Shown here: positions 1 through 53,758 of the stretch, one piece after another
Position numbering within the stretch: position 1 is the stretch's first letter
Layout of the letters: the number at the start of each line of letters is the position of its first letter
Source: Vicinamibacterales bacterium
GTDB lineage: Bacteria; Acidobacteriota; Vicinamibacteria; Vicinamibacterales; JAMQPK01
Assembly (NCBI GenBank): GCA_023717525.1
Contig: JAMQPK010000130.1
Coordinates: forward strand, 1 to 53,758
Direction of reading: 5' to 3'
DNA length: 53,758 nucleotides
Program-made: the position numbers and the translations under genes
The notes under the pieces: generated by a model
Database searches by the model: none
Told to the model about the DNA's origin: nothing
Seen by the model: the letters and a program-made list of their open reading frames with translations, nothing else

Positions 1-5
1 CCTTT

Positions 6-785
6 TCAGCGGACGACGCCGACGAGAGGGCTGCTGGCGCTCGCATACGCCCGCTTGCCCATTCGTCCGGCCCGATAGGCAAGACGGCCAGCCTGCACGG
101 CCAATTTCATCGATTCGGCCATCGCCAACGGATCCTGGGCCTCGGCAATGGCCGTGTTCATCAGCACGCCGTCGGCGCCAAGCTCCATCGCAATCGTTGC
201 ATCGGACGCTGTGCCGACTCCGGCGTCGAGAATGACCGGCACCCGGGAAAACTCGCGGATGATGCGGATGTTGTTGATGTTCTGAATGCCGAGCCCCGAG
301 CCAATCGGCGCACCGAGCGGCATGACGGCTGCGGCACCCGCGTCTTCCAGCTTTCTGCAAACGACTGGATCGTCGGTTGTGTAAGGCAGGACGACGAAGC
401 CTTCCTTCACAAGAATCCTGGTGGCCTCGAGGAGCTGCTCGTTGTCTGGAAACAGTGTCCTCTCGTCGCCGATGACCTCGAGCTTCACCCAGTTCGAGAG
501 TCCGGCCTCGCGCCCAAGGCGGGCGGTCCGCACGGCATCGTCCGCCGTGTAGCAGCCGGCCGTATTGGGCAGGAGCGCGATGCGCGACGTATCGATGTAA
601 TCGAGGAGTGATTCCTTCGAACGATCGCTGATGTTCACGCGGCGCACGGCCACCGTGACCATGTCGGCGCCAGAGGCCTCGTGAGCCCGCTGCATGACCG
701 CGAACGAAGAGTATTTGCCGGTTCCGACGATCAGCCGCGACGTGAACTGGCGGCCAGCGATGACGAGCGCATCCATCTGGCTCAT
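6..785 (-). CDS. thiG: Thiazole synthase ThiG
   Basis: ThiG builds the thiazole phosphate ring of thiamine in the cytoplasm from deoxyxylulose phosphate, dehydroglycine and the sulfur carried on ThiS. The 259-residue product has the usual length and a TIM-barrel sequence throughout. The lysine that forms the Schiff base with the sugar is seen in WVKLEVI (Lys101), and the phosphate-binding end of the barrel appears as [10 protein letters not shown] and GVLMNTAI. It starts 4 bases after the thiS stop, so the two are translated together as the last genes of nadE-thiS-thiG. No strong Shine-Dalgarno is seen, which fits translational coupling. The stop codon is complete, six bases from the window edge. 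Confidence 0.97.
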
Positions 786-789
786 TCTA

Positions 790-993
790 TCAACACCCGC
801 CCCCGACGAAGTTGACGATTTCGACTTGATCCCCTTCCTGAATCTGCGTGGTGTCGTAGCTCGCGCGCTTCACGACGGTGAGATTGTGCTCAACGGCGAC
901 ACGCCGGGGATCCACCCCCAGATGGAGCAGCAAGGCGCTCAACGTGAGAGGACCGGCGACGTCGACACGATCGCCGTTGAGGACAATCGTCAT
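790..993 (-). CDS. thiS: Sulfur carrier protein ThiS
   Basis: This 67-residue ubiquitin-like protein is activated at its C-terminal glycine and carries the thiocarboxylate sulfur used by ThiG. It begins MTIVLNGD and ends NFVGGGC. The start ATG overlaps the nadE stop as ATGA, and thiG follows after 4 bases. The family normally ends at the second glycine of a diglycine; here a cysteine is encoded after the glycines, so the tail would have to be trimmed or tolerated. A longer reading frame in the same phase runs upstream, but it is antisense-like shadow sequence inside nadE and is not part of this protein. Confidence 0.9.
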
Positions 994-2627
994 TCCCGAA
1001 CCCGCTCTCGAAACCGGTTGGTGATGGGATACCGCCGGTCGCGCCCGAAACTCCTGTGGCTCACTTTCACACCCGGCGGGGCCTGACGGCGTTTGTATTC
1101 GGCGGTGTAGAGCATCTGCTGCACGCGCGACACGACGTCTCGAGGCGCCACGGTTTTCGAAAGCTCGTCCACCGATTGCTCCTCTTCGATGAGCCCGCGG
1201 AGGATGGCGTCGAGCTGATCGTAGGGAGGCAGGGAGTCCTGATCCGTCTGGTTCGGCCTCAACTCCGCGGTCGGCGCGCGCGTGAGCGTGCGCTCGGAGA
1301 TGACATCGCGGTCGGGGCCAGCCGCGTTCCTCCATCGCGCAAGGCGATAGACGTCGGTCTTGTAGATGTCCTTCAGCACCGAGAACCCGCCGCACATGTC
1401 GCCGTACAGCGTCGCATAGCCCACCGACATCTCTGACTTGTTGCCGGTCGTCAGCAACATCCATCCAAATTTATTGGATAGCGCCATCAACAACAGGCCA
1501 CGGATTCTGGCCTGAAGATTCTCCTCGGCAACATCGCGGGGACGGCTTTCGAACGCTGGCGCGAGGGTCGCTTCGGCGCTGTCGATGCCCGCGCCGATCG
1601 GCATCGTGAGCAGACGTATCCCCAGGCGGTCGGCCACGAGTTGCGCCTCTTCCATGCTGACCTGGCTCGTGAAGGGGGACGGCAACCGAACGCCAACGAC
1701 TTTGTCTCGACCAAGCGCATCGACACCGATGGCGGCGCTGAGGGCTGAATCGATGCCACCAGAGAGCCCCAGCACGATGCCGGGGAACCCGTTCTTGGTA
1801 ACGTAGTCGCGAAGGCCCATGACGAGCGCGGAATACACGTCGGCGAGCCCTTCGCCAACCGGCACGATCGTGCCGGGACTGCAACTCCAGCCGTCGGCAG
1901 ATCGATGCCACGAAGTGATGGCCACCTGTTCGGTCCATCCTTCCAGCGCCGCCGCCAGCTCACCGCCGCTGTTCACGACGAACGAGCGTCCATCGAAGAC
2001 CAGTTCATCCTGCCCGCCAACTTGATTGATGTACGCGAGCGGCAACTTGCTTTCTTGTGCGCGCGCCCTGGCGAGCTCGAGGCGCGTCGAAAACTTTCCC
2101 GTCTCGAACGGCGATCCATTGGGCACGAGCAGCAACTCTGCTCCGGACTTCGCCAGGTGCGCCGTGATTGCCGGGCTCCAGATATCTTCACAGACCGGCA
2201 CGCCAATCTTCGTGCCGCGAAAATTGACAGGCTCTGGCATTGGGCCGGCTGTGAATATCCGCTTCTCGTCGAACACCCCATAGTTCGGCAAGTCGGACTT
2301 GAATCTCACGGTTGCTTCGCCGGAATCGATCGTCACGGCGGCGTTGTAGACCCGTCCATCTGCGCGCCATGGAGTTGTCGCGATAACGGCTGGGCCGCTG
2401 TGGCTTTCGCGGATCAGCGCATCCACGGCTTGATGACACGCATCGATCACAGACGGCCGCAACACCAGATCCTCCGGCGGATAGCCGACGACGGCCAGCT
2501 CCGAGAGCACGAGCAGGTCGGCGTGCGCCGCTGCTGCTGTGTCTCTGGCATGCCGAATTTTCCCGAGGTTGCCAGGGATGTCGCCAACGGTCGGGTTCAG
2601 TTGCGCAAGCGCAATAGTGAGTGACAA
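990..2627 (-). CDS. nadE: Glutamine-dependent NAD+ synthetase
   Basis: NadE converts nicotinate adenine dinucleotide to NAD+ using ATP and ammonia released from glutamine. With the chosen start it has 545 residues. The N-terminal nitrilase-like glutaminase domain has the Glu-Lys-Cys triad: Glu43 in LSELAVVGYP, Lys110 in RFKSDLPNYG and Cys146 in GVPVCEDIW. The synthetase domain has the ATP P-loop SGGIDS at 289-294 and the TTGNKSE motif. The start is taken as TTG at 2627 because AGAAGG lies 7 bases upstream and the protein then begins MSLTIALAQLNP, like its relatives; an ATG at 2657 would add 10 residues. It heads the operon with thiS and thiG and diverges from the membrane gene at 2621. Confidence 0.95.
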   Translation of the reverse strand: MSLTIALAQLNPTVGDIPGNLGKIRHARDTAAAAHADLLVLSELAVVGYPPEDLVLRPSVIDACHQAVDALIRESHSGPAVIATTPWRADGRVYNAAVTIDSGEATVRFKSDLPNYGVFDEKRIFTAGPMPEPVNFRGTKIGVPVCEDIWSPAITAHLAKSGAELLLVPNGSPFETGKFSTRLELARARAQESKLPLAYINQVGGQDELVFDGRSFVVNSGGELAAALEGWTEQVAITSWHRSADGWSCSPGTIVPVGEGLADVYSALVMGLRDYVTKNGFPGIVLGLSGGIDSALSAAIGVDALGRDKVVGVRLPSPFTSQVSMEEAQLVADRLGIRLLTMPIGAGIDSAEATLAPAFESRPRDVAEENLQARIRGLLLMALSNKFGWMLLTTGNKSEMSVGYATLYGDMCGGFSVLKDIYKTDVYRLARWRNAAGPDRDVISERTLTRAPTAELRPNQTDQDSLPPYDQLDAILRGLIEEEQSVDELSKTVAPRDVVSRVQQMLYTAEYKRRQAPPGVKVSHRSFGRDRRYPITNRFRERVRE

Positions 2628-3418
2628 GATGCTGCCTTCTGCTGAAAAGTCTAGCATCGCCTCTGCTCTGGACCGCGTACGTGCTGGTGCCCGCAACAGG
2701 TTGGGGGCTGCTGCATGCTGTGCCCGTTGGCGTTGGCAGTGCGCTTCTGCTGCTGGTGATCTGGTCGACGTGGTTGTTCCACCCTTCCTTGCCCGGGCGC
2801 TGGATTCTCGCGGCGTTGCTGCTGCTGAAGCTGCTCGCCGGCGCTTTCATCCTGGTCGATCGCGGGTTCGACGCGGACTATTTCGCCAACGCGCAGTGGG
2901 CCCCACCATCGTCTCAGCGCATCGATCGCCGGCTCACGTTCGACGTGCCGGGCGACAAGGACTTCTCAGTCGCCTGGCGGGGTTACCAGCGCGCGCTGCA
3001 GGCCGAGAATAGGCGGACGTTTTACCTTCGCGGCACCGGAGTTACAGCAGAGCTCTGGGTGGACGGCGTGCAGACCGTTCACCTGGGACCGAACGCGGGA
3101 GAAGCGGTCGATCGTGCACCGTGGCCGGCCGGCCTTCGACGCCTTACGGTACGATTGAGCGTTGCCAAGGGAGCTCGCCGCGTTTTCGACGCGGGCTTCA
3201 TCGATGGAGATGGAAACAGGAAGCCGCTCGACGCGTCGAATGTGACAACGAGGCCGTATGTGCAATGGCGTCTCTATGTTGACGAGATCGTCGGGTTTGG
3301 CAGCGTCCTCGTCGACATAGTTCTGCTGATCGTCCTGGGCGGCGCCCTTCTCGTGGCCCGGCCATGGATCGGGATCATGCGAGCCGTCGATTTTCTCGTC
3401 CCTGCAGAGGCGGAATAA
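2621..3418 (+). CDS. Membrane protein of unknown function
   Basis: I do not recognise this 265-residue protein. It has hydrophobic segments at about residues 13-50 and 60-77, then an extracytoplasmic stretch of about 140 residues (containing RRTFYLRG and ELWVDG) that loosely resembles a PA14-like beta-sandwich, then a membrane segment at about 226-246. This layout recalls accessory domains of membrane glycosyltransferases, but no catalytic domain is present. The GTG start overlaps the 5' end of divergent nadE by 7 bases or more, so the true start may lie further in; no Shine-Dalgarno decides it. The stop is 9 bases before pntA, so the two may be cotranscribed. Confidence 0.7.
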   Translation: MTRCCLLLKSLASPLLWTAYVLVPATGWGLLHAVPVGVGSALLLLVIWSTWLFHPSLPGRWILAALLLLKLLAGAFILVDRGFDADYFANAQWAPPSSQRIDRRLTFDVPGDKDFSVAWRGYQRALQAENRRTFYLRGTGVTAELWVDGVQTVHLGPNAGEAVDRAPWPAGLRRLTVRLSVAKGARRVFDAGFIDGDGNRKPLDASNVTTRPYVQWRLYVDEIVGFGSVLVDIVLLIVLGGALLVARPWIGIMRAVDFLVPAEAE

Positions 3419-3427
3419 ACTACCAGC

Positions 3428-4603
3428 ATGAAAATCGGAGTTCCGGTCGAAGAATTCACCGGCGAGCGACGCGTTGCGCTGGTGCCTGCATCAATTCCTC
3501 TCCTGAAGAAGGCGGGGCTCGAGGTCGTGATCCAGCAGGGAGCCGGCGTGCAGGCGGGCTTCACTGACGCTGCGTATCGGGACAAGGGCGCGCAGGTAGT
3601 CGAGGGACGCGCCGCGGTCTTTGCAAACGCAGATGTCATTCTTCAAGTTCGGTTGGCGGGTGCTGCAGGAGAGCAGGGTCGCGCCGATTTCGCGCTGCTG
3701 CGTCGCGGACAGATTGTAATTGGCATGGCCGATCCGCTCGGAGCGCCGGAAGCCGTGCGAGATCTTGCCGCTACCAGCGTGACCTCATTTGCGCTCGAGC
3801 TGATTCCGCGCATCACGCGCGCGCAGAGCATGGACGTGCTGTCGTCCATGGCAACCATCGGGGGCTATAAAGCCGTTCTGCTTGCCGCCGGCACGCTGCC
3901 TCGAATGTTTCCGCTTCTGACCACCGCTGCGGGCACGATCACCCCGGCGCACGTCTTCATCGTCGGTGTCGGTGTTGCGGGGCTCCAGGCGATTTCCACG
4001 GCCCGTCGGCTTGGCGCCGTCGTCGAGGCCTACGATGTCAGGCCGGCCGTGAAAGAGCAGGTGCAGAGCGTTGGCGCCAAGTTCGTCGAATTGCCCCTGG
4101 AGACCGCACAGGCAGAGGACAAGGGCGGATACGCGAAGGCGCAGGACGAATCGTTCTACCAGCGCCAGCGCGACATGATGAAGAAAGTCGTCGCTGCAAA
4201 TGACGTCGTCATCACGACCGCGGTCGTACCCGGCAAGAAGGCGCCCGTGCTCGTGACGGCCGAGATGGTGCACGGCATGGCGCCTGGATCCGTGGTGGTT
4301 GACCTCGCGGCCGAGCGTGGAGGCAATTGCGAGCTCACGCGCCCGGACCAGGTCGTGGTTGAACAGGGTGTCACGATCCTCGGACCGACGAATCTACCAT
4401 CGACGGTGCCGTATCACGCCAGCCAGATGTACGCAAAAAACATCACCACGTTTCTGCTGCACCTCGTCAAAGACGGCAACATCAAGGCTGATCCCGCAGA
4501 CGAGATCGCACGCGAAACATTGATTACAGAAGGTGGCGAGGTGGTGAACCCGAGAATTCGGCAGGCGCTGGGGCTAGCCGACCTTCCAGCCGTCGTCTCG
4601 TAG
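3428..4603 (+). CDS. pntA: NAD(P) transhydrogenase subunit alpha, soluble part
   Basis: This is the NAD(H)-binding dI component of proton-translocating transhydrogenase, which transfers hydride between NADH and NADP+. The 391 residues match the short soluble form (PntAA) that lacks the membrane part. It starts MKIGVPVEE and has the alanine-dehydrogenase-like fold. The nucleotide-binding glycines are in VGVGVAGLQ (Gly180, Gly182, Gly185), and the mobile loop follows at about 215-235. The membrane subunits PntAB and PntB normally follow in the operon but are absent: the next gene is convergent. They must lie elsewhere or be missing. Alanine dehydrogenase is an alternative, but the N-terminus and loop fit PntA better. 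Confidence 0.88.
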   Translation: MKIGVPVEEFTGERRVALVPASIPLLKKAGLEVVIQQGAGVQAGFTDAAYRDKGAQVVEGRAAVFANADVILQVRLAGAAGEQGRADFALLRRGQIVIGMADPLGAPEAVRDLAATSVTSFALELIPRITRAQSMDVLSSMATIGGYKAVLLAAGTLPRMFPLLTTAAGTITPAHVFIVGVGVAGLQAISTARRLGAVVEAYDVRPAVKEQVQSVGAKFVELPLETAQAEDKGGYAKAQDESFYQRQRDMMKKVVAANDVVITTAVVPGKKAPVLVTAEMVHGMAPGSVVVDLAAERGGNCELTRPDQVVVEQGVTILGPTNLPSTVPYHASQMYAKNITTFLLHLVKDGNIKADPADEIARETLITEGGEVVNPRIRQALGLADLPAVVS

Positions 4604-4774
4604 CTGACGCATCTGGATGACGGTGCGCTCAATAAGGGCAGTAGGCTGGTCGATTCGCTCGACGTGTTTCTGGCCGTCCGACGACGTGACTACCAGGACA
4701 TAGCCCCTGCCCCTGGCGTCGCGGGAAATCTCGTATTTGAGCTTTTCGCTCCCACGGTCAAATACCCAAATCAC
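4574..4774 (-). CDS. Small conserved-looking protein of unknown function
   Basis: This 66-residue soluble protein begins MIWVFDRGSE and has an alternating pattern that predicts a beta-sheet hairpin (KYEIS, YVLVVTSSDG) followed by a helix (ALIERTVIQMRQLRDDG). The start is GTG with AAGG about 7 bases upstream. Its 3' end overlaps the convergent pntA end by 30 bases. No family is recognised. It is accepted because of the start signal, the even codon use and its position filling the gap between pntA and glk. Confidence 0.6.
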   Translation of the reverse strand: MIWVFDRGSEKLKYEISRDARGRGYVLVVTSSDGQKHVERIDQPTALIERTVIQMRQLRDDGWKVG

Positions 4775-4826
4775 TCAATTACCTTAGCAAAACACCTGAT
4801 TTCGTGCAAGTAAGGGGTCGAGCCCC

Positions 4827-5807
4827 TTATCTCGCTGCGGAAAAGGTTGCGGCGCCGATGAGCGCGGCGACGGGGTTGAGGATCACTCTGACGGGAATTC
4901 GACGCATCAGACCTTCGAGCGGTGCCTTGGCGCGGAAGGCCTCCTCGAAGATCGGCCAGTGCAGGGCCGGAAGGATTCTCGGGGCGATGCCCCCTCCAAG
5001 GTAGACGCCTGCGGTTGCCATCGTGGTGAGGGCCAGATTGCCGGCCGACGCGCCGTATATGCCAACAAACATCTCGAGCGTCTTCCGGCATTCCGCGCAG
5101 CCGCCCTCGAGGGCACTCAGAGAGATGAGAGCCGGAAACTCGTCCGACCCCTGTGGCGCGCGGCTCAGCATTTCGCACGTATGCGGATGCACGAAGCGAT
5201 GGATGTTCACCAGGCCTGGGCCCGACAGCACCTGCTCCAACTCCGCCCGTCCGTACTCGCGCATGAGCGCGGCTTGAAGCTGCTGCTCGTTGGCGGTTCG
5301 AGCGGCAAAATCGACGTGGCCGCCTTCTGAGGACTGCGGGACAAACCGTCCATCAACCTGCGGCAAGAGGGCAACGCCGAGTCCGGTGCCCGCTGCAATC
5401 AGTGCTGCGCTGCCCACGTTGGCTGCTTCAGGGTCACCTGACTGAAGGACGGCGATCTCATCGGGCATGAGAACCGGGACTGCCCATGCGGTCGCCTCCA
5501 GATCGTTCAGCAGATCTACATGAGGGAGCCGAAGCTCGCGGGAAACCGCGTCGGCATCGACTTCCCACGGAACGTTCGTCAGTCGTGCGCGCCGGGCGGC
5601 CACAGGACCCGCGACGCCGAAACATGACGTTTGAATCGTGCTGGCATCAGCGCTGGCATCTCGAAGGAATTGGCGGCAAAGCGTGACGAGATCTGGAAAG
5701 GCGGATGTGCGATAGCTGCGAATGTCGATCGGCGTCGGACGCGCGCCGCCGCGCGCGAAGAGCCCGACAATTGCTTTCGTCCCGCCGATGTCGCCCGCGA
5801 GCAGCAC
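4827..5807 (-). CDS. glk: Glucokinase
   Basis: This protein phosphorylates glucose with ATP to glucose 6-phosphate in the cytoplasm. Its 326 residues match the proteobacterial-type Glk family in the sugar kinase/Hsp70/actin fold. Visible motifs are the phosphate loop GDIGGTKAIV near the N-terminus, the catalytic aspartate in LLNDLEATAW (Asp102), the glycine-rich IAAGTGLGVALL, and EGGHVDFAAR, which is diagnostic for this subfamily rather than for the ROK family. The start is GTG at 5807 and has no clear Shine-Dalgarno. It diverges from the BRCT/TPR gene across only about 40-60 bases, so both promoters must be compact. Confidence 0.92.
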   Translation of the reverse strand: MLLAGDIGGTKAIVGLFARGGARPTPIDIRSYRTSAFPDLVTLCRQFLRDASADASTIQTSCFGVAGPVAARRARLTNVPWEVDADAVSRELRLPHVDLLNDLEATAWAVPVLMPDEIAVLQSGDPEAANVGSAALIAAGTGLGVALLPQVDGRFVPQSSEGGHVDFAARTANEQQLQAALMREYGRAELEQVLSGPGLVNIHRFVHPHTCEMLSRAPQGSDEFPALISLSALEGGCAECRKTLEMFVGIYGASAGNLALTTMATAGVYLGGGIAPRILPALHWPIFEEAFRAKAPLEGLMRRIPVRVILNPVAALIGAATFSAAR

Positions 5808-5843
5808 TGGGTAATCTTAGATTGGGTGATAGCTTGACATCCA

Positions 5844-6953
5844 TTGCTTCCTCCTGCATTCTCGCCGCGATTGGAGCCCTCCAAGACGCCCCTCGTCGAT
5901 CACGTCGTCGTCTTCACCGGCAAGCTCTCGTCGCTTGGGCGTAAGGAAGCGCAGGCCCTCGTGATTCGCCTGGGCGGATCCACCGCGGATGAAGTGACCG
6001 CCAGGACGACGATGGTCGTCGTCGGTGTCGAGACGACGCCGGCGGTCGAAAAGAGCCAGAAGCTTCGGAAAGCTGAGGAGCTGAAGGTTCGCGTGGTGAA
6101 CGAGAATGATTTCTGCCGCATCGCCGGCATCCAGCCGCCCGACGAGTTGAAGCAGCAGTACTACTCGCAGCGTGATTTGCTCGGGATGTATCCAGGGTTG
6201 CGCGAAGATCATCTGCGCTATCTGGAGAAGTGGGGCCTGATTCGGCCGGTGCAACGTACTCACGCAGATACGTACTTCTCGTTTGCCGATCTTCTCGTCA
6301 TTCGCCAGGTGAGCGCCGAGATGGAGACCGCACCGTTTCGCGCGATTCTGCGCTCGCTGCAGGCGGCGCGAAGCGGACAACTGACTTTCGATTTCCGCAT
6401 CGATGCCGAGCCGGCGCGCATCATCAAGCTCAAGAAACCGAAGCCGAAGGAAGCGATCGAGGATCGGGCATTGGCTGCCGGCCCACTGTCGCAGCCGCAG
6501 ACGCTGGCGGAGGAGTACTTTCTAAAAGGGTCGACGCTCGACATGGACGAGGCGCGCCATCACGCCGCGGCTAACTGGTATCGGAAGGCGCTCGAGATCG
6601 ATCCGTACCTCGTTCCGGCAATCATCAACCTTGCCAACATTCACTATGGACGCGATGAGCTCGCAGAAGCGCAGGCGCTCTACGAACGTGCGATCGGACT
6701 GGATCCGGATTTTTTCGAGGCACACTTCAATCTCGGCAACATCTACCACGACCTCGGCCGTTTTCCGGAAGCCGCATCGTGCTATCGCACGGCACTCGGG
6801 TTGAACCCGCAATATGCTGACGCGCACTTCTACCTGGCGATCACGCTCGAGAAGACCGGCCACTCGATCGAGGCCAAGCCGCACTGGCGCGCGTATCAGC
6901 AGCTCTCGCCGAACGGCGAGTGGGTTGAGCTGGCGAGGGAGTTCTCGGAGTAA
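5844..6953 (+). CDS. BRCT, MerR-like helix-turn-helix and TPR fusion protein
   Basis: This 369-residue protein joins three modules. Residues about 15-95 are a BRCT domain (VVFTGKLSSLGRKEAQ, LGGSTADEVTARTTMVVVG), as found at the end of DNA ligase LigA. Residues about 105-165 look like a MerR-type winged helix (DLLGMYPGLREDHLRYLEKWGLI). Residues about 235-360 hold three TPR units (WYRKALEIDP, LYERAIGLDP, CYRTALGLNP). A DNA-linked scaffold or regulator is likely but unproven. The start is uncertain: TTG at 5844 or TTG at 5871, neither with a good ribosome site; the later one begins just before the BRCT fold. A TTGACA lies at 5834-5839, with a weak -10 (CATTCT) 17 bases on. Confidence 0.82.
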   Translation: MLPPAFSPRLEPSKTPLVDHVVVFTGKLSSLGRKEAQALVIRLGGSTADEVTARTTMVVVGVETTPAVEKSQKLRKAEELKVRVVNENDFCRIAGIQPPDELKQQYYSQRDLLGMYPGLREDHLRYLEKWGLIRPVQRTHADTYFSFADLLVIRQVSAEMETAPFRAILRSLQAARSGQLTFDFRIDAEPARIIKLKKPKPKEAIEDRALAAGPLSQPQTLAEEYFLKGSTLDMDEARHHAAANWYRKALEIDPYLVPAIINLANIHYGRDELAEAQALYERAIGLDPDFFEAHFNLGNIYHDLGRFPEAASCYRTALGLNPQYADAHFYLAITLEKTGHSIEAKPHWRAYQQLSPNGEWVELAREFSE

Positions 6954-6963
6954 GAAAGGACCT

Positions 6964-7025
6964 GTCAGTCGATAGGCGATAGGCGATAGGCCATAGTCAG
7001 AGTCTATAGGCGATAGTCAAGAGTC
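6964..7025. repeat. Heptamer repeat arm, CGATAGG family (left)
   Basis: The array consists of 7-base units around CGATAGG, with variants such as GGCCATA and GGCGATA. It starts GTCAGTCGATAGG just after the BRCT/TPR stop. Its reverse complement lies at 7572-7630, with the same 13 outermost bases, so the pair forms imperfect inverted repeats of about 60 bases around one gene. Confidence 0.85.
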
Positions 7026-7056
7026 GGCGTGAGGCACTCAAACCGATGGGGGGGAG

Positions 7057-7557
7057 ATGCGCCACTGGACACCAGTAGTCACTGCGGCGTTGTTGTGCGC
7101 GCTGTTCTTCACCGGTGCGACTGCGCAGTCGAGTCAGCGACTGGAGCGGCTGATCACCAACGGAAACACAACCATTCAGGTCTTCGTGGAAGGTGTAGGC
7201 CCAACCGTCGTCATGCTTCCGTCGTTGGGCCGTGGCGTCGAGGATTGCACGACCTCGCCGGGGACGTGGTCCAGAGACGAACACCTCGCGGCTGTTGCGC
7301 GCGTGTTCTTCGCGACGGGTCAGAATCCGGCAGCGTGGGAGCACGGGTGGTACAGACAGACGCAAGAGTCGCAGGGCGCTGCCAATCGAGCCACGCCAGT
7401 CGCTAGTTGGTGGGCTGCCGGATCTGCTCCGGTGTTAGTACTGCAAGGGACCGAAGATGTAATCGCGCCCGCGGAGAACAGTCAGGCGCTTATGAAGGAG
7501 TTGCCCGAGCAACCTGAACTCATCGCGAAAGTGATTATCGACTTTCTCAGGCGATAG
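7057..7557 (+). pseudogene. Decayed alpha/beta hydrolase with in-frame deletions
   Basis: The 166-residue frame is open from an ATG that follows GGGGGGAG directly, and it has a signal peptide (about residues 1-23). It keeps the first strand of an alpha/beta hydrolase (TVVMLPSLGRGVEDC) and the late strand with the acid region (PVLVLQGTEDVIAPAENSQ). The middle of the fold, including the nucleophile elbow GxSxG, is gone, and the loop that should carry the catalytic histidine is shortened (KELPEQPELI). The protein is about half the family length, so activity is very unlikely. The cause looks like in-frame internal deletion rather than frameshift. It lies exactly between two inverted heptamer arms. 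Confidence 0.72.
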
Positions 7558-7571
7558 CAATCTTTCACGTC

Positions 7572-7630
7572 CATTGCCTATCGTCTATCGACTCTGACTA
7601 TCGCCTATCGACTATGGCCTATCGACTGAC
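7572..7630. repeat. Heptamer repeat arm, CGATAGG family (right, inverted)
   Basis: Units such as CCTATCG and GACTATG form the reverse complement of the arm at 6964-7025. The outer end is CCTATCGACTGAC, matching the first 13 bases of the left arm. It fills the space between the hydrolase remnant and the convergent gene ending at 7641. Confidence 0.85.
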
Positions 7631-7640
7631 AGCGAAGCCT

Positions 7641-7925
7641 CTAGTATCTGTAGCTGTTGTTGTAGTCCTCAGGCGAGCGCTTCTTCGGAATCCGGCGGAC
7701 CTTGTACAACGCACAGTCCGGGCACCAGGCCTCCGGATCGAAACCGGTGGTTCCCGCCATCGGCTGCACGTCGCGGTGTCCGCAGAAATCGAGCGGACTG
7801 CCTTCCTCCGGTGCCTTGCGCCAGCGGCAACTATGAAACCGTTGGACGGCGGCGGACTCTGGGGCCGCCTCGGGCGGGGACACAGCCGTGGGCCCGGATG
7901 CTGGAGAACTGGGATCGTCGAACAT
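7641..7925 (-). CDS. Small cysteine-rich, probably zinc-binding protein
   Basis: This 94-residue protein has a flexible Pro/Ala/Ser N-terminus and then a compact core with Cys33, Cys48, His50, Cys68 and Cys71 (FHSCRW, DFCGHRD, WCPDCALYK), a pattern that suggests one bound zinc. The tail is basic. AGGA lies 8 bases before the ATG at 7925. It starts 14 bases after the infA stop on the same strand, so it is very likely translated from the infA message. A larger frame in the same phase extends upstream, but that part overlaps infA and is not supported. The function is unknown; a link to translation is only suggested by position. Confidence 0.75.
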   Translation of the reverse strand: MFDDPSSPASGPTAVSPPEAAPESAAVQRFHSCRWRKAPEEGSPLDFCGHRDVQPMAGTTGFDPEAWCPDCALYKVRRIPKKRSPEDYNNSYRY

Positions 7926-7939
7926 ATGAAAAATCCTGG

Positions 7940-8158
7940 CTACCGAGCGCGGAACGTAATGATGCCGCGAACGGGGTCGTAGGGAGAAACACCTACAGTC
8001 ACTCGATCGCCTGGCACTACTTTGATACGAAACCGGCGCATGCGGCCGCTGAGTTGGGCAAGCACCTCGTGCCCCGCGTCGCATTGAACTCGATAAAGCC
8101 CGCCACTGTGCACTGCCACTACCGTCCCTTGCATGTCGATCAAATCGTCTTTGCTCAA
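7940..8158 (-). CDS. infA: Translation initiation factor IF-1
   Basis: IF-1 binds the A site of the 30S subunit and helps IF-2 and IF-3 select the initiator tRNA. The 72-residue length and single OB fold are standard: MSKDDLIDMQG at the start, VQCDAGHEVLAQLSGRMR in the middle and PGDRVTVGVSPYDP near the end. The start is TTG at 8158, an unusual choice for an essential factor. GCAGG lies very close and AAAGGA about 14 bases upstream, so initiation may be weak. In many bacteria infA sits between map and rpmJ; here it lies about 22 kb away, behind an acyl-activating enzyme gene. A 7-base-pair hairpin at 8186-8205 precedes it. Confidence 0.95.
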   Translation of the reverse strand: MSKDDLIDMQGTVVAVHSGGLYRVQCDAGHEVLAQLSGRMRRFRIKVVPGDRVTVGVSPYDPVRGIITFRAR

Positions 8159-8228
8159 ACCTGCTCGAAATCCTTTCTACCGGCCGCGAGCGGATGCGCG
8201 CTCGCAATGATTGTGCCATAAACGACGT

Positions 8229-10724
8229 TCATCCGCCCAGCTTTCGTACCGCGTCTTCGACTCGAGCCGCTAAGTTCTCGTAATCATCGCCGTTTAGGTA
8301 GAGCGGTGTCCCGAACCTGACTGTTACGTTCCCCGGTCTGGCCATCTTCCACGAGCGGTGGAGCACGCGATCGACCCCCTCCAGCCGAACCGGAATGACC
8401 GGCACGTTCAGTTGCGATCCGAGCATCCCGATTCCGGGGCGGAAGGGCTGAACCTCTCCATGCTCGGTTCTTTTCCCTTCCGGAAAAATCAGAATCGAAA
8501 ACCCGTCGTTCAGGAGCTCGCCGGCGTAGCGAAGCGTCTGCCGCGCCCCAGCTTCCCGCTGTGGCAGAGGAAACGCGTTGAAGAACGCGGCCGAGAGCCA
8601 GTAGTTCAGGCTGTTGGTGAACCATTCCGTCCGGGTGAACTGGCCGGGGAAGAAATGCGCCTTGAAAAACTCCTTCGCCATCGCTGGCGCAACGCGCCGC
8701 CGCCATTTGCCCGGCAATGCGGCGAGGATCACTGGAACGTCCATGTGACTCTGATGATTCGCCGCGAAGATGACGGGTCCTTCGACAGCGCTCAGCCCAT
8801 CGAGCCCATCGGCGCGAATCCACGCGAAGACCCGCGTCAAGGGCACGAGAAACGCCGACTGACTGACCGCGCGCATCCAGCGAATCGGCATCGATCGATT
8901 CCAACGCGGGAAATCGACCGGCTCGGCAACTGGTTCCGCGGCAGGCGCGGCCGCGGCGAGCTTCTGGAGGTCGGCGACCGTCGACGCGCTCGCAAACGCC
9001 GACTCATCGATCGTCGTGTTCAGTGTCTCTTCGAGCGCCACCATCATCTCGATCCGTTCAAGCGAGCTCAAGCCCAGTTCCTCGAGTGTGGCTCCCGGTG
9101 AGAGCGGGCGCCCCGCCGTGTAGCGCGCGAGCACAGCTTCCACGCCGCTGCCAGCCGCCGCCGGCGTCGCCGGAGCGACGCCCGTCTGCAGCCAGTTGCG
9201 AATCTCGACGCGCTTCAATTTCCTGGTGCCGTCGGTTCTCGGCAGCTCGGGTCCGGGCCAGACGGCTGCCGCTCGGATGCGTTGATGATCCTGCAGCTTG
9301 CTGTTCGCGATCCTGACGACATCGGGAGGACGAGTTCCAGGCTCGACGACGAGCGCGACCTGCACACGTTCCTCGCCGTTCTGCGTCACGCCGACCGCAG
9401 CTGAATCCTTGACGCCGGGAATCTCGTTCACTATCCGTTCGACATCCTCCGGGAAGACGTTCAATCCCTCCGGCGTGACGATCATTTCCTTCTTGCGCCC
9501 GCGGATGAACAGCCGCCCCGCATCATCTTTCTCTCCGATGTCGCCCGTGTGGAACCATCCGTCCTCGAACGCCGCGCCAGTTGCTTCGGGTGCGCCGTAG
9601 TACCCGGTCGTGACGTTGTCGCCTTTGACCAGAATCTCGCCGTCGGGTGCAAGCCGGACCTCAACGCCGGCGATTGGCTTGCCGACCGATCCCTTGCTCG
9701 TCGAGAACGGATGATTCAACGTGACGATTGGCGCCGTTTCGGTGAGCCCGTAGCCCTGCACGACGACGAACCCCAGCCTGGTCCACAAGGCTTCCAGTTC
9801 GGAATCGAGGGGCGCTGCCCCGACGACGAACGCCCAGAACTTGAACCCGAAGAGGCGATGGACGGCGCGATACCTCCACCACCGTTTCGCCACGTGCTCC
9901 TTCTGCGGCGGAACCGTCCGTATCGACGGGTTGACCCGCGTCACGTGGTCGCCGAGCACGTCGAGAATTTTCGGTACCGAAACGAGCACAGAAATTCGCC
10001 GTTTCTTGATTTGACGGACGACCTCGTGCGGGTTCAGCCCCTTCATGAACACCACGGTGGCCGGCACCATCGGTGGCACGAATGTGGCCATGGCCTGCCC
10101 GAACATGTGGCTCAACGGCAGGAGGTTCAGGAATCGGAGCGGCTGAAACGGCACGGCCCATCTGCGGTATTTCAGCACCTCGTGCTCGACGGGGATGATG
10201 TTGGCGAGCACGTTCCGGTGAGTCAGGACGACGCCCTTCGGTTCGGCCGTTGCGCCAGAGGTAAAAATGATTTCGACGACGTCGTTCCACGCGACTGCGA
10301 CCGGACTGAACCCGGCGTCAGGGAGTTTCTTCCAGTCGATGTCGCCCAGTTTCCAGACGTCCGCTCCGCCCTCCGTCAGGACCTCCACATCGCTTCCGGC
10401 AAGGATGAGTCTTGAGTCGACAATGCGCGTCACCCTGTTCAGAAAATCCCGCGAGGCGCGATAGTCGATTGGCACGGCAATCGATCCGTTGAGCACGCAG
10501 CCCCAAAGCGCGATGATCCACTCGGGTCTGTTCTCGCTCCAGAAGACAACTTTGTCGCCTTTGCCGATGCCGGCGGCCTGAAGCCGGGCGGCAAAGCCTC
10601 GTGCGGCCTTCGCCGTCTGGCCGTACGTGTACGAATAGGAACGAAGTCCATCGTCGTAAACGAGGAAGTCACCGTGCGTTACGGCGAGATCGCCAAAAAA
10701 ATCAAGAAGGGTATCGCGGCGCAT
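8229..10724 (-). CDS. AMP-forming acyl ligase, carrier and acyltransferase fusion (Aas-like)
   Basis: This 831-residue protein has three parts. Residues 1-515 are an acyl-adenylate-forming ligase (FTSGATAEPKG at 154-164, GYGLTET at 324-330, GWFHTGD at 389-395, C-terminal lysine region TRKLKRVE). Residues about 525-590 resemble an acyl carrier domain, with GLSSLE at 551-556 providing a serine for phosphopantetheine. Residues about 645-831 are a PlsC-type acyltransferase (NHQSHMD at 656-662, FPEGKRT at 747-753, VPVIPVRLEG). It probably activates fatty acids and acylates a lysophospholipid, like Aas but without a transporter domain. The start is ATG 10724; a frame 34 residues longer would overlap the divergent SDR gene region. 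Confidence 0.9.
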   Translation of the reverse strand: MRRDTLLDFFGDLAVTHGDFLVYDDGLRSYSYTYGQTAKAARGFAARLQAAGIGKGDKVVFWSENRPEWIIALWGCVLNGSIAVPIDYRASRDFLNRVTRIVDSRLILAGSDVEVLTEGGADVWKLGDIDWKKLPDAGFSPVAVAWNDVVEIIFTSGATAEPKGVVLTHRNVLANIIPVEHEVLKYRRWAVPFQPLRFLNLLPLSHMFGQAMATFVPPMVPATVVFMKGLNPHEVVRQIKKRRISVLVSVPKILDVLGDHVTRVNPSIRTVPPQKEHVAKRWWRYRAVHRLFGFKFWAFVVGAAPLDSELEALWTRLGFVVVQGYGLTETAPIVTLNHPFSTSKGSVGKPIAGVEVRLAPDGEILVKGDNVTTGYYGAPEATGAAFEDGWFHTGDIGEKDDAGRLFIRGRKKEMIVTPEGLNVFPEDVERIVNEIPGVKDSAAVGVTQNGEERVQVALVVEPGTRPPDVVRIANSKLQDHQRIRAAAVWPGPELPRTDGTRKLKRVEIRNWLQTGVAPATPAAAGSGVEAVLARYTAGRPLSPGATLEELGLSSLERIEMMVALEETLNTTIDESAFASASTVADLQKLAAAAPAAEPVAEPVDFPRWNRSMPIRWMRAVSQSAFLVPLTRVFAWIRADGLDGLSAVEGPVIFAANHQSHMDVPVILAALPGKWRRRVAPAMAKEFFKAHFFPGQFTRTEWFTNSLNYWLSAAFFNAFPLPQREAGARQTLRYAGELLNDGFSILIFPEGKRTEHGEVQPFRPGIGMLGSQLNVPVIPVRLEGVDRVLHRSWKMARPGNVTVRFGTPLYLNGDDYENLAARVEDAVRKLGG

Positions 10725-10751
10725 CGACTCGATTATGATGTAGCCACCTTC

Positions 10752-11669
10752 ATGCGCATCTTTCTCACGGGCGCGACAGGATACATCGGCTCGGCTGTTC
10801 TCGATGCGCTTCTGCGAGGCAATCACCAGGTGACCGCGCTGGTTCGCACGCCGCAGGCCAAGGACGCGCTTCTCGCGCGCGGCGTCGCGCCAGTGCTTGG
10901 CGATCTGACGACGCCGAAATCATATCGAGCCTGTGCCGACGGCTTCGATGCGTACGTGCATACAGCGGCGGACGTTGGCGTGAAGCGCGAAGGCGTCGAC
11001 GCGAAAGCCATCGATACGCTCCTGAGCGCCGCTGCTTCGCACGCCGCCAGAACGGGCACGGGCGCGTTTGTCTACACATCTGGCGTCTGGGTCCTGGGAT
11101 CAAATGCGCAGCCGATGACCGAGTCGGCTCAGCCCAATCCGGGGCAGTTGCTCGGCTGGCGGCCAGTACACGAACAGCTGGTTCTGAAGGCGGCGGGGAA
11201 CGGACTGCGTACCTCCGTCATTCGCCCCGGCATCGTCTACGGCGGCTCTCGAGGAATCGTCTCAGATCTGCTCAAAAACGCCCTGAATGGGCTTATCAGG
11301 GTGATTGGAACGGGCGACAACCATTGGCCGCTCGTCTACGACCGCGATTTAGCCGACTTGTATGTTCGCGCCGCCACGAGACCCGAAGCGCTTGGGATCT
11401 ATCACGCCAACGACGAGGCCGACGAGACCGTCAATGCCGTCGTGGAGGGCATCGTGAATCACCTGTCCGCGCCGCCTGACGTGCGTCACGTGCCGCTCGA
11501 GGAGGCTCGCAAGAAGGTCGGCGCGTACGCCGACGCGCTTGCGCTCGATCAGATCGTCCGTGGTCCCCGGGCGCGCGAGCTCGGATGGTCGCCAACGCTG
11601 CACTCTGTCAGCGCGAACGTTCCACGCCTGCTGGAAGAATTCCGCAGCGGCCAGGAACGCGCCGCCTGA
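10752..11669 (+). CDS. NAD(P)-binding epimerase/SDR family protein
   Basis: This 305-residue extended/atypical SDR begins MRIFLTGATGYIGSAVLDAL, the dinucleotide-binding loop. Later motifs are VYTSGVWVLG and VIRPGIVYGG. At the place of the catalytic YxxxK the sequence reads RPVHEQLVLKA, without the tyrosine, so it may bind NAD(P) without the classical redox chemistry or use other residues. The start was placed at ATG 10752 because the fold begins there; a longer frame from 10674 overlaps the divergent acyl ligase. The substrate is unknown; a nucleotide-sugar or terpenoid-like small molecule is possible. Confidence 0.85.
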   Translation: MRIFLTGATGYIGSAVLDALLRGNHQVTALVRTPQAKDALLARGVAPVLGDLTTPKSYRACADGFDAYVHTAADVGVKREGVDAKAIDTLLSAAASHAARTGTGAFVYTSGVWVLGSNAQPMTESAQPNPGQLLGWRPVHEQLVLKAAGNGLRTSVIRPGIVYGGSRGIVSDLLKNALNGLIRVIGTGDNHWPLVYDRDLADLYVRAATRPEALGIYHANDEADETVNAVVEGIVNHLSAPPDVRHVPLEEARKKVGAYADALALDQIVRGPRARELGWSPTLHSVSANVPRLLEEFRSGQERAA

Positions 11670-11693
11670 GGATTTCTATCAGAGGGGTTTTTT
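11665..11693 (+). terminator. Possible weak intrinsic terminator after the SDR gene
   Basis: A short imperfect stem (CCTGA pairing with TCAGAGG, one bulge) overlaps the stop codon and is followed by six T at 11688-11693. It lies between convergent genes. The stem is weak. Confidence 0.35.
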
Positions 11694-11701
11694 CGAAGAA
11701 G

Positions 11702-13078
11702 TTACTCCGTGTCTTTGTGTTCTCTGTGCTGGGATAGCAAAATCTCCGAAGCACACGTGATGGCGCCTTCTGTAGTGCTGATCTCGCCGTCGAGCTGCCG
11801 GTCGTAAACCTTCTTCAGCAACTCGCCCATCTCGGGCCCGGGTTTCATCCCGAGATCGAGCAGGTGCCGTCCGAGCAGCAATGGCTTCGGTGGACGGCGA
11901 TCGACGCCCAGATCCCGCGCGCGCTCGAGAAACCAGTCCATCGCTGAGCAGTCGAACTCGCCTGTGCGGCCGAGACAATCCGACTTCGCGACACGCGCGA
12001 GCAGCTCCAGATCGACCTTTTGAGAGAGGCGGCGAAATGCGCCGTCCGTCAGCTCGTGGCGCACTTTGTAGAGCATTCCCGGCTTCAAATGGTGAGCTGT
12101 CAGTCCGAGCACCTGGCGCCGGACGTCCTTCCCATCGATCGAGTGGATGTTCAGCCTGTCGAGCCACGCGGCCGCAGGCGCGACGCCCGCTTCTTCGTGA
12201 TTCAGCGATCTGATGCGTCCGTCAATCACCGCCGTCGTCGCAGGTTTGCCGAAGTCGTGGGTCACTGCGGCGAGCATTATGGCGAGCGCGTCAGCGCGAT
12301 CCAGATCTCCGATGCGGCTGCGCGCCTGATCGATGACCATGAGCGTGTGAACCCACACATCGCCTTCGGGATGCCATTCGGGCTCCTGCTCGCAGCCTAT
12401 GAGCGCCTTCAACTCGGGAAAGAGCTGGTCGACGATGCCGAGGTCGCGCATCAGCGCGAAGCCGATCGACGGCCTCGTCGCGCGCAGCAACAGCTTTTCG
12501 ATCTCGCCCCAGACACGCTCCGGAGGGAGATCGTCCAGCCGAATCGATCGGCAGAGTTGTGCCGTCTCCTCGTCGAGCGTCAAGTCGAAGCGTGCCGCAA
12601 ACTGCACGGCACGAAGCGCGCGCAGGCTGTCGTCGCCAAACGTCGCCCTGTCGACGATGCGCAGAATCCTGCGCTGGAGATCCGCGCGGCCACCGAACGG
12701 ATCGATGTACTCCTCAGCCAGCGGATCCCACGAGATGGCGTTGATCGTGAAGTCGCGGCGCCGCGCCGCGTCCTCGAGGGACATGGTAGGGTCGCCCTCA
12801 ACTGCGAAACCCTTGTGGCCTCGTCCGGCTTTCGACTCGCGGCGGGGCAGGCCGATGTCGATCGTGCCGATCTTGTAGACGGGAAAACTCTGGCCGATCG
12901 GCTCGACCTTGCCGAAGGGCTGGAGCAGCGCGGGAAGGTCTGTCGCCGGTATGCCGAAGATCTCCAGATCGACGTCCTTCGACGTGAGCCCAAGGAGGCG
13001 GTCACGCACCCATCCACCGACGACGAGTGCTCGCCCGCCGCGGGCCCGCACCGCCTTCGCAATGGGTTCGATTTCCAT
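11702..13078 (-). CDS. cca: CCA-adding/poly(A) polymerase family nucleotidyltransferase with HD domain
   Basis: This enzyme adds or repairs the 3' CCA of tRNA. The nucleotidyltransferase head has VVGGWVRDRLLG, the metal-binding DVDLEIFG and RRDFTINAIS. The RNA-binding middle domain has GDDSLRALRAVQFAARF. A C-terminal HD phosphohydrolase-type domain shows HTLMVIDQ and VTHDFGKPAT. From ATG 13078 it has 458 residues; an ATG at 13111 would add 11 and would overlap the start codon of the divergent beta-propeller gene (shared CATG). Neither start has a clear ribosome site. The last ten residues (SQHREHKDTE) are encoded by a repeat-like GTGTCTTTGTG stretch, so the original C-terminus may have been replaced. 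Confidence 0.92.
   Translation of the reverse strand: MEIEPIAKAVRARGGRALVVGGWVRDRLLGLTSKDVDLEIFGIPATDLPALLQPFGKVEPIGQSFPVYKIGTIDIGLPRRESKAGRGHKGFAVEGDPTMSLEDAARRRDFTINAISWDPLAEEYIDPFGGRADLQRRILRIVDRATFGDDSLRALRAVQFAARFDLTLDEETAQLCRSIRLDDLPPERVWGEIEKLLLRATRPSIGFALMRDLGIVDQLFPELKALIGCEQEPEWHPEGDVWVHTLMVIDQARSRIGDLDRADALAIMLAAVTHDFGKPATTAVIDGRIRSLNHEEAGVAPAAAWLDRLNIHSIDGKDVRRQVLGLTAHHLKPGMLYKVRHELTDGAFRRLSQKVDLELLARVAKSDCLGRTGEFDCSAMDWFLERARDLGVDRRPPKPLLLGRHLLDLGMKPGPEMGELLKKVYDRQLDGEISTTEGAITCASEILLSQHREHKDTE
11704..11728. repeat. Short GT/CT-rich repeat-like stretch inside the cca 3' end
   Basis: A degenerate GTGTCTTTGTG-like run of 25 bases encodes the last residues of the cca product. The period is not clearly seven, so membership of the heptamer arrays is doubtful. 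Confidence 0.4.
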
Positions 13079-13109
13079 CAGCGAATCATAGCGTGGTAGA
13101 AAAGAGCGC

Positions 13110-14180
13110 ATGATTTCTCAGCACGCCACCCTTGCCGCCGTTGCCCTCATCACCTTCGCCATGGGTTTCAGCGCTCGGCCCCAGGCGCCGCAGTCGCCTG
13201 CAGCGCCGGGTGCTGGAGCGGAACGGCATCTGGCCGGCATCAAGCAGCTCACATTTGGAGGCGAGAATGCCGAGGCGTATTTTTCGCCTGATGGGAAGCG
13301 TTTGATCTATCAATCAAATCCTGGTGGCGCGTCGCCAACGGTGTGCGATCAGATGATGACGATGAACATCGACGGGTCGAACAAGGCGCAGGTCAGCAGA
13401 GGTGGCGGACGGACGACATGCGGGTACTTCTATCCTGATGGGCAATCCATTCTCTATGCATCGACGCGGCTGGGAGGGCCCGACTGTCCGCCGCGCCCGA
13501 GCTTCGAGCGCGGCTATGTGTGGCCGATCTATGGCTCGTACGACATCTTTCGCGCGGCGCCAGACGGCTCGAACTTGCGACAGCTCACAAAGACGCCTGG
13601 ATACGACGCGGAAGCGACCATTGCTCCGGACGGCCGCATCGCGTTCACGAGCGTGCGCGACGGCGACATGGAGATCTATTCGATGAACGGCGATGGCACC
13701 GATGTACGCCGCCTCACCAATCGCCCGGGCCCCGATGGCGGTCCGTGGTTTTCGCCAGACGGCAAACTGATCGTGTTTCGAGGCCGCGCCATTGCGGATG
13801 CGAAAGAGCTCGGCGATTTTCAAAGTCTCCTCACGCAGGAGCTTTGGCGCCCGACGACGCTCGAGATATTTGTGATGAACCGCGACGGCAGCAACCTTCG
13901 ACAGGTGACCAGACTCGGCGGAGCGAACTTTGCGCCGGCATGGCATCCCGATGGCAGGCGTGTGATCTTCGCGTCCAACTCGCGGGATCCGAAGGGCCGT
14001 AACTTCGATATCTTTTCGGTGAATCTCGACGGCTCGGGCCTTCAGCAGATTACCTATAACGACACGTTCGACGGTTTTCCGATGTTTTCCCCCGATGGGA
14101 AGAAGGTCGTGTTCGGTTCAAACCGGAACGCGAAGGCGGAAGGCGAGACGAACGTGTTCATCGCGGACTGGGTGGACTAG
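13110..14180 (+). CDS. Secreted PD40/TolB-like beta-propeller protein
   Basis: This 356-residue protein has an N-terminal signal peptide (about residues 1-24) and then repeated WD40-like PD40 blades: AYFSPDGKRLIYQS, PDGRIAFTSVRDGD, WFSPDGKLIVFRG, AWHPDGRRVIFAS and MFSPDGKKVVFGS, each followed by D-I-(F/Y) strands with NxDGS turns. It is predicted to fold as a six-bladed propeller in the periplasm or outside the cell and resembles the C-terminal half of TolB, but it lacks the TolB N-terminal domain. Its role is unknown; protein binding is typical for the fold. AAGAG lies just before the ATG, which overlaps the alternative cca start. Confidence 0.85.
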   Translation: MISQHATLAAVALITFAMGFSARPQAPQSPAAPGAGAERHLAGIKQLTFGGENAEAYFSPDGKRLIYQSNPGGASPTVCDQMMTMNIDGSNKAQVSRGGGRTTCGYFYPDGQSILYASTRLGGPDCPPRPSFERGYVWPIYGSYDIFRAAPDGSNLRQLTKTPGYDAEATIAPDGRIAFTSVRDGDMEIYSMNGDGTDVRRLTNRPGPDGGPWFSPDGKLIVFRGRAIADAKELGDFQSLLTQELWRPTTLEIFVMNRDGSNLRQVTRLGGANFAPAWHPDGRRVIFASNSRDPKGRNFDIFSVNLDGSGLQQITYNDTFDGFPMFSPDGKKVVFGSNRNAKAEGETNVFIADWVD

Positions 14181-14229
14181 GCTTCGGGCTCTGGGCTTTG
14201 GACTCCAGGCCTGGACGCGCCCAAAGCCC
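14181..14229. repeat. Heptamer repeat hairpin, GGCTTTG family
   Basis: Units such as GCTTCGG, GCTCTGG and GCTTTGG follow the stop of the propeller gene directly. GGGCTTTGG (14193-14201) pairs with CCAAAGCCC (14221-14229), with a smaller palindrome TCCAGGCCTGGA inside. It lies between convergent genes and touches the FKBP stop codon. It may work as a two-way transcript end, though no T-run is present. Confidence 0.75.
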
Positions 14230-14576
14230 TAGCGAACGCCAAGCAGCTCCACTTCAAAAATCAGGTCTGCATTCGGCGGGATCACGCCGCCGGCGCCGCG
14301 GGCTCCGTACCCCAGGGCTGGTGGGATCTCGAGCTTCCGCTTGCCGCCGACCTTCATGCCGGCGACCCCTTCGTCCCATCCTCTAATCACCACGCCGGCA
14401 CCCAACGTGAACTCGAAAGGCTCGTTTCTATCTAGAGAAGAGTCGAACTTCTGGCCGTTTTTCAGCCAGCCCGTATAGTGCACCCGGGCTTTCTGGCCAG
14501 TCTGTGCCGATGCCCCTGTGCCGGCTTCGATGTCGGTGTATTTCAGGCCCGATGGTGTCGTCGTTTCGTTTCCCAT
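14229..14576 (-). CDS. FKBP-type peptidyl-prolyl isomerase
   Basis: This is a single-domain FKBP of 115 residues with no signal peptide, so it is cytoplasmic. It speeds proline isomerisation during folding. Family signatures run through the whole protein: [36 protein letters not shown] and [20 protein letters not shown], including the aromatic and Asp residues of the FK506 pocket. It starts [13 protein letters not shown]. It is convergent with the propeller gene, and its own promoter must lie in the 350-base gap before rpsL. Confidence 0.95.
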
Positions 14577-14593
14577 TAAGTCACTCCAAAAAA

Positions 14594-14680
14594 TTGGAGA
14601 GTGGGTGATTGGTGATGGTGTGATGGGTCCGCGGCATTCCCGCTCTCACGTCACCCAATCGCCTATCGCCAAATCTCCAA
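14594..14680. repeat. Heptamer repeat hairpin, GGGTGAT family
   Basis: TTGGAGA (14594-14600) pairs with TCTCCAA (14674-14680), and units like GGGTGAT and TGGTGAT are matched by CCCAATC and GCCTATC on the other arm. The result is one long imperfect hairpin upstream of the str operon promoter. It occupies the first third of the 347-base stretch without a gene (14577-14923). Confidence 0.7.
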
Positions 14681-14687
14681 TGACTTA

Positions 14688-14696
14688 TGCTATATT
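14688..14696 (+). promoter_or_regulatory. Candidate extended -10 promoter of the ribosomal superoperon
   Basis: TGCTATATT is an extended -10 (TGn plus TATATT at 14691-14696). The -35 position is poor (GCCAAA), as often seen with extended -10 elements. It is the best promoter candidate in the gap before rpsL and would give a leader of about 220 bases. Confidence 0.5.
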
Positions 14697-14923
14697 CGTC
14701 AGGTTGTATCGAAGCTAGGAAACCCTATCTAACTTCGAACCGCACGGAAGAGGCAATCACGCCACTTCTTTACTAAGTAACGAACCCGCGGAGCATATTA
14801 TTCCGCCGGGCACGCGACTTTAAACACGTTTAGGGTAACTGCATCGGGCGCCAAGCCTTTGCGCTTCTAGGCCCGACGCGACTTTTAGGCTGCTGCAGAG
14901 CGGCCGCATGGAGTTTTGTTCCC
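14697..14923 (+). promoter_or_regulatory. Long leader before rpsL with a hairpin
   Basis: No gene or tRNA is seen in this stretch. TCGGGC (14844-14849) pairs with GCCCGA (14871-14876), with a further GCC/GGC stem inside. The leader may hold a site for ribosomal-protein feedback on the operon, but no known motif is recognised. Confidence 0.4.
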
Positions 14924-15298
14924 GTGCCGACCATCAGTCAGCTCGTGCGACACGGTCGCACCAAGATCGTCAGCAAAACCAAGAGCCCGGCGCTGCAGAA
15001 CAGCCCGCAGAAGCGCGGCGTGTGCGTGCGCGTCTTCACCCAGACGCCGAAGAAGCCGAACTCCGCGCTGCGCAAAGTCGCGCGCGTGAGGCTGACCAAC
15101 GGCATCGAGGTGACGACGTACATCCCGGGCGTCGGCCACAACCTGCAGGAACACTCGCTGGTGTTGATTCGGGGAGGCCGCGTGAAGGATCTGCCGGGCG
15201 TGCGCTATCACGTCGTGCGAGGCACGCTCGATGCGGTCGGCGTGGCGGGAAGAAAACAAGGGCGATCCAAATACGGCGCGAAGCGCCCCAAAGCGTAA
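14924..15298 (+). CDS. rpsL: 30S ribosomal protein S12
   Basis: S12 lies at the decoding centre of the 30S subunit and helps proofread tRNA. The 124 residues are standard: [12 protein letters not shown] at the start, [17 protein letters not shown] (site of streptomycin-resistance lysines) and the [11 protein letters not shown] loop. The start is GTG at 14924, with GGAG about 11 bases upstream. It is the first gene of the superoperon, and rpsG follows after 6 bases. Confidence 0.98.
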
Positions 15299-15304
15299 AA
15301 ACTT

Positions 15305-15778
15305 ATGCCTCGACGACGAATCATTGCGAAACGTGAACTTGCCAACGACCCGCTCTATGGCAGCCCGCTGGTGACCCGCTTCATCAACACGGTGATGCGT
15401 GGCGGCAAGCGAAGCACGGCCGAAGGCATTCTGTACGGCAGCTTCGACATCATCAAAGAGAAGACGGGCGACGATCCGTTGAAGACCTTCAAGAAGGCGG
15501 TCGACAACGTGAAGCCCAGCCTCGAAGTGAAATCGCGGCGCGTCGGCGGATCGAACTACCAGGTACCGGTCGAAGTGAATCCAAACCGCCGCCTCTCGCT
15601 CAGCATCCGGTGGCTCGTCGGCTACGCGCGGTCGCGCGGCGACGGGAAGACGATGGAAGAGAAGTTGGCGAACGAGCTGCTCGACGCGGCGAATCTGCGC
15701 GGCGGCGCCGTGAAGAAGCGCGAAGACACGCACCGGATGGCTGAGGCGAACAAAGCGTTCGCCCACTATCGCTGGTAG
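15305..15778 (+). CDS. rpsG: 30S ribosomal protein S7
   Basis: S7 starts assembly of the 30S head by binding the 3' domain of 16S rRNA. The product has 157 residues, beginning [16 protein letters not shown] and ending AHYRW as in the family. No Shine-Dalgarno is visible in the 6-base gap after rpsL, so translation is probably coupled. A GGTCCTT repeat hairpin separates it from fusA. Confidence 0.98.
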
Positions 15779-15784
15779 ACGACA

Positions 15785-15868
15785 GGTCCTTGGTTCTTAG
15801 TCCTTGGTGGTTGGTCCCAGGGATGAGAACGAGGGACGAAGGACCAGGAACGAAGGACCAGGGACTAA
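15785..15868. repeat. Heptamer repeat hairpin, GGTCCTT family
   Basis: Twelve consecutive 7-base units can be read: GGTCCTT, GGTTCTT, AGTCCTT and relatives on the left, GGACGAA, GGACCAG and GAACGAA on the right. The two halves are imperfect reverse complements. It lies between rpsG and fusA; the same family recurs before rpsM (30810). Confidence 0.85.
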
Positions 15869-15884
15869 CTGCGAAGTAAGAGAA

Positions 15885-18011
15885 ATGCCAAGGTCACATT
15901 CATTAGAAAAAACCCGGAATATCGGCATCATGGCTCATATCGATGCCGGCAAGACGACGACGACAGAGCGGATCCTGTTCTATACCGGTATTACGTACAA
16001 AATCGGTGAAGTCCACGAAGGCACAGCCGTCATGGACTGGATGGAGCAGGAACAGGAGCGCGGCATCACGATTACGTCGGCCGCGACGACCTGCTTCTGG
16101 CGCGATCACCGGATCAATATTATCGACACACCAGGCCACGTCGATTTCACCGCGGAGGTCGAGCGGTCGCTACGCGTGCTGGACGGTGCGGTTGCGGTGT
16201 TCGATTCGGTTGCGGGCGTCGAACCGCAGTCGGAGACCGTCTGGCGCCAGGCCGACAAGTACCGCGTTCCGCGCATCTGTTTCGTGAACAAAATGGATCG
16301 GATTGGCGCGGACTTCAAGCGCACCTTCGATCAGATCATTTCCAAGCTCGAGGCCAACCCCGTGGCCATTCAGATCCCGATTGGCTCGGAGGACCGGTTC
16401 GTCGGTGTGGTCGACCTCATCCAGATGAAGTCGATCACGTACAAGGACGAAACGATGGGCGCCGACTACATCGTCGGAGACATTCCGGCCGAGCTGATGG
16501 AAGACGCGAAGCGCTATCGCGAGCAGCTCATCGAGAAGGTCAGCGAAGCCGACGACAAGATTCTCGAGAAGTACTTGAGCGGCCAGGAGCCGACCGAAGC
16601 CGAAATCAAGGCGGCCATCCGCAAGCGCGTGAACAGCTCCGTGCGCGAAAAGGGCCAGGGCGCGTTCGTGCCGGTCATCTGCGGTTCGGCATTCAAGAAC
16701 AAGGGTGTGCAGCCGTTGCTCGACGCCGTCGTCGACTTCCTGCCGTCGCCAATCGACGTGCCATCCATCATCGGCATCGACCCCGACAAGAAAGCCGATC
16801 CGGACAATCCCGAAGCGGTGCAGATCGCCCGCCCGGCGAAAGACGATGCGCCGTTTGCCGCGCTGGCGTTCAAGATCATGACCGACCCGTTCGTCGGTCA
16901 GCTCGCGTTCTTCCGCGTGTATTCGGGCGTGCTGACCGCCGGTTCGGCGGTTTACAACTCGACGAAGCAGCGCACCGAGCGCATTGGACGCATCCTGAAG
17001 ATGCACGCGAACAAGCGCGAAGAAATCAAGGAAGTCTACGCGGGAGACATCGCCGCGGCCGTCGGCTTGAAGAGCGTGTCGACCGGCGACACCATGTGCG
17101 ACGAGAAGCACCCCATCGTGCTCGAGGCAATGGACTTCCCGAAGCCCGTCATCTCGCTGGCGATTGAGCCGAAGACCAAGTCCGATCAAGAGAAACTCGG
17201 CGTCGGATTGCAGAAGCTCAGGGCCGAAGATCCGACTTTCCACGTTCAGACCGACCAGCAGACCGGCCAGGTCATCATCGCCGGCATGGGCGAGCTGCAC
17301 CTCGAGATCATTGTCGACCGGCTGAAGCGGGAGTTCAGCGTCGAGGCGACGGTGGGCAAGCCGCAGGTCGCCTACAAGGAAACCCTCACGCGCCCTGCGG
17401 ACGGCGAAATGAAATACGCCAAGCAGACGGGCGGCCGCGGTCAATACGGCCACGCCAAGATCCACGTGTATCCTGGCGAACCCGGCACGGGCTACATCTT
17501 CGAGAACGAAACGACCGGCGGATCGATTCCGAAGGAATTCATCAAGCCGATCGACGAGGGGATCAAGGAAGCGCTGACGCGGGGCATTCTTGCGGGTTAT
17601 CCGATTGACGACGTGCGCGTCGAGCTCTACGACGGCTCGTATCACGACGTTGACTCGTCGGAGATGGCGTTCAAGATTGCCGGATCGATGGCGTTTCAGG
17701 ACGCGGCCAAAAAGGCCAAGCCTGTGCTGCTCGAACCGGTGATGCGCGTCGAGGTCGTCGTCCCGAAGGAACACATGGGCGACGTCATGGGCAACTTATC
17801 GAGCCGGCGCGGGCAGATTCAGGCGCAGGAAGACCGCGGAGGCACGCAGATCATTCAGGCGCGAGTGCCCCTGTCGGAAATGTTCGGCTACGCCACCGAT
17901 CTTCGGTCGCGCACGCAGGGCCGCGCGACGTATTCGATGCACTTTGACCGCTACGAGCAGGCGCCGTCCAACGTCAGCGAAGAAGTCGTGGCGAAGGCAC
18001 AGGGAAAATAA
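15885..18011 (+). CDS. fusA: Elongation factor G
   Basis: EF-G is the GTPase that drives translocation of tRNA and mRNA on the ribosome and also takes part in ribosome recycling. The protein has 708 residues and all five domains. G motifs are [21 protein letters not shown] with the catalytic histidine, and NKMD. Domain IV has the [10 protein letters not shown] stretch. The ATG at 15885 is preceded by AAGAGAA; a longer frame to 15804 would translate the upstream repeat array and is rejected. It is a normal EF-G, unlike the paralogue at 37558. It is followed by rpsJ without tuf between. Confidence 0.98.
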
Positions 18012-18074
18012 GGCTTTTGGCTTTCGACTTTCGGCTCTTGGCCCAAAGCCTAGAGCCCAAGGCCTAGAGCCTAC
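18012..18074. repeat. Heptamer repeat hairpin, GGCTTTC family
   Basis: The array begins at the base after the fusA stop: GGCTTTT, GGCTTTC, GACTTTC, GGCTCTT, then complementary units such as AGCCTAG and AGCCCAA. It folds as an imperfect hairpin between fusA and rpsJ, where tuf is found in many genomes. Confidence 0.85.
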
Positions 18075-18085
18075 GAGGTTCAGAA

Positions 18086-18424
<339 letters not shown>

Positions 18425-18487
18425 GCTCCGGGCTCCGGACTCCGGACTTCAGGTACAGCCTGGAGCCTGAAGCCTGAAGCCTGAAGC
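18425..18487. repeat. Heptamer repeat hairpin, GCTCCGG/CTGAAGC family
   Basis: Nine exact 7-base steps follow the rpsJ stop: GCTCCGG twice, ACTCCGG, ACTTCAG, GTACAGC, CTGGAGC and CTGAAGC three times. The right half is the complement of the left (GCTTCAG against CTGAAGC-like units). It lies between rpsJ and rplC. Confidence 0.85.
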
Positions 18488-18500
18488 CATAGGAACTCAT

Positions 18501-19178
18501 ATGGTCAACGGAATCATCGGCAGAAAAATCGGCATGACGCAACTGTTCGCCGCGGACGGTTCGGTCGTTCCGGCCACGGTCATCAAGGCCGGCCCGTGTG
18601 TCGTCGTGCAACGCAAGACCGCCGCGACCGACGGGTACGAGTCGGTGCAGATCGGCCTTGTGGACGGCGCGCCCGCGAAGGTGAAGAAGCCCCTCGAGGG
18701 TCACTACAAGAAGGCGAACGTGCCGCCGACGCGCGTGCGGCGCGAGGTGAAGCTCGCCGACGCCAAGAGCGACCCGAAAGTGGGCGACCAGATCCTGGTC
18801 AGCATGTTCGAAAACGGCGAGCGTGTGGACATCATCGGGACGAGCCGCGGCAAGGGTTTTCAGGGCGTGGTGAAACGCCATCACTTTGCCGGCGGCGCCG
18901 CGACGCACGGTTCGATGTTCCATCGCGCGCCGGGATCGATCGGCGCCTCGTCATTTCCATCGCGCGTCGTCAAGGGTATGCGCGCGGCCGGCCGGATGGG
19001 CGGCGATCGGGTGACGGTCCGCAATCTCAAAGTGGCCAAGGTCGATGCCGACAACAACCTGCTGATCCTGCGGGGGGCTGTGCCGGGTGCGCCGGACGGC
19101 TACGTGATCATCCGCAAGGCAGTTGCGGCGAAGAAGCTGAAGGTTGCCCAGGTTGAGAAACCGAAAGGGAAAAAGTAA
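18501..19178 (+). CDS. rplC: 50S ribosomal protein L3
   Basis: L3 binds the 3' end of 23S rRNA and is needed early in 50S assembly; its long loop reaches the peptidyl transferase centre. The 225-residue product begins [16 protein letters not shown] and has the [15 protein letters not shown] and [13 protein letters not shown] loop motifs. AGGAA lies before the ATG. A TCAGTTN repeat hairpin follows. Confidence 0.98.
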
Positions 19179-19243
19179 TCAGTCGTCAGTTCTCAGTTGT
19201 CAGTTCAGACAACTGAAAACCGAAAACTGAAAACTGAAAACCT
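19179..19243. repeat. Heptamer repeat hairpin, TCAGTTN family
   Basis: The left arm starts at the base after the rplC stop (TCAGTCG, TCAGTTC, TCAGTTG, TCAGTTC). A 5-base turn follows, then the right arm (ACTGAAA, ACCGAAA, ACTGAAA twice). The right arm runs up to the rplD start codon, so it may cover the ribosome site. Confidence 0.88.
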
Positions 19244-19864
19244 ATGAAACTAGACGTCGTCAACACCGACAACAAGAAAGTCGGCTCGCTCGAGTTGAAG
19301 GACGAAGTGTTTGCCGGGCGGGTGAACAGCGCCCTCATCTGGGAGTCGGTCGTGCACGCCAATGCGTCAGTGCGCCGCGGCACGCACGCGAGCAAGAATC
19401 GCGCCCTCGTCAGCGGCGGCGGGAAGAAGCCGTACAAACAGAAGGGCACCGGCCGCCCGCAAGTGGGATCGTCCCGTACGCCGCTGTGGCGGCACGGCGG
19501 CACCGTCTTCGGGCCTCAGCCGCGTAGCTACGACTACGCGCTGCCACGCAAAGTGAAGCGCGGCGCGATCATTGCGGCGCTGGCGGCGAAGCTTCAGGGA
19601 GGGATGCTCGTGGTGGTCGACGAGTTGACGGCAACCGAGAGCAAGACCAAGTCAGCCGTCGATTTGCTGAAGCGTCTAGGTGTGGACGGGAAGGCGCTGC
19701 TGATCGACGTGCAGCCGAACGAGAAGCTCGGCATCGCCGTGCGCAACCTTGCCGGTGTGCAGTTCCTGGCGAGCGCGCGCGTGGGCGCCCGCGACGTCGT
19801 GAACGCCACGCGGGTGATTGTGACGAAGGCCGCCGTCGAGAAACTACAGGATCTCGCATCATGA
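19244..19864 (+). CDS. rplD: 50S ribosomal protein L4
   Basis: L4 lines the peptide exit tunnel of the 50S subunit. Outside the ribosome it can regulate the S10 operon in some bacteria. The 206 residues include the tunnel-loop motif KKPYKQKGTGRPQVGSSR and the following PLWRHGG. It overlaps the rplW start as ATGA. No clear Shine-Dalgarno is present, because the TCAGTTN repeat runs to the start codon. Confidence 0.98.
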   Translation: MKLDVVNTDNKKVGSLELKDEVFAGRVNSALIWESVVHANASVRRGTHASKNRALVSGGGKKPYKQKGTGRPQVGSSRTPLWRHGGTVFGPQPRSYDYALPRKVKRGAIIAALAAKLQGGMLVVVDELTATESKTKSAVDLLKRLGVDGKALLIDVQPNEKLGIAVRNLAGVQFLASARVGARDVVNATRVIVTKAAVEKLQDLAS

Positions 19865-20154
19865 AACTGACTGACGTTATCCGCCGGCCGCTCATCACCG
19901 AGAAGACGTCGATCCTGCGCGAGAGGGACGGGCGCACGGTCGTGTTCGAAGTGGCGACCGGGGCAAACAAGACCGAGATCAAGCGCGCTGTCGAAACGCT
20001 GCTCGGCTCGAAGGTCGACCACGTGCGGACGGCGATCGCGCATGGCAAGGTGAAGCGCCAGGGGCGGTTTGCCGGCCAACGCTCGGATTGGAAGAAGGCG
20101 TACGTGAAGCTGCGCGCGGGCGAGAAGCTTCCTGAATTTTTCGAGGGAGCCTGA
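19861..20154 (+). CDS. rplW: 50S ribosomal protein L23
   Basis: L23 sits at the tunnel exit, where trigger factor and SRP dock. The product has 97 residues, with VIRRPLITEKTSIL at the start and FEVATGANKTEIKRAVE next. The start ATG overlaps the rplD stop, so the two are translationally coupled. Confidence 0.98.
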   Translation: MKLTDVIRRPLITEKTSILRERDGRTVVFEVATGANKTEIKRAVETLLGSKVDHVRTAIAHGKVKRQGRFAGQRSDWKKAYVKLRAGEKLPEFFEGA

Positions 20155-20163
20155 GTTAAGTGA

Positions 20164-20227
20164 TCAGTTCTCAGTTGTCAGTTTTCAGTAGCGACTCACT
20201 GAGAACTGACAACTGACAACTGAGAAC
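20164..20227. repeat. Heptamer repeat hairpin, TCAGTTN family
   Basis: The left arm is TCAGTTC, TCAGTTG, TCAGTTT, TCAGTAG; an 8-base turn follows; the right arm is TGAGAAC, TGACAAC twice and TGAGAAC. The stem is nearly perfect over four heptamers. It lies between rplW and rplB. Confidence 0.9.
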
Positions 20228-20243
20228 TTGCAGGATACAGAAA

Positions 20244-21077
20244 ATGGGCATCAAAAAATACAAACCGACGTCGCCGGCCCGCCGTTTCATGACGGTGTTG
20301 ACCTACGACGAAATCACGACCAGCACGCCGCACAAGCCGCTCGTCGAGACGCTGCATTCGTCGGGTGGGCGCAACAACCACGGCGAGCTGACGTCCTGGT
20401 GGCGCGGTGGCGGACACAAGCGGCAGTATCGGATCATCGACTTCAAGCGGGACAAAAAAGACATCCCCGGACGAGTCGAGACGGTTGAGTACGACCCGAA
20501 TCGCTCGGCGCGCATCGCGCTCATCACGTACGCCGACGGCGAGAAGCGCTACATCCTTCAGCCAAACGGCCTCAAGGTGGGCGACGCGGTGATCTCTGGC
20601 GACAACGTCGACATTCTTCCGGGCAACGCGCTTCCGCTGAAGAACATTCCGCTGGGCACGCTTCTGCACAACGTGGAGCTGAAGCCGGGGAAGGGCGGAC
20701 AGATCGCGCGCAGCGCCGGCTCCGGCGTGCAGTTGGTCGCCAAGGAAGGCGACTACGCGTCGGTGAAGATGCCGTCGGGCGAGATTCGCCGCATCGCCAT
20801 GGTGTGCTACGCCACGGTCGGCCAGGTCGGCAACCTCGATCACGAAAACGTGTCGATTGGCAAGGCTGGTCGTCAACGGTGGCTTGGCAAGCGCCCGCAC
20901 GTGCGCGGCGTCGTCATGAATCCAGTCGACCATCCGCACGGCGGTGGCGAAGGCAAGACCTCTGGCGGACGCCATCCGGTGTCGCCGTGGGGGCTGCCGA
21001 CCAAGGGCTACAAGACGCGTAACCGCAAGGTGACCGACAAGTTCATCGTGCAACGTCGACCGAAAGGTCCCAGGTAA
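20244..21077 (+). CDS. rplB: 50S ribosomal protein L2
   Basis: L2 is a core 50S protein near the peptidyl transferase centre and bridges to the 30S subunit. The 277 residues begin [15 protein letters not shown]. They include [34 protein letters not shown] and the conserved histidine region [17 protein letters not shown] near the C-terminus. Confidence 0.98.
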
Positions 21078-21086
21078 GAGTTCTCT

Positions 21087-21455
21087 ATGAGCCGATCACT
21101 CAAGAAAGGTCCGTTCGTTGACACGCCGCTCCTCGAAAAGATCGAGGCGATGAACCGTGGCGGCGAGAAGAAGGTCGTCAAGACCTGGTCGCGTCGTTCG
21201 ACCGTCGTTCCCGAAATGGTCGGGCACACGATGGCGGTTCACAACGGCAGAAAGTTCATTCCCGTCTACGTCACCGAGAACATGGTGGGTCAGAAGCTCG
21301 GCGAGTTTGCGCCGACGCGCCAGTTCAAGGGACACACGACCAAGACGGAAAAGGCGGCGCAGATGGCCGCGGCGGGCACCGGCGCGCCGGGCGGCGGCAC
21401 GGGCGCTCCAGGGGCCGGGGGCGGCGCGGGTGCCAAGCCGGGAGCGGGGAGCTAA
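21087..21455 (+). CDS. rpsS: 30S ribosomal protein S19 with Gly/Ala-rich tail
   Basis: S19 lies in the 30S head next to S13 and contacts the A-site tRNA and intersubunit bridge. Residues 1-84 are standard ([38 protein letters not shown]). Residues about 85-122 form an extra low-complexity tail of Gly, Ala, Pro and Thr, which makes the protein about 30 residues longer than usual. The tail contains few basic residues, so it is unlike a typical rRNA-binding extension. Confidence 0.97.
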
Positions 21456-21458
21456 GTC

Positions 21459-21950
21459 ATGGCGATTGAAGCGCACGCAACCGCGCGGTACGTTCGCACC
21501 TCGGCACAGAAGGCCGGGCTCGTACTCGACACGATTCGGGGCCGTGACGTCAATCAGGCGCTCGCGACGTTGCAGTACTTGCGTAAGGCGATCAGCCACG
21601 ACATCGCGAAGGTCCTGCGATCGGCCATTGCCAACGCCCAGCAGAAGGAGGGCTTCGGCGGCGATGTCGATCGCCTCTTTGTGTCGGCGTGCTATGCCGA
21701 TCAGGGACCCTCGATGAAGCGCATCCGCCCTGCGCCGATGGGCCGGGCGTTTCGGGTGGTGAAGCGGACGGCGCACCTGACCGTGCGCGTTTCCGAACGG
21801 CCGCTCGCGATTGCGGCCGTTGCGACGCCGGCACCGAAGGTTCGCGCGAAGACGAAGCCGGGCGCCGAGGCCGCCGCGGAAGTGCCGCCGAAGACCGCGG
21901 CCCGCAAGCGGGGCGCAGGCAGCAAGCCCGCCGCGAAGGCGAAGACATAG
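21459..21950 (+). CDS. rplV: 50S ribosomal protein L22 with Ala/Lys/Pro tail
   Basis: L22 forms part of the exit tunnel with its beta hairpin ([20 protein letters not shown]). The core covers residues 1-113. Residues 114-163 are an added tail rich in Ala, Lys, Pro and Arg ([14 protein letters not shown]), about 50 residues longer than the common form. The start ATG is 3 bases after the rpsS stop, with GGGAG upstream. Confidence 0.97.
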
Positions 21951-21976
21951 GAACGGACTTCAGCGAAGGAGAGAGC

Positions 21977-22684
21977 GTGGGTCAGAAAGTTCATCCGTAC
22001 GGATTCCGGCTCGGGTTCAACAAGACCTGGAAGTCGCGTTGGTTCGCCGACCGCGACTACGCGAAGCTGCTTCACGAGGATCTGGCGCTGCGCGCCGATC
22101 TGAAGAAGCGGTTCGCGCATGCCGGCGTCGCGAAGATTGAAACCGAGCGCGCGGCCAACAAGCTGAAGATCGACATCCACACCTCGCGGCCTGGCATCAT
22201 CATCGGCCGAAAGGGGACGGAGGTCGAAAAGCTGAAGGCCGAAATCCAGAAGCGGACCAACCGCGAAGTGTTCATCAATATTCAGGAGATTCAGAAGCCT
22301 GAGCTTGATGCGCAGCTCATCGCTGAGTCGGTGGCCCAGCAACTCGAGAAGCGCGTGGCGTTTCGCCGCGCGATGCGAAAGGCGGTCGAATCGGCGCTGC
22401 GGTTCGGTGCCCGGGGCATCAAGGTGCGTGTGTCCGGCAGATTGAATGGCGCGGAAATCGCCCGGTCGGAGTGGTACCTGCACGGGCAGCTGCCGCTGCA
22501 GACTCTGCGTGCGGACATCGACTACGGGTTTGCCGAGGCCAGCACGACTTACGGTCAGATCGGCGTGAAGACCTGGCTGTACAAAGGTGAGCGGTTGACG
22601 CCAAAGACGGCGCGCGAGGAAGAGTTCAGAGAGCGTGCCCCGCGCCGGCCGGCAGGTGGCGGCGGACGGGACGCAAGACAGTAG
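21977..22684 (+). CDS. rpsC: 30S ribosomal protein S3
   Basis: S3 is part of the mRNA entry tunnel and its helicase activity. The 235-residue protein starts at GTG 21977 ([14 protein letters not shown]), with AAGGAG just upstream. It has the KH domain loop [16 protein letters not shown] and the conserved [13 protein letters not shown]. The C-terminus ends in a Gly/Arg-rich tail. A longer frame upstream overlaps rplV and is rejected. Confidence 0.98.
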
Positions 22685-22780
22685 TTGTCAGTTCTCAGTT
22701 GTCAGTTTTCAGTTGGTAGTCGTTAGTCGTTGACCAATGACCACCACTGAAAACCGACAACTGATGACTGAGAACTGAGT
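22685..22780. repeat. Heptamer repeat hairpin, TCAGTTN family (long)
   Basis: Left-arm units after the rpsC stop are TCAGTTC, TCAGTTG, TCAGTTT, TCAGTTG, then GTAGTCG and TTAGTCG. The right arm (CTGAAAA, CCGACAA, CTGATGA, CTGAGAA) is the complement. At about 95 bases it is the longest copy of this family here. It lies between rpsC and rplP. Confidence 0.88.
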
Positions 22781-22795
22781 GCGAAGGAACCAAGT

Positions 22796-23221
22796 ATGTT
22801 GATGCCGAAGAAAGTGAAGTATCGGAAGCAGCAGCGCGGTCGCATGTGCGGCAAAGCGTGGCGGGGCTCCGACGTGTCGTTTGGCGACTTCGGGCTGAGG
22901 GCGCTGGAACCGTGCTGGCTGACCGATCGCCAGATCGAGGCGGCGCGCGTGGCGATGACGCGGTTCGTGAAGCGCGGCGGCAAGATCTGGACGCGCGTGT
23001 TTCCGGACAAGCCCATCACCAAGAAGCCGCAGGAAACCCGCATGGGCAAAGGCAAGGGCGCGCCCGAGCAGTGGGTGGCCGTCATCCGTCCAGGCCGGAT
23101 TCTCTTCGAGATGGAAGGCGTCACGCAGGCCGAAGCCCGCGAAGCGTTCCAGCTGGCTGCGTCGAAGTTGCCGATTCTCACGAAGTTTGCGATGCGGTTC
23201 GCCGAAGAGAGGGTGTCATGA
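22796..23221 (+). CDS. rplP: 50S ribosomal protein L16
   Basis: L16 organises the A-site region of the 50S subunit. The 141-residue product begins [16 protein letters not shown] and has [20 protein letters not shown] and [23 protein letters not shown] lies upstream. Its stop overlaps the rpmC start as ATGA. Confidence 0.98.
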
Positions 23222-23418
23222 TCGACGTAGGGGAATTGCGCGACCTGACGGTCGACGATCTGCAGTCGCGCGCAAAGGATCTCGAGGATCAGCTCTTCCG
23301 GATGCGGATTCAGCAGTCGCTCGGCCAGCTCGACGCGCCCTTGAAGCTGCGCTACACGCGCCGCGACCTGGCGCGCATCAAGACGGTGATTACCGAGAAA
23401 CAGAGACAGGGGTCGTAA
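23218..23418 (+). CDS. rpmC: 50S ribosomal protein L29
   Basis: L29 is a small two-helix protein at the tunnel exit beside L23. The 66 residues begin [19 protein letters not shown] and include [14 protein letters not shown] and [13 protein letters not shown]. The start is fixed by the ATGA overlap with rplP; rpsQ follows after 2 bases. Confidence 0.97.
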
Positions 23419-23420
23419 CG

Positions 23421-23675
23421 ATGGCAGCGAAGTCTGAAAAGGTCGGCGTGGTCGTCAGCGACAAGATGCAGAAGAGCTGTGTCGTCGCCGTCGAGTGGCA
23501 GGTGCGCAACGAGATGTACGGCAAGACCGAGCGCCGCACGTCCAAGTTTCTCGCACACGACGAAGAAAACACCGCCAAAGTCGGTGATCGCGTGGCGATT
23601 GTCGAGAGCCGCCCGTTGAGCAAACGCAAGCGATGGGTGCTTTCCCGGGTCGTGCGCAAGGCTGCGGCAGTTTAG
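23421..23675 (+). CDS. rpsQ: 30S ribosomal protein S17
   Basis: S17 is an OB-fold protein that binds the 5' domain of 16S rRNA early in assembly. It has 84 residues: [20 protein letters not shown] at the start and [19 protein letters not shown] near the end. The ATG at 23421 follows the rpmC stop directly. A longer frame in this phase runs through rplP and rpmC and is a shadow. Confidence 0.98.
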
Positions 23676-23696
23676 TTATCAGTCCGGAGAACAGAC

Positions 23697-24065
23697 ATGA
23701 TTCAGATGCGATCGATCCTCGACGTGGCGGATAACTCCGGCGCGCGCAAGATCGCGATTATCAACCCCATCGGCGGATCGACGGGCCGCTACGCGCGGCT
23801 GGGCGACGTCGTGACCGCGTCGGTGAAGGAAGCGATTCCCGACGGGACGGTCAAGAAGGGGCAGGTCGTGAAGGCCGTGATCGTGCGGACCGTGAAGGAG
23901 CAGCGGCGCCGGGACGGCAGTTACATCCGATTCGATCGGAATGCGGCCGTGCTGATCAACGACCAGAACGAGCCGATCGGCACGCGCGTGTTCGGCCCGG
24001 TGGCGCGCGAGCTGCGCGAGCGCCGGTTCATGAAGATTATCTCGCTGGCACCTGAGGTGCTCTGA
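23697..24065 (+). CDS. rplN: 50S ribosomal protein L14
   Basis: L14 forms an intersubunit bridge and is a binding site for the silencing factor RsfS. The 122 residues are standard ([53 protein letters not shown]). GGAG lies about 8 bases before the ATG. Confidence 0.98.
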
Positions 24066-24074
24066 AAACTGTTT

Positions 24075-24403
24075 ATGTCTTTACTCCAAAGTCCGATTCG
24101 GAAAAACGACAACGTGCTCGTCATCGCGGGCAAGGATCGCGGCAAGCGCGGGCGCGTGCTGAAGGTGCTGCCGGCGAAGAACCGCCTGGTCGTCGAGGGC
24201 GTGAACATGATCAAGCGCCACACGAAGCCGAACCCCGGCCGCAACATCAAGGGGGGCATCGTCGAGCGCGAGGCTTCGCTGCACGCGTCGAACGTACAGC
24301 TCGTGTGCCCGGAGTGCGGCGCACAGACGCGCATCGGGCGCAAGATTCTCGGCGACGGCCGCAAGGTCCGGATTTGCCGCAAGTGCGAGGGGGTCGTCGA
24401 CAA

Positions 24404-24407
<4 letters not shown>
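24075..24407 (+). CDS. rplX: 50S ribosomal protein L24 with C-terminal Cys4 motif
   Basis: L24 starts 50S assembly. The KOW motif is seen in [19 protein letters not shown]. The 110-residue form ends in a zinc-ribbon-like segment: CPEC at 78-81 and CRKC at 101-104. This is common in some phyla and lost in others. The stop overlaps the rplE start as ATGA. Confidence 0.98.
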
Positions 24408-24955
<548 letters not shown>

Positions 24956-24957
24956 GC

Positions 24958-25143
24958 ATGGCTACTACAGCAAAGATTGCCAAAGAAAAGAAGACGCCGA
25001 AGTTCAAGATTCGCCTGCGCAACCGTTGCCACCTGTGTGGCCGGCCGCGCGCGTACATGCGCAAGTTCGCGCTGTGCCGCCTCTGCTTCCGCAAGCTGGC
25101 GCTGCAGGGCGACGTGGCCGGCGTGACGAAGAGCAGCTGGTAG
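24958..25143 (+). CDS. rpsN: 30S ribosomal protein S14, zinc-binding type
   Basis: This is the short, 61-residue type Z form of S14 with four zinc ligands: Cys24, Cys27, Cys40 and Cys43 ([21 protein letters not shown]). It ends GVTKSSW as in the family. It starts 2 bases after the rplE stop. Zinc-dependent forms of S4, L24, L36 and adenylate kinase are encoded in the same superoperon. Confidence 0.98.
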
Positions 25144-25199
25144 GAAGTAAGAAGTGAGAAGTAAGAAGTAGGAAGTAAGAAGTAGGAAGTAAGAAGTTA
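25144..25199. repeat. Direct heptamer array, GAAGTAR family
   Basis: Eight head-to-tail 7-base units follow the rpsN stop: GAAGTAA, GAAGTGA, GAAGTAG and variants. Unlike most arrays here it has no complementary arm. The same family recurs after rpsD (32415). Confidence 0.92.
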
Positions 25200-25205
25200 A
25201 TACAA

Positions 25206-25283
25206 ACGAAGGACCGCGAGCGGCGCGGGGCGAAGGGGCCCCGCAAGCGAGCGGCAAGGAGCGGGGCGTGGGGCCCCCGCGAG
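25206..25283. repeat. GC-rich double palindrome before rpsH
   Basis: GCGGGG/CCCCGC stems occur twice (25225-25244 and 25261-25280). GCGAGCGGC is repeated at 25216 and 25247, giving two near copies about 31-36 bases apart. It lies between the GAAGTAR array and rpsH, and the ribosome site AGGAAACA follows it. Confidence 0.7.
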
Positions 25284-25289
25284 GAAACA

Positions 25290-25709
25290 ATGACAGACCC
25301 GATTGCCGATATGCTTACGCGCCTCCGGAATGCCGTCATCGCAAAGCATTCCAGGGTTGATGTGCCTGCTTCGAAATTGAAGGTCGAGATCGCCAAGATT
25401 CTCGAAGGAGAAGGCTACATCCATGGCTTCAAGATCGTCGACGAGAAGTCGCCCGAGGCCGCGAAGGCTGCCGTTGCGCGGCAGATGATCCGCATTTTTC
25501 TGAAATACGGTCCGCACGGCGAGCGCGTCATCACCGGGCTCGAGCGCATCAGCCGCCCAGGCCGCCGCGTGTATTTCCGGAGCACGGACGTGCCGCCGGT
25601 CCTCGGTGGGCTGGGCACGAGCATTCTTACGACCTCGCGCGGCGTCATGACCGGCCGCGCCGCGGCGCAGGCCGGTGTTGGCGGCGAAGTGCTCTGTAAT
25701 ATCTGGTAA
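25290..25709 (+). CDS. rpsH: 30S ribosomal protein S8
   Basis: S8 binds the central domain of 16S rRNA and, in some bacteria, represses the spc operon. The product has 139 residues, beginning [15 protein letters not shown] and ending [26 protein letters not shown], which includes the strongly conserved STSxG-type loop (here TTSRG). Confidence 0.98.
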
Positions 25710-25713
25710 CCGG

Positions 25714-25734
25714 GAACTGACAACTGAGAACTTA
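25714..25734. repeat. Short heptamer array, NAACTGA family
   Basis: There are three 7-base units (GAACTGA, CAACTGA, GAACTTA) between the rpsH stop and the rplF start. They match the right-arm units of the TCAGTTN hairpins, but there is no left arm. It looks like a half-element or remnant. Confidence 0.7.
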
Positions 25735-25737
25735 CCC

Positions 25738-26277
25738 ATGTCTCGTATAGGAAAAAAACTGATCGCACTGCCGAAGGGCGTCACGGTGAAGATCAACCCG
25801 GGCGCGCTCGACATCCAGGGGCCGAAGGGCAAGCTGACGCAGCGTATCCCTCCAGGCATCGCTTTCGAGATGATCGAGGGACAGCTGAAGGCGGCGCCGG
25901 TGCGCCAGGATCCGGAGCTCGGCAAGTTCCACGGCCTCGCCCGCAGCCTGGTGGCCAACGGCGTGCTCGGCGTCACCGAAGGCTTCAAGCGCGAGCTGGA
26001 TATCGTCGGCGTCGGCTATCGCGCGGAGATCCGCGGCAAGCAGGTCGTCTTTGCCCTCGGTTACTCACATCCCGTCGTGTTCGATATTCCGACGGGCATC
26101 GACATCGCCATCGACAAGCAGACGCACGTCACCGTCACGGGTGTCGATCGCCAGCTGGTGGGTCAGGTGGCGGCCAATATCCGGCGGTTGCGCAAGCCCG
26201 ATCCCTACAAGCAGAAGGGCGTGCGGTACACCGGCGAAGTGCTGAAGAAGAAGACCGGAAAGACCGGAGCGAAATAA
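25738..26277 (+). CDS. rplF: 50S ribosomal protein L6
   Basis: L6 sits near the factor-binding site of the 50S subunit. The 179 residues begin [15 protein letters not shown] and carry the C-terminal signature [19 protein letters not shown]. The ATG at 25738 is chosen; an earlier start would translate the repeat before it. The stop overlaps the rplR start by one base. Confidence 0.98.
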
Positions 26278-26651
26278 TGCGGATCAAAACACGACAGGAT
26301 CGCCGGCAGCGCATCAAGTTCCGGCTGCGCAAGCGGATCGCAGGCAACGTGGAACGCCCTCGGCTGACCGTGTACCGCAGTCTGTCGCACATGTACGTGC
26401 AGGTGATCGACGACATGAGCGGCAAGACCCTGGCCTCGGCGGCGACCAACGAGCCGAAGCTGAAGTCGGGCCTTTCGGGTAAGACGAGCGGCGGCAACAT
26501 CGCCGGCGCGCAGTTCATCGGCAAAACCATCGCCGAGCGGCTGCTCGAAAAAGGGATCAAGAAAGTGGTGTTCGATCGCAACGGCTATCTGTACCACGGC
26601 CGAATTCAGGCCGTCGCCGACGCAGCTCGCAAAGCAGGACTGGAGTTCTAG
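26277..26651 (+). CDS. rplR: 50S ribosomal protein L18
   Basis: L18 binds 5S rRNA with L5 in the central protuberance. The 124 residues contain [39 protein letters not shown] and the C-terminal [20 protein letters not shown]. The start is the TAATG overlap with rplF. Confidence 0.98.
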
Positions 26652-27178
26652 TGGGTATGCAGCGCATTCGTGAAAAAATCGACCCGGCGCAGTTCGACAT
26701 CAAAGACACCGTCGTGTCGATCAACCGCGTGACGAAGGTCGTCAAGGGCGGAAAGAACCTCAGCTTCAGCGCGCTCGTCGTGGTTGGCGACGGACATGGG
26801 GTTGTGGGATTTGGCGTCGGCAAGGCGAAAGAAGTGCCTTCGGCCATCAAGAAGGGCATCGAGTCGGCGAAGAAGGGGCTGATTCGGGTTCCGCTGCAGG
26901 GCACCACGATTCCTCACATGGTCGTCGGCAAGTTCGGCTCGGGGAGCGTGCTGCTGAAGCCCGCCCCCGATGGCACGGGCATCATCGCCGGCGGGGCTGT
27001 GCGCGCGGTGGTCGAGTCGGCGGGGCTGCAGAATGTGCTTACCAAGTCGCTGGGGTCCGCCAACCCGCACAACGTCGTGCGCGCCACATTCAATGGGTTG
27101 ATGTCGCTGAAGGATCCCGCCGCGGTCGCGCGTATGCGCGGCAAACAGTTGGAAGACTTCGGAATGGTCAAGGCGTAG
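26651..27178 (+). CDS. rpsE: 30S ribosomal protein S5
   Basis: S5 takes part in decoding accuracy and helps form the mRNA entry site. The 175 residues begin at GTG 26651, sharing one base with the rplR stop. Family motifs include [35 protein letters not shown] and [20 protein letters not shown]. Confidence 0.98.
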
Positions 27179-27399
27179 TGATGGCGAAGACAACGAAAAA
27201 GAAGAGCGCGGCCAACGCCAAACGGCTGAAAGTGACGCTGGTGAAGAGCACCATCGGCTTCGACAACAAGCAGTGGCTCGTGGTCGAGAGCCTCGGCCTG
27301 CGACGGCTGAATCACTCGATTGAGGTCGCAGACACGCCGGCCGTGCGCGGCATGATTCACAAAGTTCGTCATCTGGTTACAGTGGCGAGTGACAAGTGA
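27178..27399 (+). CDS. rpmD: 50S ribosomal protein L30
   Basis: L30 is a small peripheral 50S protein. The product has 73 residues from GTG 27178, or 72 from ATG 27181. The usual length is about 60; the extra N-terminal residues (KTTKKKSAANAKR) are basic. The core is KVTLVKSTIGF and LGLRRLNHSIEVADTPAVRGMI. The last residues (ASDK) and the stop are encoded by a short GAGTGAC heptamer run that continues into the rplO start region. Confidence 0.95.
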   Translation: MMAKTTKKKSAANAKRLKVTLVKSTIGFDNKQWLVVESLGLRRLNHSIEVADTPAVRGMIHKVRHLVTVASDK

Positions 27400-27407
27400 T
27401 GAGTGAC
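27387..27407. repeat. Short heptamer run at the rpmD-rplO junction
   Basis: Three 7-base units (GAGTGAC, AAGTGAT, GAGTGAC) span the rpmD stop codon and the possible upstream rplO starts. It is one of the few arrays that enters coding sequence. Confidence 0.65.
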
Positions 27408-27413
27408 AAGCCT

Positions 27414-27857
27414 ATGAATCTCAGCAATCTCAAGCCGCCGAAGGGCGCCAAGCACTCGAAGAAGCGCGTTGGCCGAGGCCAAGGCTCGGGCCAGGGTACG
27501 CAGGCCGGACGCGGCCACAAGGGTGCGCAGTCGCGCTCTGGTTATAAGCGGAAGGTCGGATTCGAAGGCGGCCAGAATCCGCTGAAGCGGCGCATGCCGA
27601 AGCGCGGGTTCCACAATCCGTTCAGCATCGAGTACGCCGTGGTGAATCTCGATTCGATCGCCGAGCGATTCGACAAGGGCACGGTCGTGACGCCCGAGCT
27701 GCTTCGCGAGATCGGGCTCGTCAAGGGGACTGCCGAGCGCGTGAAGGTGCTGGCGCGCGGCGAGATCGGCAAGGGTCTCACGATTAAGGCGCACAAGTTC
27801 AGCGGGAAGGCTGCGGAAAAGATCGCCGCGGCCGGCGGGTCCGCGGAAACTCTTTAG
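27414..27857 (+). CDS. rplO: 50S ribosomal protein L15
   Basis: L15 binds 23S rRNA late in 50S assembly. From ATG 27414 it has 147 residues, with the family N-terminus MNLSNLKPPKGAKHSKKRVG. Start codons at 27396 and 27399 would add up to six residues encoded by the heptamer run, and are less likely. The glycine-rich loop RGQGSGQGTQAGRGHKG is present. secY follows after 9 bases. Confidence 0.97.
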   Translation: MNLSNLKPPKGAKHSKKRVGRGQGSGQGTQAGRGHKGAQSRSGYKRKVGFEGGQNPLKRRMPKRGFHNPFSIEYAVVNLDSIAERFDKGTVVTPELLREIGLVKGTAERVKVLARGEIGKGLTIKAHKFSGKAAEKIAAAGGSAETL

Positions 27858-27866
27858 GGCAGAACA

Positions 27867-29264
27867 ATGGCCGTAGACAGCGTCAAGAATCTGTTCGCCG
27901 TCGCCGAGCTGCGCAAGCGCGTACTGTTCACGCTTGGACTGCTGATCGTCTATCGCATCGGCGGACACATCCCGACGCCGGGCGTCAACAGCCAGGCGAT
28001 CGCGCTGATGGCCGAACAGGCCCGCAACACCATGTTCGGCCTCTACGACATGTTCTCCGGGCAGAACCTGTCGAAGATGACGATCTTCGCGCTCGGCATC
28101 ATGCCGTACATCAGCGCGTCGATCATCCTTCAGCTGCTGACAGTGGTCTGGCCGTACCTCGAGCGCCTGTCGAAGGAAGGCGAGCTCGGGCGCCGGAAGA
28201 TTACCCAGTACACGCGCTACGGCACGATTGTGCTGAGCGTCGTACAGGCATTGGGCATCGCGATCTGGCTCGAGCGCCAGACGCAGATTGCCGGAGGGCT
28301 GCCGCTCGTCTACAACCCCGGCTGGGGCTTCCGGTTCCTGACGGTGCTGACGCTGACGACGGGGACGACGCTCATCATGTGGCTCGGCGAACAGATCACC
28401 GAGCGGGGCATCGGCAACGGCATGTCCCTCATCATCTATGCGGGCATCGTCGTGAACTTCCCGCGCGCGATCATTGCGACGTTCGATCAGCTGCGCACGG
28501 GGCAGATCGGGCTCATTCGCATCATTCTGCTCATCGCCGTGATGGTTCTGGTCGTGGCGGCGATCATCTTTGTCGAGCGCGGAAGCCGGCGTGTCACGGT
28601 TCAGTACGCCAAGCGCGTCGTCGGGCGCCGGATGTACGGCGGTGCAAGCACGCACATTCCGCTGAAGGTCAACACGGGCGGCGTCATTCCGGTGATCTTC
28701 GCCTCGTCGATTCTGGCGTTTCCTGCGACCATCGCGCAGATGCTGTCGAATCAGCCGGGAGGCTGGGCGGATCAGATCACGCAGCAGTTGTCGCTCGGGA
28801 TGCCGCTCTACAACCTGCTGTACGTCAGCGGGATCGTGTTCTTTGCGTACTTCTATACGGCGATCATCTTCAATCCGGATGACGTGGCCGAGAACATGCG
28901 GAAGTACGGCGGGTTCGTGCCGGGTATCAGGCCAGGCAAGCGGACGGCGGAGTATATCGACACCATACTGACGCGCATCACGCTGGCGGGCGCGATCTAT
29001 CTCGCTCTTATCGCCATCCTGCCAGAATTCCTGATTACGGGATTCAAGGTGGCGCCGATTCCGTTCATCGGCGAGCGGCTGGACGCGGTGCTGCCGCGGT
29101 TCATCACTGAAGGCATGGGCGTCCAGTTCTACTTCGGCGGCACGACGCTGCTGATTATCGTCGGCGTTGCGATGGATACGATCCAGCAGGTCGAGTCGCA
29201 GCTGATCATGCGGCATTACGACGGATTCATGAAGAAGACGCGGATCCGCGGCCGGCGAGCGTAG
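27867..29264 (+). CDS. secY: Protein translocase subunit SecY
   Basis: SecY forms the protein-conducting channel of the inner membrane with SecE and SecG. The 465-residue protein has ten predicted membrane spans. Family signatures are GGHIPTPGVN near the N-terminus, LGIMPYISASIILQLL, WLGEQITERGIGNGMSLIIY and, after span eight, GGFVPGIRPGKRT. It sits between rplO and adk as in most spc operons. The adk ATG follows the stop without a gap. Confidence 0.98.
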   Translation: MAVDSVKNLFAVAELRKRVLFTLGLLIVYRIGGHIPTPGVNSQAIALMAEQARNTMFGLYDMFSGQNLSKMTIFALGIMPYISASIILQLLTVVWPYLERLSKEGELGRRKITQYTRYGTIVLSVVQALGIAIWLERQTQIAGGLPLVYNPGWGFRFLTVLTLTTGTTLIMWLGEQITERGIGNGMSLIIYAGIVVNFPRAIIATFDQLRTGQIGLIRIILLIAVMVLVVAAIIFVERGSRRVTVQYAKRVVGRRMYGGASTHIPLKVNTGGVIPVIFASSILAFPATIAQMLSNQPGGWADQITQQLSLGMPLYNLLYVSGIVFFAYFYTAIIFNPDDVAENMRKYGGFVPGIRPGKRTAEYIDTILTRITLAGAIYLALIAILPEFLITGFKVAPIPFIGERLDAVLPRFITEGMGVQFYFGGTTLLIIVGVAMDTIQQVESQLIMRHYDGFMKKTRIRGRRA

Positions 29265-29930
29265 ATGGCGTTGAACGTCGTCATGCTGGGACCGCCGGCA
29301 TCGGGGAAGGGGACGCAGGCAGTTCGGTTGTCGAAGGCTCGTCGAATTCCGAAGATCTCCACGGGAGACATCCTGCGAGAGGCTGCGCAGACCGGAAGCG
29401 AGCTTGGCCTTCGCGCGAAAGCGCTGATGGATCGCGGCGAGCTGCTTGGCGACTCCGAGATGATTGGGATTGTGAAGGGACGCCTCGCCAGGCCTGATGC
29501 CGTGAGCGGCTTCATTCTGGACGGGTTTCCACGGACGGTGCCTCAGGCCCGGGAACTGGATGGCATGCCGCAGGGGGAGTCGCTGGTCGTAGTGGACCTC
29601 GCGGTCCCTGACGGCGAGTTGATTCGCCGCATGGAAGGGCGTCGCGTGTGCCGGACGTGCGCGGCGAATGCCGAGCCTGACGAAGGAAGTGCGGCGGCGT
29701 GCAGCCGCTGCGGCGGCGAGATGGTGACCAGGGCCGACGACGGCGATGCAGACGTGCGGCAGCATCGCCTGGAGGTCTACGCGCGAGAGAGCAAGCCGCT
29801 CCTCGACTACTACCGGGGTCGGGCGACGTTCCGATCGATTAACGGCGCGCAATCGCCGGATCGCGTGGCAGCCGAACTTATGGCGGAGATCGATGGCATG
29901 GTGCCGGTCAATACGAGGCGAGCGCAATGA
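29265..29930 (+). CDS. adk: Adenylate kinase, zinc-LID type
   Basis: This enzyme balances AMP, ADP and ATP. The 221-residue product has the P-loop GPPASGKGT (9-17), STGDILR and the FILDGFPRT core. The LID domain carries four cysteines (129, 132, 146 and 149), the zinc-stabilised version typical of many non-proteobacteria. The stop overlaps the map start as ATGA. Confidence 0.97.
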   Translation: MALNVVMLGPPASGKGTQAVRLSKARRIPKISTGDILREAAQTGSELGLRAKALMDRGELLGDSEMIGIVKGRLARPDAVSGFILDGFPRTVPQARELDGMPQGESLVVVDLAVPDGELIRRMEGRRVCRTCAANAEPDEGSAAACSRCGGEMVTRADDGDADVRQHRLEVYARESKPLLDYYRGRATFRSINGAQSPDRVAAELMAEIDGMVPVNTRRAQ

Positions 29931-30730
29931 TTGTGTGCAGGTCGGCGTCGGAGCTGCGCCGGCTCAGAGAGGCGAACCAGCTGGTGGGCCGCGTGCTCGA
30001 CGTCGTGCGAGAGGCCGTCGCGCCAGGCATCACGACAGCCGAACTCGACGCGCTGGCGGAGCGCGAGATTCGCGCCGGAGGCGCGGAGCCCGCGTTCAAG
30101 GGATACAAGGGGTATCCGGCGACGATTTGTGCATCGGTGAACGAGCAGGTCGTCCACGGTATTCCGTCGCCGAAGACAGTATTGAAAGAGGGCGACATCA
30201 TCTCGATCGATCTCGGCGCCCTGCTCGACGGGTTCTACGGGGATTCGGCCGTGACGGTCGGCGTCGGGACAATCTCTCCGAAGGCGGCAGAGTTGCTTCG
30301 CGTGACGGAAGAGTCGCTGTGGAAGGGCATCGATGCCGTCCGCCCCGGCGCGCGAGTGTCAGACATCGGCCACGCCGTGCAGGTGCACGTCGAGCTCTTC
30401 GGGTTTTCGGTTGTCAGGGAGTTTGTCGGGCACGGCATCGGGTCGGAGCTGCACGAAGAGCCGCAGATTCCGAACTATGGCGACCCGGGACGAGGTCCCA
30501 GGCTGGCTGAAGGAATGGTCCTCGCGATCGAGCCGATGGTGAACGCGGGGGCCGCCGGCGTGAAGGTGTTGCAGGACGGGTGGACGGCGGTCACGTCGGA
30601 TCGCAGCCTGTCGGCGCACTTCGAGCACACAGTGGCAGTAACGTCGGACGGCGTCGAAGTGTTGTCGCGCCCGACAGCGAAGGAACCAACAGATGAAGGT
30701 ACGAGCATCGGTCAAGCGCATTTGCGATAA
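29927..30730 (+). CDS. map: Methionine aminopeptidase type I
   Basis: MetAP removes the first methionine from new proteins. All five metal ligands are visible: Asp95 (SIDLG), Asp106 (YGDSAVT), His169 (GHGIG), Glu202 (AIEPM) and Glu233 (FEHTV). At 267 residues it is about 15 longer at the C-terminus than usual. The last codons run into rpmJ in another frame, so the tail [13 protein letters not shown] is encoded by overlapping DNA. It overlaps adk at its start. infA, often the next gene, is absent. Confidence 0.97.
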
Positions 30731-30806
30731 GTGCAAAGTCATCCGCCGCCGCGGGGTGGTTCGGGTGATCTGCACGAATCAGAAGCACAAGCAGCGGCAA
30801 GGATAA
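30693..30806 (+). CDS. rpmJ: 50S ribosomal protein L36, zinc-binding type
   Basis: This 37-residue protein starts [16 protein letters not shown] and ends HKQRQG. The zinc ligands are Cys11, Cys14, Cys27 and His32. It starts 38 bases before the map stop in a different frame, preceded by GAAGGAACC, so its ribosome site and first 12 codons lie inside map. L36 helps 50S maturation near the factor-binding region. Confidence 0.95.
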
Positions 30807-30809
30807 TCA

Positions 30810-30880
30810 GGTCCTTGGTCCTTCGTCCTTGGTCCTTGGTCCCAGTGGACCAGGAACGAAGGACAAAGGACGAGAGACCC
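30810..30880. repeat. Heptamer repeat hairpin, GGTCCTT family
   Basis: Left-arm units are GGTCCTT (three copies), CGTCCTT and GGTCCCA. The right arm is built of GTGGACC, AAGGACA, AAGGACG and relatives. It is the same family as the array at 15785, 15 kb away. It lies between rpmJ and rpsM. Confidence 0.88.
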
Positions 30881-30897
30881 AGGAGCGAAGAGAGTTT

Positions 30898-31272
30898 ATG
30901 GCACGTATAGCAGGCGTCGATCTTCCCCGGACCAAGCGCGTGGAAATCGGTCTCACCTACATCTACGGGATTGGGAGGCATCGGTCGGGCACCATCCTTG
31001 CGGACGCGGGGGTCAGCCCCGACATCCGCGTGAAGGATCTGTCGGAAGACGATGTGAGGAAGATCAGCCGCGTCATCGAAGAACAGGGCGGCGTGGAAGG
31101 CGATCTCCGCAAGGAGATCTCGATGAACATCAAGCGGCTGATGGAAATCGGCAGCTACCGGGGCGGACGGCATCGCCGCTCGCTGCCGGTCCGGGGTCAG
31201 CGGACGCGGACCAACGCGAGGACGCGCAAAGGACCGCGCAAGGGCGCGATTGCGAAGAAGAAGGTGGAGTAA
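30898..31272 (+). CDS. rpsM: 30S ribosomal protein S13
   Basis: S13 is in the 30S head and bridges to L5. The 124 residues begin [20 protein letters not shown]. They include [10 protein letters not shown] and the basic tail [18 protein letters not shown]. The ATG at 30898 is used; an earlier in-frame start would translate the repeat array. Confidence 0.98.
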
Positions 31273-31725
31273 ATGGCTAAGGCAGACGCAGAAGGCGCTG
31301 GCGGCGCCGCACCGGAAAAAGGTGAGAAGGGCGCGCGAAAGCCCCGCAAGACGTTCAAGAAGCGGGGCGAAAAGCGGGTCGTGCACAGCGGCTACGCGCA
31401 CATCCACGCGTCGTTCAACAATACGATGATCACGATTACCGACACCGAGGGGAACGTCATCGCCTGGTCGAGCGCCGGCGGCGTCGGATTCAAGGGCTCG
31501 CGCAAGGGCACGCCGTTCGCGGCGACGCAGGCGGCGATTGCCGCCGGCAACGTCGCCAAAACCGTGGGGCTGCGGTCGGTGGAGGTGCGCGTCAAGGGGC
31601 CGGGATCCGGGAGAGAGTCGGCGATCCGCGCGCTGCAGACGATTGGCATCGAAGTGAAATCGATTCGCGACGTCACGCCGATTCCGCACAACGGGTGCCG
31701 GCCGCCCAAACGACGCCGGGTGTAG
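31273..31725 (+). CDS. rpsK: 30S ribosomal protein S11
   Basis: S11 forms part of the platform near the E site. The core ([48 protein letters not shown]) is standard. The first 30 or so residues are an Ala/Gly/Lys-rich extension, giving 150 residues instead of about 129. The ATG follows the rpsM stop directly. Confidence 0.98.
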
Positions 31726-31782
31726 CTGGACATTGAAGATTGAAGATTGGTGCATTGAAGCATTAGGGCTTTGAGGATTAAA
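31726..31782. repeat. Heptamer array, ATTGAAG family
   Basis: Units ATTGAAG, ATTGAAG, ATTGGTG, CATTGAA and GCATTAG follow the rpsK stop. The first 17 bases, CTGGACATTGAAGATTG, are identical to 37517-37533, where they form a hairpin at another gene end. A complementary arm is not evident here. Confidence 0.8.
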
Positions 31783-31784
31783 GA

Positions 31785-32414
31785 ATGGCGAGATATGTAG
31801 GTCCGGTGTGCCGGCTCTGCCGGCGAGAAGGGATGAAGCTCTTCCTGAAGGGAGAGCGCTGCTACACCGAGAAGTGCGCGATCGAGAAGCGCAACTTTCC
31901 GCCGGGACAGCACGGCAAGACGCGCAAAGCCAAGCTCGTTGGCTACGGCGTCCAGCTGCGCGAGAAGCAGAAGGTGAAGCGCATCTACGGCGTGCTCGAA
32001 GATCAGTTCCGCGGCTACTTCGAGTCGGCCGATCGCCAGCGGGGCATCACGGGCGAAACGCTGCTGCAGCTGCTCGAGCGGCGGCTCGACAACGTGATCT
32101 ACCGGCTCGGCCTCGCGACGTCGCGGCCGCAAGCGCGGCAGCTCGTCCGTCATGGGCATTTTCTGGTGAACGGACGGAAGGTCGACGTGCCGTCCTATTC
32201 GGTGCGCATCGGCGAGGTGATTACCGTGCGTGAGACGAGCAAGCAGACGCCCTCGATTCAGCACGCGATCGAAGAAGTGAAGGGACGCGGCATCCCCGAG
32301 TGGTTGTCGTTCGACCCAGCCAGCATGGCTGGCCGCGTCGCGTCGCTGCCGACGCGCGAGCAGATCAATCTGCCCGTGCAGGAGCAGCTGATCGTGGAGC
32401 TGTACTCCAAGTAA
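31785..32414 (+). CDS. rpsD: 30S ribosomal protein S4, Cys4 type
   Basis: S4 nucleates 30S assembly and contributes to decoding fidelity. The 209 residues have an N-terminal zinc knot (Cys9, Cys12, Cys26, Cys31), the S4 RNA-binding domain ([35 protein letters not shown]) and the family C-terminus [13 protein letters not shown]. Confidence 0.98.
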
Positions 32415-32456
32415 GAAGTGGGAAGTAGGAAGTAGGAAGTAGGAAGTAAGAAGTAG
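32415..32456. repeat. Direct heptamer array, GAAGTAR family
   Basis: Six 7-base units (GAAGTGG, GAAGTAG, GAAGTAA) begin at the base after the rpsD stop. It is the same family and orientation as the array after rpsN, again without a complementary arm and again followed by a GC-rich palindromic stretch. Confidence 0.92.
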
Positions 32457-32459
32457 CCC

Positions 32460-32540
32460 AGTCATCGGCCCGCAGCCTTACAGACCTGCGGCGGGAGGCC
32501 GGTGATCACACTTGCAGGTCTGGAGGCCGGAAGGCCCGTG
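32460..32540. repeat. GC-rich palindromic element before rpoA
   Basis: CAGACCTGC (32481-32489) pairs perfectly with GCAGGTCTG (32514-32522), with further GGCC pairing outside and inside. It follows the GAAGTAR array, as the GC-rich element at 25206 does. Confidence 0.6.
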
Positions 32541-32555
32541 GGAAGGACATAAGAG

Positions 32556-33536
32556 ATGTTGTGGAAAGGTTTTCAGCGCCCAAAGCGCCTCGAGTTCGAG
32601 CGGGAAACGTTGACGGATCGCTTCGGCCGGTTCTACGCGCAGCCGTTCGAGCGCGGCTTCGGAACCACCATCGGCAACGCCCTTCGGCGTGTGCTGCTGT
32701 CGTCGGTTGAGGGGGCGGCGGTGACGGCGGTGAAGATTGATGGCGTGCTGCACGAGTTCTCGCCGATTCCTGGCGTGGTCGAGGATGCGACCGACATCAT
32801 CCTCAACATCAAGCAGGTGCCCCTGAAGATGCACACCGACACGACCAAGACGCTGTACCTGCGGGTCGAGAAGGCTGGCGAAGTGAAGGCTCGCGACATC
32901 CAGACCGACGCCGACGTCGAGATCCTGGAGCCGGACGCCAGAATCGCGACCGTGGCCGAGGGCGGCAAGCTGCACATGGAAATGCGCGTGAAGCGCGGTC
33001 GCGGCTACATTTCGGCCGACAAGAATTTCGACGAAGATCTCGGCATCGGCTGGATCCCGATCGACTCCGTGCACTCGCCGGTCAAGAAAGTGAACTACCT
33101 GGTCGAGGCGGCTCGTCTCGGGCAGACCACCGACTATGACAAGCTCACGGTCGACATCTGGACCAACGGGTCGGTGACGCCGCGTGACGCCATTTCGTTG
33201 TCGGCGAAGCTCGTGCGCGATCACCTGAATATCTTCATCAACCTCGACGAGGCCGCCGATGAGCAGGCCGACGCGCAGGTCGAGCAGACACAGACCGGAT
33301 CGCTGAACGAGAACCTCGACAAGAGCGTCGAAGAGCTCGAGCTGTCGGTGCGTTCGTACAACTGCCTGAAGAACGCGAACATCAGAACGATCCGGGAGCT
33401 CGTGCAGAAGACCGAAGGCGAGATGTTGAAGACGAAGAATTTCGGGCGCAAATCGCTCAACGAGATCAAAGAGATTCTGCACAGCATGAATCTTGGTCTC
33501 GGCATGCGCCTCGATCAGCCCGCGAGGGCTGAATAA
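32556..33536 (+). CDS. rpoA: RNA polymerase alpha subunit
   Basis: Alpha dimerises to start RNA polymerase assembly. Its C-terminal domain binds UP elements and activators. The 326 residues include the N-terminal assembly motif [16 protein letters not shown], a linker at about 235-255, and the C-terminal domain with the helix-hairpin-helix [25 protein letters not shown] lies upstream of the ATG. Confidence 0.98.
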
Positions 33537-33538
33537 CA

Positions 33539-33619
33539 GAAACTGGAAACTGGGAACTGGAAACTAGAAAGTACGTTGTGAAGTTACTTTCCAGTTTTTA
33601 GTTTCCAGTTTCAAGTTGC
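33539..33619. repeat. Heptamer repeat hairpin, GAAACTG family
   Basis: The left arm has five units (GAAACTG twice, GGAACTG, GAAACTA, GAAAGTA) at 33539-33573. An 11-base turn follows, then five complementary units (TACTTTC, CAGTTTT, TAGTTTC, CAGTTTC, AAGTTGC) at 33585-33619. The unit CAGTTTC is close to the TCAGTTN family. It lies between rpoA and rplQ. Confidence 0.9.
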
Positions 33620-33632
33620 CAGGATCACCCAT

Positions 33633-34220
33633 ATGCGGCATCGAGTCGGACATCGAAAACTGGGACGCGTCACCGAGCATCGCATCGCGATGCTGCGCAA
33701 TCAGGCCACAGCGCTGATTCGCTACGAGCACATCGAGACGACGGTGGCGAAGGCCAAGGAGCTGCGGCCGTTCGTCGAGCGCCTCATTACCATCGCCAAG
33801 CGGGGCGTCGCGTCCGGCGAGGCCAATGGCCGGCTGCTGAACGCACGGCGGCTCGTTGGCGTGGAGCTGCAGGATCGCGACGTCGTCGGGAAGCTGTTCG
33901 AGACGATTGCGCCGAGATTCGCAGAGCGGCCAGGCGGCTACACGAGAATTCTGCGGCTTGGCTACCGGCGCGGTGACAGCGCAGAGATCGCGCAGCTCGA
34001 GCTCATCGGAAGCGAGTTCGATCCCAAAGCCTCTCCGAAGGAGACCAAGGCGGCGGCGGCGCCGAAACCGAAGAGCGGTGTGGGCGGCAGACTGCGCGCG
34101 GCGGCGGACAGGCTTCGCGGCAAGAAGGACGCCGACGAGGTTGACGCACAGAAGGCGTCACGCGGCGGCCAGACAAAAGGCCGCGCGGCCAAGAGAACGA
34201 CTCCGCAAAAGGCAGGCTAG
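33633..34220 (+). CDS. rplQ: 50S ribosomal protein L17 with long basic tail
   Basis: L17 is near the tunnel exit. Residues 1-130 match the family (MRHRVGHRKLGRVTEHRIAM, ATALIRYEHIETTVAKAKELRP). Residues about 131-195 are an added Lys/Ala/Arg-rich tail (PKSGVGGRLRAAADRLRGKK), over 60 residues beyond the common length. It is the last gene of the superoperon. Confidence 0.97.
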   Translation: MRHRVGHRKLGRVTEHRIAMLRNQATALIRYEHIETTVAKAKELRPFVERLITIAKRGVASGEANGRLLNARRLVGVELQDRDVVGKLFETIAPRFAERPGGYTRILRLGYRRGDSAEIAQLELIGSEFDPKASPKETKAAAAPKPKSGVGGRLRAAADRLRGKKDADEVDAQKASRGGQTKGRAAKRTTPQKAG

Positions 34221-34231
34221 GCGGGGGCTCG

Positions 34232-34303
34232 ATTTGAAATCTGAAATTTGAAATTTGAAATCTCAACTTTGAGATTTCAAATTTCAAATTTCAGATTTCA
34301 AAT
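34232..34303. repeat. Perfect 35-bp palindrome made of ATTTGAA heptamers
   Basis: The left arm (34232-34266) is five units: ATTTGAA, ATCTGAA, ATTTGAA twice and ATCTCAA. The right arm (34269-34303) is its exact reverse complement over 35 bases, with two bases between. It lies between the convergent ends of rplQ and the NIPSNAP gene, and its AT content is far above the surroundings. Confidence 0.95.
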
Positions 34304-34315
34304 TCAGAGTCGCCC

Positions 34316-34774
34316 CTACTTCATCGGCGAGTAGTCCGTAGCGCTCATGAAGATGGCCTCGACGGTCACACCAATATTCAGTTCCGTTCGGACCTTCGCC
34401 CATTCCGGATCCGCCTGGAACGCCGCCCACGACGCATCCCTCGCCGCACGGTCTTTGTAAGCCATCAGATAAATCAGCGCATTCGGCTTGTTCGTCGGAT
34501 GCCAGAAGCCGACGATCGTCATGCCGTGCTTCACGAAGAGCCGATTGGTATGCTCGCGGAAGCGCCGGTGCAGCAGGTCGAGGTCGCCTGGGCCCTCTGG
34601 GCGAACCGTATAGGTGCGAAGCTCGAAGCACCGCGAGTCGGCCGTGACGTTCTTGACACCGGTCAAACCGGGACCACATGGCGGCGGAGGCGCCGCAGGG
34701 GGTTGTGGAGCGGGAGCCTGGGCGAAACTCGGGGCGGTCAGGGCCAGCACAGCCATGGCTAGGATCAATTTCAT
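34316..34774 (-). CDS. Secreted NIPSNAP family protein
   Basis: This 152-residue protein has a signal peptide (about residues 1-18) and a Pro-rich spacer. The rest is a ferredoxin-like NIPSNAP domain: CFELRTYTVRPEG, RFREHTNRLFVKHGMTIVGFW, NALIYLMAYKDRAARDASWAAF and DPEWAKVRTE. Bacterial members are common in Acidobacteriota and their role is unknown. A strong AGGAGGG lies before the ATG. It diverges from the secreted protein at 34885. Confidence 0.88.
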   Translation of the reverse strand: MKLILAMAVLALTAPSFAQAPAPQPPAAPPPPCGPGLTGVKNVTADSRCFELRTYTVRPEGPGDLDLLHRRFREHTNRLFVKHGMTIVGFWHPTNKPNALIYLMAYKDRAARDASWAAFQADPEWAKVRTELNIGVTVEAIFMSATDYSPMK

Positions 34775-34884
34775 CGAACCCTCCTGTAAAGGCGCGAGTC
34801 TAACACGTCTTGACAGTGGACATTTCGAGGGCGTATAACCGCAACTATCAGTTAACTCAGTACTTCTGGGAGGTCAGCCAGGCG

Positions 34885-35283
34885 ATGCCGAAGACGATCG
34901 TCGCGGGTTTTGCGGGGGTTGTGCTGTGTGTCGCAACCGCGCTCGCGCAGGGACCGATAACCAACAGGATGGCGCCCACCACCTTCCGTGGGGTCATCGT
35001 CGAAGTCTCGTGCTTCCGGCAGCAAGGGGCCGCGACTGTCAGCTCGCCGGAACAGATTGGCTGCGCCAAGAAACGGGTGGCCGAAAGCGGCAGGCTCGGC
35101 ATTCTGACCGAAGGCGACGGCCTCTTTCAGATTACGGGAGGCTTTGCCGAGAACAAGTACGCCAAACTCACTGCCTTCATTGGGAAGAGCGTCGACGCGA
35201 GCGGTGCCGAAGTCGTGATCTCGAACAACTACGACTACAAATCATTTGAAGTATCCAAGGTCGTTCCTGCGAAAAAGAACTGA
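34885..35283 (+). CDS. Small secreted protein of unknown function
   Basis: From ATG 34885 the product has 132 residues: a signal peptide (MPKTIVAGFAGVVLCVATALAQ), then a compact, mostly beta domain with two cysteines (VEVSCFRQQG and QIGCAKKR) that could form a disulfide. An upstream frame from 34810 adds residues without signal character. GGAGGT lies about 11 bases upstream. It precedes the heme/copper protein by 25 bases and is probably in the same operon. The family is not recognised. Confidence 0.72.
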   Translation: MPKTIVAGFAGVVLCVATALAQGPITNRMAPTTFRGVIVEVSCFRQQGAATVSSPEQIGCAKKRVAESGRLGILTEGDGLFQITGGFAENKYAKLTAFIGKSVDASGAEVVISNNYDYKSFEVSKVVPAKKN

Positions 35284-35308
35284 ACCACGCGGATTCAGGA
35301 GGTTGGAC

Positions 35309-36625
35309 ATGACTGGTTTCTCGAAATTCATGGCGGCTGTTGGACTCGTCGCGGCAACGACCGCCGTACCGAGCGGACAGGCTCCCGCCGCCGCGCCGGT
35401 GAAGCCGGTCACGTTTACGAAGGACGTGGCGCCGATTCTGCAGCGGTCCTGCCAGAACTGCCACAGGCCCGATCAAGTGGGCCCGATGTCGCTGATGAGC
35501 TATGAAGATGCGCGTCCCTACGCGCGCTCGATCAAGGCGAAGACGACCGCGCGCCTGATGCCGCCATGGCATATCGAGCGGAACATCGGCATCCAGAAAT
35601 TCAAGGACGATCCATCACTGACAGACGATGAAGTCGCGACGATCGCCGCCTGGGTCGATCAGGGCGCGCCGAAGGGCGACGTCAAGGACATGCCGGCGCC
35701 GCGGAAGTTCGATGATGACGACATCTGGCACATCGGCAAGCCCGATCTCATCGTCGAGATTCCGCAGAACCACGTCGTACCGGCGGCTGGTCCCGACGTG
35801 TTCATCGATTACATCGCGGACAGCGGGCTCACTGAAGATCGCTACGTCCAGGCGGTCGAAACCAAGCCTGGACCAGGCGCCCGCACGGTCATGCACCACC
35901 TGCTCACCTACCTGATTCAGGACGTTGATGACGGCGAGAAGCTGGTAGGCATCGACGACGTGCGCGCGGGATCGACCGAGACGTTCCTGAACGAGTATGC
36001 GGTCGGCAAGAATGGCGACATCCTGCCCGAGGGTACCGGGAAGTTGATGAAGGCGGGCGCGAAGGTCCGTTTCAACATTCACTATCACTCGAGTGGCAGG
36101 GAAACGGCCGATCGGTCACGGGTTGCGTTGAAGTTCTACCCGAAGGGTTACAAGCCGAAGTACCACCAGATTTCCCTGCAGATCGCGCATGCCGACAACC
36201 AGCTCGATCTGCCGGCGGGCGTGGTGAGCCGCAGCGACGGGTACTACCGGTTCGACAAACCGGTGCATGTCACCGCGATTCAGGCGCACATGCACAACCT
36301 CGGGAAACGGATGTGCCTGGAGGCGATTCTGCCGACGAATACGACGCTGCAGCTGAACTGCATGGGCTGGGACTTCAACTGGCACAAGGTCTACAACTAC
36401 GCCGACGATGTGAGCCCGTTGCTTCCGGCGGGCACGGTGCTGCACTCAATCCTGTGGCACGACAACACGAAGGCGAACCGCGCGAACCCGGATCCGCGCA
36501 ACTGGCGCGGATACGGCCAGCGGACGATCGATGAGATGGCGTTTGCGTGGATCACGTGGTCGAACCTCGACGAGGCGGACTTCAAGGCGATGGTCGCCGA
36601 GCGGCAAAAACGGAATTCGAACTAG
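35309..36625 (+). CDS. Secreted cytochrome c / copper monooxygenase-like protein
   Basis: This 438-residue protein has a signal peptide, then a c-type heme domain (CQNCH at 48-52, probable axial Met84 in LMPPWH). A large C-terminal part has the ligand pattern of dinuclear copper monooxygenases of the PHM/DBH fold: His-His 196-197 (VMHHLLTYL), HYH 258-260 (FNIHYHSSG) and HMH 327-329 with Met335 (QAHMHNLGKRM). It probably oxidises a substrate outside the cytoplasm, with the heme feeding electrons; the substrate is unknown. CAGGAGG lies 7 bases before the ATG. Confidence 0.85.
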   Translation: MTGFSKFMAAVGLVAATTAVPSGQAPAAAPVKPVTFTKDVAPILQRSCQNCHRPDQVGPMSLMSYEDARPYARSIKAKTTARLMPPWHIERNIGIQKFKDDPSLTDDEVATIAAWVDQGAPKGDVKDMPAPRKFDDDDIWHIGKPDLIVEIPQNHVVPAAGPDVFIDYIADSGLTEDRYVQAVETKPGPGARTVMHHLLTYLIQDVDDGEKLVGIDDVRAGSTETFLNEYAVGKNGDILPEGTGKLMKAGAKVRFNIHYHSSGRETADRSRVALKFYPKGYKPKYHQISLQIAHADNQLDLPAGVVSRSDGYYRFDKPVHVTAIQAHMHNLGKRMCLEAILPTNTTLQLNCMGWDFNWHKVYNYADDVSPLLPAGTVLHSILWHDNTKANRANPDPRNWRGYGQRTIDEMAFAWITWSNLDEADFKAMVAERQKRNSN

Positions 36626-36636
36626 GGTCGATTCTC

Positions 36637-37527
36637 ATGACAAAGCGGATGGTCTTCGCGATTCTTGCTCTCGTGGCCGCAGCTTCAGTGGCGCGGGGGC
36701 AGGACATCGCGATGAGCGAGATCAAATACAACCGGGGACAGAGCGTGCAGCCCGCCTTCGAAGGATGGACGCGGAATCCGGACGGGTCGTTCAGCATGTG
36801 GTTCGGCTACATGAATCGCAACTGGGAAGAGACACCGGACGTGCCGCCGGGTCCAAACAACGGATTTGGGGCGACCGGAGAGGACCTGGGCCAGCCGACG
36901 CACTTCAACCCTCGCCGCCAGGAGTTCATTTTCAAAGTGAATGTTCCGGCGGATTGGCCCAAGGACAGGGATCTGGTGTGGACGGTGAACGTGAACGGGG
37001 TTTCCCTGAAAGCGTACGGCTCGTTGTGGCCAGTCTGGGAAATCGACGACCGGATCATGTCGGCGAACAACGGCGGCCGGACGGCGCGCACGTTTGGAGA
37101 GCCGGTGAACAGACCGCCGGCGATTTCGGCGCAGCTGCCGAAGCAGACGATTCAAACCGGCCAATCGCTGACCTTGGTACTGGCGGTGACCGACGATGGT
37201 CTGCCGACGCCGGAAATCCGCCGGCGTTCAACTGGTGGCCGCGTGGTTCCGGATCTGTCTGACAAGCCGCTGGATCCTCTTTCGGCGGCATCGCGCGGCA
37301 GCTTCCGTGTGAAGTGGGTTCAGTATCGCGGCGCGGGCCTGGCGAAAATTACGCCGGGAGAATCCCCGGTGCTGACGGCCGATCGCAAGGCTACGCTCAC
37401 CGGAGGCACGTCGACCACCAAAGTCACGTTCGACAAGCCTGGTACCTACACGCTGCGCGCGTATGCGATGGACGGCGACGCGTTTTTCGCGACACAGGAC
37501 GTGGAGGTGACTGTTACTGGACATTGA
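36637..37527 (+). CDS. Secreted protein with C-terminal Ig/PKD-like domain
   Basis: This 296-residue protein has a signal peptide (MTKRMVFAILALVAAASVARG) and then a beta-rich region with aromatic motifs (SFSMWFGYMNRNWEE, YGSLWPVWEIDDR). It ends in a domain like PKD/bacterial Ig folds (TFDKPGTYTLRAYAMDGD). It follows the heme/copper gene after 11 bases and is likely its partner. I know no enzymatic role. The stop codon TGA lies within an ATTGAAG repeat hairpin, so the last residues may have been altered when the repeat arose. Confidence 0.78.
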   Translation: MTKRMVFAILALVAAASVARGQDIAMSEIKYNRGQSVQPAFEGWTRNPDGSFSMWFGYMNRNWEETPDVPPGPNNGFGATGEDLGQPTHFNPRRQEFIFKVNVPADWPKDRDLVWTVNVNGVSLKAYGSLWPVWEIDDRIMSANNGGRTARTFGEPVNRPPAISAQLPKQTIQTGQSLTLVLAVTDDGLPTPEIRRRSTGGRVVPDLSDKPLDPLSAASRGSFRVKWVQYRGAGLAKITPGESPVLTADRKATLTGGTSTTKVTFDKPGTYTLRAYAMDGDAFFATQDVEVTVTGH

Positions 37528-37556
37528 AGATTGGAGCATTGTTCCAATCTTCAATG
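37522..37556. terminator. Hairpin between convergent stops, ATTGAAG repeat family
   Basis: CATTGAAGATTGG (37522-37534) pairs perfectly with CCAATCTTCAATG (37544-37556) around a 9-base loop. It includes one stop codon and ends next to the stop of the EF-G paralogue. It is likely a two-way transcript end, though T-runs are absent. Confidence 0.7.
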
Positions 37557-37557
37557 A

Positions 37558-39654
37558 TTATTCCGTTTCCACCGGTGCCCCCCGCTCCGCTTTGCTCGCC
37601 GCAATAATCTTGGACTGCAGCATCGACGGCACTTCTTCGTAGTGCGAGTACTCCATGTGATAGCTGCCACGGCCGCCGGTTGCCGAAGTGAGGTGCTGCT
37701 CGTAGGTGAGCATTTCTGCCATCGGCACCTGCGCCTTGATCACCGTCGTCGCGCCGCGCGTGTCCATGCCGCCGATACGGCCGCGTCTTGAATTCAGGTC
37801 GCCCATCAGGTCGCCGGCGAAGTCTGACGGTGCGTAAACCTCGACGTTCATGATCGGCTCGAGGATCGTCGGGCGTGCGCGCGTCATTGCATCCTTGAAT
37901 GCCAGCGATCCGGCGAGCTTGAAGGACAGTTCGTTCGAGTCGACGTCGTGGTACGACCCGTCGAACACCGTAACGCGGAAGTCCACCATCGGGAAGCCCG
38001 CGAGGTAGCCGCGCGTCCGCGCATCCTGGATGCCTTTTTCGACGGCCGGCACGAACTGGCGCGGGATTGAGCCGCCGAAGATGTCGTCCACGAACTCGAA
38101 GTCCTTGCCGCGTGCGAGCGGTTCCACGCGGATCTTACAGTCGCCAAACTGACCGTGGCCGCCGGTCTGCTTCTTGTGGCGTCCGTGGGCCTCGGTCGCC
38201 GACTTGATCGTCTCGCGGTACGGAATACGCGGCGGCTTCAGGTTCACGTCGACGCCGAAGCGGCGCTTGAGCTTGGCAACCGTCACCTCGATGTGGAGCT
38301 GGCCCTGGCCGGACAACAGGAGCTCCTTGGTTTGCGGGTCGCGGCTGTAGCTGATCGACGGGTCCTCTTCCTCGAGCCGGTGCATCGACGTGCTGATCTT
38401 GTCTTCGTCTCCGCGGCTCTTTGGTTCGATGGCGTACGAGAGGACTGGCTCGGGAAACTTCGTGGCGGAAAAGACCGCCGGGTCGCCTTTGTCGCCAAGT
38501 GTGTCGTTGGTGAGCGTGTCCTTCAGCTTGGGAACGGCGCCGAGATCGCCGGCCTTCAACTCCGTAACGTTCGTCTGCGTCTTGCCCTGCATCAGGACCA
38601 CGTGCCCCAGGCGCTCGGCGACATCGCGCGTCTTGTTGTGCACAGTCGAGTCTGTCTTGATCGATCCCGACATGACCCGGAACATCGTGATGCGGCCGGC
38701 AAACGGATCGGCGATCGTCTTCCAGACAAATGCGGAGGCCGGACCCGTTTCCGACAGAGGGCGCGTCACCTCTTCCATTGTTCGCGGGTCGATGGCCTTC
38801 ACAGGACGATCCGCGGGCGATGGCAGGTACGCCACGATCGCATCCAGCAGCGGCTGAACGCCGATGTTCAAAGAAGACGAGGTGCAGAACAGCGGGAAGA
38901 CTTTGCCCGCGCCGGTGGCCGCGCGAAGGCCCGACACCAGCTGCTCCTGCGTCAATGTACCGGCCTCGAAGAACTTCTCCATGAGCGTCTCGTCGGCCTC
39001 CGCGACCATTTCAATCAACGCTTCTCGCGCGGTCTGCGCAGCGTTCGCCATGTCGGCAGGAATCGGCGACTCGGTAAACTTGCCGCTGCCGTCGGTTTGA
39101 TACAAATAGGCCTTCTGTGAGACGAGGTCGACGACGCCGCGGAGTCCTTTCTCTTCTCCCACGGGGAGCTGCACCGGCACGATCGTGCGGTTGAGGGCTC
39201 CACGGACCGACGCGAGGGTTCGGTCGAGGCTGGCTCGCTCGCGGTCGATTCTGTTGACCACCACGAGCCGAGGAAGGCCGAGCTCGTCGGCGGCCTGCCA
39301 GGTTTTTTCCGTCTGCACCTGCACGCCAGAGACTGCATCGACGACGACGACCGCCGCATCGGCGACGCGCAGGGCAGCCCTGGCGTCGGCGAGAAAGTTC
39401 GCCATGCCAGGCGTGTCGATGAAGTTGATCTTGGTTCTGTTCCACTCGGCGTAGGCGAGGCTGGCGGAGAGTGTGTGCTTTCTGGCGATTTCCTCTTCGT
39501 CGAAGTCGGTGACGGCGGTTCCATCGTCGACTTTGCCGAACCGGTTGACGGCTCCCGCGTCGAAGAGAGCGGCCGATGTGAGCTGGGTCTTGCCGGAGCC
39601 GCTGTGGCCGACCAGCGCGACATTCCGGATGTTCGCCGCGTCATAAACCTTCAT
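37558..39654 (-). CDS. EF-G-like GTPase (second EF-G family)
   Basis: This 698-residue protein has the full EF-G domain order but belongs to the divergent second family. The P-loop is GHSGSGKT (16-23) instead of AHIDAGKT. The catalytic histidine of DTPGH is Met84 (IDTPGMANF), and NKxD is NRID (134-137). Domain IV keeps KKQTGGHGQFGDCK. Relatives such as Thermus EF-G2 hydrolyse GTP on ribosomes without clear need in growth. The role here is unknown; the standard EF-G is at 15885. GGAGGG lies about 10 bases before the ATG. It diverges from the kinase gene. Confidence 0.92.
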   Translation of the reverse strand: MKVYDAANIRNVALVGHSGSGKTQLTSAALFDAGAVNRFGKVDDGTAVTDFDEEEIARKHTLSASLAYAEWNRTKINFIDTPGMANFLADARAALRVADAAVVVVDAVSGVQVQTEKTWQAADELGLPRLVVVNRIDRERASLDRTLASVRGALNRTIVPVQLPVGEEKGLRGVVDLVSQKAYLYQTDGSGKFTESPIPADMANAAQTAREALIEMVAEADETLMEKFFEAGTLTQEQLVSGLRAATGAGKVFPLFCTSSSLNIGVQPLLDAIVAYLPSPADRPVKAIDPRTMEEVTRPLSETGPASAFVWKTIADPFAGRITMFRVMSGSIKTDSTVHNKTRDVAERLGHVVLMQGKTQTNVTELKAGDLGAVPKLKDTLTNDTLGDKGDPAVFSATKFPEPVLSYAIEPKSRGDEDKISTSMHRLEEEDPSISYSRDPQTKELLLSGQGQLHIEVTVAKLKRRFGVDVNLKPPRIPYRETIKSATEAHGRHKKQTGGHGQFGDCKIRVEPLARGKDFEFVDDIFGGSIPRQFVPAVEKGIQDARTRGYLAGFPMVDFRVTVFDGSYHDVDSNELSFKLAGSLAFKDAMTRARPTILEPIMNVEVYAPSDFAGDLMGDLNSRRGRIGGMDTRGATTVIKAQVPMAEMLTYEQHLTSATGGRGSYHMEYSHYEEVPSMLQSKIIAASKAERGAPVETE

Positions 39655-39770
39655 AGCCGGTGTGCCCTCCGTGAAGGTGGGATGAAACGCCGATCATACC
39701 TCCAAGATTTGGCAAGGCAAGATCTGTCTGTGTGCTAGGCTACGGCCCGCCTCTATCCGTCCGCCGACAG

Positions 39771-42700
39771 ATGATCGGGAAAACGATTGCGCAGTACGAG
39801 ATCACCGCCAAGCTGGGCGGCGGAGGGATGGGTGTGGTGTACCTGGCCAAGGACACCAAGCTCGGCCGCCAGGTGGCGTTGAAGTTCCTTCCGCCGCAGT
39901 GGTGCCACGACGAAGCGGCCAAGCAGCGGTTCCTGCGCGAAGCCCAGGCCGCGTCCGCGACCAACCACAAGAACATCTGCATCATCCACGACATCGAGCA
40001 GACCGACGACGGCCAGCTCTTCATCGTGATGGCGCATTACGAAGGGCCGACGCTGAAGCAGAAGCTCGAGGCTGGCGCGCTGCCGCCGGCCGAGGCGATC
40101 GAGATTGCCGGTGAGATCGCGGAAGGGTTGGCGAAGGCGCACGCGCAGGGCGTCGTGCATCGCGACATCAAACCCGGCAATATCATCATCACCGAAGATG
40201 GCGTGAAGATTCTGGACTTCGGTCTCGCCAAGCTGGCAGATGCCGCACTGAAACTGACGATGGAGGGCTCGACCCTCGGCACGGTCGCCTACATGTCGCC
40301 TGAGCAGGCGAGAGGCGAGGAAGCCGACGAGCGGAGCGACATCTGGGCGCTGGGCGTCGTGCTGTACGAAATGCTGAGCGGTGAAGTGCCGTTCAAGGGT
40401 TCGTATCCCGAGGCGATCTTCTACGCGATTAAGAATGAAGAGCCGCTGCCGCTCGCGTCGACGCTAGATTTGCCAGAAGGCACCGAGGCGATCGCGCGCC
40501 GTGCACTGTCGAAGGATCCAGGTGCCCGCTATCAGAACGCACGCGAGTTGGCGCGCGAGATACGGTTCCTGCAGGGTCGAAGCCTGCCGATGGATTTGCG
40601 GACCGGGCCAATCACCGTCCCAAGTTCGATCGCGGCTCGCGGCCGCAGGCGCCGCGCCTGGTCCCTGGCGGCCGCCGGCGTGGGGCTGCTGTTGGTTGCC
40701 GCCGCTGGCGCGTACCTCTGGGGGTTGCGGCCCGTCGAACGGATACCGATTGCGATAGCGCCGGTTGCCAACCACACCGGCGAACCGCAGATCGACGACT
40801 ATCGCCTCGCGCTGACCGAAGCGCTGATCGCGGAGCTTGGCGAATCGCCAAATGTTCGCGTCGTTCCGTACCTACGGCTTGTCGAAATCGTGCGGCCCTT
40901 CATGTCCGCGGGAGACATATCGGGCAGCGCGGCCATGCACGCGCTTTCGACGCAGAGCGGCGCGCGGTTCATTGTTGTGCCGACGCTCCTTTCCCGCGAC
41001 GGGAAGTGGATGGCGCAGGTCGACGTTCAAAACGCCGGGACCGGGACCGCTGTCGAACGATACGAGACGGCGCCGACAACCGCGTCGCTGCCGAAGGCCA
41101 CGGCGTACGAACTGATTGTTGCCACGTCTGGGCGAGTCCAGGAGCATTTCAAGGTGAACGGTCCCGGGCGGGCGTACACACCCATGCCCGCGAGCCACCG
41201 ATTCCAGAACCTCGAAGCCGCGTTGTCGTACGAGCAGGGATTGAACGCGTATGAAGCGCAGGAATATGGTGCCGCGGCGGCCGCCTGGCAGCGCGCGGCG
41301 ACTCAAGACAACCAGCATGCAATGACGTACGCCTGGCTGAGCCGCACGCAGCTTATTCTCGAACGGAGCAAGGAGGCTATCGAAGCCGGTCTGCGCGCCA
41401 GCCAATTGGTCACCAAAGATACACCACAGGCCGACGCGCTGTTTATCGAGGCGATCGTCGCTGACAGTCGACGCGACCTTACGCTGGCGGAGGACCGCTA
41501 CCGAAAGTTTCAGCTCGCCAGGCCCGATGACGCGGGAGCGTCTGCAGCGCTTGCCGATTTCCTGAGGAGGCGCGAGATTTCTGACAGGGCCGTTGAGGCG
41601 TATCACCAGACGTTGACGATTGACCCCGGCTACGTCCGGCCTCACCTTGACCTGTGTCAGCTCTATACGAGGCTTGATGACCATCCTCGAGCCGAGCAGG
41701 AGGCACGGGTGGCGCTCGAGCGATACCGAACTGCCGGCAATCGTGGCGGCGAGGCTCAGGCGCTCCTGTGCCTGGGTGAGGCGCAGCGCGAGCAAGGTGG
41801 CGCGCGACTCGTCGATGCGAGACGAAATGTCGAGAATGCGGGAACGATTCTGGCGTCTCTCAACCAGCCGTACAATCTGGCCCGCGCATTTCAGTACCGC
41901 GCCGCCGTGGAATATGCCGATGGCCGCTTTGATCAGATGGCGCATTTCTTTGAAGCGGCGCTCGAGCAGAGCCGGATCGCCGGCAATCGCCGGATCGAAG
42001 GACTCGCGCTCATGAATCTGGGCGGCACTTACAAAGAGCTTGGCGAGCGCGCGAAGGCATTCGAGTACTACAGGCAGGGCCGCGATGTCTTCGAGCAGAG
42101 CGGGAACGAACGCCGCGCCGCCGAGCAGGACGTCAACCTTTCGGATTTGATCGTGAATTTCGGTAGCGAGCCTGGAGACGCCCTTCGCCGGCTGGCCAAT
42201 GCGCGTGCGACGCTCGAAAAGCTCGGCTACGCCGACTTTCAGGTTGAGGCGATGCGCGTTCAGGCGGCGGGGGAGCGTCATGCCGGCCGACTGGCCGAGG
42301 CTCGTCGCCAGCTGTTGGCCGCGCTGAGCGTGGCCAAGGAGAAGCAGCTTGCCAACCTCACGACGGCGATCAGCGTGGATATTGCAACGACGGATCTCAT
42401 GCTGGGCAACTACGACCAGGCGCGCACGTCGCTCGAGGGTCTCGTCGTTCGCGACTCCGGTGGAATGAACCTCGAGGCCCGGATTGCTCTGGGCCGCACG
42501 CTCGTGCAACTCGGCGATGTCGATGCTGCGCGCCCCTACTTGAATGCCGCGCTCGCCGACATCCAAGCGCGCCGCCTTCCTCAATTCGTCCAGTTCGCTC
42601 CGATCGCCTACAGTTCGCTTGGCGAGCTGGCCTACGAAACCGGCCGTCTCGCGGAAGCCAGGGAGCACTTCAATCGGGCTGCTGCCTTATGGAATGATGC

Positions 42701-43157
42701 GTTTCCGCATCCAGCGAGCGTAGAGTCACGGTGCTATGCTGGCCTGCTGGACGCCGCATCCGGCAAGAGCGCATCCGGACGGCGCGAGGTGGAAGCCGGT
42801 CTCGGCCAGGCGAGAAAGATGGGCCACCTGGATGTCGAGGCCCGCTGCGCCTTGCATCTGGCCCGGATCGCATTCGGCGAGCGGAGGTATCAGGAGGCGA
42901 CGGCGACGCTCAATGATCTGCCGCCAGAATCCGGGCGGACGATCAGCCCGGAGTTAGCGGCGCAGATTCACTATTGGCGGAGTCAGGCGGCCGGCAATAG
43001 CGGCGATCAACACACCGCTCAGGCTGAGGCAGAGCGCGCAGTGGCGCAAGTGAGGCAGGTTCAAGCTTCCATTCCGCAGGCCTACGCCCAGCGTTTTGCT
43101 GCCAGAACAGACATTCGACAGATATTTGAACCACGGGCTGTTCGGAATGGTCGTTGA
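39771..43157 (+). CDS. Membrane Ser/Thr protein kinase with TPR sensor domain
   Basis: This 1128-residue protein starts with a PknB-type kinase: LGGGGMGVVYLA, Lys38 in VALKFL, HRDIKPGN (130-137), DFGLAKL (149-155), YMSPEQARG. A single membrane helix follows at about 298-318. Next is a TolB/FlgO-like alpha-beta domain (IPIAIAPVANHTG, ALTEALIAELGE), then a long run of TPR units (about 480-1100). It likely senses a signal outside or at the membrane and phosphorylates cytoplasmic targets. The ATG at 39771 fits the family; no clear ribosome site is seen. The sigma factor and second kinase nearby suggest one signalling group. Confidence 0.92.
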   Translation: MIGKTIAQYEITAKLGGGGMGVVYLAKDTKLGRQVALKFLPPQWCHDEAAKQRFLREAQAASATNHKNICIIHDIEQTDDGQLFIVMAHYEGPTLKQKLEAGALPPAEAIEIAGEIAEGLAKAHAQGVVHRDIKPGNIIITEDGVKILDFGLAKLADAALKLTMEGSTLGTVAYMSPEQARGEEADERSDIWALGVVLYEMLSGEVPFKGSYPEAIFYAIKNEEPLPLASTLDLPEGTEAIARRALSKDPGARYQNARELAREIRFLQGRSLPMDLRTGPITVPSSIAARGRRRRAWSLAAAGVGLLLVAAAGAYLWGLRPVERIPIAIAPVANHTGEPQIDDYRLALTEALIAELGESPNVRVVPYLRLVEIVRPFMSAGDISGSAAMHALSTQSGARFIVVPTLLSRDGKWMAQVDVQNAGTGTAVERYETAPTTASLPKATAYELIVATSGRVQEHFKVNGPGRAYTPMPASHRFQNLEAALSYEQGLNAYEAQEYGAAAAAWQRAATQDNQHAMTYAWLSRTQLILERSKEAIEAGLRASQLVTKDTPQADALFIEAIVADSRRDLTLAEDRYRKFQLARPDDAGASAALADFLRRREISDRAVEAYHQTLTIDPGYVRPHLDLCQLYTRLDDHPRAEQEARVALERYRTAGNRGGEAQALLCLGEAQREQGGARLVDARRNVENAGTILASLNQPYNLARAFQYRAAVEYADGRFDQMAHFFEAALEQSRIAGNRRIEGLALMNLGGTYKELGERAKAFEYYRQGRDVFEQSGNERRAAEQDVNLSDLIVNFGSEPGDALRRLANARATLEKLGYADFQVEAMRVQAAGERHAGRLAEARRQLLAALSVAKEKQLANLTTAISVDIATTDLMLGNYDQARTSLEGLVVRDSGGMNLEARIALGRTLVQLGDVDAARPYLNAALADIQARRLPQFVQFAPIAYSSLGELAYETGRLAEAREHFNRAAALWNDAFPHPASVESRCYAGLLDAASGKSASGRREVEAGLGQARKMGHLDVEARCALHLARIAFGERRYQEATATLNDLPPESGRTISPELAAQIHYWRSQAAGNSGDQHTAQAEAERAVAQVRQVQASIPQAYAQRFAARTDIRQIFEPRAVRNGR

Positions 43158-43190
43158 GTTCGTTAACACGTTACAGATTGGAGGACTGCC

Positions 43191-43535
43191 ATGTTGATCG
43201 GTGGAGATGACAGCGTCGTATGGTCGCACACTTACAGCACAAACGATTTGCCAGTCACCCGGGTACCCAAGGGGAAACTCCACGAGAGCCCGAATTACAA
43301 GGATAGGGACGCGGTGAATGTCAGGAATGACGAGGGGTGGGTCGAAGGCCGGGATCCCGCGGACACGAAAGACAAGTACTTCCAAATCGAAATCGAGGTT
43401 CCCGACGGTCAGGACGGCGTCGACTTTCTCAGAGAATTCAAGCTCGCGGCCGCGAGTGCCGTGGCAGGGGGGAAAGTGAGTTGCAAACTCAAGATCCTCC
43501 CCAGGCACTACTCGCAGATACGCGTCGATTGGTAG
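43191..43535 (+). CDS. Small protein of unknown function beside kinase genes
   Basis: This 114-residue soluble protein has no signal peptide or membrane segment. It begins MLIGGDDSVVWSHTYSTND, is rich in Asp and Lys, and ends in beta-like HYSQIRVDW. GGAGGA lies 5 bases before the ATG, which supports a real gene. It follows the large kinase by 33 bases and ends 3 bases before the convergent kinase stop. No family is recognised; it could be a kinase substrate, judged only by position. Confidence 0.65.
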   Translation: MLIGGDDSVVWSHTYSTNDLPVTRVPKGKLHESPNYKDRDAVNVRNDEGWVEGRDPADTKDKYFQIEIEVPDGQDGVDFLREFKLAAASAVAGGKVSCKLKILPRHYSQIRVDW

Positions 43536-43538
43536 AAG

Positions 43539-44417
43539 TTACGTCAGTCTGCCAAGGAAGCGCTTCAGCAGGCTCGAATGCTGACGGTTCTGAAGCGCCT
43601 GAAGGTCGGCGCGCAGTGCGCTCGCCGAGCTGTAGCGATCGTCGGCGTGTTTGGCGACGAGCTTCTTCACGATCTGGTCAAGCTGCCCCGGCCGGTCGGA
43701 GGAGAGGGTCTTTAGCGGAGTCGGATCCTTCTCGAGGATATTGGTCACCGTTTCGGCAGGGGAGGCTCCCGCAAATGGGAGTCTCCCCGTGGCCATTTCG
43801 TATATCACCACACCGAGCGAAAACAGGTCGCAGCGTCCATCGAGCGGCAATTGAAGGATGCGCTCGGGCGCCATATAGCTCGCGGTCCCGATTGGCCGGC
43901 CGGGAATCGTCGATCCCTGCATATCGGCGATCATGTCCTCTGTGGTCGGCACGCGCCTCGCCAGGCCAAAGTCGAGCACCTTCACGCGACCTTGCCCGGT
44001 GACAAAGATGTTTCCGGGTTTGATATCGCGATGAATGACTCCCTTCGCGTGTGCGGCCTCGAGCGCCTCGGTGATCTGCAGGGCGATGTCGAGTACCTCG
44101 GCGGTCCCAAGGGTCTTTTTCGCCATCAGCGCCTTCAAGTTCGACCCTTCCAGGCGTTCCATCGCGATAAACGCGCGCCCGCTGTGTTCGTCAACTTCGT
44201 AGACCGTGCAAATGCCAGGATGGTTCAACAGGGCAATCGTCTGCGCTTCTCGGCGCAGCCGGCGCGTGGCGTCGGGGTCGCCAGCGAGGTCGTCGGACAG
44301 GAACTTCAGCGCAACCCGACGGGCCAGGCTCTGGTCTTCAGCCTCGTACACGACCCCCATGCCGCCGGCGCCCAGGGAGCCCACAATCCGATAGTGCGAG
44401 ACGGTCTGGCCGATCAT
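43539..44417 (-). CDS. Soluble Ser/Thr protein kinase
   Basis: This 292-residue protein is a bare PknB-type kinase domain with a short tail and no membrane segment. All catalytic elements are present: LGAGGMGVVYEA, Lys38 in VALKFL, HRDIKPGN (129-136), DFGLARR (149-155) and the activation-loop end GTASYMAPER. The tail (QNRQHSSLLKRFLGRLT) is basic. It diverges from the sigma factor gene across 95 bases, so the two probably share control. A role in activating that sigma factor is a guess based on known kinase/ECF pairs. Confidence 0.93.
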   Translation of the reverse strand: MIGQTVSHYRIVGSLGAGGMGVVYEAEDQSLARRVALKFLSDDLAGDPDATRRLRREAQTIALLNHPGICTVYEVDEHSGRAFIAMERLEGSNLKALMAKKTLGTAEVLDIALQITEALEAAHAKGVIHRDIKPGNIFVTGQGRVKVLDFGLARRVPTTEDMIADMQGSTIPGRPIGTASYMAPERILQLPLDGRCDLFSLGVVIYEMATGRLPFAGASPAETVTNILEKDPTPLKTLSSDRPGQLDQIVKKLVAKHADDRYSSASALRADLQALQNRQHSSLLKRFLGRLT

Positions 44418-44512
44418 TGACCAGAGAATAGCCTACCTGTTCGGTGTTGGTCTGTCGGACGTTATTACCTGTGAGAGGGAAGGAGCCCCTTCCCGGTCAC
44501 GCAGGAGCAGTT

Positions 44513-45154
44513 ATGATGCACGTTGCTGGCACGACGTTGACGGAGAAAATCCCACCGCCCAAGACCGAACCCTCGCCGGAGATCCCGCTCTTAAGCGACG
44601 AACCGACCATCGAACTGGTGGTCAGGGCCAGGGGTGGGGATCGACCGGCGATGGAGGCATTGCTCGAACGGTGCCTCCCTCCGCTGAAGCGGTGGGCCCA
44701 CAACCGGCTCCCTGCGGCAGCTCGGGGACGCCTCGACACTGGTGATCTGGTGCAGGAGGCTGCTCTTCACGCCATCGGCAACCTCGACACGTTCGAGCCG
44801 CGGCATGTGGGCGCGATGCAGGCGTATCTGCGTCAGGCGGTCATCAACCGCATTCGCGATGAAGTGAGGCGCATCGGACGGAATCCGCCTCCGCTCGAGC
44901 TCCCAGAGGATCTCCCCTCGGATCGCACCTCGCCGCTCGAGTTCGCGATTCAGGCCGAAGCGTACGACCACTACCGCCAGGCGCTCACGAAGCTCACGAC
45001 CAAAGATCGCGAGATGATCGTCGCGCGGATTGAAGTGCAATGGAGCCTTGCGGAAATCGCCCACCGCTTCGGCATGCGCACCGTCGACGCGGCCAGAATG
45101 GCCGTCAATCGCGCGGTGAAGCGACTCACCAACGATCTGAATCAGCGCAGATAG
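44513..45154 (+). CDS. ECF-like RNA polymerase sigma factor
   Basis: From ATG 44513 (AGGAG upstream) the product has 213 residues. Region 2 is seen as DTGDLVQEAALHAIGNLDTFEP and AYLRQAVINRIRDEVRR; region 4 as LTTKDREMIVARIEVQWSLAEIAHRFGM. There is no region 1 or 3, as in ECF sigma factors. No anti-sigma gene is adjacent. Several ECF groups in Acidobacteriota and Planctomycetes are next to Ser/Thr kinases and depend on them. An intrinsic terminator follows at 45187. Confidence 0.88.
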   Translation: MMHVAGTTLTEKIPPPKTEPSPEIPLLSDEPTIELVVRARGGDRPAMEALLERCLPPLKRWAHNRLPAAARGRLDTGDLVQEAALHAIGNLDTFEPRHVGAMQAYLRQAVINRIRDEVRRIGRNPPPLELPEDLPSDRTSPLEFAIQAEAYDHYRQALTKLTTKDREMIVARIEVQWSLAEIAHRFGMRTVDAARMAVNRAVKRLTNDLNQRR

Positions 45155-45186
45155 CGTCCGGCAGCCGCCGGGCGCTATCGATCGAG

Positions 45187-45230
45187 GAGCCGGGACCGCG
45201 GATCATGCGCGCGCCCGGCTCGTTTTTCTT
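45187..45230 (+). terminator. Intrinsic terminator after the sigma factor gene
   Basis: GAGCCGGG (45187-45194) pairs with CCCGGCTC (45214-45221) and is followed by GTTTTTCTT. It is the clearest rho-independent terminator in the window. Confidence 0.85.
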
Positions 45231-45351
45231 GTCACGCCTGTTTTTGTCTTAGGGCGCCCCCAACGTTCGACCTCCGGCTCGCGCGCGTTGATACACACAG
45301 ACGGCTGGCCACGATCGGCCGCCGCAGAAACGCGGCCTCAAGGAGGCAGAC

Positions 45352-45735
45352 ATGACTACTCGTAAATGGCTTCACGTGGCATTCGGCGTGGTGATTCTTG
45401 GTCTGTTGTCGACGGCGTCCACCGGCGCAATCTGGAATGCGAAGCGGACGACGTATTTCACGTTCCATCGTGCTGTGGCGATTCCGGGGATGTCGCTGCC
45501 GGCGGGCACCTACGTGTTCGAACTCGCCGATCCCAACACGCTCAATCTGGTCCGAATCCTGAGCAGGGATCGCCACAAGGTGTACTTGACCGCATTCACG
45601 ACATTCGTGGCGCGGCCGAACACCGGCAACATGGATTCGACGCTTGCCTTCGGCGAATCGTCCGCCGGCAAGCCTCCTGCCATCAAGGTCTGGTATCCGC
45701 AAGACGAAACGACTGGCCGCCAGTTCATCTACTAA
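45352..45735 (+). CDS. Small secreted protein, acidobacterial-type family
   Basis: This 127-residue protein has an N-terminal signal peptide or anchor (about residues 8-26). The rest is beta-rich, with TTYFTFHRAVAIPGMSLPAGTYVFEL and LVRILSRDRHKVYLTAF. Proteins of this look (a start that turns AxxLPGxxLPAGTY) are common in Acidobacteriota and of unknown function. A strong AAGGAGG precedes the ATG. A hairpin at 45757-45795 follows. Confidence 0.8.
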   Translation: MTTRKWLHVAFGVVILGLLSTASTGAIWNAKRTTYFTFHRAVAIPGMSLPAGTYVFELADPNTLNLVRILSRDRHKVYLTAFTTFVARPNTGNMDSTLAFGESSAGKPPAIKVWYPQDETTGRQFIY

Positions 45736-45756
45736 CCTCGCGAACTCTCCCAATCC

Positions 45757-45795
45757 CCCGCCTTGCTGGACGCATATAGAGTCTGGCAGGGCGGG
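45757..45795. terminator. GC-rich hairpin after the small secreted protein gene
   Basis: CCCGCCTTGC (45757-45766) pairs with GCAGGGCGGG (45786-45795), including one G-T pair. No T-run follows, so termination is uncertain. Confidence 0.5.
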
Positions 45796-45822
45796 CACGC
45801 CTCAGGGCGCGCCAGCTAGTCC

Positions 45823-45850
45823 TCAGTTGTTAGTCTTCAGTTGTCAGTTC
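45823..45850. repeat. Heptamer repeat arm, TCAGTTN family (left of four-helix gene)
   Basis: There are four units (TCAGTTG, TTAGTCT, TCAGTTG, TCAGTTC). The third unit contains the stop codon of the four-helix-bundle gene on the other strand. The matching reverse arm is at 46263-46304. Confidence 0.9.
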
Positions 45851-46211
45851 GTGCGGTGCTCTTTACGACGGCCTTCAGGAGACCGCTTAAGACACGTTTG
45901 GTTTCTTCAATGTCACTTGCGAAGTCCATTCGCAGATCGCCATCCAGGAGCCGCAGATCGGCGGCAAGCGTGGCGTAGTAGTCGAGCTCTCCCGCGGATC
46001 CGAGTGCAATTCTCAAGTATCTGGCGAGTTCGCCCCGGCTCCCTCGACAACAGCCCTCAGCAATATTCGCGGGAATCGAGACGGCCGCGCGGCGCATCTG
46101 AGATGTGAGACCGTACTGCTCAGATTTCGGAAATGCTGCAGAAACTTCGTACGTCCGGAGAACCAAGGCGTGAGCCTTCTGCCACGCGAAGAGTCTCCTG
46201 AAGTCCTGCAT
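45837..46211 (-). CDS. Four-helix-bundle protein (S23/bAvd-like family)
   Basis: This 124-residue helical protein belongs to the family once called 23S rRNA intervening-sequence or S23 proteins, related to the Avd protein of diversity-generating retroelements. Family motifs are FAWQKAHALVLRTYEVSAAFP, LTSQMRRAAVSIPANIAEG and RYLRIALGSAGELDYY. Its function is unproven; the bundles may bind nucleic acid. The ATG at 46211 has no good ribosome site; a GTG at 46250 is possible. The last residues (RTDN) and the stop are written in a TCAGTTN heptamer array, and a reverse array lies upstream, so the gene fills the space between two repeat arms. Confidence 0.85.
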   Translation of the reverse strand: MQDFRRLFAWQKAHALVLRTYEVSAAFPKSEQYGLTSQMRRAAVSIPANIAEGCCRGSRGELARYLRIALGSAGELDYYATLAADLRLLDGDLRMDFASDIEETKRVLSGLLKAVVKSTARTDN

Positions 46212-46262
46212 CGAGGTGTTCAGTGCAAGACACAGTCCCGGAAAGAGCACCTCGCCTGCCGG

Positions 46263-46304
46263 ACTGAGAACTGAGAACTGAAAACTGAAAACTGAAAACT
46301 GACT
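46263..46304. repeat. Heptamer repeat arm, TCAGTTN family (right of four-helix gene, inverted)
   Basis: Six exact 7-base units (ACTGAGA twice, ACTGAAA three times, ACTGACT) form the reverse complement of the arm at 45823-45850. They end at the stop codon of the upstream permease gene. Confidence 0.92.
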
Positions 46305-47597
46305 ACTCGTGCCTCAGCGCCTCGATGGGATCGAGCCGAGCCGCACGAATCGCAGGATACATGCCGAAGAAAATGCCCACGCTCGCCGAGAAGCCGAGTC
46401 CAAGCGCGAACGACCAGAGCGGCAGCGACACGGGAAAGCCGGTGATGAAGTGCACACCGAACCCGATGGCACTCCCCAGAATGATCCCCAGTACCCCGCC
46501 GACCAGGGTCAAGACCACCGCCTCGGTCAGAAACTGAAACAGCACTTCACGGCGTCGTGCGCCCAGGGCACGGCGCACGCCAATCTCGCGCGTGCGCTCC
46601 GTCACTGTGATCGACATGATCGCCATCACGCCGATGCCGCCGACCATCAGGGCGATCGACGAGATCACGACGAGCGCAAGGAACGTGGCCTGGCTGATCC
46701 GGTCCCACAACTTCAGGAACGCGTCCTGTGTTTCCATGTTGAAGTCGTCGGGGTCGTCGAGCTTCAGACCATGGCGGCTCCGCATGATGCGCTGGACTTC
46801 GGCCATGGCCGCAGCCACCGTGACGCCCTCGCGGGGCTGAACCGAGATCTGCACCGGCACGAATCTCGCGTTCCGCGCGATCTGGACTGCGCGAAGCCCG
46901 AAAATGCGCTGGTAGGCGGTATAGGGAATCACCACAAAGTCGTCGGCGTTCACGCCGATGCCGCCCGCTGCGCGCTTGTCGTACACGCCAACGACCTCAA
47001 ACCGCTCCGAGCCCACTCGGACCATCTTGCCGACCGGATTGACGCCAATCGGCTCAAAGAGCAGTTTGTACGCCGTGTTTCCCAGCACGACGACGTTCTT
47101 TCGATACTGCACTTCCGTTCCGTTGAAGAACCGGCCACCCAGGAATGGGATGTTCGTTCCATCCTGGAACTTTTCCGTCGTCCCAAACACGATAATCGGC
47201 TTGGTCCTCTGGTCGCGATAAAAGACGCGTTGCTGAACGGAGCCCGGACCGCCGCCGCCAAGCTCGACGTCGACCGTTTGCAGCAGCGTCGCCTGTTCTT
47301 CGAGGGCTCGCGCGTCGGAAATCGTCAAAGTGGGTCGTTTTAAGAGCTGGGTGAACTCGTCGCCGTTCACGAAGTTGGTGAAGCTGAATCGCGAGATGAT
47401 GATCGTGTCCGGCCCCAGCTGCTGGATAAGGCCGCGCAAGGACTGATCGAAGCCGCGGATCATCGACGTCATGCCCACAATCGACGTGATACCGATGACC
47501 ACGCCCAGGACGGTAAGGCCCGAGCGCAGCTTGTTCGTGCGCAGCGTATCGAACGCCATCGCTACGACTTGCCCGAGGAGTGCAACCCGGAACGGCA

Positions 47598-47598
<1 letters not shown>
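46303..47598 (-). CDS. MacB/FtsX-type ABC transporter permease (second)
   Basis: This 431-residue inner-membrane protein has one helix near residues 28-50, a large periplasmic MacB-type domain (about 55-300) and three C-terminal helices. It contains the conserved cytoplasmic stretch TERTREIGVRRALGARRREVL and ends RAARLDPIEALRHE, the family signature. These proteins transmit force from an ABC ATPase to the periplasm rather than forming a channel. Its start overlaps the stop of the first permease (TAATG). No ATPase gene is adjacent. Confidence 0.93.
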
Positions 47599-48820
<1,222 letters not shown>

Positions 48821-48824
<4 letters not shown>

Positions 48825-50167
48825 GAAGGTTTCTTGACGGCCGGAGCCGGTTCGACCTTCACTTGATCGCCGTCAACCATGCCGCGCACTGAATTGTACG
48901 GTCCGGTGATGACTTGATCGCCTGACGTGATGCCCGACAGCACTTCGAAATACCTGTCGCCCGCAATTCCGAGTTTTACGATCAGGAATTCTGCGCTCCC
49001 GTTGCGGAATACGAAGACACCCTCGGTTTCCTTGCGCGTTTGGCCGGGCCCAAGCTCTACCGGAACCACCGCTGTTGCGGGGGTCTTGCGCTGTCCTTCG
49101 ACGCGAGGTGGTTTCACGATCTGTCCGTTCGCGTCGTAAACGAGCTCGCGCACGGCAACGGCAGGAATCGGAACGGCTGTGACGTTTTTTCGTGTCGCCG
49201 TCGTGATATCGGCCGTGCAGGTGAACCCGGGCCGGACATCCGGTACGTTTTCATCCAGAACAACGACAACTTTGAAGTTGGTCGCCTGTTGTGTCGTCGC
49301 CTGCTGGCCGGCTGCCTGAATCGGACTGTTGCCGATTTCGCTGACGTGGCCCTTGAACGTGCGATCGGGAATGGCGTCGATCGTGATCTTTGCCTGCTGG
49401 CCGAGCGAGACGTTGGGAATGTTCGTCTCGTCGACCTCGACCTCTGCCTGGATGACAGACATGTCTGCCACCGTCAAAAGGATCGTGCCGGCGTTGTTCA
49501 TGGTGCCGACGACGGCCGTTTCACCTTCCTGGACATTGCGGCGGGTGATGATGCCCGCGATAGGCGATTCGATGCGCACTTTGCTGAGGTCGAACTGCGC
49601 GCTTTGCAGTGTCGCGCGATCCTGGCCGATCCGCACCTCCTGCGTGTGGACCTGTTTTTCGCGCTCGGCCAGCGTCGACTGTGCGAGCCGGACGTCGTTT
49701 TCCGCGCGCTCGAGCGCCTCGCGAGTGGTCAACTGCTTGGACGACAGATCCTGCTGGCGTTTGAGGTTCTGCTGGGCCACCGTCAGTTGGACCCGCGCGG
49801 TTTCGACCCCCTGGCGCGCCTGATCGAGCGCAGATTCCGCGCCGCGCAGCGCGGCCTGGCCGCTCTCGACGCGGGTGCGCAGGCTTCGCGGATCGATCTG
49901 CATGAGGAACTGGCCGGCCGTGACGCGATCGCCTTCGTTGACGGCCAGGTTGACGATGCGGCCCGAGGTGTCCGCGCTGATGTTGACGAACTTCTTCGGC
50001 TGAATCTTCCCGGATGCCGACACGACCGCCTCGAGGTCGCGTGTCTTGATGGTTTCGACGGTGACCGTCGGCGCCGTGGAGCGCCGGAACCACCAGGCCG
50101 ATCCGGCGGCGGCGCCGATCACCACGAGGGCCACGACCGCGATGATGATTTTCCTGTTGCGAGACAA
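48821..50167 (-). CDS. MacA/HlyD-type periplasmic adaptor protein
   Basis: This 448-residue protein has an N-terminal membrane anchor (about residues 7-26). The lipoyl-like half motif SASGKIQPKKFVNISADTSG comes next, then a long coiled-coil hairpin (about 95-200), the second lipoyl half (VRIESPIAGIITRRNVQEGE) and beta-barrel/membrane-proximal domains. It would link the inner-membrane permeases to an outer-membrane duct. The start is TTG at 50167, placed directly after the yip1 stop, so expression depends on coupling. A TolC-type gene is not seen. Confidence 0.93.
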
Positions 50168-50872
50168 TCAGATTCCTCCTCGAAGGGCCTGCGTCAGCGC
50201 CAGGGCGGCGGCGCCGGTTGCGTAAGCTCCAAACAGCCAGCGGGCGACGGGCAGGGCGCGCGTCCGATACAGCATGGCGAAGCCCATCGCCAGCACGACG
50301 ACCCACCAGAGCACAAACAGATCGAGCGCGCCGAACAGGCGCGCGACAAATGTGGACTCGCCGAGTCCCGGCAGGAGAACGCTGAGGCTTGTGGCGCCTC
50401 CGATCGATTCCCGTGCGTAGTTGATTGGCTCGGCGACGATGGCCCGGAGCGCAAAGATCGCCGATGCGTGGACCACGACGGCCAGGACTTGCGCGTAGGT
50501 CGCCTGCGTCGATCCTCGATTGCCAATCGCGCGCACGCCGAACGCAAGCAGCATCCAGGCGATGGGCCAGCCGACGACGATCGAGACCGCGCTGATGAGC
50601 GGCAGGTACGGCTGCAGCTGCCGCAGTTCGGCGTATCTCGCGTCGGTCACAATCGTGCCCAGCGATTCGAGTTGACGCACCTCCTGATCGAGAGCCGCGA
50701 TACGTCCGACTCGCGTCATCAGGAAGCCAACACTGCACGTTGCGGCGATCGCGAGGATGAGCACGGCGAGATCCAGCGATCGTGGCCGCTCAATGACGCC
50801 CGACAGTGTCGTTCGGGGCGCCCGAATCATCCCGACAAGCCGCTGGACCGCAAGAGCGTGAACGTTCGGCAA
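50168..50872 (-). CDS. Yip1-family membrane protein
   Basis: The product has 234 residues and five or so predicted membrane helices (about 33-52, 88-112, 125-145, 168-195, 200-225). The N-terminus LVGMIRAPRTTLSGVIERP resembles the amphipathic start of Yip1-domain proteins. The function is unknown; it opens the adaptor/permease operon and is probably cotranscribed. The start is uncertain: TTG 50872, or ATG 50830, which is nearer the conserved part. Neither has a good ribosome site. Confidence 0.75.
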   Translation of the reverse strand: MPNVHALAVQRLVGMIRAPRTTLSGVIERPRSLDLAVLILAIAATCSVGFLMTRVGRIAALDQEVRQLESLGTIVTDARYAELRQLQPYLPLISAVSIVVGWPIAWMLLAFGVRAIGNRGSTQATYAQVLAVVVHASAIFALRAIVAEPINYARESIGGATSLSVLLPGLGESTFVARLFGALDLFVLWWVVVLAMGFAMLYRTRALPVARWLFGAYATGAAALALTQALRGGI

Positions 50873-50983
50873 AGGCTATTGTGACCTCAACTTAAGACGA
50901 GTGTGATCTGGGCTTGGTTCCGTTTTCGGCCGTGGGTCGACTTCGCGGAAGGCCATCGGCGACAGGAAGCGTAAGCTCCTCGG

Positions 50984-51904
50984 ATGCGCATTATGCCACC
51001 CCTCGTTCCGGGGATCGGTTTCTGGCTGGCTGCAATTATCCTCATCACGCCTCGTTCGTCCCCTGCTCAAACCTTCAGTGGTGTCGGCGAGCGCGCACAA
51101 GGGATGGCGGGTGCCTTCGTGGCGGTGGCCGATGACGCCAGCGCTGTCTATTGGAACCCGGCCGCTCTCGCGTGGCCCACGGGATCGACGTTCGATGCCC
51201 AGTTCGGTATGGCGGAGGACTCGACGTTCTTCGGCGTCGGCCTGCCCCCGCTCGGCCTTAGCTACTACCGATTGCCTATTGTTTCAGCCTCGGCGAACCG
51301 ACAAAACGAAGGATCGGGAAAGGCGGAGATCCGCCCTTCCGCCACTCATAACGTGGGCGTGACTATCAATCAAACCGTTGTAAATGGGCTTGTTATCGGC
51401 ACGACCCTTCGCCTGGTCCACGGCGGGTTCGAGGACCAGCCTGACCGGACAACCGTTGATCTCGACTTGGGAACCATCTACGCGAGGGGCAGTTTTCGGG
51501 CGGGACTGACAGCTCGTAACCTCGCGGCGCCGGAATTTCACACAGGCGATGGCCCATTTGCGTTGTCGCGGCAGGTCCGGGCTGGTGTGGCGTTCGCTCC
51601 GCGGGTGCGACCAGCAGGGGTTCACGGGCCGTTTACGGTCGCTTTTGACGCGGATCTCACCCGAACCGCGGGATTTGACGGTGATCTTCGTGATGCGGCC
51701 GTGGGGACCGAGTATTGGTTCGGCAGGGGCCAGGTTGGCGCCCGTGCCGGGCTACGCTGGAGCACGCTAAATGACCCAGATCCTGCTGTTTCAGGGGGAA
51801 TAACGGTTGCTCTTCCACATTCCGCGTTTGTCGAGGGTCATCTGACCAAGAAATCTGACGAGGATGACCCTGAGTGGGGCGCCGGGTTTAGGTTTACATT
51901 TTAA
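50984..51904 (+). CDS. Outer-membrane beta-barrel protein (PorV/FadL-like)
   Basis: This 306-residue protein has a signal peptide (about residues 1-29) and then GVGERAQGMAGAFVAVADDASAVYWNPAAL, the N-terminal plug signature of PorV/UPF0164/FadL-type barrels. Alternating beta strands follow up to a terminal aromatic residue (GAGFRFTF) that serves as the barrel assembly signal. It may transport hydrophobic molecules or help secretion. It diverges from the yip1 operon across 111 bases and is followed by pilB. Confidence 0.82.
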   Translation: MRIMPPLVPGIGFWLAAIILITPRSSPAQTFSGVGERAQGMAGAFVAVADDASAVYWNPAALAWPTGSTFDAQFGMAEDSTFFGVGLPPLGLSYYRLPIVSASANRQNEGSGKAEIRPSATHNVGVTINQTVVNGLVIGTTLRLVHGGFEDQPDRTTVDLDLGTIYARGSFRAGLTARNLAAPEFHTGDGPFALSRQVRAGVAFAPRVRPAGVHGPFTVAFDADLTRTAGFDGDLRDAAVGTEYWFGRGQVGARAGLRWSTLNDPDPAVSGGITVALPHSAFVEGHLTKKSDEDDPEWGAGFRFTF

Positions 51905-51912
51905 GTCACTTA

Positions 51913-51932
51913 ATGACAATTTGTGTCATAAT
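51913..51932 (+). promoter_or_regulatory. Inverted repeat overlapping a -10 element before pilB
   Basis: ATGACA (51913-51918) and TGTCAT (51924-51929) form a perfect inverted repeat with a 5-base centre. It overlaps CATAAT (51927-51932), a good -10 match located 21 bases before the pilB ATG. A repressor operator is plausible. No clear -35 is seen. Confidence 0.45.
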
Positions 51933-51952
51933 AGCGAGTCGTTGTTGAGCAC

Positions 51953-53725
51953 ATGCCAGTCCGCATAGGAGAACTTCTCCTCAAAGAGAAGCGCATCACG
52001 CCCGAGCAGCTCCAGGAGACCTTGAACTATCAAAAGGCCAACGGGGGCAAGCTCGGTTTCAATCTTGTCAAGCTTGGCTTCGTCAAGGACGAGGAACTCA
52101 CGGCCCTGCTGTCCAAGCAGTACGGCGTGCCATCGATCAATCTGGCGCAGTTCGAGATCGATCCGGGCGTCATCAAGCTCATCCCCTCGGAGACGGCGCA
52201 GAAGTATCAAATCATCCCGCTCAGCCGGACCGGCGCGACGCTGACCATCGCGATGACCGATCCCACCAACGTGTTCGCCATGGACGACATCAAGTTCATG
52301 ACGGGCTACAACGTGGAACCGGTCGTGGCGTCGGAAACCGCCGTCAGCGATGCCATCACGAGGTACTACGCGCTTGCGGCGAAAGCCGTGGGTGCCGTTG
52401 GTAGTGTCGGCATCGGCGGACTCAACAGCGCGAGCGCGCTCGAACTGGCCACCAAGTCGATCGAGGAGATGTCGGTTGCGGGTGCCGACCAGGTCGAAGT
52501 CCTCGCCGACATGGAAGAGATCAGTGCCGAGTCGCTCGAGAAGCAGGGCGGCGAGGCACCGGTCATCAAGCTCGTGAACGTCGTGCTGATGTCGGCCATC
52601 CAGAAGGGCGCCAGCGACATTCATATCGAGCCGTACGAAAAAGAATTCCGCGTCCGGTACCGAGTGGACGGCATTCTCTACAACATCATGAGTCCGCCCA
52701 TCAAGATGCGCGACGCGATTACCTCGCGCATCAAGATCATGGCGCGGCTCGACATTGCCGAGAAACGTCTCCCGCAGGACGGCCGCATCAAGATTCGTTT
52801 TGCCGACGGCGGCCAGTCGAAGGACATCGACTTCCGCGTCTCGTGCCTGCCGACGCTGTTCGGCGAGAAGATCGTCATGCGTTTGCTCGACAAAGACAAA
52901 CTCATGCTCGACATGACGAAGCTGGGGTTCGAGCAGGGATCGCTCACCAAGTTCGAGGCGGCGATTCAGAAGCCGTGGGGCATGGTGCTCGTGACGGGTC
53001 CGACGGGAAGCGGTAAGACCAACACGCTGTACTCGTCCATCGCGAAGGTGAACACGCCGGAAACCAACATCATGACGGCCGAGGATCCGGTCGAGTTCAA
53101 CCTGCCAGGCATCAATCAGGTTCAGGTCCGCGAAAACATCGGGTTGAATTTTGCCGCGGCGCTCCGTTCCTTTCTGCGACAGGATCCGAACATCATCCTC
53201 GTCGGCGAAATCCGCGACTTCGAGACGGCCGAGATTGCCGTGAAAGCGGCGCTCACGGGGCACCTTGTGCTGTCGACGCTGCACACCAACGACGCGCCCA
53301 GCACCATCAACCGGTTGATGAACATGGGCATCGAGCCATTCCTTGTCGCGAGCTCGGTGAATCTGATTTGCGCGCAACGACTCGTGCGTCGCATCTGCGC
53401 CAACTGCAAGGTCGACCATCCAATGCCGGCGCAGGCGCTCGTGCAAGCCGGTTTCTCGGCCGATGACGCGAAGACCGTCGTTCCCAAGAAAGGCAGCGGC
53501 TGCGAGAAGTGCAACAACACGGGTTACAAAGGACGAGTCGGCCTCTACGAAGTCATGGATATCACCGACGAGCTTCGGGAGCTCGTGCTCGTCGGCGCGT
53601 CGGGTCTCGAGCTGCGCCGCAAGGCCATCGAGGAAGGCATGCTCACGCTGCGCATGAGCGGTCTCTGTAAAGTCAAGGACGGGCTGACGACGATAGAAGA
53701 GGTAGCGAGGGAAACGGTTAAGTAG
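51953..53725 (+). CDS. pilB: Type IV pilus assembly ATPase PilB
   Basis: PilB is the hexameric ATPase that powers pilin polymerisation at the inner membrane. The 590-residue protein has the N-terminal MshEN-type domain (RIGELLLKEKRITPEQL), a linker, and the GspE core: Walker A GPTGSGKT (349-356), Walker B ILVGEIRD (415-422) and the His-box region STLHTNDAPS. The zinc site is built from Cys482, Cys485, Cys517 and Cys520. It could also serve type II secretion, but pilB is more likely given the N-domain. No clear Shine-Dalgarno precedes the ATG. Confidence 0.95.
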   Translation: MPVRIGELLLKEKRITPEQLQETLNYQKANGGKLGFNLVKLGFVKDEELTALLSKQYGVPSINLAQFEIDPGVIKLIPSETAQKYQIIPLSRTGATLTIAMTDPTNVFAMDDIKFMTGYNVEPVVASETAVSDAITRYYALAAKAVGAVGSVGIGGLNSASALELATKSIEEMSVAGADQVEVLADMEEISAESLEKQGGEAPVIKLVNVVLMSAIQKGASDIHIEPYEKEFRVRYRVDGILYNIMSPPIKMRDAITSRIKIMARLDIAEKRLPQDGRIKIRFADGGQSKDIDFRVSCLPTLFGEKIVMRLLDKDKLMLDMTKLGFEQGSLTKFEAAIQKPWGMVLVTGPTGSGKTNTLYSSIAKVNTPETNIMTAEDPVEFNLPGINQVQVRENIGLNFAAALRSFLRQDPNIILVGEIRDFETAEIAVKAALTGHLVLSTLHTNDAPSTINRLMNMGIEPFLVASSVNLICAQRLVRRICANCKVDHPMPAQALVQAGFSADDAKTVVPKKGSGCEKCNNTGYKGRVGLYEVMDITDELRELVLVGASGLELRRKAIEEGMLTLRMSGLCKVKDGLTTIEEVARETVK

Positions 53726-53736
53726 AGATCACGTCA

Positions 53737-53758
53737 GGGAAGAGGGAAGAGGGAAGAG
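53737..53758. repeat. Heptamer array, GGGAAGA family (cut by window end)
   Basis: Three exact 7-base units of GGGAAGA begin 11 bases after the pilB stop and run to the end of the window. The full length and any complementary arm lie outside. Confidence 0.85.

Follow-up and report, generated by a model that had tools for sequence, protein, structure and literature searches.

An S23-family gene enclosed by inverted heptamer arrays as a putative one-gene mobile element

Why does a single small gene lie between the two arms of an inverted heptamer repeat, when other copies of the same repeat nearby enclose no gene? The question is raised by positions 45823-46304 of the window, the whole 53,758-nt stretch analysed here (contig JAMQPK010000130.1 of a Vicinamibacterales bacterium of the Acidobacteriota, GCA_023717525.1), where a minus-strand S23 gene is enclosed by TCAGTTN units and their inverted copies. 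TCAGTT lies on the plus strand at 45823, 45837 and 45844 and inverted at 46269, 46276, 46283, 46290 and 46297, and the motif occurs 43 times in the window against 15.6 expected, a count reached by none of 100 shuffles. Tandem Repeats Finder delimits period-7/14 arrays at 45817-45849, the arm 3' (downstream) of the gene, and at 46263-46302, the arm 5' (upstream) of it, with five or six tandem (A)ACTGA(A/G) units (no strand is assigned to these or to the gene-less arrays below). The open reading frame, 45837-46250, begins with GTG, although the ATG at 46211 is the likelier start of the four-helix-bundle (23S_rRNA_IVP) gene (45837..46211), whose TGA occupies 45837-45839. The frame ends in ...CGA ACT GAC AAC TGA, so that the stop codon falls within a heptamer of the downstream arm. 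On its outer side the right arm ends at 46302, immediately next to the stop codon (46303-46305) of a MacB/FtsX permease gene (46303..47598, minus strand), and a convergent ORF without a Pfam match (45352..45735, plus strand) lies on the other side. A sequence-only reading had proposed this enclosure and the stop codon inside a heptamer, and both are borne out by the site positions, arrays, shuffles and reading frame. Its statement that gene-less arms are followed by their reverse arm after 5-25 bases needs slight correction: three hairpins of the same unit family, at 19179..19241 in the ribosomal-protein cluster, 20164..20228 and 22683..22779, have loops of about 2-30 bases, and 25715..25732 is only a single array of that family.

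The protein is a member of PF05635 (23S_rRNA_IVP; E 9.5e-33, 113 bits against a cut-off of 33.8) and of TIGR02436 (110 bits against 24). XCC0516 (PDB 2gsc), a structurally characterized relative, is a homopentamer (PMC4990558). The predicted fold of the window protein (pLDDT 97.3) matches XCC0516 with TM 0.97 and rmsd 0.7, and the next distinct structural match is Avd of diversity-generating retroelements (DGRs; TM ~0.82 to 4dwl and 8ub7). Structures of S23/IVP proteins have been available since 2006, and Avd is a pentamer like 2gsc. The kinship with Avd suggested earlier is thus one of fold and not of sequence, since the protein scores only 19.1 bits with the Avd profile (cut-off 80) and 15.2 bits with the bAvd profile (cut-off 40) and belongs to neither family. 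The shared fold speaks for the idea that a DGR-like or retron reverse transcriptase makes the arrays with S23 as its Avd-like accessory, an idea that is scarcely credible in view of these profile scores and of S23-rich genomes without RVT_1. No RVT_1 match is present in G003 (10 S23 copies) or G015 (6), both assembled as a single complete contig, or in G025, G024, G031, G014, a Nitrospira MAG and Hymenobacter piscis; in the genome to which the window belongs (hereafter the own genome), the only match is a split one at the end of a contig. Because S23-rich single-contig genomes lack RVT_1, a reverse transcriptase is not needed genome-wide, and it is refuted as a general requirement; a polymerase partner other than RVT_1 is possible. 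A RAYT origin was rejected, as Y1_Tnp (PF01797) has no match in the own genome.

To our knowledge, no function has been assigned to S23/IVP proteins. We know of no nuclease, transposase or polymerase domain in PF05635, which leaves the chemical step of any mobility unexplained, and no known catalytic domain was found in the S23 protein. For most pairs the dN/dS of the gene is about 0.03-0.15, with one pair at 0.3; several dS values are close to saturation. Judged by these ratios, the gene is under purifying selection.

Enclosure by arms is the rule for this family. In the own genome (3.78 Mb; assembly 95% complete, with only order-level relatives for comparison), 16 of 17 S23 genes have inverted tandem arms. 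When the left flank is locally aligned with the reverse complement of the right flank, these 16 loci score 19-36, whereas mismatched flank pairs average 11-12, and random 315-bp segments of the same genome reach a score of at least 16 in 67 of 2930 cases (2.3%) and of at least 21 in 4 (0.14%). The tandem units are mostly 7 nt long and differ at nearly each locus: GAGTGAC, CAGTTNT, GGCTTTA, CGTGGGAGAA, GGTCCTT, GATAGGC, GAGGGAA, GAGGGCA, GTGATTGG, GTGCGGGAG, ATTGGNACA, GGTTCTA, TTTGAAA, CATCGTC, GAAGGTN and GTAAGAA. The only gene without matching arms (L007, G000:C174:46211-49531) has on its left a GTCGTTG array that forms one family with the gene-less GACCAAC arrays seen elsewhere, and may have lost one arm. 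The sequence-only reading would have been refuted by arm-less copies in this genome or by conserved synteny without the arms. Neither objection materialized: the copies are armed with mostly different units, and the sole syntenic relative found, in a genome of another family (L018 in G011), adjoins the same permease stop codon and carries the same CAGTTNT arms.

The same holds more widely. The S23 family is present in 29 of 40 genomes of the order, and 80 of 101 S23 copies in the own and related genomes exceed the 95th percentile of mismatched flank pairs (75 the 99th). The 95th percentile is exceeded by 62, and the 99th by 43, of 77 named loci, which come from Nitrospirota, Chloroflexota, Verrucomicrobiota, Planctomycetota, Acidobacteriota, Bacteroidota, Patescibacteria, Cyanobacteria, deltaproteobacterial and other lineages; for the 30 S23 genes of eight named genomes the numbers are 27 and 21. 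Armed S23 genes are also found on cyanobacterial, Gemmatirosa and Azospirillum plasmids and on IMG/VR contigs. Arms are not detectable at about 20% of S23 genes. Many of the genomes are MAGs, and some loci are orthologous and hence not independent. At 48 of the 80 armed loci of the order, no more than 10 bp separate an arm edge from the stop codon of an adjacent ORF, against 2.6% per edge for random positions, although stop codons contributed by the heptamers inflate this excess. Read inward, the strand is G-rich at 67 of 78 loci in the order and 58 of 60 named loci. A coupling of gene orientation to arm polarity was rejected as the source of this bias because an inverted repeat looks identical from either strand; the bias is a property of the hairpin, seen also in 18 of 25 gene-less hairpins.

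Comparison of occupied with empty sites shows that arms and gene move as one block. On the conjugative plasmid C of Trichormus variabilis, a 428-bp block of arms plus gene follows the stop codon of a gene, and the ~97% identical plasmids of Aulosira laxa and Fremyella lack both the block and any heptamers at this site. GTAAT is repeated at the junctions (5 bp exact; ~8 bp with one mismatch), and adjacent BLAST blocks share 8 bases there, an apparent target duplication of 5-8 bp. A Scytonema plasmid has the insertion at the same site (414 bp, one arm 14 bp shorter). Picosynechococcus PCC 7003 likewise has an element, absent from PCC 7002, where cas10 ends in a type III-B CRISPR operon (cas10-cmr3); a Nostoc C052 plasmid compares in the same way with other Nostoc plasmids, and a Calothrix NIES-22 plasmid with those of Tolypothrix and Aulosira. 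In Nostoc ATCC 53789, another element (GGGAAAA unit) occupies a different stop codon of a homologous operon. Copies 78-81% identical, all with a CAGGAGT-type unit, are found at three different plasmid sites. This evidence comes from five plasmid comparisons, with less similar flanks outside the Trichormus and Scytonema cases (~97%); these alignments fulfil the criterion for a transposable element, clean occupied and empty sites with defined ends. One further candidate, an empty site for L050 within genus g4, was discarded because G015 has no S23 gene there but another gene and other repeats, and the site of L049 falls on different contigs in G026. At the Trichormus site, the Nostoc C052 plasmid pC052_E carries a decayed element (L295, 1520-1700) in which the 3' arm and most of the S23 gene are deleted, leaving the 5' arm and the beginning of the gene; such decay would be one route to single arrays. 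Two elements lie within CRISPR operons, the one in Picosynechococcus PCC 7003 (L136, cas10-cmr3) and one in Pseudanabaena (L132, cas6-cas4). Eighteen IVP genes have been noted in cas loci (PMC3936711), and these earlier reports may be explained as insertions of S23 elements.

The empty sites bear directly on whether heptamer hairpins were there first and the S23 gene homes into them as a mere passenger, the arms being part of its target. Gene-less hairpins with the same units in the same genome would provide such targets, and the architecture resembles that of rRNA intervening sequences (IVSs), which replace the tetraloops of helices (PMC4990558). The close relatives, however, have no heptamer hairpin at their empty sites, which implies that the hairpin is not a pre-existing target and that the arms travel with the gene. 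Homing also does not account for there being about one S23 gene per unit family in the own genome (~16 units for 17 genes), a one-to-one occupancy that random insertion would give with a probability of ~6e-6 (a rough, post hoc estimate made by hand from the array-match counts), nor for the similarity of units being predicted by that of the proteins. Homing is thus very unlikely.

The gene-less arrays of a genome, judging from unit matches, use the units of its own S23 elements. In 429 kb sampled from the own genome (G000; ~11% of it), 52 of 72 gene-less arrays (72%) match an own S23 arm, against 3, 0, 0 and 7 (0-10%) that match the arms of G003, G025, G031 and G024, respectively. Own matches also outnumber foreign ones in G031 (15 of 24 arrays against 0-3), G003 (10 of 33 against 0-4) and G024 (8 of 34 against 0-2); the own match is weak in G025 (2 of 20). 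Period-7 arrays, counted without runs of N, number 3-12.6 per 100 kb in S23-bearing genomes and 1, 0 and 0 in 137-191 kb of the S23-free genomes G013, G009 and G033. G004 has 9 arrays despite having no detected S23 gene, and these perhaps remain after loss of S23. An AACGGTA/ACGGTGA array family (L224, L231, L236) recurs in the own genome, where no matching S23 gene was found in the 95% complete assembly. No clean insertion of a gene-less array was found in 50 kb of near-identical plasmids, so that spread of these arrays in trans rests on unit matching alone.

Unit and protein diverge together, with both arms in step. Protein similarity correlates with unit similarity among paralogues within genomes (Mantel r 0.33, p=0.0005) and across phyla (r 0.40, p=0.0005); the latter value may partly reflect base composition, whereas the former should not. 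Similar paralogues have similar units (L008 and L009 both GAGGG, L010 and L012 both ATTGG). At orthologous sites in genus g4, where the flanks are mostly ~77-87% identical, the S23 gene is kept and both arms have switched to a new unit, from CGGGTAC to CGGGAGT, from CGGCCTT to CGGCAGT and from TCATTGG to AAGGGGC.

Such co-evolution is also expected if S23 is a sequence-specific transcriptional or post-transcriptional regulator of genes next to its arrays, if its own arms serve autoregulation and if spread is due to ordinary recombination and slippage. Arrays are concentrated at gene ends and inside ribosomal operons, and a regulatory role has been proposed for the TAACTGA repeats of Beggiatoaceae (PMC4679880). 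A regulator of this kind would not lead one to expect gene-plus-arm blocks inserted cleanly at new sites, arrays that adjoin functionally unrelated genes or a patchy distribution across phyla. A unit-binding regulator with the arrays as operators is possible though doubtful; it is the main rival with real weight. Cognate binding is predicted by both explanations, and the arms might serve a regulator as operators instead of being the ends used in transposition.

A further explanation places the function of the arms in RNA: their complementarity would let RNase III excise the stem from the transcript, so that the insertion is harmless to the host. The 23S rRNA IVSs with an S23 ORF of Leptospira and Coxiella likewise hold a PF05635 gene within complementary arms and show a patchy, apparently horizontal distribution (PMC4990558); excision by RNase III has been shown for Coxiella, and some S23 elements lie inside operons (cas10-cmr3). 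Arm mismatches on the coding strand at 163 loci comprise 262 G.U and 296 A.C (p=0.16). This lack of a G.U excess gives no sign that selection keeps an RNA stem. The sharing of units with gene-less arrays is also left unexplained, and this alternative is unlikely. IVSs are located in rRNA helices 9, 25 and 45 and are cut out by RNase III, whereas the S23 elements here are located at the ends of protein genes, have locus-specific tandem 7-10-mers as arms and lack evidence of stem selection. Insertion into an rRNA helix does not apply to the window element, which lies between the permease gene and the convergent ORF.

The reading that we favour, with a probability of about 0.72, is that the 480-base block represents a minimal autonomous mobile element with one gene. 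In this reading the S23 protein recognises the unit of its own element, and the gene-less arrays are dependents of that element. A single S23/IVP gene is enclosed by arms that repeat a short unit, mostly of 7 nt, in opposite orientations; gene and arms insert as one block at sites that had no hairpin, usually at the stop codon of a neighbouring gene or beside it. Block insertion, co-inheritance, specificity and selection are established, on sequence comparison only. The S23 protein is inferred to bind its own unit, either as DNA or in nascent single-stranded form, at a replication fork or within a cruciform. It is likewise inferred to promote copying, in cis of the complete element and in trans of gene-less arrays or hairpins. 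Catalysis, also inferred, might be supplied by host replication and repair enzymes or by an unrecognised activity of S23, and slippage and template switching between the arms could keep them alike while the unit drifts. The earlier suggestion that the gene makes or moves the arrays thus gains support from the empty sites, the genome-specific array matching and the protein-unit correlation, its action in trans remaining an inference; the suggestion that the window gene is the active form of the repeat system is tenable for TCAGTTN and not for all heptamer families.

On this reading the element works like REP/REPIN sequences and their RAYT (TnpA_REP), by analogy and not by descent. In both, the inverted repeats that flank the gene also occur in dispersed gene-less copies (for REP, many extragenic palindromes) of the same genome, and protein and repeat diverge together. 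RAYT is, however, an HUH/Y1 transposase, whereas S23 is an all-helical bundle without a known catalytic domain, and the S23 arms are tandem arrays of a freely varying unit. In known transposons the ends are fixed by their transposase; the end sequence of the S23 element, unlike theirs, would be free to change if both ends change together.

Once linked, widespread and unexplained bacterial heptamer repeats would gain a source and the S23 protein a role. Separate reports describe 7-nt arrays, intergenic and often inverted, from Xanthomonas (GGGAATC), Beggiatoaceae (TAACTGA), cyanobacteria and Geobacter (GGGACCG), none of them with a partner gene or a mechanism (PMC4692102; PMC4679880; PMC2700814). 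The 70-75 inverted pairs of Xanthomonas are not associated with mobile elements (PMC4692102), and the Geobacter arrays are described alone (PMC2700814). TAACTGA, the reverse complement of TCAGTTA and likewise present in ribosomal operons, occurs in Beggiatoaceae, cyanobacteria and Bacteroidetes, where 'no mechanism is evident', although it was remarked that the mobile element might be a repeat-binding protein (PMC4679880). The S23 ORFs of rRNA IVSs, for their part, have been regarded as selfish elements (PMC4990558). No link between S23 and tandem arrays was found in the open-access literature searched (subscription papers and preprints were outside its scope), and as far as that literature shows the link is new. 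It predicts, genome by genome, which S23 gene owns which repeat, and it accounts for S23 genes inside CRISPR operons as insertions. A wider proposition, with about equal chances of being right or wrong, is that S23/IVP elements form a new class without a known transposase or polymerase fold. In it the protein, aided only by host factors, would recognise and multiply its own tandem unit, each S23 lineage would seed its genome with a private heptamer family, and arms and protein would co-evolve as the unit drifts. S23 elements would then be the source of most unexplained bacterial heptamer arrays and include the rRNA IVSs as one specialised branch.

Some further arrangements were seen. G020 has two S23 copies 7 kb apart in opposite orientation (L083, G020:C1:46500-60300; 89% protein identity, both with a GGGTTCT-type unit), which have a single counterpart in G031. 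A conserved outer motif, CTCAGGTG...TAGRCTGAAG, is found at the arm ends of four deltaproteobacterial, Anammoxibacter and Nitrospira loci (L157, L176, L184, L217). In the window at 18012-18488, rpsJ (S10) lies between two GGCTTNN-type arrays, each of which also forms hairpins of its own. At 6967-7627, GATAGGC-family arms, with the unit of another S23 locus of this genome (L006), enclose no S23 gene but a 166-aa ORF with weak matches to alpha/beta-hydrolases, possibly an element with a passenger gene.
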